This document shows positions 1 to 64,000 of a stretch of DNA of 64,000 nucleotides, piece after piece. The DNA comes from Phorcus lineatus (lineage: Eukaryota; Mollusca; Gastropoda; Trochida; Trochidae): positions 1,810,501-1,874,500 of the forward strand of contig OV121087.1 in the NCBI GenBank assembly GCA_921293015.1, read 5' to 3'. The notes beneath the pieces were generated by a model. The model ran no database searches and had not been told where the DNA came from. It worked only from the letters and a program-made list of their open reading frames with translations. Made by a program: the position numbers and the translations under genes. How positions within the stretch are numbered: the stretch's first letter is position 1; each line of letters starts with the position of its first letter.

Positions 1-149
1 ATGTAATTCTAAAAGACTACAGGATATTTTATCACATAATGCAAAGAAAACCATGATGGCAGTAGATAGATAAAACAGTCACTTTGAAGTCAAAATATAA
101 CCAAAATACATTTATCAGTCATTTGAAGCCTCACCTCCATTGCCTTTAG

Positions 150-4953
<4,804 letters not shown>

Positions 4954-7900
4954 CACACAGGCGTAGAACATGGGTGATAAGGGGTTGTTCTTTCAAACAT
5001 TGGGGGATAATTTAAATCTGCTTAAGATATGGTCTGTAGTTGCGATTGTGCACTGTTTCCTTATCCAATAGGACTAGCTCAATCAGTCATCAGGAAAGAT
5101 AACTCTTGGTTGTATTTTAAGGGGAGATAACAACACTTTTCAAATAGGAAACTATAGGACTAGCTCATGGACTGCAGTGGGATATACAGTAAATTGGATA
5201 TGCATAAGATATGGTATTGTTATTGTGCACTGCTACCACTCATATCTCTTTAGTCAATATCAATGACTGTAATGTGATATTCCTATAATGTGTTGGATAT
5301 GTCTCTTGTAATTGCTTCATTCAAACGACAGGAGATGAGATAAGCATAATATATGGTATTGTAACTGCACAGTGTTGTTGCTGTTCTTAGGTAATATTGG
5401 ACTAAATTATTAACTTCAGTGTGATATACCTATTACGTGTCTGTAATTGCTGCATTAAAATGTACCGAAATTTTGACTGTAACATGATATGGACTCTTAA
5501 TGGCACAGTCCTGTCATTGTCTTATATCGCTTGGAACTAGACCATGGGATGCAGTACATATTGGTATGTGTGGATGGTCATCATAGTCAAGTAAAAAGAC
5601 TTCAAAAGAATACTAGCTGCAGTCTTTATAGTGAGGTGTGTGGAGATAAATTAAGATCCTCAATACCTTCTCCAGTCATAGTGCTCCAGATCTGAGATTG
5701 CATTGCAACTACGGGTTATAATGGAATGAAAAGAAATTTTTTCCTGTATTTACATACATGTATTGTTCATATCATATCTATAACTCCAATGAAAACTGTT
5801 GTTACAGAATGAAATGAGTGTGTCAAGTATTGTAATCCAAAATACTCTTTTTCTTTGATCACAAATTAACTGTGAAGCAGGTTTAAAGTATACAGGAATA
5901 TGTACATGGACTTTTTTTTTTGTCACCCCATAGAATCTAATAAATGCAGCAAAATGTTAAAAAAGGGGGTGTGTTTTCTATTTATAGTATCTCCAGAGAA
6001 ATATGCCATTGATTACTGGGTCTTGCATGTATATATGTATGTAATACATGGCTTGGCAATACTTGGCAATAGTAATTGGTTTCAGATCGTTAATTACTTG
6101 AAATCAGTGCAAATTTTGAATGATTATTCGTTAACTGGTTGTTTAACCTACTGGTTGAGAAAGATCATTACTTTGGAGGAAACAAGACTTGTCTCTTATA
6201 TAGTCCATGTCATAAACTGTTTCATAGCATCTGAGAAGTTTAGAGGTAATAAAGTACAAGATTTTATGGACATCAGTCACAGATTGCAAGGTTTTACTGA
6301 ATACATTTAAACAGAGTTTCAAGCCTCAAAATGGTAACATTTCTCAAAAAAGAGTTATGATCTTTAGCAAAACATAACAATCTGTGAAAAAATAAGTTGG
6401 ATAACAATTAAATCTTGAACTTAATTAGTCAATGACCTGAAAAGTTTGGTTATATTTTGATGCTTGTTATATTTGTTATGATTGTTGTAATTATATGGAC
6501 ACACTGAACTCGTTAACAATATGACATCAAATGATCCTAATGTAGAGATAAGTATATCAGTCTTGCTACAATTTAATCAAATAAGTATTTAGTGTCATTA
6601 CAACAGGATTATAATGTACAATATAATATGAAATGAGTTTTTTTATGTCCAGTTTTTTTATTCGATACCTTGAATGCTCATAGTACTAGTATGTTGATTT
6701 CCTGAATGTGTCTTGTACAGGTTATCCTTGTTATTTTTGTTATTAGCTGTTACTGTAGAAATGTAATCCTTCAGCCTGACAGCTTCCCTCCATATGAAAA
6801 TAAATAATGTGCTAACATTGAAATAATTGTAAACCGAAATGAAGAAAAGCAGTGTAATTGAAAAGTCCTGCTTTAGTATACTTCACTTTAATAATTTCAG
6901 GTTGTTGACATTTTGGTGGTTGTATTTTTTTTACTCTTTTCATATTGATTTGTTTTCTGGTTTAAATTATTCATACATCATCATATTATATGAAATCAAA
7001 CTTGTACATACAAAGAATTTGGTCTCTCTTTTTTAAAGCATCTTGATATTTGATAGGTTGTATATGCTTTGTCCATTTTAGTTAATTCTTGTAATATAGT
7101 GCAAATGCTTAGTTATGCAATTAAACAGTTTGTACTGTTTATCAGAAGAAAATCAAGATATTTTCTTTTGGTTGTAATTTTTTTGGGTACAGTAGTTATA
7201 AAGGAATCAACACTTACATAAAATTACCATTTTGTATTAAAAACAAAGGGAGGTAACAATTACTTGATGTCAAAGCCCAATCAATATCTATTTATAAAAA
7301 AATCAGTAGTGTGGAAAAAACTGATTAGAGTCTTGTTTTGACTTTTGCATATTTCCATACTGCATGAACTTGACTGTCCCATTGACATCTATTTATTTGT
7401 ATAAATGCTTATCTTTATGTGTAAAAAACATGTGGCAGGGGTTGTAGTGCTCTCAGAAAACTCACTGAGTGGACATTCTACAAACTCCTTTCTCGTAAAA
7501 GTGTGCTTGAGTTTTTTCTAGTCTTTGTTACTTAAAGATTGTTTGTAGTAATCACTAAAGATAGCAGCGATACTGTATTTCCTCTAAAGAATTCTCTGAA
7601 AATGACCAATGCCGAAATGCTTCATATAGGCAGCGTCATATTTGAGACCCTGCTTTTAAAGAATATCAGTTCATTTCTGGAATATTCCTTTGTAAGCATC
7701 TGGCAGACTTGATGCTTATGAGAGATCTAGGCCTATTAATTGGACAATTTATTTTCCCTGACACTATCACAGGCTGGTACTTACTGGAGTGAATACTGTA
7801 TATTCATCATTGTCATGTGGATTAGCTCTCTCAAAACCTGAATGTAGTTATTATGTTTATATTCTAAAGTAGTTGTTCTGAACATATGATAATTTAATAA

Positions 7901-8510
7901 ACAAAGAGGTGAAAAGTCATGTTTGTGTTGTCTTTCTATTTGCAATATGAAAAAAGTTGTATGACCACATATGGTTAGAAGGTGGCACCAAGGCTGAAAT
8001 ACTGAAGGTGATGATATAAAATTACCAAACGACCTTCCATATAATACTATTTTTATTATTATTATATGGTTGCAAATTTAATTTTCCAGAAGGGAAACAA
8101 ATTCAATTTAATAATCCCCATCAGGGGTTGATAAGAAGTATCGATGAACTCCAAGCATAAAAAAAATTATCACAATAATGCAGCTGAGAGTGGTAAAGTG
8201 TGTATATATATAAAAAGTTATCAAGCATATATATATGTAAGGTTTTTAGGGCATCAGACCAGACATCAACAAAATAAAGCCCCTCAAGGCTGATTAGTAG
8301 TAATTAAGAATATTCAATCAATATGCATAATTTACTATGTATTTTCATAGTCTTCATTGTTATTCAATTCTGCAAATGATAACGGTAATGTATTGTGCAA
8401 TTATATAAACTCGTGACTATAACGAAGTTTCTTTAAAATGAGGGCACCATAAACGTTTTGTGATCTCAATCGAAGGGAGGCAATTCAAGTCAAGGGGGAG
8501 ATAATTCTAA
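4954..8510 (+). other. FAM114A 3' UTR and intergenic region
   Basis: No gene is supported here. The first ~3 kb is probably the 3' UTR of the FAM114A gene, because AATAAA at 7896-7901 is a plausible polyadenylation signal and earlier AATAAA runs exist near 6800. Between about 5000 and 5560 lie four degraded repeats of a unit containing ATATGGTATTGTTATTG followed by a TGCACTG-like segment (starts near 5022, 5203, 5344, 5483). A 136-codon open frame at 5900-6310 has low-complexity AT-driven composition and no recognisable domain. Confidence 0.5.
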
Positions 8511-8519
8511 ACCGGAAGT
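8511..8519 (+). promoter_or_regulatory. ETS/GABP-type site in the neurochondrin promoter
   Basis: ACCGGAAGT is a perfect ETS core about 100 bases before the neurochondrin start codon. No TATA box is visible upstream. ETS/GABP sites close to the start are common in TATA-less housekeeping promoters, so this probably marks the promoter; the start point itself cannot be fixed from sequence. Confidence 0.5.
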
Positions 8520-8614
8520 AACGTTTGGCAGTCGTCAACAAATGACATGTGCTTGCCTTAAAGCAGAAACTGAAAGGAAAACTAAGAAAGTGAATTGGTC
8601 AACTGTATTGGAAA

Positions 8615-11600
8615 ATGTCGGACGAGAATATAAGGAAATGTCTTCATGCTCTGAGATCAGCTCAGTCTGATAATGAGCGTTTTGCCGCTTTAATGATGGT
8701 GAGCATACGATAGGAATCTTAGACTTAGTCTAATTTACACTTATAGTCTTACACTGTAATGCTTATTTCGGAATAGCAGTCTCAAAAGTTAATCAACATT
8801 GACCAAGAGTTACAAAAGATAGTCCAAACAAAGAACTGTTCATGATGTTGCTATAGTTTTGGTGAAAGTATAAATTTAAAAGGACCAAAGATCCATATTT
8901 ACAACAGCTTTATTGTTATAGGCCAAGTTTGTTGCATCTTTGTATCCAAAAAAATGTCTAGAAGTAGAATGAGTAGATAACAATTGTTAAATTTGATATA
9001 ATTTATTTAGGCATGATGACTTTTTAAAAATTGAATTGGCAACATAAACGTATTATAAGTTTCTATTTTAAAATAGTTTTAATATGATCTGGAATCATAG
9101 CATGAACATTTTTTGTCAAAACATTGAAACAATGACAAGAGCTGTAGATATGATGTAACAGGTAACGAAAGTGGTAAAAGCAGAAGACTGTGATGAAGAA
9201 ACAAGGAGAGAGCTGATGGATGCTATGGGCTTCCGATTCCTGACCAGGCTCATGAAAACCAGTATGTGATCAATATAATTAATAATAATAATAAGGGTAT
9301 TTTTATAGCGCACATATCCACACCGAATGCATGCTCAATTACCCTGGCATAACCCAAGCTGCCAATTAAGGGCTTAAAGAGCCACTCTGTGAGTTGTTGG
9401 AGTCAACTTAATCAATGGTGTCATTTGATTGCAAAGTATCGACTGTTACCAAAAAGACACATTTTAAAGCTTATTGTTTTTTTACAGTGACAATATGAAG
9501 GTAGAACGTTGCAATTATGACGGAAAACCGGACAGTAGCGCGTGTCAATTAGTCAAACGTTATTTTAGAGACTTATCTAAAACAGTCAAGAGGGCAGTTA
9601 GGAGTTGATAGTGTTTGTTAGGTTATACAACTAGTATCCATGTATATTGGACGTGATATCTACACCTCTGTGAATTTATAAGGCTGTTTTTAGATTTTCA
9701 TCGAAAACCAGTATTTGTCATATTTATACATGTCTTTTGGACATGAAAAGTTAAGATCTTTAGATTTTATGTTACCACATTTAGGTTTGTATCAAAGGTA
9801 AATAATATGCTATAAAAATCACAGAGTGGCTGTTTAAATGTCACCTCCAACACAATCTACACCTGGTACCAAATTAGTACTGCTGGGTGAACAGAAGCAC
9901 ATTTTGCCTAAAAAGGCCCTTGCCTTAGGAGACACCACAAGTTTCTCAACTCGTGTCGCAGTGTGGGGCAGGGAATAACCCTTGAACTCTCAATTAATAC
10001 AGCAATGATCAATAGTGTAAATGACGTCACTAGCCATGGACCTAGTCAAGCATTTTCAATTTATTACCATATTAAGTAAGTTTAATTTAGGTTTATTTTT
10101 GCTGAAGAAGAAAGAATTAAAATCTACATGCTAGAAAAGACACAGAGTAGCCTCAACCATCATACATGTATTTTGCAATAAAATGCAGTTTTGCCTGAAC
10201 TGTTATTAACATCAAACCAATCGGCCTTGTGGTTTAGCTATAATAGTTCAAAACTGTACTTCATTGAAAAAGAAATTATGGTTGTGGCTACTCTATTTCT
10301 CAAGTAAGAAATGTTGGTAAGAAGCACATTTCATAGATATGTGTAAACTAAGCTTTATCACCATATTCAAATAACTCTGCTTTGATTTCTATATCATATT
10401 GAGTTGTGTATGTCTTGACAGTGAATGTCCCTGAGGGCTGTCCACCAAGTATATACAAGTCCATTGCTCTCAGTATTCTATCCAGCTTCACACAAGATCC
10501 CTCCGTGGTGAGTGACTCTTCTGACCTTTTCCAATTGTATCACAATATGTATTATATCAAGATTTCTGGTCCCATATCCACAGAACGATGGAACGTACAT
10601 ATGTTATTAAAGGCATATATTCTCTCTAAAACCCAACAAGCGCCAGTCTCCATCACTGGCTGTTTTAAGCTTAGCTGCATTTCTAAAACTTCTCTTACTT
10701 ATTGATACTTGCATTACAGTTTTATATACATGTTCCAGACATAAGAGTGTTTTTCTTTTTAGCTTGACACTATTTGTAATATTCAATTCTGAATTAAACC
10801 TGGACATTTGTTTTCATTTCGAAATGTGAAATTCTTTGCAGGTTTCAAATCCAGAGCTAAAGAAGCAGGTTACAGTGCTCAACGAAGTTGTCCTAGGAAA
10901 CTTCAGGTAAGTGTTCAGGATGTTTGTGAGGTGTGAGGTTAGGTGAATTGGTGTTTAACGCCGCTTTCAAGATTATTTCACTTATTTCGCGGCTGCTAGT
11001 ATTATTGCAGGGAGAAAGCCCGCAACACCATTGTGGCTATGCATTGCGGTGAAACCTGCGAGCATCGGCTGGAACTAGCGAACCATGGGTGGTACTGCGC
11101 TGAAATTCAGTGTAGCATTGCACCCAAACCTGAGTGCGTGTAGGACAATTCTCTACTGCAGACAAAGTTGCCGAGCCCCTTGCGGGATTCGAACCACGAA
11201 CCTCTTGATTCGAAGCCGAACGTGCTAACCACTGCGCTATTCCGCCCTTGTTTGTGAGAGGAGGGAGGAGAGAACTCCTGAGCCTCTGTTTGTTATGTAG
11301 TGCTGTCAGAACCCTCACTTCAGCACATTTTCTCTTTTGTACAGAACCAAGAATGCAACAAACAAAAATCACAACAAACACAATTTTATTTTTTAAAAAT
11401 GACACTTTGACACAAGTGTACCAAACGAAAAGCAAAATTCAGCTGTTCAAGTACTGTGTTGAGATGTTAGGAAGAAGTATTGATTTTAACCTCAGAAACA
11501 CATGACCTGTTCCTCTATCTTAGGACAAGTTTTAGTTAAGCAACGCTAATCATATCATTAAAAAACCTTTTGATCAAATTGCAGTGATGATGAAGATGAG

Positions 11601-14600
11601 GGAAACACGATGCTGTCCGACTGCTACGAGTGTCTGCGTGGAATGCTCCTTTCCCCGATCAGTCGACAGTACCTGCTGGAAGGAGGGGCTCAACAAGCAC
11701 TTGTAGAGGTAGTGGCCTCCAAGAGACCAGGTATGTTCTTCTTTTATTTCATCATTGACAGTATTATGTTTAATAACATTTTTGTGTTGCTTTTGAAAGG
11801 TTTGGTATCTAATGAGTGAAATCAAGTTTCATTTTGAAAGATTTTGGGGCAAAGTTAAGACTTTCATTTACTGCTTGTCAATTTACATCAAAATATGTTT
11901 CAAGAATTTTTCAAGTTTGAAATCACTTTTAAAAAGGGCACACACAAGCATGAATCTGCTACTGATATTAGTAGCTAGGTCAATCGTCATTTAATATGTG
12001 ATGTTACTTCACAATGGGAGTTATGAAACAGTTTTATCTTCAACAGGCGACTTTAACAGCTAATATGCAATGAACCGATTTTAGCTCTTTATAATGGCCT
12101 CTAGAAAGCCGCTATTTATGATAAATAACATCCCAGAATTTTGAATTTGTTTGTATGTAGTATGTCATATTTGTAGAAAACTGTTGTCAGTAAGATATAT
12201 GTTGAAATCCAGTCCAAATTTATAACAATTATAGTATGTTTATTGAATATGAATATAAATGTTTTCATATATTTCAGGACATGAAAAGGCCTGTGAAATT
12301 CTGTTAGAACTATTAAGACGAGAACGTTCAAATGTGTGGAGAAAAAATACAGGGGACGCCAAGAAGCTTCTTAAAGCTCTGGTTGCAGATTTCAAACTAA
12401 AACAGGTAAAGGATAACAATAAAAACTGTGGTCAATTCATTTTCAAACTGAGATGTCATCACTGTAAGGTCTGAATATACATTGAGAAAAGTGGCCTTCG
12501 CAGTATCTCCATCTGAATAAATAGCAAATATTAACGAAGACCCGTTTAATAACACTTTATGAGAGGAGTGACTGGTTTGTTATTTAATGAGCAAAAGCGA
12601 GTAAAATACCTAACCAATCACCAGTATCATAAAAATGTAATTAGACAGGTCTTGGTATAGTATTTTTTATTTATTACTTGCTTAAATATGTCAAAGATAA
12701 AGCATGAAAATCCCCATGATTATCATTGCTGCCACACCGCTAACATTGTGACATCTTGCTAAAGGATTGTGCTTCCTTCTTTCATACATCTGCATAGATC
12801 TTGATTGAAATGTGGCGTTGTTTTCTGTACTTTTCAGGATGCCTCCAAGTTTGAAATAGGAGACACACTGAGTGTTGTTCTTTCAACCGTAGAAAAGGTA
12901 CGTACAACTTATTGAAAGACGATGTAATTGATAACTGAAATATTGTTGATGAACAAGATTCAAATGAGTTTTCTGAGAGGTTACGTGAATATACGAGGGG
13001 AAGTCAATTAGATCATAAAGTTAGTATTGATACACCCTTAAAGACAATGGCTGCTGTTTTATATCAACTTCTATGAAGTTATTGACTTCCCTCTTACATT
13101 TATTTTTAGATGGAGGATGAAGAGGAGGAGGAAGGCTGGGTTGACGACCTTGTGGATGAAATCAACAACATCATCAGGAGCAAACTCAGTGAGTAGTGGT
13201 TTTATAATAGCCGGTGAAATAGTCTTATCAGTCACTAGTGAAAATAACATCGGCACGTGTCACCAGTGACTGATAACATCAATGAGCTGACTAAGATGTA
13301 CAATACTCTAACATTATGACACGTGCATGACGTCATGTCGTTGCTTACACGACAGACTTTTTCCAGGGCTGACTCAACATAAATTTGCTGCAATTTTGGT
13401 AAATATACAACGATTAAATCATAGAATAAAAAATGAGGAATGCCATGTTTATTTTATCTTGTGAGGTAGCACCTGTGATAATATGCTTTTTCTGCCTCAC
13501 TTGAAAAGTTAAACATTTTAAAAAAATGAATGAAATAAAATATTGTCCCCTCTGTCTCTGCTTATTTGTCTGAAATGCTTAAAGAAAAAGGAAGTGAGAT
13601 ATGGGAATTTTCAGATAAAGACCTATTTATCAATTGACACTCACATCAAATAAAAATCATAAGAATTAGATTTTTTTTATTCATAAAAGATCATTCTTTT
13701 GACACTAACATCATTGAGTTGTTTTTAAAAAATGATGAGGAACTATTTTATGCAATTCAGTGTGATCATTTTAAAATACTTATCAAAGAAGTAACAAAAC
13801 TTATTTTTCAAAACACAATATTTTCAACCAATCCTCTCTCTTCAGACGACCGACTGCGAGACTGCATGCTAGGCCTAGCCTCGTCCCTGATTGGTTCGCA
13901 GGGCGTGATGGTGTTGCTGCCGCCCTACACGTACGACCTGAAGCTGCTGCTGCTGCTCACCCACATGGCCTGTATAGAGATCCGCATGGTGCTGGAGGAC
14001 GGGAGACTCGAACAGGTCAGGAAAACATAGAGCTCGATCAAGTCAAACCATCCCACATTACCTTTTGAAAGGTCATAGTTGTTTTATCACCTTTAGAACA
14101 ACAATAGGTATATCAGAGAACAATAGGTACCTCATAGATATTGTGTGGGTGACTTTGAGCACACACTTGTGGTGTGGAGACGACAGATTATATTAATAAT
14201 TATTATAAGTCATAACTTCCAACATTGACCCTGTGTACATGACCTCTAACAAGAGGTCATATTTAAAGGGGTTTTCTCTTGGATGTATAGGGATCCATTT
14301 GGTACTTTGGGACTAATGACATTACATTTTTCAAACTTGTGATTGTGTTCCCCTTCCTCAGGTCCAAAAGAAGTCTGGGGTGGTTTGTGCGTGTTACGGG
14401 ATCATTGAGAACATCATCGGTCACATGACCACGGGGATGTCGATGGGTCTCAACAAGAAGCAGGTGGTCCAGCTCCATTCGGCCATGATGGGAGCTTTCA
14501 ATAGCGTCATCTTCTTCCTCTCTCAGGTCGAGCAACAGCAGATTGCATTGGTAGGCAGATGTGGTGCATTAACATCGCAGTGTTGATGATAATTGAAAAT

Positions 14601-17600
14601 AAAATTATATTCCTATTGTTGAAATAATCTAAAGTGATCTTCCAACACGGTTAACATTGCATGTTGGGAAACCAACAGAATCATAGCAGGATTTGAAAGG
14701 ACAATCTTATCGGGTTTTTTTTATTTGTGTAAAAAAATTCATGGGGGCATTTATAAGTGGCTGACCTAGTGAGGTGTTATTGATCAATCTAACATTTCTG
14801 CAACTCGAGCATCAGTACCAGCATTGGGACGTTATAACTATACAGGGACATGATATTGTGACATGTTGCAACAGTGTAACACAGTGTAATGTAACAAATT
14901 AACCGTCAGATTTCTTGTATCTTTCAGGACAGATCAAGTCTGCTGGTCACAGCCTCAGTACGAGTTCTGGGGGCATGGCTCGCTGAGGAGACGTCTGCGC
15001 TGAGAGACGAGACCTACAAGCTTCTGCCCTTTCTCGTACAAGTCTGGTAGGATGCATGTTTCTTCTTGCCTCATGCTTTTATCTCCATATCTATTGTGAT
15101 TATTTGATATAATATATGTTTGATACATGACATTCTGTACAATGCTCTGTTATACCAATATGATTGATATTCAAAAACAATCCTGCTTGCTGGGTGGGTG
15201 ACGTGCTGAATGGTGACTCGTGACGGGTTTAAACCTGTATTTTCACTAGTTGCTTGGCAACTCATGAATATAATTTTACCCATTACTAGATGAGACTGAT
15301 AAGTAATATCAAAAAAACAAAAATATCCTCTATTTATCATATGTTTTATTATGTGTTTTGAAACTTTGATCACAGGATGGTTGTTTTAAAAAATAAATGT
15401 AGATTTATGTATTTATTGATCTAAAAATTTAAATAGATTTATCAATCTTAGAAGATCTAAATGTTATATTACTTCCAGGCGTTGTCAAATCTGTGCTCTC
15501 TTTGCAGTCGAGACCATATCATGCCTGACATGGATGGTGTATGCGCAGTCTCACAGCTGAAGTTACATGACAGTGATCACGCCGAAGGGACTCCTCGGAA
15601 CTCCAATGGACAAGCAAACATTGAAGATGATTCTCCTCAGAAAGCAGAAGAAGGAGAAGGGAGTCAAGACAAAGATGGGGAGAATGTGGCTTTGGACACA
15701 AGTAGTGACAAATCACCAACATCTGGTGCGACAGAGAAAGGTGGAAAACACAACAAGAAGAAAAATAAGAAGCGGAAAGGAAACAAAAAGTGTGATTCAC
15801 AAGCAGACTGTACTTCAGAAAGCAACCCAGCTTCAACACATAATGACTCTGGAAACCTTGTCACAGATGGTTCAACGATATCATCAGAAGAAATTGTAAG
15901 AGATGTATCTTCAAACTGTGATTTAAATTCTTCAGAAAAAGGGAGGTGTGGTGACAGTAACTCTGATAAACATGACAAAGATGATTCCAAAGTACCAACA
16001 GAAATGGACATTCCTTCAAACTGTGATGCAAATACTTCACAGAATCAGCAACACAGGACAGACACAGACGCAAACACAAACACAAACTGTGAAAGTTCTT
16101 CCGTGACCAAAGACATCAGATCTGAACCACACAATTCTGAGACAACAGCTGCATGTTTATGCAAAGGTGAATCAACCCAAGCCAAAGAGACAGAAGTTGC
16201 GAGGAGTGCAAATAAGTCTGTCAGCTTTAACATCGAAGAAACGGACAAAGATTCCTCGAAAGAGAGTTGTGAGAATGAAGATGGCAGTAAACCAGCCACC
16301 TTGAATGAACAGAAAGGTGATGTAAGTGACCTTCAGGGCCTGACTGAGCCGAGGAGTGACTTGGACCTGGTGAAGTTCCTCCTGCCAGCCATGTGTCACT
16401 TGACTTCTGACGAGAAGCCAAGGGAGATTCTGATAAAGGAGAACTTGCCTGGACTCCTGGTGACGTACTTCCAGAAACAGATGGGGGTCTATCTGCAACA
16501 CAGGGAGCTCGATCTCAGGGTAGGTTCTTGTTTAGGGTGCATTGATAAGTGTGAAATTGCAGGTGTATCGTGAGCACATGAAACAGTAGTTTGGTGGAGA
16601 TGCAATAACTGGGTTTGTTTGTTATTAGGAAATAAATATGAAATATGATTATTGTCTTACAGGACTCGTTAGCAAGTCTGTGTGGCATATTCTTGAACCT
16701 AGCAGTGACGGAACCGAGTTATGTGTCCTCAAACCTCAGCTTCAAGCAGCTCCTAAACAGTCTCCTCTCATACCTCTCACGTACAGGTAAGTGGACAGCT
16801 CCTCAACAAAGTCTTATCTTGTACCTTTCACGTATAGGTAGGTGTACATCTTCTATTATTGTATACTGAAACAAAATGGTGTTGATGTGGGTTTTGAAAT
16901 TAAATATAACTATACAGTCAGACCTCGATAATCCGAACACTTCCGTTTTTCATCAAAAACGTTCGGATAGTGAAACGTTCGGACTACTGAAACGTACCAA
17001 ATCTACAGACAGACGAAAACGTATTACGAATATCTAATGACTTTATTTCATATACACATAACAACTGGGATAAATACATGTATATTGATAAACAATCATT
17101 GCACAAAAGCATTCCTTGACACTCACTCAGGTTTGAAAAATTAGCCGATTACAGATTGTGTACTCAATGGCTTGCCCTGATAAGTGAAGCAGAATCTTCA
17201 GAAATATTTAACCATTTATCTTTACTGCGCCAAATGTCTGAAATTGGGCTCTTGCCGATAGAATGTCCAAATTCCTGTCCAAAAGGTTTGCTAATGAAAT
17301 CAAAACTGGCCTTTACATTTTCCTGCTTAAATCTACAAATTTCTCTTTTTTGTGCGGCAGTAATTTCGAATCGTTTACGTTCAGGCGCGGGACTTGCCAT
17401 CGTGACAAGTGTCAAATGCAACTGACCTCATTCTGACACGATATTTATAACTATCACACAAATCACAAACTCCAGATACACAAAGTGAGACATCTCAATT
17501 TATTACAATCACAAACTACTGACACGCTCAACTCCCGTGTCAATCCACTGTCATTGATGTTTACCGATTCAATCAGTGTGGTGCTTGCTTGACTAGTGGG

Positions 17601-20600
17601 TTACCGAACGCTTTGATAAACGGCCGGATTAATGAAGCAGAAATAGCTGTAATTAGCTAATCCGTTACAACTAATTAGCGTTCGGTTACGGAGACTGAAT
17701 CAACGGATTAATGAATCAACATTTAATGAGTTTATATAGAGATTAGTTTGGTTACAGTTTGCTACCGTTCGGATCCTGCGAGATCCGGATTATCGGTGTC
17801 CGGATTATCGGGGTCTGACTGTATATTAAAAATTACTCCTATAAAACAGCAATCATATATATCGATACAATTTCAATATAGATACCTTTTGTTGTCCAGT
17901 AAATGAACAAAACAGTGAATGAACATAATAAAAAAAATAACTTAAAACAAAAACTTATCTCTTCCTGCAAAACAATCAAAGTCCTGTCAACTTCCTTGTA
18001 TTCATACACATAAAGCATATCAAAATAAATCAATGATATAGACAATAACTAACGAGTGACGGGAATGACAGATTATCTTTCCCGAGTTATATTAATTTCG
18101 TAATTCTTGAGCCTTGGCGTGTGACTTACAGGAAAAATATTACCCTGTGTCCATCTTCCTTTATGGGTAATATAGATCATTTCATTTTTAGTAATTTATA
18201 TCCATTTTATAAGACTGAATACAACAATTACAAAATGATGTTTGTGTTACAGCCCAAGACCCAGACCTGTTAGTGCTGACGGCAAACATTGTCACTCTTG
18301 GGCTGATGTTTCTCCGCCACCAGTGCAACAGAACAGGTAAGAGTTACTTCCCTTTAGTTCAAATAAATATCCTCAGAGACCCAAATTTACCTTCATAACA
18401 GATTTCTATGATTTGGAGGTGACCAAATGTGCATTTTCAACATTTTAGTAATAAAACTCTAAGCCTTTGTTTAAAGTAGGATTTTTTATCTCATTGATCT
18501 GATGACGACAAGGGTGACAGTAGACTTGACCATGTTAAATAATAAGAGATTGCATTTATCTGAACTCACATTGCAGACATATCAAGTGAAAGACGGGACG
18601 AGTTTCTCGCAGGCTGTATCAGTTTTCTAAGCAAGGCGCACAGTCGTGTGAAGAGGAAACCGCCCATGCTGGCCGTGTCAGAGTCGTACAAAGTTGTGTG
18701 GGAGGACATCTCAGAACTTTGGTATCTCTCTATGCAGGGTGGGTACACGCTTTTTCCCTTCCATTGCGGGCTCAAAGGGGGAATTCAGAGTGCACACCCC
18801 TCCCAAGAGAGTAAATGTTGAGAGCTGTTATTCTCATACATTGTAAAAATATACAAGAAAAGTGTAGGGCATGGAATTCAAATTCAGTACATAAGCTAAT
18901 TTTGATAAAAAGTAATCATTTCATTAGTTGTTCGTATGACACCAATAGGGTGCACCACTCCAAATAAAAAGTCCTGTTTCCAACCCTGCCCTTTAACCCC
19001 TTGGGATCTGAATTATTTTTAAAACCTCCCCCAAAACCACTGAAAAGACAATGTTTTTTATTGTCTGCACTAGTAACTATGACATTGGCATGACTTTTAA
19101 AGTTCTGTGACTGTGTATCAAAAAAGGTTTGGTGTACATTTATGATTTATAACACTGAAAAGATTTGTTACCCCGATAGAAAAGTCTTGAGAAAGATTAT
19201 ATCTAAACAGTGGATAACTTCTGATTTTTCTCCTTATTACTCCTGTGAATGACCACACAAAGGTCTGGCATTAAATCATTCTGTAGAGTTGTTCACAGCG
19301 TTTTCATTAGTTAGTTTTTCGCAACAGCAGACAGATTGAAGTTTTAACTTGGTTGATGCTCGTGTATAAACTTCCATGCTAGCCTGTATCTGGGATTCAG
19401 ATGATCAATCAGATCAGAAGCTTTAAGCATTGTTTCATCGTAAAATTGATTCAATTGATTACCTCCCTTGCCTACTAAACTTTCTTATGTAATACAGTTC
19501 CTTAGGGTTGAATACAAGAAACAGTATAATTTAATAGTACGATAACTGCAGGTTTGGTCAAGTGCTTGTGCCTGGCGTGCACTTCACAACAAGTAAATGA
19601 TTTTCATTTCTGTTAGTGTGAAGATTAAATTCGAAATATTTTCCCTTTGAAGGTCTGGGAGCCCTCGTCCCTCTGTACCCAGATCTAGCCCGACTGGTGA
19701 TGAAGTCTGGATGGGTGCCTGCCATTATGAGAACGCTTCTTGAAGTGCAAGGTGAGTGCTTGATACTGTCTGTTTATGTTTATAGCAGATGAAATATCAT
19801 AACTAGCCTGTGGAAGGTAATGTAGGTTGATATTTGTATAGTGTATTGCCGCTGTATGTGTGACGTCACAATAGCATGCAGTGTCACAATAAGAGACCTG
19901 TCATCACAATGATAACAATAATGTTTGAACTGCAGCTGCACTTTTGCTGCAGTCTGTAAAATTGCAGTAAAAACTTCTAATCATCCTGTCTCAGGTTAAA
20001 ACATGTACATTTTGGGTCTCACTCCACTCATGTACCCCTGGGGCAGGATGACTTCTAATGTACATTGAAAAATAGTGGACAGAGAGTTAAATAAAAAGAA
20101 TAATCTATTTAAAACTAGCTGTAATATAATACGTCCCGAAGTCCAAAAAAGAATAGCTCATTCACTTATACAATTTTTCAATATATAACCCTAGCCATAT
20201 CACTTAGAGAAACAGTAACATCTACTCTATGATTTTCAAAGAGGTATTGTGAAGTTATATGTAACATTTAAAAATACCAGTCAGTATAGTAACACCTGAC
20301 AATGGGTTATTGCAGGTGCAGGAGTAGACTCAGATTCCCAGTCGGCCATCATCTCTCTCCTCACCACTCTCGCTCTCAACGATACGTCCGCTAAACGCGT
20401 CATCAGGGAGAAACGAGGCATGGAACTTGCACAGTGAGTACAAGAGCGCTTGGAACAATGAAAGGATTTCATTATTAATAAGTAAAATTTAATCTTTATG
20501 ATAACAGTCAATGTGATATTGAAAGTTGTCCTCTTATACCTTCATCCTTTTTTTTATCGCTTGTATACATGGAACTTGCACAGTGTGTACACCACATGAC

Positions 20601-20995
20601 ACGTACTCGATATTACATAGGATCTCCATGGATCTTGTAAAATAGATTTTGAAATAAATAAAAAATGTCCATTTCTGTTTATTTACTACTGATGTTGAAA
20701 TAATTGGCTCTTGGAACAATGAAATGATTTGACTATTGATAAGTAACATGTTATAGTTATGATAACAGTCATTGTGATATTGAAAGTTGTCCTCTTATAC
20801 CTTAATCCTCTCTTTGCTGCCTGTATATCCATGGTTCCGGGCACTGGGATCATTTGGTCAGCAAAAGGGTTGACTATGTTATTTCATACAAGATTACATA
20901 ATGTATGTTTAAGAAATCTATGCATTAAATTTGTTTTCTTGTTCTACAGAATGTACATATGTGAAGATCTGAAGAGCGCTCTTACCACATCATGA
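8615..20995 (+). CDS. NCDN: Neurochondrin
   Basis: Eighteen coding exons join into 2871 nt (956 aa plus stop) with every phase matching: 8615-8698, 9162-9261, 10422-10507, 10842-10906, 11585-11730, 12278-12405, 12838-12897, 13110-13188, 13846-14015, 14362-14550, 14928-15046, 15508-16519, 16663-16786, 18253-18336, 18577-18738, 19653-19751, 20316-20433, 20950-20995. The product begins [16 protein letters not shown], then [16 protein letters not shown]-type sequence, typical of neurochondrin, an all-helical ARM-like cytosolic protein that in mammals modulates CaMKII and mGluR5 signalling and dendrite growth. Vertebrate forms are about 730 residues; most of the excess is one disordered insertion, residues ~430-690, encoded by exon 12. 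After it the fold resumes with [19 protein letters not shown]. The ATG has an in-frame downstream methionine-poor exon and a good context (GAAAATGTC). The C-terminus is short and charged. Confidence 0.93.
9280..10010 (+). repeat. Dispersed repeat (AAT-run element), split by a nested TTAA element
   Basis: The outer parts, about 9280-9373 and 9838-10010, match 30417-30715 elsewhere in the window. Shared landmarks are an AATAATAATAA run, ACCCTGG-ATAACCCAAGCTGCC, ATCTACACC-GGTACC, AATTAGTACTGCTGGGTGAA, GGAGACACCACA and ATACAGCAATGATC. The middle (9374-9837) is a separate insertion. Both copies are intronic (NCDN intron 2 and PRCP intron 4). The family type is not known; no coding sequence is present. 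Confidence 0.7.
9374..9837 (+). mobile_element. piggyBac-like MITE (TTAA-flanked)
   Basis: Both ends lie in TTAA: the left reads TTAAAGAGCCACTCTGTGA, the right reverse-complements to TTAAACAGCCACTCTGTGA. That gives ~15-bp terminal inverted repeats with one mismatch inside a TTAA target, the hallmark of piggyBac-type insertion. The element is 464 bp without coding capacity. It interrupts an older repeat. A second, inverted copy lies at 55692 to about 56200 in an RPL21 intron. Confidence 0.65.
10931..11248 (-). mobile_element. tRNA-derived SINE with 10-bp target duplication
   Basis: Read on the minus strand, the element opens GGCGGAATAGCGCAGTGG (A box) and has GGTTCGAATCCC (B box), followed by a ~230-bp body with TTTGGGTGCAATGCTACACT and a GCGGCGTTAAAC tail. 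It is flanked by TGTTTGTGAG at 10921-10930 and 11249-11258, a perfect 10-bp target duplication showing LINE-driven retroposition. It sits in NCDN intron 4. Related copies are at 58462-58757 (+) and a deleted one at 39998-40142 (+). This is not a functional tRNA gene: no folded acceptor stem follows the B box. Confidence 0.8.
12541..12649. mobile_element. Short palindromic MITE, copy 1
   Basis: The 109-bp segment begins CCCGTTTAATAACACTTTATG and its other end reverse-complements to CCTGTCTAATTACATTTTTATG, so the ends are inverted repeats. A related 111-bp copy lies at 41465-41575 with TTATTAAACAGG at one end. It is in the NCDN intron following exon 6. No clear target duplication was seen, so the superfamily is open. 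Confidence 0.5.
12994..13094. mobile_element. mariner-like MITE abutting the exon 8 acceptor
   Basis: Terminal repeats CGAGGGGAAGTCAAT and (reverse complement) AGAGGGAAGTCAAT, flanked by TA on both sides, delimit a 101-bp element. The termini and TA target resemble mariner family ends. The right end falls 15 bases before NCDN exon 8 (13110), so its CTTCCCTCTTA terminus lies within the region of the polypyrimidine tract for that splice site. Confidence 0.55.
15508..16519 (+). CDS. NCDN: NCDN exon 12, giant exon encoding a disordered acidic/lysine-rich insertion
   Basis: This 1012-nt exon encodes residues 410-746 of neurochondrin, several times longer than any other exon of the gene. The first ~20 residues and the last ~55 (from [13 protein letters not shown]) look like the helical neurochondrin fold. 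In between lie roughly 260 residues rich in Ser, Asp, Glu, Asn and Thr, with repeated SSNCD/SNCDLN-type phrases and a very basic lysine-rich patch near residues 487-503 ([14 protein letters not shown]). The patch could be a nuclear or RNA-binding signal. The acceptor at 15507 is the only one in phase with exon 11. Confidence 0.85.
16915..17821 (-). mobile_element. Internally deleted pogo/Tigger-like DNA transposon
   Basis: The element is bounded by 26-bp inverted repeats (left CAGTCAGACCTCGATAATCC..., right reverse complement CAGTCAGACCCCGATAATCC...; two mismatches overall) and flanked by TA at 16913-16914 and 17822-17823, the pogo/Tc1-mariner target. At 907 bp it is far shorter than an autonomous Tigger (about 2.5 kb). 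It lies in NCDN intron 13 and contains the remnant described at 17164-17400. Confidence 0.85.
17164..17400 (-). pseudogene. Truncated Tigger-type transposase, CENP-B/psq HTH domain only
   Basis: An open frame starting [20 protein letters not shown] encodes 78 residues matching the first helix-turn-helix (Psq/CENP-B N-terminal) of pogo-type transposases: [19 protein letters not shown], then FGQEFG and [12 protein letters not shown]. The second HTH and the DDE catalytic domain are absent, so it cannot catalyse transposition. The retained domain might still bind the element's ends. It is antisense to NCDN within intron 13. Confidence 0.75.
20418..20830 (+). repeat. Tandem duplication of NCDN exon 17 end plus intron start
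   Basis: The segment CATGGAACTTGCACA|GTGAGTAC at the end of exon 17 (20419-20441) recurs at 20570 as CATGGAACTTGCACAGTGTGTAC. The following intron sequence (GGAACAATGAAA, GATAACAGTCA, TTGAAAGTTGTCCTCTTATACC) is also repeated near 20710-20805. About 120 unrelated bases split the second copy. The duplicate splice donor has decayed from GTGAGT to GTGTGT. Confidence 0.7.
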
Positions 20996-21056
20996 GGTTC
21001 AAGAAACATCTCAAGAAAGTTGGATGAGTTTTGATGACTGGAAAGTGACTGTCATA

Positions 21057-21069
21057 TTTATTCAATAAA
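21057..21069. terminator. Back-to-back polyadenylation signals of convergent NCDN and PRCP
   Basis: AATAAA at 21064-21069 serves the + strand 69 bases after the NCDN stop. One base to its left, TTTATT at 21057-21062 is an AATAAA on the minus strand, 1.36 kb after the PRCP stop. The + signal is the natural NCDN poly(A) site; use of the minus one is inference, since another minus signal lies at 21648-21653. Confidence 0.5.
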
Positions 21070-22417
21070 ATCATTCTTCACTTGTTCTGGATTCTCTATG
21101 CATCAGAATTGAATTTCTGACGGTTGAACTGTTAAACTGAGTACTTGAAGGGCTTGCTTGTTGTAAATGATGCAAAGCAAGATTTTGGGATATTTGCTAT
21201 TGTGAACATACACAATATTTTGCAGGATTGCTCTTTCATCGTATGCATTGTAAGGGCTACCAAAATGGGACAGCAAAGAGAGCATTATATTTTGGAACTG
21301 CTCTGAAGGGGTTATGTCTTTTGAAGTTTCTCACCAGCAGCTCAGTGACAAGGCTAAGAAAATTATAAAATTATCAACAGGATTGGACATTTTAGCTGGC
21401 CCGTGATTGTTTGAAGCTACGTGACAGGTCTCAGACGAGGCCGTATGACATGACCCCTACCATGCAGTACACAGATCATAAGGCAGTAGTGTTTAAGATT
21501 GGGTATTATAATTACTTTGTAAAATTGTTTCAGGGCTTTCTCCTAAGCAGGAAAAGAGGTAATTGATCATGCATTTGAGAGCTATCTTCTCATAATACTA
21601 ACTTGGGATAGAATTGTTGAAATAATGACAATATTTGATAAAACCAGTTTTATTAAAATATATTTTTGTGATGATGACATGAACTGTGAAAATGTATTGA
21701 ACTGGAAAGTATCACATTGATTCTCAAATCTAGAACATTCTATCATGATTTGTGTATAAAATCAGTAATATATAAGAATAGAAATCCAGTGTACATAAAA
21801 TTCATATTCAGGTGATGATTATACAAATGGTTCAAATTTGAGTAAAAACAAATTGATAAAAAAATTACTTCCGTAGAACTAATTACAATTCTGTGGCAAA
21901 AGCCAAATAAGTGACTAGTATAACTAAAATCTTCCTTTTAGACCATTATATCGTATGAATTTAGAATCTCAGTATATGTTTTAAATTTCTCCCATTCACA
22001 ATTGCTTTTTCCAATTTAATGTTAATGAAATAGAAATGAACGTTAGAATAATAAGTAATAATCTTGTGCCAACGCTAAAATAAAAAAGTGGAGATAAATG
22101 ACAAGGCACTCTGTGATGATTATGTTGATATGATGAATTGTGATAATCGGTTGAACGAGGCAGGATGAAGCAGTCTTCTCTTATGAATGACCCTTATCTG
22201 ATCACAGTGGTGAGGTGCTCAAGCTAAAAGGAGGAATGCCCATTTTCAATTGAACCAGTATGATCCTATTATATCTGATCACAGTTGGTTAATGACCCCA
22301 ATCAGCCAACAAGAAGGAATGTCTACCGTTATTTGAAGGAGGTCAGATTCAGACAGTATCAGATGCTCCTGTGTGCGGGCTATATCTGAACAAAAAAATG
22401 TCCAGAATTCCTATAAA
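21070..22417. other. Convergent NCDN-PRCP intergenic region, PRCP 3' UTR
   Basis: No coding sequence is seen. Most of it is probably the PRCP 3' UTR read on the minus strand, since TTTATT (minus AATAAA) occurs at 21648-21653 and again at 21057-21062. The sequence is AT-rich with no repeat that I recognise. Confidence 0.4.
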
Positions 22418-25400
22418 TCAGTTGAGGGAGGTTTGAGGGTTGTTGAGCCAGTGTCGGATAATGTTCTTCTCCTGTGTGCGAGCAGCCTTCACATCCTCAG
22501 GGTCGCCAGGGTTACTAGCCCGAAGGTCGAGATGGTGAGCGCCATCTTTGATCTGGATAGCGATGAGGGTGTCCGAGATTGAGTTCAAAACACCACCACT
22601 TGACCAGGGGTCAAGGAGACCGTTACTGCAATTAAACATACAAGAATTATTTTGAGTAATGGATTGGATGAGCAATGAGAGCTGAAGTTTAGGAACTGAA
22701 AAGTTTAACCAGTGACCAAAAAAAGAAATCATTGCTGCCATAAGACAAACACTGGCTTATTTTAAAGATCCATTTTCATCTTTGCATAATTTTCTAAGTA
22801 ATTTTAACGTATTCATTGCAAAATTAGAAAACGTTTAATTCAAAAAACGACAATCGGACCAAAATTCATTAAAATAATTACAATTAAACGAAAGGGCATT
22901 CCCGAATCGACTTGGTACTATAAATAGAAGGGATGTATTATTTGCAAGATCGCGCAAAGGATTGTGGGACGTAAACAGAGGATGTAAACAAAGATGGCCG
23001 AATCAAGACGTTCGCGGAGACCAAGTCGAAAACTCTTGGAAAGTTTGGAGGTAAGGAAACGTTTTCATGTATTGGAACAGCATTTAGTTCGATAGAATAT
23101 AGTGTATCTGCTCGAATAAATAATAAATAAATATCCATCATCGTGATCGGAAGCCATAACAATGAGATCGCGATAAACAGGAAGTATGGTAAATCCTACA
23201 CATAAAACTGTGACATCACGGATTGTGGGTTCGTTTATGGCTACGACAAGTTTTGGAGGGTGGTATACTTTGAAATTAAAATTAAATACTTTCTCGTTGA
23301 TTATAAATTCTTTTTATGGTCTCAAAAAAATTTTGAAATTTTTTTATACAGAACTGTAAAGTCGGATGTGCGATATATGAAAACGGAGTTATTACGAATG
23401 CAAAGTTGAAAATGGATCTTTAAGGAATAGAATGGAGAAGACTACTTCTCTTTTTAAAATTAAGAATTTCTCTTTTTATGTTCACAAAAGAGAATGAGAA
23501 AACTAAGAAGTTATAATCCATACAATTTGTCCTGTTGTTTTTGGTTGCAATAAGAAGTGTACCTGAAAATAATATTGCTTGAAGATTTGATATCCTTTCC
23601 TCCGTATACAGTAGAAATCCAGTTCTCCCGCGGTCTGATTTTGTAGGTTGAGAAACAATTGTCACTGAATTGCTTGAAGTCCCAGGCAGCTGGTTCAAAC
23701 ATTGAGGTGTTGTCCGTGCAGTCAGGCATCACCATCTCCGTACATGACTTGAAAAGGTTACAGTGACAAAGAGTATGTTTCAATATTTTTCATAGAACTT
23801 TGATACATGTCAAAATAAGAATATAAAATTATATTGATATAAATCAAAACATATGACCTATTCGTCCCCAAGTTAAAGAAGTATACTGAAAATTTATCAA
23901 CACCCTAATTATATACATGTCCAGAAGCTGAAATCATATGTCTCCAATCTGATCTACTGACTGATTTAGAAAGCAACAGTAAATTGCCAAATTGACATCA
24001 AAATCACTACAGGTTACCTCCAAATTTTTATTCTGCTATGTGTGACTCCAACAACTCATGGCGTGACTCTTAAACATGCAAGATATTAGGCACTAGACAC
24101 ACTTATGATGATAAATCAAAACAATAATAGAATTTGACCTTTTCATCATTTAAAGTTTTAGAAAAACTTTTGACTTAAAACAGAATTATAACATGAAAAT
24201 ATCAAGTAATAAAAACAAGCCCACCTGGTAGTTCCAGCCCGCATCACCAAGGTTACCGGTTGCCTCCTGTGAGGTGTTGAGACATGGCGCGTCCCCTGTA
24301 TAGTTGAAGTAGATGTTGAGAGCCTTATAGAGTCCAGTTATCAGATCCTTGTCTTCCAGTTTAGTGCTCAGGGGCGAACAGACAGCCTGGGGGCACATGA
24401 TTTGTTATGATTAACCACATACATATTGTATATTCAACTGAAGTCTACACCAAAAAGGGCTTGTTTATAGTACTTAACACAAAGTTGTCCAATAATGTTC
24501 CTTTTTCACTCTCAATTAAGATTATGTAACCTTGTTGCCCTTTAAGCTGCCAATTATGAATTCGTAAGCTGCTTGAGGTGATATTAAAAACTGATTAAAA
24601 TCGACCATCTGATGCAATGTCAACTAGCATATCACAATGACTCTGGCAAAAGCCTTTGGTATTAGTATTCAGGGGTAAGTAGCTCCTGTTTACCATTCGT
24701 TAACCTTGTTCACCGCTATCGTTAATTGAAATACGATGATGTGATTGGTCTGCTAATAACTAGGTTTTGTCTGCACTACACTGGTGTAAGAACATGCTAG
24801 CAAGGAGGGTGCTTTCAGACCGTTGTCGAGAGGACAGCCCCTGAAAGAGTACGTTCGAATCCCACTAGATTCACTATTTAAAAACTTTTATTCCTCGGAA
24901 CACGGTCAACTTTATTCAGACCGAAATATCCACACATTAACAAATGATTAACAATAAGACAAATCAACACTGCCTTGTAATTCTGTAGTAAGGTTTTTCA
25001 CAACCTGAGTGCTGATGAATGGCTCCATTTTCATTGTAGTGTTATTATGAGTATACACTCCAATTTATAAAGTTGTGAAATTGAAATCAACCAAAATGCT
25101 ACCCTCAATAAAACTTTTCAACTGTTTTGTGTTTTACTCATGTACTTATAACACAGGGTATGAATGAATACACAGTAATGTCCCCTTGAATTTCATTTCC
25201 ACAAAAAATACCCAGATTAGACTGTCCATTTGAATCAGTCTTATCTGAATGGATATGGAGGTAATGCAGTGACGAACATCAGCTGAATTTTGGAACCTCA
25301 AGCATAAATATGCTAGAAAAAGTTAGTGATATAAGGTATTAGTAATTATCTATCTATCCACTGACAAGCTTATAAATATAAGTAAAATTTCCAATACCCC

Positions 25401-28400
25401 CAACTTATCGTGTTGAAATATTTAATATCGAAAGACATTTGGTTAAGATACTCTATCGACACAATGAAAGATCAACCATAAAACTTCTCATATCCCTAAC
25501 TTATATTGTCCAGGTAGGGATATTAGTCCACCGGCCCAGAGGGGTCCCCATGCACCCCCCCCCCCCCCCCCATGGCAGAATGAAACTAACTTTTTTTGAA
25601 GCCTTGACATGTCTATTATGCAAATTTGACTGGTAACAGTGTATAAACTGGGACGAAATGTGTCATTTTTACATATTTCCATGGGTACCCCCCTCAGCCA
25701 CTTATTCTCTGAAGCGTCACACCAAAAGGTGGATGTCCCCATATCTTTGGTTCTAATTATCATAGAACCATAATCTTGGTATCTAAATGTATGTTTATAA
25801 GGTCACTGAATCCATTGACAGACATTTCAGATAGCTACCATAGGTCATTTGTACGAAATTTTAGGTTTCCATTACAAAAACTCGTCATTCATGACTTCGA
25901 CCGGTAACAATTCTATTTTCTCTTCTCTACAGTTAATGTATATGATTTTATTTTACATTATTTGCACTGAGAATAGAATCTTGAGTACTTGTAACCCTTT
26001 TGTGTACTTATGTGTACTTATAACACACAAATTAAGTGTCCAAAAGCAAACCAAGAGACCTACCGCTAATCTACTATCATTGAAATACACCAACTCAGCC
26101 TTGGTAAAAATCTATTTTCTCTTCTCTAAAGTTAATGTATATTATTTTATTTAACATTATTTGCACTTAGAGTAGAATTATGGATACTTGCAACTTTTTT
26201 TTGTATTTGTGTACTTATATCAATCAAGGTTAAGTGTCCAAAAGCAAACTATGGGACCTACCATTAATCCACTATCATTGAAATACACCAAATCAGCCTT
26301 GGAAAAAACTAACAATTTTGTATTTTGAATGTGTTGTTTTACTTCTAAATCATTGGGGATTTAAAGGGATAGATTTAAAGGGCACAAAGAAGAAAGATAA
26401 CACATAGGTACTAATTCTGCCATTACACACATCACAGACATGTACTATAGGAGTACATTCTTGCAAATTATTCATTTTCAATCTCCATATGACTGTTTGA
26501 TTCAGTTGCTTTTTGGACATCAACAACTTATCAAAATTCTAGTTTTAAGAGAGAGCATCATCATCAATAACATCACCATACACCACACACCTTAACAACG
26601 TTCATCATCATCCTCAAAGCTGTCACGTTGCAAGGCCTTGATGTCGACCAACTCTCTACGAAGAGCGCACTGGCTCTAGCTTCCAATCCACAAGAGTCGA
26701 ACTATGACTCTCATTAGCAAAAAGAACAACAGACATTGGAACAGAGATGTATTCCATAGAGCCTCCTGCTAATTGAAATGCATTGTATGATACTCTAGGC
26801 TTTTGATGGTATCATGATAGTGTCCATGTTACATTGTTTGACTCATCTTCACAGTAATAGTCATTCAGTTGCAGACAGCAAACTTTATCAACAATTTTTA
26901 TGTCAGGTCCACCATAGAGAACAAAAATGAAATCCATAAGGGCTTTTATAAGTGATTTGTACAATAAGGAAGACAAAATTTTCTGCTTAACAACTTTATT
27001 TTAAAATTCACGTTCCTGAGTACATGATTACTCCATCAGGTTGGTTGTAGGATATATGAATTGTGGTACATATAACCACAACAAGTAAACATTAAACAAT
27101 AGTGAGGAAACCTAATTATCAAGATTAATCATATGAGAATGTAATACAATATGGATTTCCAGTAAATGCACATATGAAGGCACCTTGCTCACCAAACAAA
27201 TCTGATGGCACAACCTAAGAGCCACTTGATCTGACAAGAAAAACTTTGAAAATAGCAAGTAAAAAACACCTTGCAATGAGCCTAATCCGATGAGTCCAGC
27301 GTCAAGTGGGATAAGAATGTCTGAGAAACAACTTCCATCCATTTACTTGCTACGCATCCTTATATATGCTCATTCCACTCGGAATGTTCTTATGACTATG
27401 ATATGGTTTTTGTATCTATCATTGTTATGCCATGTGATAGGACATGCCTTCATTGAAACTTCCAGATCAAATGTGGTCATACTGAAGGTTGAAACCTACA
27501 TTACTATAAAGCACCTTCTGTGTTGATTTGCTGAAGAAAGCACAACTTAACCACATGGATACATCTTATATGTGTGATACTAACTTTAAGCCTTTTGCGG
27601 ATTGTCATGTAACCACTGCAGTTCTGTTGTCTAGAGATGCAGACATATTTTGTTTGATATATCTATTGATAAAATTACAGCATTAAGTTGCTCATTCCTA
27701 CGGTGACTTCAAAGTTTTCATTGTCAGATCAAGTGACTATAAGGTTGTGCCATCAGATTTGTTTGGTGAGCTAGGTGCCTTCATATGTGCACATAAAAAA
27801 TGTTGATAAAGTTTGCTGTCTGCAACTGAATGACTATTGCTGTGAAGATGAGTCAAACAATGTAACATGGACACTATCATGATACCATCAAAAGCCTAGA
27901 GTATCATACAATGCATTTCAATTAGCAGGAGGCTCTATGGAATACATCTCTGTTCCAATGTCTGTTGTTCTTTTTGCTAATGAGAGTCATAGTTCGACTC
28001 TTGTGGATTGGAAGCTAGAGCCAGTGCGCTCTTCGTAGAGAGTTGGTCGACATCAAGGCCTTGCAACGTGACAGCTTTGAGGATGATGATGAACGTTGTT
28101 AAGGTGTGTGGTGTATGGTGATGTTATTGATGATGATGCTCTCTCTTAAAACTAGAATTTTGATAAGTTGTTGATGTCCAAAAAGCAACTGAATCAAACA
28201 GTCATATGGAGATTGAAAATGAATAATTTGCAAGAATGTACTCCTATAGTACATGTCTGTGATGTGTGTAATGGCAGAATTAGTACCTATGTGTTATCTT
28301 TCTTCTTTGTGCCCTTTAAATCTATCCCTTTAAATCCCCAATGATTTAGAAGTAAAACAACACATTCAAAATACAAAATTGTTAGTTTTTTCCAAGGCTG

Positions 28401-31400
28401 ATTTGGTGTATTTCAATGATAGTGGATTAATGGTAGGTCCCATAGTTTGCTTTTGGACACTTAACCTTGATTGATATAAGTACACAAATACACAAAAGAG
28501 TTGCAAGTATCCATAATTCTACTTTAAGTGCAAATAATGTTAAATAAAATAATATACATTAACTTTAGAGAAGAGAAAATAGATTTTTACCAAGGCTGAG
28601 TTGGTGTATTTCAATGATAGTAGATTAGCGGTAGGTCCCTTGGTTTGCTTTTGGACACTTAATGTATGTGTTATAAGTACACATAAGTACACAAAAGGGT
28701 TACAAGTACTCAAGAATCTATTCTCAGTGCAAATAATGTAAAATAAAGTGATATACATTCACTGTAGAGAAGAGAAAATAGTTTTTTCCAAAGTTGAGTT
28801 GGTGTTTTTCAAGGATAGTAGATTAGCGGTAGGTCTCTTGGTTTGCTTTTGGACACTTAATTTATGTGTTATAAGTACACATAAGTACAGAAAATGGTTA
28901 CAAGTACTCAAGATTCCATTCTCAGTGCAAATAATGTAAAATAAATTCATATACAGTAACTGTAGAGAGGAAAAAATATATTTTTTCCAAGGCTGAGTTG
29001 CTGTATTTTAATGATAGTAGATTAACGGTAGGTCCCTTGGTTTGCTTTTGGACACTTATTTTGTGTGTTATAAGTACACATAAGTACACAAAATGGTTAC
29101 AAGTACTCAAGATTCTATTCTCAGTGCAAATAATGTAAAATAAAATCATATACATTAACTGTAGAGAAGAGAAAATAGAATTGTTACCGGTCGAAGTCAT
29201 GAATGACGAGTTTTTGTAATGGAAACCTAAAATTCGTACAAATGACCTATGGTAGCTATCTGAAATGTCTGTCAATGGATTCAGTGACCTTATAAACATA
29301 CATTTAGATACCAAGATTATGGTTCTATGATAATTAGAACCAAAGATATGGGGACATCCACCTTTTGGTGTGACGCTTCAGAGAATAAGTGGCTGAGGGG
29401 GGTACCAATAGAAATATGTAAAAATGACACATTTCGTCCCAGTTTATACACTGTTACCAGTCAAATTTGCATAATAGACATGTCAAGGCTTCAAAGAAAG
29501 TTAGTTTCATTCTGCCATGGGGGGGGGGGGGGAGGGGGGGGGGTGCATGGGGACCCCTCTGGGCCGGTGGACTATATGGGGGTAATGACTGAAATCAGGT
29601 TTTTACCCTGCATATACCATGATGGTAACATATGAAGCCAACTCACTTTGACTGGCCAGGCTGGCAGTGGTTCCAGGAAGTTAGCTGGGTATGGGTAGTT
29701 GACCATGGCGAGGTCAAACCAGGAGCCACTCATCCAAGCTTTGACCTGTGCTACATCAGCCGCAGTCTTAACAGGAGAGCAAAGTTGAAGTGTGCTTGTG
29801 AGAAATGCCCTCCCTGCAACTGAAAGGATTTCAAGTGGATGGTGAAAAAGTGGATATTAAACTGTGTACAAAGTATTCAGTAATTTTGTTTCTTATCTCA
29901 CTCCAAAGAACCTAGAAATCCTGCCTATTTCACTGAATATATTTGACACATGATGTGCTCGGATACCACAGACCAGGTGAATTCTGGCTTTCATTATAAT
30001 ATAATAGCAGGGCTTATATTTCCAGAGTAATCTTAGCACAATGAAGTTGTATGCCAATGTGGCTTCCAGGACAACCTGTGGCTGTATACCTGTAGCCCCG
30101 ATCTTGTCGACAGTTGCCCATGATCTGCGGATGTTGTCTACACACTGAGGGGAGGACTTGTGGAAGGAGTTGGTCGTCGTGTTCATCAGAGCTGAACATG
30201 GGGTCAGACCTGTGAAGTCCCAGATCGGAGCAGAACCAGCCAGTGATCTGTACACAACATAAATTTTAACAAACATGAGGTAAAGTTTCTTGAAGTATCA
30301 TCCATTTACAGGACTTCCAAGAATGAGTGAGTTGATTTGTGACGCCGCGTGGGCAATATTTCAGCTATTAGCAGTGTAAGGACTTACAAGATCACCTGAT
30401 TCTGATGCTATGTATGATAATAATAATAAGGATGTTTATATTGCGCTAATCCACGCCACTGAGGGATATGCTTTAAGCGCATCCTGCATTATTACCCTGG
30501 GGTAACCCAAGCTGCCGGTTACAGTGCTCAAAGTCACCTCCTATACAATCTACACCAGGTACCCAATTAGTACTGCTGGGTGAACAGAGGCACAATTTGA
30601 ATATAGTCTCTTGTCTTAGGAGACACCACAGGTTTTTCACTTGTGCCTCAGTGTAGGGCTCGGAATAACCCTTCAAACTCTCAGTTAATACAGCAATGAT
30701 CGGGTAACTCACACATCCAGCAAGTCACGCCAGGACCACATGCCACCACATGTGGTTTTAATGTATACTGGTATATAAAACACTCGTTGGAGATGGTAAA
30801 CATGGCATGAAACAATAACTAGGTAGGAGATGGTAAACATGGCATGAAACAATAACTAGGTAGGAGATGGTAAACATGGCATGAAACAATAACTAGGTAG
30901 GAGATGGTAAACATGGCATGAAACAATAACTAGGTAGGAGATGGTAAACATGGCATGAAACAATAACTAGGTAGGAGATGGTAAACATGGCATGAAACAA
31001 TAACTAGGTAGGAGATGGTAAACATGGCATGAAACAATAACTAGGTAGGAGATGGTAAACATGGCATGAAACAATAGCTAGGTAGGAGATGGTAAACATG
31101 GCATGAAACAATAGCTAGGTAGGAGATGGTAAACATGGCATGAAACAATAACTAGGTAGGAGATGGTAAACATGGCATGAAACAATAACTAGGTAGGAGA
31201 TGGTAAACATGGCATGAAACAATAACTAGGTAGGAGATGGTAAACATGGCATGAAACAATAACTAGGTAGGAGATGGTAAACATGGCATGAAACAATAAC
31301 TAGGTAGGAGATGGTAAACATGGCATGAAACAATAACTAGGTAGGAGATGGTAAACATGGCATGAAACAATAACTAGGTAGGAGATGGTAAACATGGCAT

Positions 31401-34400
31401 GAAACAATAACTAGGTAGGAGATGGTAAACATGGCATGAAACAATAACTAGGTAGGAGATGGTAAACATGGCATGAAACAATAACTAGGTAGGAGATGGT
31501 AAACATGGCATGAAACAATAACTAGGTAGGAGATGGTAAACATGGCATGAAACAATAACTAGGTAGGAGATGGTAAACATGGCATGAAACAATAACTAGG
31601 TAGGAGATGGTAAACATGGCATGAAACAATAACTAGGTAGGAGATGGTAAACATGGCATGAAACAATAACTAGGTAGGAGATGGTAAACATGGCATGAAA
31701 CAATAACTAGGTAGGAGATGGTAAACATGGCATGAAACAATAACTAGGTAGGAGATGGTAAACATGGCATGAAACAATAACTAGGTAGGAGATGGTAAAC
31801 ATGGCATGAAACAATAACTAGGTAGGAGATGGTAAACATGGCATGAAACAATAACTAGGTAGGAGATGGTAAACATGGCATGAAACAATAACTAGGTAGG
31901 AGATGGTAAACATGGCATGAAACAATAACTAGGTAGGAGATGGTAAACATGGCATGAAACAATAACTAGGTAGGAGATGGTAAACATGGCATGAAACAAT
32001 AACTAGGTAGGAGATGGTAAACATGGCATGAAACAATAACTAGGTAGGAGATGGTAAACATGGCATGAAACAATAACTAGGTAGGAGATGGTAAACATGG
32101 CATGAAACAATAACTAGGTAGGAGATGGTAAACATGGCATGAAACAATAACTAGGTAGGAGATGGTAAACATGGCATGAAACAATAACTAGGTAGGAGAT
32201 GGTAAACATGGCATGAAACAATAACTAGGTAGGAGATGGTAAACATGGCATGAAACAATAACTAGGTAGGAGATGGTAAACATGGCATGAAACAATAACT
32301 AGGTAGGAGATGGTAAACATGGCATGAAACAATAACTAGGTAGGAGATGGTAAACATGGCATGAAACAATAACTAGGTAGGAGATGGTAAACATGGCATG
32401 AAACAATAACTAGGTAGGAGATGGTAAACATGGCATGAAACAATAACTAGGTAGGAGATGGTAAACATGGCATGAAACAATAACTAGGTAGGAGATGGTA
32501 AACATGGCATGAAACAATAACTAGGTAGGAGATGGTAAACATGGCATGAAACAATAACTAGGTAGGAGATGGTAAACATGGCATGAAACAATAACTAGGT
32601 AGGAGATGGTAAACATGGCATGAAACAATAACTAGGTAGGAGATGGTAAACATGGCATGAAACAATAACTAGGTAGATTCATTTATCTTGTCTTAATAGT
32701 AAGAATCAAACAAATAATTCACATGAACTGGTAGCTCCTTTCAATGTATCCAAACACCATTTGAATATTCCAGTCTTATTTTTCCCTAAGTGCAAAAACA
32801 ATTATGATGGTTTGTGAAAAGAAGAAATGTTCTATTTTGTAGGCCAAATTTACCCGATCACAATATTTGGGTACTTGATCCTCATCCATGTTGACAACAT
32901 GCCGCCATATGAACCTCCAAAGGAAACAACATGGCTGTCGCTAGCCCCTGGTATGGTTGACTTGAGATGTTTTATCAGTACTGCAAAATCTGCCAATGCT
33001 TGCTCCGAAGTCAGAAAGTTCAATTTACTTGGATCCTTTGGAGAAAAAGATGCACCAGATGAATAAGAAATAACATATAAAAGTATTAAATCAAATTACC
33101 AATCAACTGACCTAGGAAGCCATAACTTGTGCTGGTCTCAATCTCTGGTTTATTTTACCCTTTTGTCACCTTTTCTGTGTCAGTTCTTCAGCATACTACA
33201 TTTGAAGATGATCATCCAGTAAGGAATCTCCTTGAGGTTAATGCCAATTGCTGAAGTCAGGGCGCTTCACTCAAACCATTTGGGGCTATGCAGCATGGCT
33301 TGAATGAGCCAGTCATTGGGATTGTCACAAGATATGCCTTGCGAGGGAAGTAAGTTGGCAATTTATATAAAGAAAGGTTGGCATTCAGGGATGCTTTGGA
33401 AGAAATAATATCATTAATTCATTTAACTTAAATATCTCATAAAATTACAAGTTACAAGCTGCAAAGAATTGTTATACATTAATCTTCCTCTGATGTTTCT
33501 CAACCTGAGTTTATTTCCAGAGAAACGGCAATTTTGTCATTATCTATCATTGAAATAAGTAAACTGGCAAAACTGCAACATCAAACTAAACTCTACCTTA
33601 TAAGATTGATCACCATAAGGAATAGATGAACCATAATATCTATGCTCTGCAAAAACCAGCAATGCTTTGAACTCCGGAGCAATGTCCCACATAAATCCCT
33701 GTAAATGAAGATGTCTTGTTAAAAATCATAACTTTATCAATCCTAATGATTTAAGAAATATACAGATAATTAAAGTTTCATGAGATATCCATATTTTTGA
33801 CAAACACAATATGATTTTACTTCTAATATGACAAGAATAAAATAATTAAAAAGACAACTTGTGAAAAGTACATATTTGTTGCATAAGAATTATTTAATTA
33901 ACTTCATATAACATAAAATTAATGAAATTTGTATCAAATTGTATTTCTCTATCATTTTACAAATTGATTTGATAGCAACTCTTACCGTGTTGTTGCAGAA
34001 CCAAGCAATATCGCCCTCATTTCCTGTGTAGAAGAATATTGGTCCTCCCTTACGATTCCAGAATTGGGAAGCTACCAAATATCTCTGTTTAAAAGTGTCT
34101 TGGTTATTGAATCCAAAATGGTCCACCTAAAAAACAAGATGAATAAGAATGTATACTATCTCTCATTACAAATTGTACCACTGGTCAGCAACATTTAAAA
34201 ATCAATTATATACTAGCACAGAAGATATAAAAGGGATTGGTTTATAGTATAAGTTTTTTTTAATTATCCACTAAGGTAGTTCCAAATGAACATTAGATAT
34301 CATATAAATTAATCAATCATCAATGACAATCGCTATGGTAGAATAATTGCCTAAGTTTGTTAGTAATGTAGTTTTGTGCAAACACTGCATGTGTGGATAA

Positions 34401-36082
34401 CACATTTGTTGTCATAAAGGCAGATGCAATGATGCAGTCAGTAAATAAGGCAAATTGTTCTGTAGAGAAGACTCAAAGTGCAAAGTGTATACTACAATAA
34501 AGTTTAGCTTACCAAAAGCACATGGAAATAAATGAGGCGTTTTGCATGATAACTTTTAAAACCTTGTCGCTGATTGCCCAACTAACTTTGATTGCATCTA
34601 ATCAGGCTATATATCAGGACAGATGAAGCATAGGAATTCATTACAGAGCAACCTCTGTTGGGAGAGAATGGTGAAATTGGAAAGTTTTATGATATTTTTT
34701 TCTATGCAGAATAAATCTAAATCATTTCTATAAAGGGAACTTATTGTTGGTCAAAATAATGACATTCTAAACATAACATATCGAAATATACTTGTAATTA
34801 TTTTATAAGTGACATAAAAAGTCAGTCCTAAAAATAGATCTGTGGGGAGAGCGGGATGTTGAGACACAAAGCATTGAGCTTTTTTCAAACATTTCCATGA
34901 AAAGAAAATGCAAAATATTCCATAAAAAAAACTTGATTGTTGAAATTGATGATCACACTGAATGTTGTCTACAATTATCTTCTTAGAAATTGCCAAATTA
35001 TGCATTTCTGTTGGTCATTTATTTTTAATGTGTGCCAAAGGGGACCCCTTGGTAATGCAATAGTGCATTATTTTTTATTTTCATGCGTCAATAGCTTAAT
35101 GGCACTGCCTAAAGTTGACTCCGAAAACTCAAAACATGTCAACTACTACACCACTCAGTAGTATTTATTTTCAAGAGTCCTGAGTTTATACTAACCTCAT
35201 TTTAGCAATAACTAGAAAATATATATAACTTCCAGTTTCTTTATCACAAAATAAATGTCTATTGTCTGCTTGGCTATAGGACTTTTGACAGTGAACCAAA
35301 ATTGAAATACTATGTTGTACAAATTTAATCATAGTATCACTGACAAGTTTGATCTTAATAATAATAATAATCTTTCAAAACAACTGGTGTATTTCTCAAA
35401 GCCTTGTTTAAACAATTACTTATTCATAAACATTGCTTACATCTGTCAAGAAATGTTTGAAACTACTTTTGAATTAGATAATTCCTTAAAAGTATTTTTG
35501 TCACAATTTGGCTGGACATTACACACATTCTTGAATACCACACAATATCAAATTTTAAATCGTATGCCCAATTTCTGTAAGAAATGTTTGAAAAATCAAC
35601 AGATACCATACATGACTGATCGAATTTAATAATGCTTGCTGGAAACAGCATCATAGCCTACCCCACGAACTTAGGGTACACGGCCACTCCACTCATTTAT
35701 TTGAAAACAGGTTTTCTCCTTGATCAAAACTTCCAGAATGTATGTGAAGTATCAATCCGATCTTGACAATGATAAAACAAATGAGTTATCAGTTTTTTTT
35801 ATGGAAACTGTTTACTCTAATGACACGCACTTATTAAGGAGAAATTCCAACGTAAATATTAGGGCCACGCCGAACTTCAGCCTGTTCAGGAACTCGAGGA
35901 TAATGCTTTAAATTCAATATGATCTATTATACCTGTTGATCAAAGTAGAACGTTTCATAGTCATAACCCGAAACTGACGATCTTCCCTCAGTTGATCTCG
36001 GTGACAGCAATCGGGGCCTCCATGCACTTGCATTTTGTGAACATAAAACAAGGAGGAGGAAATAAACCGCCCCCGCCACCAT
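22418..36082 (-). CDS. PRCP: Lysosomal Pro-X carboxypeptidase
   Basis: Nine exons on the minus strand, in coding order: 36082-35933, 34126-33986, 33698-33597, 33035-32854, 30247-30090, 29813-29647, 24386-24225, 23747-23563, 22625-22418. They join into 1455 nt (484 aa; human is 496) with all phases consistent. PRCP is an S28 serine carboxypeptidase that removes the residue after a C-terminal-side proline (angiotensin II/III, alpha-MSH, prekallikrein activation) in lysosomes or secreted. Residues 1-20 (MVAGAVYFLLLVLCSQNASA) are a signal peptide. VDHFGF and FYTGNEGDI mark the family. The catalytic triad is present: Ser173 in GGSYGGM, Asp421 in LLDPWSSGGV, His446 in DGAHHLDLR. The ORF could start earlier (36139), but the Met at 36082 gives the signal peptide. 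Introns 4 and 6 are swollen by repeats. Confidence 0.95.
22919..22926 (+). promoter_or_regulatory. TATA box of an orphan promoter inside PRCP intron 8
   Basis: TATAAATA stands 75 bases before an ATG in a strong start context (22994). A start of transcription around 22950 would fit. It is on the strand opposite to PRCP. The DNA from 22900 to 23050 has more CpG than the AT-rich surroundings (GATCGCGCAAAGG, GACGTTCGCGG). Confidence 0.5.
22994..23050 (+). CDS. Putative orphan first coding exon (19 residues) antisense to PRCP
   Basis: ATG in the context AACAAAGATGGCC opens MAESRRSRRPSRKLLESLE and ends at a perfect donor GAG|GTAAGG. AAGATGGCC resembles the YY1 element often found over housekeeping start codons. 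The peptide is very basic, then amphipathic. I do not recognise the protein. No matching second exon in phase 0 was found downstream on +, so it may be a nested gene whose other exons I cannot see, a captured 5' end of another gene, or the start of a noncoding antisense RNA. Reading through the donor gives a stop after 33 residues. Confidence 0.4.
24588..24923. mobile_element. MULE-like MITE family, copy 1 (degraded)
   Basis: The interior from 24610 to 24910 aligns with 57340-57640 (shared landmarks: GGCAAAAGCCTT, GTATTCAGGG, TTTACCA-TCGTTAACCTTG, ACTAGGTTTTGTCTG, AGCAAGGAGGGTGCTTTCAG, TTATTCCT-GGAACACGGTC). The left end keeps ACTGATTAAAATC and the right TTCAGACCG, both decayed from CAGTCTGATTAAAATC. 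Part of the left arm is deleted. It lies in PRCP intron 6. Confidence 0.65.
25913..26310 (+). repeat. Two ~197-bp tandem units in the left foldback arm
   Basis: Unit 1 (about 25913-26107) and unit 2 (26108-26310) share TCTATTTTCTCTTCTCTA, TTATTTGCACT-AGA, TAAGTGTCCAAAAGCAAAC, CTATCATTGAAATACACCAA and TCAGCCTTGG. Unit 2 is the more diverged and corresponds to the innermost unit of the right arm. Confidence 0.75.
28387..29181 (-). repeat. Four ~197-bp tandem units in the right foldback arm
   Basis: The same unit as in the left arm, in reverse orientation, occurs four times (boundaries near 28585, 28779 and 28972). Each has AAGGCTGAGTTGGTGTATTT or a close variant, GGTAGGTCCC-TGGTTTGCTTTTGGACACTTA and CTCAGTGCAAATAATGT. 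The two additional units account for most of the length difference between arms. Confidence 0.8.
29519..29543 (+). repeat. Poly-G tract at the outer end of the foldback element
   Basis: About fourteen G, one A, then ten G, framed by CCATGG and TGCATGG; the left arm has the matching 17-C tract at 25555-25571. Such runs could form a G-quadruplex on one strand. Length differences between arms suggest slippage. Confidence 0.7.
30320..30400 (+). repeat. GTGAGTGAGTT-type short dispersed repeat
   Basis: GAATGAGTGAGTTGATTTGTGACGCCGCGTGGGCAATATTTCAGCTATTAGC-like sequence. Related copies: 4240-4320 (+), 43087-43145 (+), 55764-55826 (-) and 57783-57825 (-). I associate this class with gastropod genomes from general knowledge; the type (SINE tail or other) is not settled. 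Confidence 0.55.
30417..30715 (+). repeat. Dispersed repeat (AAT-run element), second copy
   Basis: Intact version of the repeat at 9280-10010, here without the nested insertion. It runs from ATAATAATAATAAGG through TTTATATTGCGCTAATCCACG to ATACAGCAATGATC. It lies in PRCP intron 4, shortly before the minisatellite. Confidence 0.65.
30788..32676 (+). repeat. 37-bp minisatellite, 51 copies
   Basis: The core AGATGGTAAACATGGCATGA starts at 30791 and recurs every 37 bases to 32641, giving exactly 51 copies. Apart from the first unit's edge, only copies 8 and 9 differ (A to G at 31077 and 31114). There are no spacers between units, so this is not CRISPR-like. It lies in PRCP intron 4, ending 178 bases before exon 4 in genomic terms (upstream side of its donor). 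Confidence 0.97.
33036..35932 (-). other. PRCP: PRCP introns 1-3: no further features seen
   Basis: Apart from exons 2 and 3 (33986-34126, 33597-33698) this stretch is AT-rich intron. The open frame at 35312-35629 is leucine/asparagine-rich AT noise without a domain. No repeat copy was recognised. Confidence 0.4.
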
Positions 36083-36377
36083 TTTGTATATGCACGTGAC
36101 TGTCATATGACTCCAAGTAATATGCTGTGGGGAAAACACTTATTACATTAATTGTGTTTTATACCAAGATTTGGTGCACAAACATTAATCAATAACAATT
36201 ATTTAATATCCAAATAATTAAAACCGTCGTTTGAATCAATCTAAGTTATTTAATTTTTACATGATCGTCAACATTATTATAAAGGAAACATAGTAACATA
36301 AGTTCTACGAAGTAGAATTATAAAGGGAAGTAACTCTGAAGGTACATCTGTTCCTGGACGAAAATTTACTCTTCAAA
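36083..36377. promoter_or_regulatory. Divergent PRCP/SPCS3 promoter with a CLEAR-like E-box
   Basis: The two start codons face away from each other with 295 bases between them, so both mRNAs must start in or near this segment. On the PRCP strand GTCACGTGCA (36100-36091) matches nine of ten positions or nearly so of the CLEAR motif GTCACGTGAC used by TFEB-type factors at lysosomal genes; it is 9 bases before the PRCP ATG. No TATA box at a proper distance is clear for either gene. Confidence 0.6.
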
Positions 36378-39300
36378 ATGAACACGTTTTTATCGCGATT
36401 AAATACAATTTTTGCTTTTACACTTAGTGTAATGGCAGCATTGACGTTCTGTTGTTTTCTTACAACAGCGTTTGATCTGCATAAACGACCGCTTACTATT
36501 TCAACGGCCGGTAAAGTTATCGTGTAAGTATCGACTTGATCCCATATGTTTCCTTTAGCCGGCTTATCTGACGTGTCTTTCAAATATTGGTCTTTTAGTT
36601 GTTTGCATGTGTAAATCTTTGTTGTACATTTTGCTTGTCTAATGACCGAAATATTTATAAGATGTTGAAATATTAATGTATATTTAATTGCATTTGAACA
36701 GTTAATGGGTTTGATAAGTATTCAGCTTCTCTAGTCATCAAACAACGTCTTAACACATTGTTCGCCTTGGATTTCCTTTCGTGAGTGTTTGCAAATAAAA
36801 TGCTAGAAATTTCATTTATCTAACTGAATGATGAAAAATTCAATTGTCTAATCTAGTTATCTTTTTCAGAAAAAATGTACCAGATTATTCTGCTGATCGG
36901 GAAAAGAGCGATCTTGGATTTGTCACATTTGACATGCAAGCTGATATCCTTTTATTGCATTAAGTCAGAACATACACGGCCATGCATACACCAATCAAAT
37001 ATTAATCAAAATCAATGAAGCTGTTGCAGTAATTTTTGATTTAAAAATCATTAAAGATGGGGGTCCATAGGCTTTTCATCCGCCATGATATTTATTTTGT
37101 ATTAGCCGGGGAAAAAACCCTACACTGGTTCACAAATATGTTCAACTTATGAAAAAGAATTTATTAATAGAATAACCACAAAGGTAATATTAATCAGCAT
37201 TGCTAGTATCATGCAGTAACTTCCCACACTTGAAGCATTGATGAAATAACTACAATACTTTGTTTCTCTTTCTAAGCACATTATTATTGTAAAATATTCA
37301 GAAACCAAAAACTTACCTCCTAAAACAATTTTAAGTGGATTGTATAATGTAGCATAAACCTGATGTCCTGAAGTTTGTTCCTACCAAAAGTTATACAATA
37401 TATCTCTTTAAGTAGTTAAATCATAACAATAGAGATTCAATGTGATAATAGGGCTGAGTATCACAAGATATTTTACGATATGATACGTATCACGATACAA
37501 ACTGACGATACTACAAGTATCACGATACTAGAGATATCCCCCAAAATGGCATCCTTTGCCGCCAATTTGTTAGCAATTGCGAGTTGCAAGAACGGTAACT
37601 CTTGTTAGTTCAAAGTTATTTTTACCACATCGCGATACTAAGTTATGACGATAAAAGTATCATGATATTTATTTTGACTAATGCATCGATGGTATCGGTG
37701 AATCGTTACAGCCCTAATATTTATCCTTGACAATTGACTTACACCTCCAACCGCTGTTCAACTGGAATGTGAAACAGTTATTTCTCTACCTCACTGCAGA
37801 GTATGAAACCAAGGACCACGTGAGTATTGTGATGAAGATTAAATTCTTACTGAACATATTTTTATACCTTTAGTGTTGAAATGGAACACACTTGGCATGC
37901 AAGCTTTAGTTAGTATTGCTATGCAGGACCCAGAGTTTTATTCATTTCAAGAAGCAAGAATATATCAAAACAAAAATTACCAAGAATCAATGTTGTACTT
38001 GAAAAACTTTCTCATAGATGTAAAGATAACAGCCTGGAATGTGAGTGCATATTTTATTGTATGTTCTTTCAACAAAGAAACAAATTGAAAAGTGGTATGT
38101 ATACACTGAGAATACTTTTTGATGCTTAGTGGACTGAACTGGAAACAAAATGCAATTCTTCAACATATGAAGTTGTTGACCGTTTCATCCTTAATATCAA
38201 TTGAGAAATTTGTTATTTCATAAGCCTTTGCTATGTACAATCTTAACTCTTCTTTTTAAAAGCATAAGCTATTTCTTTATTGTTAACTTACCGATAATTA
38301 AACAATAATATGATATGTTATGGCAGTGATCCAGGCAATTTTGATAGCCTTAGTCTTTCACTGTATACATCCTTTTATAAAGATTGCCAAAATTCACCTG
38401 TATCATTGTAAATCCAAGCTTCAGAAATTCAGTCAAGAGAGTCTTGGTTGTCTGTTCTTATGGTACTGCTTAGTGTCTGTATTATTATGAAAGGGCATAA
38501 ACTGCATGTAATAGAAAATACAATTTTGATTTTTGATAACATTAGGTTAATAAACAAATGTGCCTCAACAAATTTGTATAAATTTTCAGAAACTAAATCA
38601 AGTTGTACTCTGGGACAAGATTGTGCAACGAGGAGACAATGCAATGATTGACCTGAAGAGTTCAAACACTAAGTACTACTTCTGGGACTATGGAAATGGC
38701 CTAAAGTAAGTCAATTTTCACGTAATGTGAGAGTACACCTGGAAAATTTAATAGACAGAATTTTTATTAATCAGTTTATGTTGGAGTTCATTTAGAACTT
38801 TTTTTGCACTGAATGCTATTTTTATGCTCATTTTGAGAATAGTTCAGTCTTGTCAATTTATTTTTCAAAATATGATAGCAATGAACATGTGTTAGTATAC
38901 GAATTCCGAACCATTGGACAATTCAAACGTTGTTTTGAACTTTGATGTTTCTGTTTATTGTCTGTTTATCACTTTAGAAGTAGTTAGTGAATAAATAAAA
39001 TCATGACATCAGTCAATCATTCTGTTGAGAGAAAACATGATGTAATGTTAGGTTTTCATGTCCCTTTTTTCGGAAATCATAACCAACCTCTCTTGTTTAT
39101 TAGTGTACTTACTTAGAATAAGACTATTGGTATAACAAAGTAATACTTTGAAAAATTAAACTGAGAAAGCAAATAAATACTTTAGTTGTGAACTGTTTCC
39201 CTGAGAGCTATCAATAAATTTCTTTGTCAAAGAAATGAACTTTTCTTCTTCAGAGGAAACAAGAATGTTACGATGTCGCTGTCCTGGAATGTGATACCCA

Positions 39301-39383
39301 ACGCTGGAACCTTGCCCAAGATCCGGGGAGACGGGACCTTCTCCTTCTCCTTCCCAGACCAGTACAGCGCTGGCCGATTCTAA
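36378..39383 (+). CDS. SPCS3: Signal peptidase complex subunit 3 (SPC22/23)
   Basis: Five exons: 36378-36523, 36870-36943, 37743-37819, 38590-38705, 39254-39383, joining to 543 nt (180 aa, the same length as human SPCS3). It is a single-pass ER membrane protein, most of it lumenal, required for the signal peptidase complex that cuts signal peptides. The sequence starts [20 protein letters not shown], with a membrane segment at about residues 12-31, then [45 protein letters not shown], and [13 protein letters not shown]. Introns 1, 3 and 4 are GT-AG. Intron 2 only works as AT-AC (see its own entry). The start is the only Met giving the conserved N-terminus. Confidence 0.96.
36944..37742 (+). 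other. SPCS3: U12-type AT-AC intron (SPCS3 intron 2)
   Basis: After exon 2 (…CAA GCT G) the sequence is ATATCCTTTT, a perfect U12-type 5' splice site (ATATCCTT). No GT donor exists there that keeps the conserved ADL reading. The intron ends TCCTTGACAATTGACTTAC: TCCTTGAC matches the U12 branch consensus TCCTTAAC, with the branch A about 12 bases before the terminal AC. Joining G to AC restores Asp in frame and leads into [11 protein letters not shown]. Confidence 0.93.
37450..37715. mobile_element. Small element with hAT-like ends inside the U12 intron
   Basis: The left edge AGGGCTGAGTATCAC and the right edge reverse-complemented AGGGCTGTAACGATTCAC share a 7-9 base terminus like hAT (Charlie-type) elements. 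The inside has repeated ATACTTGTAGTATCG/TATCACGATAC palindromes. No 8-bp target duplication was found. It ends 28 bases before exon 3, just clear of the U12 branch site. Confidence 0.45.
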
Positions 39384-39997
39384 GAAGACAGTGGCACTGA
39401 CAGCATGACTTTAATTGGTTTTACTTCAATAACCATATTTATAGGTTGAAATTAGAAATTCCACTAGGAATTATTTATACTTTGATCAACATTCACATTT
39501 CATGAAAGCTTCAAAACTATCATTTCATATTCTATCAAAAAATATTACTTTTTCATAAAATATTCTCATAAGAAGAGAATTTCACTCTCATAAAGTATGT
39601 TAATGTACTATAGAAAATTTTGAATTGATGTAATGTTAAAAATAACATTCATTTTATATTTTTTAATGCTAATCTCACTAAGGGAGTTCCTCAGATCTTT
39701 TGATGCTAGGTAAATATTTATAGAAGTTGAACATATGCTGTCAGTGTCACAAAACAGAAACCAATTAAGTTATTTTTTATCAAGGAATCCATTACATTAG
39801 AGTGTTAGAAGATCTGAATTGCCAAGTAAAAAGTAACATCAAACTTTTTAGTAAATCCTCTAAAGGGAAATTTGAAAATAATCTCTACTTTAAGTATTTA
39901 TATGTTACCTTTACAAAGTGCACGGGGGATAATGGAGTTAGTTTCTTATTGATAAACCAAACTGAAGTGCTTTGGAACATACTATTATAATGATATT

Positions 39998-40142
39998 ATC
40001 GGGGCAGTATAGCACAGTGCTAAGCCCTTTGTCTACGGATCAAGTGGTCTGGCGTTCGATTTCTCCCGAGAACTGTTCTACACGCAGTTGATTTGGGTGC
40101 AATGCTACACTGAATTTCTGTAAAACCCCAAATTACCTCACC
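39998..40142 (+). mobile_element. tRNA-derived SINE, internally deleted copy
   Basis: CGGGGCAGTATAGCACAGTG carries the A box, GGCGTTCGATTTC a decayed B box, then CTACACGCAGTTGATTTGGGTGCAATGCTACACTGAATTTC as in the copies at 10931-11248 and 58462-58757 (landmarks shared). About half of the body is missing. Confidence 0.65.
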
Positions 40143-41464
40143 TAAACATTATCATTCTAACCTAACCTAGACATACTGTCAGCTTCCTGCAAGATCAACC
40201 TTCTTGTATCAGCAGAGTTCCTGCATTATCCTGTATCAGGTCAACTGCCTGATATGTTTGTTCTTCATGGCAATGTTTGTTGGTATTTTTTCAGACAATA
40301 AAATTGTTATGCATAAATATTGAATATTGAAATATTGAATACCGGTAATGTCAGTGTTCCTATTGCTAGAATGCAAGTCATTGCATTGGGTGGTTAAATG
40401 TCTAAAATTACAAGACATTTATCCTGATTTACATCAGGGTTAAGAAGGAGATTGTAGAAAGGCTTACGTTAGTTATGCCTTGTGTGCCGACTTGAAGTTC
40501 AATGAACAGAAAAGACTCCATTATTCCTCAGCATTTTATTCAGGTTTTAAAGTGTTAATTTTGTAATGTTAAACTGAGGAGTCGTGACAGTGTGTGAATA
40601 ATTACTTGAATGGTCAATGTTGAAAGCTGCTGTTGAATGTTGGTGTAGGTGAATCTAGGTTTTTGTTGTCAAGATCATTATACACCCTTAAATGACGATT
40701 TTATGTTTCTTTTAAAATGTTCTCTTCTGAAATCAAAATCTGAATTATGAAACTATTATCAAGACAATGTGATGTTACATAAAGTTTGAGAACCAGTTAT
40801 GTTTATTGTAAATCATGCTTATGGAAGTTAAGTGGTGTTTGTTTTTCATGGAGTCATAATGAATGTGGATCATTCCTTGTGTGCGAGAGTGTGAAAGGTA
40901 ATCATGCTATAAAATCCTTATTAATCATAAATTTCTCATTCATCTGAAGATTGTTATAAATGTCCTTAAGTCCTCCTGTACAAGACTGATTGTAAAGATT
41001 TGGTGTAATGAATTTATCTGAGGTTGTAAGTGCCTTTGAGAGCAGGAGAGAGGGTAACTCGAATGTATGGAGTGTTTGGCTCGTGTAATAAAAAGTCTTA
41101 AATTTTTTTCTAGTTTTGTTTGCTTTCTTTCTAAGGTTACCGGTACTTGAGAAGTGCATCTATTTAGCCGTCATCAGTTACCCAGGACTTGAAGAACAAT
41201 TTCTATGGATTTACAACTTATTTATTGGGAGCTTTTGATGTTTGAGTGTTAATTCTAACACTGATATCAAGCAAGTGATGATAAAGCTGTTTATTACTCT
41301 CCCGTTAAAGACATTGTGTCATAACATCGCGTGCTCATTGACGTCACAATCTTCAAGTATGACATCACAATGTTAGCAGCACGGTAGCAGTAGTTATTTC
41401 CGCGATTTTTATGTTTTTTATTTGATATGATTTTGCAAGTAAAAAATAAAATACTAAAATCAGT

Positions 41465-41575
41465 CCCATTTAATCATATTTTTATGAAACTCGTGAATGG
41501 TAAAGGTATCTAATTCAATTTCGCTCGTTAAATACCTGACTACTCACTCGTTTCATAAAAGTGTTATTAAACAGG
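41465..41575. mobile_element. Short palindromic MITE, copy 2
   Basis: Ends CCCATTTAATCATATTTTTA and, reverse-complemented, CCTGTTTAATAACACTTTTA form inverted repeats. Related to 12541-12649; the second end is nearly identical to the first end of that copy. Confidence 0.5.
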
Positions 41576-41834
41576 ACGTTGATTAGTATTCTCTATATCT
41601 ACAATTGCTTGGTCACAGTGTCAGTATCTACACCAAAACACCTCAATCTTGCAATAAAGAATTGTAAAACCATAGAATTGTTTCTCTTTTCATCTTCTAA
41701 ATGCCTCTCAAAGACAGTATGCTAGCCTTTGAAATTTCAGGGTAAATTCCTTGAATATGTGCTGAATGAAATTGTTTTAGTGACGGAGATAAGAAAACAT
41801 GTAATCAAATCAATTAACTTTATGAATAGGCAGA

Positions 41835-42025
41835 TGTCTTTTTAGGGGCAGATCTTACTGGTACCATTTGAATAGTTAAAGGTCTTTTGTAGACAAGCTC
41901 TTCCTGGTACCACTTTAAGAAAAGGCAGATATCTTTTGTAGGGGCACCTATTGCTGCTACCGATTTGTGAAGAGTAAAATGACTTTTGTAGATACAGCTC
42001 TTACTGGTACCACTTTACAAATATG
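41835..42025 (+). repeat. Degraded ~57-bp tandem repeat, about four units
   Basis: Units start at a CTTTTGTAG-like motif and continue to CTTACTGGTACCACTTT or variants (for example CTTCCTGGTACCACTTT and TTGCTGCTACCGATTT). It lies in the SPCS3-USP46 interval. No function is apparent. Confidence 0.55.
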
Positions 42026-42750
42026 TAGAGATCTGAGTACCTGCTGCTATGCAGCCTGTTAAACATCAACTTTGGTAGGAAAATGGTATTTTGCCTTGGT
42101 TTCTAGTTGTCTGAAATTATTTCATACAAAGAGAACAAGAACGAAATTGATTTGATAACATTTTATAGACACTTAATAACCCTACAAAATGGTGACAAAG
42201 ACCTCATTCAAGATGGGCAGAAGCATGGAACATGTCTGGAAACACATTTAGCAAAGACATTCTGTCATCATGAATCATACATAGAAAATAACACGGAAAA
42301 TAAAGGCAAGGAATAGGTCACTTGGTATTTATGTAAATGAAATGCCTGAAATTAAAAATTAATGTTCGGTTAATTTACATATTCATAAAGACAATCAACT
42401 ACATGTGACCAATTTGCTTACATCTCCAACAGATTGACAATATCCAAAGTTATTGTCATAACTCTGGCGTATTTATGATAGGGGCTTGAGAACAGTGAAT
42501 AAATGTTTGATAGTTAAATCTCTTCACAGGAACAATACATTACTAAATGACATATGAAAGAAAAATAGTTATGTATTTATATAATTCCACCTAATTGAAG
42601 AGAAAAATTACAGTATCTAGGAGAAATTATAATCATTGCTGTATTTCCTCTGCAACCATTTGGCGTGGTTATGAAGTGTTGTGAATGCCACTTGTACCAG
42701 CAGCTGGCACTATTAACAAATTTACAAGGTGTCAGAGACTGTACATGACG

Positions 42751-42933
42751 CAGTCTGATTAAAATTGGCCGTGTTCCGGGGAATAAAAGTTTCAAAATAT
42801 TGACTCTACCAAGATGCGAACTCTATATGTTGTGGAGAGGATAGCCTAGACATATATATAGAGTTTGAATCTCAGTAGAGTCAATATTTTGAAACTTTTA
42901 TTCCTCGGAACAGGGACGATTTTAATCAGACTG
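42751..42933. mobile_element. MULE-like MITE family, copy 2, with 10-bp target duplication
   Basis: A 183-bp palindromic element begins CAGTCTGATTAAAATTGGCC and ends …TTTTAATCAGACTG. GTACATGACG lies directly on both sides (42741-42750 and 42934-42943), a perfect 10-bp duplication. Long terminal repeats of about 80 bp face each other with a short centre. Confidence 0.85.
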
Positions 42934-45900
42934 GTACATGACGTTGGTGCACAATGAGGTGTACAGACACATCTCCACATCACATCCTCCTCTACAGAGA
43001 CTTCTCAAGTGGTATATTCACACATAACCTGTAACAATACAGCAGGATATTGGTGCCACTCGTTGAAATTATTGATTTGACAAAATCAATTCAAACAAGT
43101 GGGTTATTGTTTTGCATAGCTTTGGCAATATTTCAGCCTGTAGAGGCGCCATCTATTCAGCTGAGGAATCTGCAATCTTTACTTTCACAGTGTTCCAATA
43201 ATCGTCAGTCAAAAGTGTAGACAATATTTTATTGGATACAAAGGAGGACATATTTGTATAGCAACTTTCTGTCAGTCCTAAAGGCCTTTCCGAGATGCCA
43301 GTTACATAATGTTTGATATATAGTTGAGAACATACCACCTGAGAATCCTCTGGAGAAAGAATGCACAACACATAGAATTTGTTCATTTATCGATACACAG
43401 CAAATGTGTCTTATGCATCTACGTAAATTGAATGGCTTTTCCAAACCATTTCATTTTCCAAGTCCTAATACAAATACCAGTAGCATAGAAATTGGGTTTT
43501 TGATATTTGAAATACAGATAACATATTCACTGCCAAGGCTGAGGAACTCATTTTCCACCTTTGAGTTAGAAGTAGTGTTTTTAAAGGAGTTTAGATTGCT
43601 ATTTTGGTTCAAGTTTGACAAGGAAATCCTTGGACACAAGTATGGTTTGGAAAAGCCAAGTGTTGCCCTACAAACCAAGCTCCCATTTTTATAAAATCAT
43701 CTCCTTAAATTCTTGTCTTTGCTGGACCAAAATTAAACACGACCCAATAAATTGAAAAAACTGACACAGGAAGAGTTCCTGACACACATAATGTTTCAAA
43801 CTTCCACAAGATCCCCAATACGTAGATGAAATAAGGAGTTCTACTCAGACCTCTGAAAATGGCACTATCATCCTACATCAACCATTTACATAATTTGTTG
43901 TCTTGTTTGAAGGATGGTTTTACTTAAGAGATAAGAGGCAAGGTCTTGGAGCACTCATCCAGTAATTTGCTTTGATAGTAGTGTAGGTGATATGAGTTGC
44001 AGGCAGTATGAGGACAGACCTCACCTATTACGAACCATAGTGAAATATTCTAGCTGTAAGCATAATGTCAAATTCCACTCCTTCAAACAATACAAAAGAT
44101 GAATCAACTTTCTTTATCAAACATATGCACTCAAAGCTGATGCTTTTACTGGATTCTTAAATCCTTGCTCAGTTTGCCTAGACAAAAATTGAGTCAATGA
44201 AATTTGAATACCTTCATAAATCTTATTTTTAAAGAAATTCTGTTACTCTAGACTCTTCTCTAGACTTGCTGAAAGAGAACTGCTGAAGACTCCTATCTAT
44301 ATCAGTGGTAGACTTATATTCAGTCTCTGATACATAATTCTCAAATTGATTACTTTATCAAATATAAGAGACTATATTTGACTGTAATTGACTTGCTTGA
44401 GATTTGCTTTTCAAGTGGTTAAGTAGGGTAAAATATTATATTAGTTATATAAGTTGTTAAATGATTTAAGAAAATAATTCAGTTTCTCTATTGCTGTCTC
44501 CAGTCCTTAGGGATATTATTTTTTTTGAATGTTAATAATGATAAAACTATTTTCTTATTTTGAATCTCTGAGATTTTCAAAATATGTTCTTTATAAGTAT
44601 CTCCGCGTAACATATACCGTAGTCATACACATTTCTAGATATATACATGTATATGAAGATTTTAAGAAATCGTCCTTCCAAAGTTGTTAACTGCAAGCAG
44701 GAAGGTCATGAATAAAGAGGAGATGTTTTCATAAAAGCGGGCTCTTAGTTTACCAGACCGCAGAGACGTAATTCTTGCAGCCAGCTAGGGTTATCTAAAG
44801 GCACATGACGTAGGTTGTATCATGAGCTGGAATGAAGATACAGAATACATACTAGTTTGAATACAGTGTTATTAGAATTTACTCGTGTTGGTACACATAT
44901 GATAAAAGGATAACATCTGAAAGATGGAAAAAAGTCTTCATCAGCACTGAAAATAAAAGACATTGTCAAAATATATTTCTTACATTTGTACTGAATTCAT
45001 GACTACAAAAAAGATTGTCAGAACTAATGTTGACATAAATATAACTTTGATACACGAATGTGAAGGAATTCTTTCATATGTGAAAATACATTTATCAGTC
45101 AAATCTGTTGTAACTGAGTTCAGTTCATAAGTGTTTCAGACGTTACAATGGCAATGAGATAATTTGGAAGGGAAGACTTGAAATCATAGAAGTCATTTGC
45201 AAAAATGTTGTTGTGAATGAATCTGATAAAAACATAGATCTCAATCCAACTACAATCCACAGGATGAATGGAAACTGCCAAAGGACTGGCATTGAGCATG
45301 TGTGCCAAAAAATAATGAATCCCAGCTTTTACAAAAGCCATGAAACTGCTTTCAAACTTGTAATCCAAGCAAGCCGAAAGTGTATCCAGCTAAACTATAA
45401 ACCCAAATACAGATCGTTTGCCAGTATCTTGACAGCACTTTCAAACATTGGTTGTAAAAGAACACTAATCAAATATCCAGTTTATATAAAAAGTCTGACA
45501 AGGCTTGACAGTTTCCTTACATCACAAGCAATGAGTAGAAAGATTTAGATCTTTGTCTTTATTAGATTGTTTGTGAATTCACCAGCAGAAATGTCTTGTG
45601 GGTCAGCTGACATATACAAACAATCATCAATAAATACTTGTGCAAGGAATAATAATACACAGGTACGGAAAATCACACGCTTAAGAATATTGGATAGGCT
45701 CACATCACATATAGACAAAATCAAGCAAATAAATAAATCAACAAGATGCATTAAACACGGACTGTACAGCTAATGTTTCAACAAATCTGTAACAATTCAA
45801 GCATCCATCAACTTGCAAAATCATGGTAGATCAGCTAACTAGGCATAATGTAACAAATATCTTGCCGAGTTATCTCCCCTTAGCAAGTACTCCTACAACA

Positions 45901-48401
45901 CAACATACATTTTCCAAAATACTCTTAATTCAACCTACCATTTCAATTCCACATCATAGCATATCTCCGTGACAGCAAATTCTTTCAAAATGAACATACA
46001 CACTGTTTTCAAAAACAAATGTCTTCAATCAATTCTGAAGTCATCGTGATTAATTTACTATATTCTGAGAGTAAAACCCTTTAGCTGTCTCCCATTCTAG
46101 TGAAGCTATTTACCAAAATAATTATTTTTCTTAATTATTGTTTCCGGCTATGAAATTCCATTAATCTATTCCCTTACTAAATTTTCACATACATAGTGCA
46201 TATTTGGCAAGTTTAATTTCCTCAATTAGCAAACCTTTATAATTGCCATTCATCTCAAACTATTTTATAACATATAGATATACATGTACATATAGATATA
46301 CAATCTGTCATCCTGAATTCATAGATTTGTCTATGTACAGTAGTATCTATATTGTTGGGGAGGGAGAACATACATATTTGGGTATGATTTACATGTGATA
46401 CATTGTACAATTTTGTTACAGGTTTACGAAACAGGTCGGAAATAAGCTTAAAACGAAACAATCAACAGTCTATGTCAGTGATATTGATTAAAATTGTCTT
46501 GATTACCTCCAGCATGCAGTAAGTCTTTTCTTATGACTATGTGAGAAAATAGATCTTGTGAGATTCTGGAAAAGAAACAATTATAAAAAGACATTCTGTA
46601 ACCATTTCTATAAATTCTCTGAAGATCAAGTGGTTATTATGCCCTTTCTGAGAAGAATTTTATTTAACCGCTGTATTATTCCTCTTGACTGACACCATTT
46701 AATCATTTCTAGATCATTTAAGATAAGTTTGCTAAAGAAATTTCATAAACGTTTCCCAGTGGCAGTATACATAAGGGTTGACACTGATTAAGTATCTCTT
46801 GATATCTACCTCCTATTACAAAATATAACAAATATCTTAAAATAACTAACAAACGAACATGTTCACAGCCTATGAGTGGCAACAATAGAAATAGAAACTA
46901 CACAATGCTCTGACATTGTGTTAAACTAAGGGAAAAAAACCTCTAGCATATCAAATTTTATGGCAGTAAAATAAAACGAAGCAAATTGTCAACTCAGGTG
47001 GAAAAAAATTGTCAAAATTTCTTTATAGAGTTTATCAAAGGGCATGCAAACAATCCTAAAAAACAATGCAATAGATTTAAATGACAAACTTAAGTTGATG
47101 CTATGACTTTGAATGTATTTTTCATCTGGGCTATGGTTAAAGTCCTGCTGAACCTAATAGCATTGGGGTCAATATTGTATTGCACTAAACATCTCGCACA
47201 TAACAAATTCGAAATAGTTTTGATGTTGAATCAGTGAACCAATCCCTAAGAGTATCCATCAACAACTCAGAACTGTGCAATACATATATTTATATTCATA
47301 TAAGTAATATATATATATTTACAACTTAGTTCCAAGTAGTAAACATGGAAAAAAAACGTTAAGTTTATTTGTCAGCAATATGCCCTTCGAAAGAAACATG
47401 GATATTTTCACATCTTTCAAAATTTAATGACTTTACTCTCTGATCCAAATCTTTGTCCCTGCAGAGCCCTGTCTGACCATGGGGCAATAAAGACATTGAC
47501 GGACTATTAGGCTGGTTTATATGCTGTATTGCGCTACACATTACTTGTGGACTGGGCTTCACAACAGTGATAGTCTGACCATAACTGCATACTTGGTCAT
47601 TCCCTGTGCACACGTAACAATTTTTAATTGCTCTTTATTGTTACCTATTGGTATCCTAGACAAACTTATCTCATACATTTACCAGCTTTAACCATAAAAC
47701 ATGATGGCCAATTAAAATGAACACATCGCCTTTTACTTGGCAGCAAAGTATCAAAAAAGAAATGTGTGATACATGTGTACATATTGACTGCTCAGTGTCT
47801 AAAAGGAAAATAAGAACACACTGTTTGACTTATCAGTGATGCGTGTTACTTGGTCAGTGTGACCAGTGAGGTGCTTTCTGATTGGCTTGCAAGGTGTAAC
47901 AGTTGTTAGGTGAGCATCCTGTATGTGTATGAAATGACTTTAGTCTAGATGTGTCTTCTCCATGTCTGGATAAGACTGTAAGTTGACCAGACACAGGACA
48001 TTCTGGCAGGCAGGGCGGCAGCTCCCAATCTTGAGTCTGTTGATGCAATCATCTCTCCTACACCATATCTCACATTTAAGACATCCTCAAAAGCCATCTA
48101 CAAACTTAGCTTGAACTGTACATAACTCCATATGTTTGTTTTCTTCCTTCTCTCAATTTAAACCAATACGGTAGGAAAACATCCACAATCATGTTTTCAC
48201 ATGGCTTGGCTGCAGTGTACTTTATACCTGTACAGACACATAAGCGAGCAGACATTCAGCAAGCACACATACAAGCTGTCTTCACACCTGTCTTTCTGTG
48301 TGACTGTCTGTCCGATGCCTTTGTCTCTACAAATAATACATAGGCAGGCAGAGATCCACTGAAGCTGTCTGTAGGAAACAAAACATGGCCCTGTCTTGCG
48401 C

Positions 48402-51400
48402 TCATTCCCTGGACTGGTAAAACAAGATGTAACCAGACTCAGAATTCTTCTGCATGTCAGATGGAATACCATAGAATTCCTCAATCTGTGTAGCATCAAT
48501 TTTCTGCAAAACAATTTGAAATTCCAGTTATATTTAAGCAATTTGGGTTTCAATATTAAACAACAAAAAATTATTTTCAAAAATAAATATATGGGCATAA
48601 TTATTGATGTGCAATGGAGTTAAGATATGCCTCTTAGTACAAACTTTTCTTTTTGATCAATGTTTCCAAATCTTTTGAAACACAATACCCTTGTCTGTAT
48701 ATGAAATAATTTTGCATTTGATTACAATTTATGATAAAGCAAAAACAATAATTACCTATTAAAAATCCTTATTTCAAATAATGTTTCATCAACTAAGTTT
48801 TGCCTCTATTGGACATGAACTAGCTTTCAGCATGAGATTTGGTTATAAAAAGAGTTTTACACAAATCCACAACAGTACTCACATCAACAATATCATCATC
48901 AAACAGTAACCAGAAGCCATGACTCTTGACAATGCTGATATAATGCCCTCGATTGGGTCCACTCCCACAATGCACCACTACTGCTACCAGGTCATACATT
49001 CTCTCTGGATTGCAGGCATCGTCAGACTGAAGTTAGAAGAAAATTTCTTTCACATTATATATATATATAATTCACAATTCATTCTTTCATCTACCTACCA
49101 ATATATAGAATATAATCAAGCTGTTCATTTAGAAGAAATCGTGTAAACATAGATCCCTTGTCTTTACTTAAATTATATCTATTTTTATGCGCAAAGATCA
49201 AGGTCACATCAAAACACTTCATTCTAAAATATCTCAAAGACCTTATATTAACTTACACACGGAAATTTAAAACATTGGAAAGTTTATACATTAAATGTTG
49301 CTGTTAATCATGCCCATTTTATACTTCAAAGTTTTATTATTAATTATAATTTATTATTTTCATTTCAAATTAGAAAAGCTGAATTACATAAAACTAAGAA
49401 ACTACCTATATACACCAACAGCATACTCACAGTGTTAAATAAGCGTAGCTCCAATGGAAAGACAACTCTGTAGGATACTTTGATATACCGGTTATACTGT
49501 TCCATATACTTGAACCTCTTTAAGTGTAATGCTAAAATCTGTGGTAACTTTTTCACCCTCATCCTGCAAAAGAAAAAAACGTTTTAACTTATAATATACT
49601 ACTAAGCAAAATATGCCACAACTATGAATACACATTAGTGTTCCAAAATTTTGGCTTGCACTGATCAAGGGTGGATAATTTCTGTACAAAATAGTCTGTC
49701 AAAGAAAAAAACGTTGTAACTTATAATATACTACTTAGCAAAATATGCTACAACTATGAATACATCTTAATTTTCCAAAATTTTGGCTTGCACTGATCAA
49801 GGGTGGATAATTTCTGCACAAAATTTCCTGATAAAATTTTCATGAGTTGATTTGTGGAAAGTATCGGAGCATTCAGCCCAGGGTGATCTAAGACGTATTT
49901 ACGTAAGATCTGAAAATTCAAAATGTTAAGACTAGAAAATCATTTTTGCCTAAATATGTGTTTCAAGACTTGACCACATTTTAGATATTGTAAGACGGTC
50001 TTTGGTCAGACCTCCTCGTGATCATTTCATGCAGGGTCCCGAGTTCTAGATTATTTCTCATAGAAGGAGGTGAATCAGAAGGGATGGTGTCCAGGGTCAT
50101 GAGATAAATAATGTAGATCGAACAAACATTTCCCATTCAGGTACTATAAAATATAATTTAACCAACATCATTTTCACTTTAAGCCCACATCTCGATTCAG
50201 TCAATATGGGAAACATAACTTTTGGCTGAATGAATCAAAAAAACAAATTATGACTTTCTAAAAAAAACTCTTCACATAAATAGGTTGTTTGATATTTGTG
50301 ATATTGATTGAATTCTCGACTGAAAATGCATGTGAGGAAAGCTGATGTGAATTTCAATGTTGCTGGTGATAATTTTGTCAACACTTTAGTCGTGTTTGCA
50401 GAGTTTGATTTGAAACATAAGAATCAATGTGTCAATCGGATATTCATTTTTTATGCCATAATTAAATGCAACCATAGATATAGGTGAAATACCCATAATG
50501 CAGTATGACGTACCGTTTCTGAGCTTCCTGTTTGCTGCAACACACCTCACAGTAATACTTGTGTTCTGCACACAGAGTCTCGGTGTTGCTGAAGCCACGA
50601 AGACAGTGGGTGATGGACGTGTTCTGTTCCACATCCACAGAAAGGTCCAGGAAATCCTCATCTTTACTGCTTACCTACAAATGAGGAAATTGCAGTTATG
50701 AGAAGACATACAGACTATTGTGTGGATGTTTTCATATCACACCCCTATGTACATGCTCAATACAGGCCTGAGAAAAAGTCATGTGACAACACGCTACAAA
50801 TAAATGTTTTTCGAAACAACAATTTTTATACACACATATAAAATGGTACTTAATGAAAACTTACTGTTTCACAGTTCAAGCATCTTGTTTCATTAGTGAG
50901 AGTGCCCTGGAATATTTCATGGACCCAGGTGGGTTCCTGTTTTGACTTGCCGTCTCCGCTGCCGCTGTTCTTAGCCTTGTTACCCTGTTTGTCGGCTGAA
51001 AATATAAATATCTTATGTGACAACAAAACTCAGAATAACCTTGCTGAATTGAATACCACTATTGATGGAAGTAGTGCCCCCTACCTAACAGCTCCCCTCC
51101 ATTTCCAATCATAGGATGTATAGTACTCATGCAAAGAAACACTATATGCAACAGAGGGAGAAATGCTACCAACTACTATATTTCCTGCTTTGTGTTGAAT
51201 GAGTAACTGTGGAAAATGAACAATTCATGTTATCTGCAACATAATAGACGAAGATATCATTAGAGCTATCGAGGATCAACACACCAAAATTGTGAGTGGA
51301 AATATTCTCATAAATCAAAACCAGAATTTTACAAACAATTCTAATATCAAGTGGATATATCTGAGGTATAGTTATTGTTTACAATAGTAACCAACAACAA

Positions 51401-53337
51401 AACATGAAAACTAGCAATATTTTGAAAGCCCCTTTCCCTGAAGATTAAAATCATTAAATTTTTAAAGGAGTATATTCTTAAGGAAATTCCAGTTACCTTG
51501 AACAAGGTCCGCGACAGTGTTGAGCAAGTAGTTCAGGAACTCGTGAGCATCTTGTTGCATGTAATTGTCAAACTGTTCTGTAAACATAAACGATTCAATT
51601 GTCATCACTTTATTCTATGTCATAAGTACACCAATCTCAAAACAAATTTGCTTCTCATGAAAAGGACAAAATGCAAAAAGAAAATCATATTCAACATTCC
51701 TTATCAACTTATAGAGTTTTCAAAATGTATTCCAGAAGGTGTCAGCAACAAAATACGTACCATTTTCTTTACGGAGACGTGTTATGAATTTCTTTGGTGC
51801 AATTGTTCCGACCTTTTTCTTTTGTGTAGCAATGCTATAGAAGAGGTCAGCAAGACACGTCAACAATGTTTCTTTTTTCTGACTCTTCTGATGCTGTTTG
51901 AACTGTAACACTTTCTCGCGGAAAGGACGGCAGAAATACAACGCCTGAAGCACTGAGTTGCAGTAACAAGTGTTCCCAAACTGAAATACACATTGTTATT
52001 GTATTTATGTTATTCATGAAAAATGTTTTCTTAACTGTATACAGATATGTATGAGATAGAAAGAGAATTGAACAATATAGAAAGCTTACAAAGTGTTGTT
52101 ACAATTAAATCAAATGATAATTAATGACATACATAAATTAATAGACATAGATATTTAATCTTTGTCTTTAATGTGACACTACGGGTTGTGTCATGACAGA
52201 ATAAGTGAAATTTAGAGAAGGATACACATTCATACAAATACAACATTTGTGTACTGAACATGAAATTTTTTTACACCAAACAACTTATCATTAAAAATTT
52301 TCAATTCGAAAATAAAGAAAGATTATAAACATTGCAAGAAAATCTAACCATACCATCGTCATAAACATTATTACTTACATTCACAAGGCCAAAGTAATGT
52401 TCATTGGCCGGGAACTGTTCCGATCCTATCTCCTTCTCAAGCTGGGATGCATTAGCACCCTACAAGAATCATAAATAAATCATATTTATTAGGACTGTGA
52501 ACATTGATCTGACATCACAAAATGACATCACATGACATGACAAAAATTCTTGGACACAACGCAATGCTATGATCTCGAAGCTCACCACAAGCCTTATGAC
52601 AGATTTATGTTCAGCCACAATCATTCTTTAAACTTTAAACTAATGAAGAATGATTTTGGGTGTAATAAAATAAGGGCCTGGATAATTCTATATGACAAAT
52701 ATAACATTAATTCACTAACATAAAAATAGCTTCAACAACATGAACATCCAAACATATCTTCCTTAATCCATATATATGTTGACATATTTAATATGGGAAA
52801 TGAGGTAGGTTATATAATTTCATTATTTTAATTAAGCCTGTCTACATGGTCAGATAGAATCATTCAGATGGCACCAAAATTACCCCATACTGACATCAAT
52901 TTTTTTACTAAGCATTAATTCTGGTATAATGATGTCACTGAAGTTCATATAATCGAACATAGAAAAATATCATAGCTTAGGGATGAATATTCGCGGATTG
53001 CAAGAATTAATAGAAACAGGTCGTTTAAGTGTAAACAAATATCAAATTGTGATAGTGTCAGACATTTATGACTCACTGAACACAACATGAATACCTTTCG
53101 AAGTTTTCTAAAGTCAAAGATAACACAACTTGAAAACTTTTCGTTCTAAACTTTGATCCTTTATGACAAAATGTCTGGCTATCGATGACAAATTTGGAAA
53201 AAGGTATAAATTATATTTGCCTGATGTTAGTGATAACATTATTTTCCCCAGGTCTGTGATGTCAAAAATAAGGCGTGTCAATTTTGGAATTATCTGGTTA
53301 AAACAAATGAAAAACGAAAGATCAAAATTCTTACCAT
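48402..53337 (-). CDS. USP46: Ubiquitin-specific protease USP46/USP12 type
   Basis: Nine coding exons, minus strand: 53337-53335 (ATG only), 52459-52379, 51980-51761, 51577-51497, 50995-50865, 50674-50514, 49563-49431, 49026-48883, 48503-48402. Total 1056 nt, 351 aa. It is a cysteine protease that removes ubiquitin, active in animals in complex with WDR48/UAF1 and WDR20. Cys box [12 protein letters not shown] gives Cys33; His box GPNRGHY gives His298; FDDD gives Asp314; zinc-finger pairs CLNC and CEVC are intact. [17 protein letters not shown] and [18 protein letters not shown] are family hallmarks. No in-frame ATG lies upstream in exon 1, so the protein starts [13 protein letters not shown], lacking the longer N-terminus of vertebrate isoforms. 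A USP12 versus USP46 name cannot be chosen in an invertebrate. Confidence 0.94.
49568..49826. repeat. Two-copy 132-bp tandem duplication in a USP46 intron
   Basis: AAAGAAAAAAACGTT, CTTATAATATACTACT, CTTGCACTGATCAAGGGTGG and ATAATTTCTG recur 132 bases apart. Several substitutions separate the copies. It begins 5 bases outside exon 7, so the polypyrimidine tract (minus-strand TTTTTTTCTTTTGCAG) belongs to the first copy. Confidence 0.8.
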
Positions 53338-53667
53338 CTCTCTCACCGTACAGCAAGAGCCGAAATTTGTTGCAAGGTTCGTTATGATTGCAGTTTCACC
53401 TACACGTACACGGTAAATTTTTCTTTCCCATTTTACTTGTTGACCGCCATATTGTTTTGATCAGAGGCATTATGGGTGCACGAATTTGTGATATTTTAAC
53501 AATAGATTCTTTCTAGAAAATTATCGTATTTTTCTTATGAAGGTATAAAAATATATTTAGATACATTTATAACTGATTTGGAATTTGGTAGAAAATAAGA
53601 TTTATTTTAACTACTCTCGCGAGATTCCCCGAGACGTTCTTTCCTGTCGGCCATTCATCCCAAGCAG
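53338..53667. promoter_or_regulatory. Divergent USP46/RPL21 promoter
   Basis: USP46 exon 1 points left and RPL21 points right from this ~300-bp segment. TCTCGCGAGA at 53615-53624 is a perfect copy of the palindromic promoter element known from mammalian housekeeping and ribosomal protein genes. ATGGCGG on the minus strand (53450-53444) in an AAT-rich context resembles a YY1 element near the USP46 start. A pyrimidine tract TTCTTTCCT (53637-53645) could be the TOP start of RPL21 mRNA, with a splice donor CAG|GTG at 53667/53668. Confidence 0.55.
53637..53667 (+). other. RPL21: Candidate noncoding first exon of RPL21 (TOP leader)
   Basis: RPL21 exon 2 begins with an AG acceptor at 54891-54892, ten bases before the ATG, so an upstream noncoding exon must exist. 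The best candidate starts in TTCTTTCCTGTCGG, a terminal-oligopyrimidine-like tract usual for ribosomal protein mRNAs, and ends AAGCAG|GTGCTC. The donor is weaker than average, hence the modest confidence. Confidence 0.45.
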
Positions 53668-54902
53668 GTGCTCGAGTTTGTTTCATCTCACAATTTTTCA
53701 AGAAAACTACCATTAAATATAATTTATAGCTTTCGAATTGAATGTGTTTGGCAAACAATAACATTCGGATGTTGACATCGCCGTATATTGAGGAATAAAG
53801 TTGTGAAAATAAATTTAAAGAAGGAAACGTTGTCATATTTCCCCCACGTGGGGGCCAGTTCAGGGAAGTGCCGTACAATCACTGTTTACTTCTCAATATC
53901 CGAACACTCGGATTCTTTTCACGTAATCATGGTATTATTTCTTGATTGTATTCGTGATCAACATCCTACGTAAAGTTCAATCGATGACTTAGAAAAAGCG
54001 AACCTCGCAACAGAATTATAACATAAGGCCAACTTTTGTTTTAGAGTTGCCAAAATATATTGATAATAAAGGTTTTTAACAGAAAGTTTTTGGTTGGTTG
54101 CTAAAGACACAAGTAACACACTTTTTTGGTTAAGAGACACTCACTTTAGCTTGTTATCAATGCAATGAAATACTTAATTATGCTTGATTGGTAACCACGG
54201 CGCACAACCCGACATACGCCGCCAAAATGACATTAGCGGCGAATCACTTTGACACCCAGTTTGAAAGAACAGGCGAATCCAGTGCGTAATGCAATTGCGT
54301 AATGCAATGGTGGACAAATCTTTTCGTTGCTACTATTCCACAAATCAAGCATAGCTAATATCCTTTACAACTGACTTGCAATTAACAATAAAAATGTGAA
54401 GACTGTCGATGTTGATGAAAGAGATATAAAAAAAATCTTTAGCTGTGCACAAAATGAACAAATAAAAGACAGTTGAAAATGGCTGAACAAGTCATGTGCA
54501 GCTTTTTAATTTATATAAATTCTTTACAGAGGAAAAGAGATTTAATTATTCTGATTACAGAAATCTTGTAACTTAACCAATTCATAAATATAGTGATACT
54601 ATTGTTATTGGATTATCCATTGTGGCTGCCGCTTTTGCTTTTCTGGTTGTAAGCAAGAATCTCATTTCCAATATCATAGTTAATGTTGCATTGAATACTT
54701 TGTGTCTTTTAGAATAATATTTTAAAACTTTTATGCACCGATTTCCTCAAAAATACTTACTAGGTAGATTACCTGATTCAGAACGTTAGTAGAGATAATT
54801 ATTCATGCATTCATAGTGTTTACGAAATATTGGTTTGCGGTTATAACATCCTGGTTTAGGAAACTAACTTTTTTATTTGACATTGTTTACAGGCCCTAAA
54901 AG

Positions 54903-57071
54903 ATGACGAACACAAAGGGTTACAGGCGCGGTACGCGCTACATGTTCTCGAAGAAATTCAGAACACTTGGAGTTATTCCTTTGTCAACTTATATGAAAAT
55001 ATACAGACGAGGTGACATCGTTGATATCAAGGTATTGAACTCTTATGTATATCTATGTGAGGTCAAGATACTCAAGGTTTATTGTTGAAGTTTTTCAACA
55101 TCACATGTTTGATAGATGTACCACTGGCAGTTTTGGTCCCAGATGGTCCAAGTATAGGTGTCAATTTGGCTTGTTCTTTACTGTTTACACCATTTTAAAT
55201 TGTCTATCTTCTTAAATATTTATGGAACACCAAGCAAAAATGGTGGGCGGACTTCTTTAGGAACCCCTTCAGGAACAACACTTGAAAGGGTATTCATCAT
55301 AAACAGATTTTATGTAAAGTTCAATGTAATTTACAAGTCTTTCTTTGTATGGATGTAGGTATTTTGGTAGGTTATTGTGTTTCCTTCAAAGTTGAAAGAA
55401 TTCTATAATCTATTGTTGCACAATGTCTTCCACACTATGATAATGCAAGTCTAGTTTGATTGGTATAACTTGTTTGCAAACAGTATGAGAGTATTCTGTT
55501 TATTTTATTAATTTAATTATCCTTGTTATTTTTATAATTTCAGGGTGATGGTGCAGTCCAGAAGGGTATGCCGCACAAATTCTACCATGGTAAAACTGGG
55601 AGAATCTTCAATGTCACACCTCATGCTGTGGGAGTCATCGTAAACAAAACTGTTGGGTGTGTATCAGTATATGATTATTTGTTGAATTGGCTTAAAGAGC
55701 CACTCCATGATTTTCATAACATATTAAATACCTTTGATACGAACCTAAATGTCATATTCGGTGAACACGCCGCTAATGGCTGAAATATTGCTCAAGCGGT
55801 GTTAAACAATAACTCACTCACTCACCATATTCGGTGATATAAAATCAAAACATCTTAACTCCCCTGTTTGATCAAACTTTTCATGTCCAAAAGACATACA
55901 TGACAAATACTAATTTTCCATAAAAATTTAAAAACAGCCTTACAAATGCACAGAGGTTTAGATATCACGTCCAATATACATTGATACTAGTTATATCACC
56001 TAACAAACGCTATCAACTCCTAACTGCCCTCCTGGCTGTTTTAGATTAGACGTTTGACTATTTGACGCGCGCCACTTTCCTAATTTCGATCATAATTGCA
56101 ACGTTCTACCTTCACATTGTCACTGTTAAAAAATAATAAGCTTTAAAATGTGTTTTTTGGGTAACAGTCGACACTTCACAATCAAATGACACCATTGACC
56201 CTAAAAATTTGTTTTTTTTAAAAAAAACATCTTTTGATAAGTTAAGTCCTGTGTTATGACAGGTGTACAATCAATTTTTTATAGTCTGATGATTGAATGT
56301 TCACCTTTAAGAAGTTCATGATTGCATGAAAATGAGAATGTGTAAATCTTTATTCCTGCAGGGAGCGTATCATCCCCAAGAGGATCAACGTGCGAGTTGA
56401 GCACATCAAGCACTCCAACTGCAGACTGGACTTCTTGAAGCGTGTTGCCCAGAATGACAAGGCAAAGCGTGAGGCCAAGACAACTGGAGTTCGCATCAAC
56501 ACAAAGAGACAGGTTAGATAGCTTTTGAATATTTCATGACCATAATCTTTCTAAAGACGTCAAATTAAGGGAAAATTAACTTCAATTCTGTTTATGCTTA
56601 GTGAATTTGTTCTTTTTCCTCCTGAAACAAAAAACATTAGTTTCAACAATTGTATTCTGAATGTTCACTTGATAAATGTTTTGAAATGCTTGTATCTCTC
56701 CCAAATTAAAAGGAATTTTTGCTGAAATCTTTCTTTTACCCCCAGCACCAATTGATAACACCATTTTCTTTGAAAATAGAATGGTATAATGTTTTGACAA
56801 GTATTTCTTTACCAGTAACAGGTTATAAATATTTAAGAGTTTGCTTCTGAAAACTTCACTTATGGAAATGAATCTGTTTTTCTTAGTAGTCTTGGTTGGA
56901 CAGCAGTTTTTATGAATTCTGAGAAACAACAATCCTTAATGTTAAGCGTATGAAGTATAACATCTTTTATTTCTTTTGCAGCCCAAGCAGCCAAGGACAT
57001 CTCACTTTGTGAGGACACGCTACAACAAACCCCAGCTTGTCGAACCAATCCCATACGAGATTGTGGCTTAA
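54903..57071 (+). CDS. RPL21: 60S ribosomal protein L21 (eL21)
   Basis: Four coding exons: 54903-55031, 55544-55656, 56362-56512, 56982-57071; 483 nt, 160 aa, exactly the human length. A component of the large ribosomal subunit (eL21). The start [16 protein letters not shown] is family-typical, followed by [55 protein letters not shown], and the end [10 protein letters not shown] 5' UTR intron is inferred. AATAAA at 57085-57090 lies 14 bases after the stop, so the 3' UTR is very short, as usual for ribosomal protein genes. Intron 3 contains a piggyBac-like MITE. Confidence 0.97.
55692..56200 (-). mobile_element. piggyBac-like MITE, copy 2, carrying a nested insertion
   Basis: Starts TTAAAGAGCCACTCCATGA and matches the reverse complement of 9374-9837 over most of its length (AAAACAGCC, ATATCACGTCCAATATACAT, TTGCAACGTTCTACCTTCAC, TCAAATGACACCATTGA). 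The far end has decayed and its TTAA cannot be placed exactly. It contains a younger insertion at 55764-55826. Confidence 0.6.
55764..55826 (-). mobile_element. GTGAGTGAGTT-type repeat inserted in the MITE, with target duplication
   Basis: Minus-strand GTGAGTGAGTGAGTTATTGT through GCAATATTTCAGCCATTAGC. CATATTCGGTG occurs on both sides (about 55752-55762 and 55827-55837), an 11-bp duplication, which shows insertion as a discrete unit by target-primed retroposition or similar. Confidence 0.65.
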
Positions 57072-57084
57072 AGTTTGGGTTGAT

Positions 57085-57090
57085 AATAAA
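57085..57090 (+). terminator. RPL21: RPL21 polyadenylation signal
   Basis: AATAAA 14 bases after the stop codon, followed by an A-rich stretch and then TTTTAATCTTTTTCTTTTGG, a U/GU-rich downstream element. Confidence 0.75.
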
Positions 57091-57214
57091 TTATAAAAAA
57101 CCCATTTTAATCTTTTTCTTTTGGTTCTGATGTAAGTAAAATGGCTTGATAACTGAGAGGCACAATTGTAAAAGGTCCTTTATGCTAAGAATTTCCCTAA
57201 ATAACCCCCTCATC

Positions 57215-57655
57215 CAGTCTGATTAAAATCTGCTGTGTTTCAAGGAATAAATTTCTGAATATTGACTCTAGCGGGATTCAAATGACTCCAGGGGCTGTCC
57301 TCTCCACAGCCGTCTGAAAACACCTTCCTTTCTCGTACGTTCTGACGCAATCTCAACTAGCCAATCATAATGACTCCGGCAAAAGCCTTCGGTATCAGTA
57401 TTCAGGGACAAGTAACTCCCGTTTACCAATCGTTAACCTTGATCGCCGTTATCGTTATTGAAAACGCAATGAAGTTATTGGTCAGCTGATGACTAGGTTT
57501 TGTCTGTGCTGAACTGGTGTGAGAACATGCGAGCAAGGAGGGTGCTTTCAGACCGTTGTGGAGAGAACAGTCCCTGATAAAGTATGTTCGAATCCCGCAA
57601 GAATCAATATTTAAAAAGTATTATTCCTTGGAACACGGTCGTTTTAATCAGACTG
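57215..57655. mobile_element. MULE-like MITE family, copy 3, longest, with 10-bp target duplication
   Basis: A 441-bp element from CAGTCTGATTAAAATC to TTTTAATCAGACTG. CCCCCTCATC is found immediately on both sides (57205-57214 and 57656-57665). The unique middle matches the copy at 24588-24923 and is lacking in the 183-bp copy. Confidence 0.85.
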
Positions 57656-58461
57656 CCCCCTCATCAGAACACTTTAATACAACACTAGCGTAATGCTTGC
57701 TTAAAGTGGAATGATTGGTCCAATCAAGGAACAAACTGCTATTAATGCAAGCTTCAACTACAAAGTCATTATCAATTTTAGACTACCAATAGCTGAATTA
57801 TTGCCAAAGTGATGCTAAACAACTACTCAAAATAATTTATACTTGGAATTTTTATTGTGCAGTTCATTTTCTTCAGTGTTACCTGAATCATAGCAAAGAA
57901 AAATAATGGTTTTCATTATATTGGCTGGTCTTGGACATCAGTTTTATGTCCTTACTAGTAAGCTCCAAAAATTTTATGAAGTTAAAATGATGTTCATTGA
58001 TGATTGTTTTCTAAGGAAGCAAGTGGGTAATTATGAGCCGGGAAAGTCTGTAAATGTTTTGCAAAATTAGGACTTGGTCTTAAAAGAATTTAAAACAAGT
58101 TGAATGTTGTGTTTGAAAGAAAGCACTGCTAATTCACAATTGAGGACTGGCTTGTAGCCAAAAATAAGCCTTTATACTTGCCAAATAAACAGAGATTGTT
58201 GTCCAATTCCAAAAGGTGAAAAGGCATAACGTTTTCATTTTAATGGACATTAAAGTTTTCTGTCCACGTGAAATTAGAAAAAGGAAATGTTTCAGTGACC
58301 AAATCATCTGAGCAATTGCGCTCATGGGGGAAGTATATCACAAGTTTATGATGTATGGTGTATTTGACACTTGGCATCCTGCTACATAGTTTTTATTTGA
58401 GTTGCCCTACAATTGCCAAATTGTCTTCTAAGGATACGCCTTGTATTCTCATTTGTTTGAG

Positions 58462-58757
58462 GTGCGGAATAGCACAATGGTTCGCGCATTTGGCTTCGAA
58501 CCAAAAGGTCCGTGGTTCAAATCCCGCCACGGGCTCGGCAACTTTGTCTGCAGTAGAGAACTGGTCTACACGCAGTAAGGTTTGGGTGCAATGCTACACT
58601 GAATTTCAGCGCAGTTCCAGCCAATGCTTGCAGGTTTCAACGCAATGCATAGCAACAATGTCCTTGCAGACTTTTCCTTTCAATAATGCTAGTAGCCACG
58701 ATATAAGTGAAATACTCATGAAATCGGTGTTAAACCCTGTATCACCTCACCTCATTG
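58462..58757 (+). mobile_element. tRNA-derived SINE, full-length copy
   Basis: GGTGCGGAATAGCACAATGG (A box), GGTTCAAATCCCGCC (B box), CTCGGCAACTTTGTCTGCAG, TTTGGGTGCAATGCTACACT, and the tail ATCGGTGTTAAACCC. It is collinear with the minus-strand copy at 10931-11248. It yields a 185-codon open frame by chance that should not be called a gene. Confidence 0.8.
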
Positions 58758-59639
58758 AGTTGATTTTAGGTCATTTCATTGGCTTGTTTATATATTGTCA
58801 ATGCAAGGCATATCCTGGTAGACAAACTGGTGATAAAATCATTTCCTTTGTATGGGACAGAAGTAGGCATCAAGATGGAAAACAGTTGCAATTTCACAAA
58901 TGCAGTAAATAATTCGTAGCAAACGTTCCAAGAAGATACTCAAATTGTTCTGACAGAAGTGTAAAACAAGCTGGACGAAACCTGTTCGCAGTACAACACA
59001 TATAGAAACATGCCTTCAATATGACTGCCCATAACTTTGGTTACGTATATTTCTATATTCTTATATTCGTTTTTTTAGTTCCTCAATCATAGACTTTCTG
59101 AGCTTGAAGCTAAATGGTAATCAAAACTTTATAAAAAATAAAAATCTGTGAAAACGTCGGCCATCGATGGCAAAATTCCACCACTTTATTCCGTTCCGGG
59201 GAGGCAACTGACACATGGTTATTTGTCGTGTACCTTATTTCCTCTAATAAGCGCCAGGCCTCTTATAAGCCCTAGGTTTAAACCATTAAATTATTTCTTC
59301 CGAAGTAGGCATATCATGTTAAGTTAAAATTTCTTTTAAAGAAATAAGCGCCGGGCCTCTATTAAATGTCCTTTAGGGAGAGGGAGAGTCAAGGGTTCCT
59401 GAAAAAAGCACCTAAGCAACAATCTGTAAATGTGTTTTTCGCTTATTTATATAACCGTTAACGTGGTTGCTTCATTTTGATCTGGACATTTTTTTACACA
59501 TTGCACATGATGCCTTCACATGATGCCTTCACAGGGTGTACGTAACGTCCCAGATGATTTGCTGTTGGTGGACTGGTACTGCTAAAGCTCAAACGGGGCT
59601 TAACAAAAACTCACTACCTTTACTGCTAATGATCAGCTA

Positions 59640-59880
59640 TGATTAAAAAGTCTCCAGGATTCACATCTATGACTAGAAAGATCCAGTATACACATCTACG
59701 ATTACAGGATATCTCAGGAACGGTCCAGTGTACAGTCAGTTTTAAGTACAGCAACTCCCAGGAATGATCCAGTTTACATATCTATGATTACAGAATCTCT
59801 GAGGACCGATGCAGTAATACAGTATTCACAGCAATGGAATTATCCATTATACACATCTACGATTACACATCTGCCTTGCA
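59640..59880 (+). repeat. Degraded ~60-bp tandem repeat
   Basis: Repeated phrases GATCCAGTATACACATCTAC / GATCCAGTTTACATATCTAT / TTATCCATTATACACATCTA, each followed by GATTACA, recur at irregular spacing, about four units. Confidence 0.5.
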
Positions 59881-61474
59881 TATGAGTCCACTGTAGTGTG
59901 TTGTCAGCTCAGAGTCTAGTTAAATTCAAAAGCAGTTTCAACCAATCCAAACTGAGTCCTTTTTGTGCACAGCTGACCTTAGATTTTCATGTCTCTAAGC
60001 CGACTTCGGCCGTCATAACTTTTTCATTGTTGATTACAATTAAGTCAGTTGTAAAAACTGATAACATTTTCAGTAAGGAAGCTGGAGTGAGTGCCTATAT
60101 CCTTACATACCTTGAAATAGCCAAAATTGAACTGAAAAAGCGTGCTAAAGTGCTTTGTAGGGAAAATATAAATTGTTGTAAATTGAAACATGTTAAACGC
60201 ACAACAACAATTTTGTTCAAAGAGATGGAAATGAGAATGATGCATGCACGGAAAAACAGAATTGAGAAAATATTACCGCAGTCCATTTGCAATTGGGTAA
60301 CATGATCAAGCAATCAAAACGTCAGGTTCTGATGGTAGAACGTTACATGTACATTTTTCAATCATTTTGTTTAATCGCAGAAAAATTCTTTGGCACGCAC
60401 TCGCTACCTATCAATGCGTGAGATAGAATGCAATGATGTGATGATGTTCTGAAAGGTGCATATTTAATTTTGAATAAATCAATGGTTATCATGATTTGTC
60501 AATTTAAGAATCTGAAATATGCAATTGATGCGATTTTTAAGTAATATAAATAATTTTATTATTTTAAATGATTGTTATCATTGTTGTTTATACATGTATT
60601 AAATAATTCCTTAATGAAGATACAGATAAACTGCATGAAACCATGACCAACACAATTACCCAATTTATTGAGGTAGAAAGTTCACTAGAAACGTAGGTTT
60701 GTCTTAAGCATGGTATTTGTCATGGGAAAGCAGATATTCTATTTATTATATGACATTATTTTTGTATTTTCTAATTCACGAGATGAGATAAACATGGTAT
60801 TCATCAAGAGAAAGCAGATTTTCTGTTTGTTATATGACTTTATTTGTATTTTATTTTTTTTTAAACTGACCTCTTTCAACAGCGCATTTGCGCCAAAGTT
60901 ACTAAGCCTATTCCAAACTTCCAAGTGATGTCATAGTATTGTTCTGATGATGTCACTCGAGTGGCGAAAAAGTTTTTATTGCTACTCAGTAGAGTTATGA
61001 TAAAATTATAACCATGCACTGTAGTAAGATAAAAGGTTTATTTCATGGATAGACCAGAGTATAACAGTCAATCAATCTAAATCTTGATATCCAAAATTGA
61101 GTCACTATCAGAAGAACCTCAAGAACATACTTTCAGGGTTAAACTATATGTAAGATCTGAATATGACAAATTCATATTTCCCGCCATTCTTTCTTTCGGG
61201 GACATTCATTATCCAAATATATATTTACGTCCGAAGTAATGATTCTTAGATGAAACTACACATATGAAAACATTTATATTGGTAAAATGGAAGATAATTT
61301 ATCTAAAATGTTTAAGAAACAAAAGCATCGACATTTAAAGCACTGTTTGAAATCAAAGTTAGACATTGAACTATCCCGCACCTCGCTTTGAATTCAACAT
61401 GGCTGCGCCCTTGGAACACTCGTGAAACTTCACAGTGTAAATTATTTTCAACTGACGGTTTACTCTTATAAAAT

Positions 61475-64000
61475 ATGAGACGCATTTTACAATCAGTTTG
61501 TCCATTATGCAAACGAATGTTGTTCGTGAAAGTAAGAAACAACAACACAGACAGGTAGAATATTTTTTATTTGTGTTGTGGAGCCTAAAATTAAATTCCT
61601 CGAATTATGGTTGGATATTCTAATTGACAATTATGATAATCTTTATTACAAACTTTTACTGATGAACAGATAAAATCGATGGGAAAAATTCTGACTTTTT
61701 GAAAAATCTTTCATTTTCTTAAATTAAGTTGTTTTTGTTTTTTATAAAATAAGTATTCATCATATACTGATGATTGCTAAATTACAATTGTAAATTGACA
61801 TTTAATATCTCAATCTTACCTGTTTTTATTTCGTCTTGTTAACTTGTTCAACATTTACTCATATCTGATCTCATTGACATTGATCACATTCTACATAGAA
61901 TATAAAACCTTTCCTCTTATCATCAGAACTTTTTCTATAGCTTTGTTCCAAATTTGGTAAAAGAAACAAACATCACCTCATTTTATATTTAACTTTTTAT
62001 CTGTTGTGACTTTGTAGGACTGGATTGTTTGTTACAAGAAAGTATAGCCAAGAAAGAAGCCCAAGTTCTGTAAGTTAACCTTCTAAGTATCTGAAACGAA
62101 ATAGATACATCAAGTCTTTTTGTGATTGCACAGGGATTCCTTTGCTACCCAAGACTTTTGGTAAAATAATAATTTATGCTTTCATCATACTGTTTCTCAA
62201 ACAATTTTGCTACCTGGTGAATGATTATAAAGCTTTAAATTTTAGGCCTTTAAAGCATGAAAATACCTAAAAAGTAAAATTTGGTGAAAAATACAAATCA
62301 TTGTAGAGACTACATGGGGAATGTCTATAAGATTTCATATTTGATGTGATAGTCCTCAACATTTAATAAAGGTATTCAGTTATGTAAAGCCATAGATACA
62401 GAGCCAATGGCAGTATTTCCGTTTTCAGCAGCCAAAGGTAGACATTTCAAATATCCCGGTGGAGAATATACGGAACTTCAGCATTATAGCCCATGTTGAC
62501 CATGGCAAAAGTACACTAGCTGATCGATTGCTTGAACTGACAGGTATGAGTAGATAAGATTACATGTATAATCATTAACAGGACCCAATCTCTGATGTGC
62601 AATTCAATATGAAAATTATCAAACATCAACTCATAAAATCATAAGATCATAACCATAACTATTTTACCCCTCACTAATGAGCACTTAAAAACATATCATA
62701 AACACATTTCATAAATGTTTACACGATGAGCAGTAAATTGTCTTTCAAAGTATTTTGCATCTTTGATGGACATGCTAGTAATTGACCAGTTGAAGGATGA
62801 TGAATGCTTTGTTCAGTTTATATAATATATTCATGATTGCTTTCTAGCTGCTTTGTTTTGTTTGAAAACATCATCAGAATTCATGTCTAAGTGTCACCTT
62901 CCCATAATAGGTCTTCATCTTTCATATGTTGTTGATATTAATCTGTTAAACATGATTGGTTTATATGTAACTGCTTCAATCCAATTCAATACCTCACCTG
63001 TAATATACCAATGTTTGTCCAGGTGTGATACCGCGGTCCGGCAGCAACAAGCAGGTGTTGGATCGTCTACAGGTGGAGAGAGAGCGAGGTATCACTGTCA
63101 AAGCTCAGAGTGCCTCGCTCTTCTACGAGTACCAGGGACAAACCTACCTCCTTAACCTCATAGACACGCCGGTAGGCACAGGAATGTTTGTTGTAATCAG
63201 AAACTTGACCAATCAAAAATCTTTTGTCTAAGTATGATTCTTTGTGAATATTCAGTAAAATTATGACTTCTTATCAATATGATTGATAGCTTTGAATTTA
63301 GATCCCATAAACTGCTAGAGCAATAAAAATATGACTTCTTATCAATAAGATTCACAGCTTTGAATATAGATCCCTTGTTAGAAAATGAGTTACTTAATGA
63401 TTGTCTGCTATGTACAGGGTCATGTCGATTTTAACTACGAGGTGTCGAGATCGCTGGGGGCGTGTCAAGGTGTGGTGCTTCTCGTGGATGCTAACCAGGT
63501 AAACACTTCCTGAGATTATTTCAGATTCCTCAGTGAAGTATTAACATTTTTTAATGATAATATATATATATGTAATGTGTATTATAACTTATAAATGATA
63601 AACAGTGCATGAATTAAGGCCCGTCTGCCATCCCAGAACCTAGTTACTTTTGGTCCAGACTGGCATCATTTTGAGGTTTTTCTTCAATTTTATCATGAAA
63701 CTTTACAAAATACCACTTTTGTGCTGGCTACTTTTCAAACCTTTTTTATAAACTGATAACGAAGCCTGTTTTGTACTTTATCAATGCCATTAAGCATGTG
63801 TGATTGTCAACTAAACTTGAGGTTATAGAGCAAGATTATAAGTGTACGTTGCGTTACTAATAATTGTCAAGTCACTGTCCCTCCCATGTAGGATAATGTA
63901 TATGAGAGTTCTATTATTATTGTACTTCAGGGTGTACAAGCTCAGACGGTTGCTAACTTTTACCTGGCCTTTGAGAAGAACCTGACCATTCTACCTGTTC
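61475..64000 (+). CDS. GUF1: Translation factor GUF1 (EF4/LepA), mitochondrial, 5' part
   Basis: Exons 61475-61554, 62018-62069, 62429-62543, 63023-63171, 63418-63498 and 63931 to beyond the window, all in phase. GUF1 is the mitochondrial LepA GTPase that acts on ribosomes to support translation elongation. The first ~44 residues ([17 protein letters not shown]…) are basic and Arg/Ser-rich without acids at the start, as in a mitochondrial presequence. The GTPase motifs follow: G1 AHVDHGKST at residues 65-73, G2 ERGIT at 103-107 and G3 DTPGH at 130-134, split by an intron. [20 protein letters not shown] and [13 protein letters not shown] are LepA-specific. Roughly the last two thirds of the protein lies outside. 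A short upstream ATG (61400) encodes eight residues and may be a uORF. Confidence 0.94.

Follow-up and report, generated by a model that had tools for sequence, protein, structure and literature searches.

The 64,000-nucleotide stretch of Phorcus lineatus DNA analysed here, referred to as the window, contains one copy of a mobile DNA family that is young, non-autonomous, flanked by TA and foldback-like in its architecture. We infer that the members of this family are cut-and-paste DNA transposons moved by a transposase supplied in trans, and a probability of roughly 0.75 is given to this reading as a whole, in which the helper recognises the element terminus, inserts at TA and is most likely of the Tc1/mariner type.

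Self-comparison of the window revealed a near-palindrome of 4,047 bp at positions 25526–29572, in agreement with the preliminary description of this DNA, which had claimed a foldback-like inverted-repeat element of about 4 kb with TA on either side. The ends of the window copy read GTCCACCGG...CCGGTGGAC, with TA outside each. The features of the element and of its immediate surroundings are as follows.

25524..25525, no strand: TA at the left edge (sequence; flank table of the two-ended copies)
25526..27250, + strand: left arm (terminal inverted repeat), 1,725 bp by self-comparison
25526..25554, + strand: left terminus of 29 bases, the first 24 of which, with TA, match 257 places at one mismatch or fewer
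25555..25571, + strand: poly-C tract of the left terminus, differing in length among copies
25903..26308, + strand: two tandem units of 198–199 bp in the left arm (self-comparison)
26904..27166, + strand: 263-bp stretch of the left arm with no counterpart in the right arm of the window copy (self-comparison)
27251..27707, no strand: centre of 457 bp, no coding capacity seen (frame reading, Pfam search)
27708..29572, - strand: right arm (terminal inverted repeat), 1,865 bp by self-comparison
28383..29178, - strand: four tandem units of 198–199 bp in the right arm (self-comparison)
29519..29543, - strand: poly-G, which is poly-C on the arm strand, with a single A within (sequence)
29544..29572, - strand: right terminus, matching the left 29 bases exactly in inverted form (sequence)
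29573..29574, no strand: TA at the right edge (sequence; flank table of the two-ended copies)
about 29647..29826, - strand: PRCP-like (S28 peptidase) exon stretch, given as context outside the element (PDB match)

The complementarity of the arms was 98.8% over the inner pair of 991 bp, 92.8% over the outer 0.79 kb when gaps were counted, and 92.9% over the innermost 84 bp. The arrangement of two tandem units on the left and four on the right had been recognised previously, with the unit put at about 197 bp, slightly below the length measured here. No stop-to-stop frame that overlaps the element exceeded 151 codons, and the longest gave no Pfam match, consistent with the earlier statement that the centre, then estimated at about 450 bp, contains no transposase. 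The element appears to lie within an intron of a PRCP-like gene, as had been proposed, since 60 amino acids of a minus-strand frame to its right match the human lysosomal Pro-X carboxypeptidase 3n2z (E 1.1e-16), and further minus-strand frames near 22.5–22.6, 32.9 and 33.6 kb carry motifs that we take to be those of the PRCP enzyme.

The distribution of the element was examined using the 26-base terminus (TA included, one mismatch or fewer), which gave 132 and 125 matches, 257 altogether, in the 958-Mb assembly, compared with 0 and 0 for the backward control. At least 40 full-length matches to the first 275 bases were obtained at 96–100% identity (40 of 596 candidates scored), and the centre of the window copy was 96–99% identical at 39 other places (40 of 150 candidates scored). 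This strong conservation of the centre fits a young family, and could equally reflect an unrecognised function. Thirty loci were read, comprising 20 regions and nine short pairs picked from the terminus-pattern list together with the window copy. Both termini were kept at 23 of these loci, giving lengths of 740–4,904 bp and arms that reach 2.1–2.3 kb among the copies read, while at the remaining seven (L012, L015, L017, L018, L019, L020 and L026) one end was missing, degraded or outside the sequence examined. Two of the latter hold other sequences, presumably a SINE-like repeat in L015 and a TRIM/NHL-type frame in L020. Among the 100 termini listed, of the 257, there were 33 inward-facing pairs of 740–4,830 bp, with none longer within 30 kb. 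The flanking DNA differs from copy to copy, and one copy is embedded in a dispersed repeat of which the window contains an example lacking the element. The family therefore consists of many dispersed copies with the same inverted termini, as is typical of terminal-inverted-repeat transposons. The preliminary description had suggested looking for other genomic copies and had named a single copy as the outcome that would speak against it; 257 terminus matches, with 23 two-ended copies read, point firmly the other way. Its reading of the element as a possibly undescribed non-autonomous family has likewise gained support, the copies being numerous and showing no coding capacity, and the family not being recognised in the open-access literature searched.

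All 23 two-ended copies had TA on both sides and shared no longer flank. Fourteen of them, the window copy included, were found by a search that did not demand TA and were uniformly TA/TA, and the seven one-ended loci, also found without that demand, had TA at the retained end. The other nine two-ended copies came from a pattern containing TA, and are therefore not independent evidence for it. The alternate positions around the TA were A or T at 18, 18, 19 and 18 of 21 sites (the two-ended copies minus two palindromic ones), a count with no shuffled control from a region of approximately 65% A+T. This WNW-TA-WNW context resembles the targets of Tc1/mariner elements. The flanks would fit a TA duplication of the kind made by Tc1/mariner elements, but the junction alignments of the repeat-embedded copies L017 and L011 are too loose to separate a TA duplication from a TA owned by the element. 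Comparison of the flanks of 15 copies with the loci read and the window gave no clean empty site.

A helper transposase supplied in trans would recognise the shared terminus GTCC[A/G]CCGGCCCAGAGGGGTCCCC and insert the element at TA, and both the TA flanks and the WNW-TA-WNW target bias suggest that this putative helper is most likely Tc1/mariner-like. A distinctly less probable, minority reading keeps the same kind of element and assigns it a helper from outside the Tc1/mariner group, such as a PHIS-type enzyme like that of ISL2EU, which makes an AT duplication, or an enzyme from an undescribed superfamily that uses TA. No helper was found inside the copies read, and the terminus begins with GTCC, unlike the CA with which Tc1/mariner ends commonly begin; both points speak for this second type of helper. 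The duplication of ISL2EU is also 2 bp in length, as described in the available part of the source, but its target is A|AT|T (PMC4482050), whereas the flanks of the 23 two-ended copies read TA outside GTCC. The 3-bp signatures of Harbinger, Pangu and Nuwa are absent from the flanks, and the flank table as a whole contained none of the signatures TWA, AT, ANT, CWG and TNA given in that part of the source for PIF/Harbinger, ISL2EU, Pangu and Nuwa (PHIS) (PMC4482050). A Tc1/mariner-like helper is the preferred reading.

The preliminary description had likened the element to Foldback and Galileo. This likeness holds for the build, with long arms that contain internal tandem repeats and make up most of the element, foldback-like architecture being a structural class rather than a clade, but it does not extend to kinship. 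In the available part of its description Galileo is a P-superfamily element of Drosophila with internally repetitive long arms, whose first copies consisted of two arms only and which varies in length and structure (PMC3573991); it differs from the window family in its 7-bp target duplication and P-type transposase, as opposed to TA and no known enzyme. Tetris, from D. virilis, has arms with internal repeats of approximately 220 bp and, like the window family, yielded no coding copy, while its duplications are 8–10 bp; Tm1, from root-knot nematodes, likewise has internally repeated arms and makes mostly 9-bp duplications, and according to the portions of the descriptions available both were assigned to Mutator by their authors. 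Neither the 7–8 bp duplication of Galileo and other P elements nor the 8–10 bp duplication of the Mutator-type foldback elements was present in any of the 23 two-ended copies, where the longest shared flank is TA. Since Galileo, Tetris and Tm1 make duplications of 7–10 bp, the window family belongs to none of the three, and membership of the Foldback, Galileo or Mutator foldback groups in general is very improbable in spite of the shared long arms, internal repeats and scarcity or absence of coding copies.

The coding capacity of the family was assessed by six-frame reading of the copies by eye, in which no transposase-like frame was seen, and none of the DDE/D Tc1/mariner type was seen between the termini. 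Eight of the longest frames, which came from five copies including that of the window, gave no Pfam match above the cut-off. A 199-codon frame in the centre of L022, also without a Pfam match, is presumably the end of a LINE protein. Variants of the terminus were found at 38 places compared with 88 for the backward control, giving no excess. Three of these variants, at C1:21.63 Mb, C15:31.49 Mb (L026) and C25:37.31 Mb, pair by eye with a known terminus at a distance of 1.4–4.1 kb and have the appearance of degraded ends. Termini lacking C at two tested positions within the usual poly-C run occurred at 15 places, and two such termini face inward, 9,780 bp apart, at C29:1115678-1125457.

The copy at this locus is 9,776 bp long, with family termini, TA flanks and matching arms of 0.85–0.87 kb, and was the sole candidate for the autonomous partner that the preliminary description had proposed to look for. 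It holds a LINE reverse transcriptase (RVT_1, E 5.5e-22) as well as five exon-like stretches with splice signals, recognised by eye. The possible spliced gene gave no Pfam or PHROGs match, and its best PDB match had an E value of 0.094. The last exon matched 18 rows at 17 places, itself included, so that it has relatives at 16 other places, and the adjacent non-coding DNA shows 96% conservation at C25. When a query crossing the border of the interior was used, the C25 relative and 17 other rows began at query positions 361–372, which is the border between arm and interior, and lacked the arm (40 of 958 candidates scored). At this border the inner 7.5 kb begins with CACTACAAAAATGACTTGG, the opening CACTACAAAAATG being the signature of CACTA elements. 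The copy was rejected as the autonomous partner because its relatives start exactly at the border without the foldback arm, and it is highly doubtful that its spliced gene, whose exons contain no Pfam domain, encodes the helper protein. On the sequence it is best read as a foldback copy with an incomplete, putative CACTA-like element nested inside, which carries the CACTA motif at its start and in turn contains the LINE reverse transcriptase.

The two arms of individual copies were compared over positions 61–372. Twenty-two of the 23 copies (L041 was too short and was omitted) gave 44 arm stretches, 39 of which passed the homology filter. With L009_R, L010_R, L021_R, L044_R and L047_R removed by the filter, both arms were available for 17 copies. 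The likeness was 99.45% between the arms of one copy compared with 98.15% across copies. None of 10,000 permutations reached the observed arm pairing, a result that is not a strict probability because the copies share ancestry, and only 18 of the 34 arms had their mate as nearest neighbour, ties included. The arms of a copy are probably kept alike by copying from one to the other while gaps are repaired or the palindrome is replicated. The number of 198-bp units per arm ranged from 0 to 6 over the 23 copies (1–6 on the left, 0–4 on the right), with five copies having 4+4, and would shift through unequal exchange or slippage. Extra binding sites of the kind reported for Galileo were rejected for the 198-bp unit, where the terminal 28-mer scored no better than shuffles (282 of 300 as high). 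In 12 shortened copies, nine of which had been selected for shortness, the smaller stubs measured approximately 27, 46, 52, 59, 88, 232, 394, 575, 896, 987, 1,061 and 1,190 bp, and in five of the 12 the stub ended less than 90 bp from the terminus, near the poly-C run. We infer that repair synthesis often halts near this run, and shortened or one-armed copies may be the products of incomplete repair. Near-perfect palindromes are easily mis-assembled, but a chance palindrome, local inverted duplication or assembly artefact has a negligible probability here, since the same structure recurs with different flanks, giving 257 termini and 23 complete copies with individual arm differences.

Two of the 23 two-ended copies, L010 and L044, are situated at the exact centre of flanking palindromes, with 104/104 and 106/107 symmetric bases respectively. 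By comparison, of the 15,976 TA sites counted over the window together with 20 loci, with two-ended copies masked and one-ended copies unmasked, 12 had perfectly symmetric arms of at least 12 bp, the longest being 22. The L044 palindrome extends further, interrupted by gaps and mismatches, as far as the sequence was read, and the copy sits where a tandem array of units of approximately 190 bp reverses its direction. From this turning point the array extends about 1.7 kb to the left and at least 2.4 kb to the right. Relatives of this array occur in opposite orientations 5–9 kb apart on C1, C7, C17 and C19, and no uninterrupted copy of the palindrome was present among the matches listed (40 of 125 candidates scored). 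The array may thus represent arm repeats that belong to a different foldback-like family, which favours a pre-existing palindrome as the target of L044. The L010 palindrome consists of the opening portion of a common repeat, for which a first look gave 1,435 candidates. This repeat is non-palindromic in three other copies read and the palindrome ends at a poly-C run, which favours an origin of the inverted flank by fold-back copying. In human chromosomes, fold-back intermediates yielding inverted duplications are described in the available part of the source (PMC3907307). It is suggested, tentatively but as a serious possibility, that this TA-inserting foldback family is attracted to perfect flank palindromes or makes them, either through a preference for TA at hairpin tips or through fold-back copying of neighbouring DNA. 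The insertions at palindrome centres make target choice and fold-back copying directly testable against one another, and the many young copies provide material for following how long palindromes stay alike and shorten.

Long foldback arms are also found in another marine invertebrate, in the TU elements of sea urchins, which differ from the window family in their 8-bp duplications and short repeat units. Among TA-duplicating elements, the LTIR-like (DD40-41D) Tc1/mariner elements of aphids have long arms of approximately 460 bp; these are coding elements, and the available part of the description makes no mention of tandem units within their arms (PMC5490172). The nearest analogue, compared by the available description, is the Tc1/mariner-like element Mcmar, whose arms are composed of direct repeats and palindromes and which is described as expanding towards a foldback-like build (PMC3169594). 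The arms of Mcmar are 355 bp, compared with up to 2.1–2.3 kb in the window family, for which no coding copy was found. The foldback design is known from other organisms, while the version found here between TA letters matches, by description, no family that can be named. It adds a large-arm, TA-flanked family to an architecture mostly described with duplications of 7–10 bp, supporting the idea that several transposon lineages give rise to foldback arms.

The CACTA-like element nested in the 9.8-kb foldback copy on contig C29 was found to carry a five-exon gene, its exons read from the sequence as exon-like stretches. A Pfam search of this gene gave no match. The genome-wide search with its last exon returned 18 rows at 17 places, itself included, and three of these rows (one on C16 and two on C17) had equal scores.

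L055:1270 to L056:3500 (C29:1116547-1124100), CACTA-like element inside the foldback copy
C39:11740061-11740919 and 11747522-11748380, two foldback arms, same orientation and score, 7.46 kb apart

The arm pair on C39 looks like a tandem duplication of one foldback copy. At C1:74371615-74382110, foldback termini of the same orientation, 4.03 kb apart, alternate with the end of this CACTA-like element at 4.04-kb spacing, an arrangement resembling a tandem duplication with pieces of both elements.

The two-ended foldback copy of L010 is flanked, as an inverted duplicate, by a very common repeat (L010:897-1000, also in L052-L054; 1,435 first-look candidates) that starts near GGGGCACAGGGTATG. The copy in L017, which keeps one terminus, is inserted into a dispersed repeat.

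Window 9410-9838 and 55692-56198, copies of this dispersed repeat; further copy in L009
L018:1-1791, 597-codon open frame

The frame in L018, a one-ended locus, is short tandem repeat almost throughout, with more than one frame open. The PRCP region holding the window copy also has a 37-bp minisatellite (window 30789-32676; 51 copies, 99% match).

A tandem repeat of ~190 bp surrounds the two-ended copy of L044.

L050, L044 and L051 (C5:1037601-1044600), ~190-bp tandem repeat, opposite orientations
C1:35.42 Mb, C7:25.39 Mb, C17:44.58 Mb and C19:9.55 Mb, further places

On all five contigs its oppositely oriented stretches lie a few kb apart, and the repeat is possibly a second foldback-like family.
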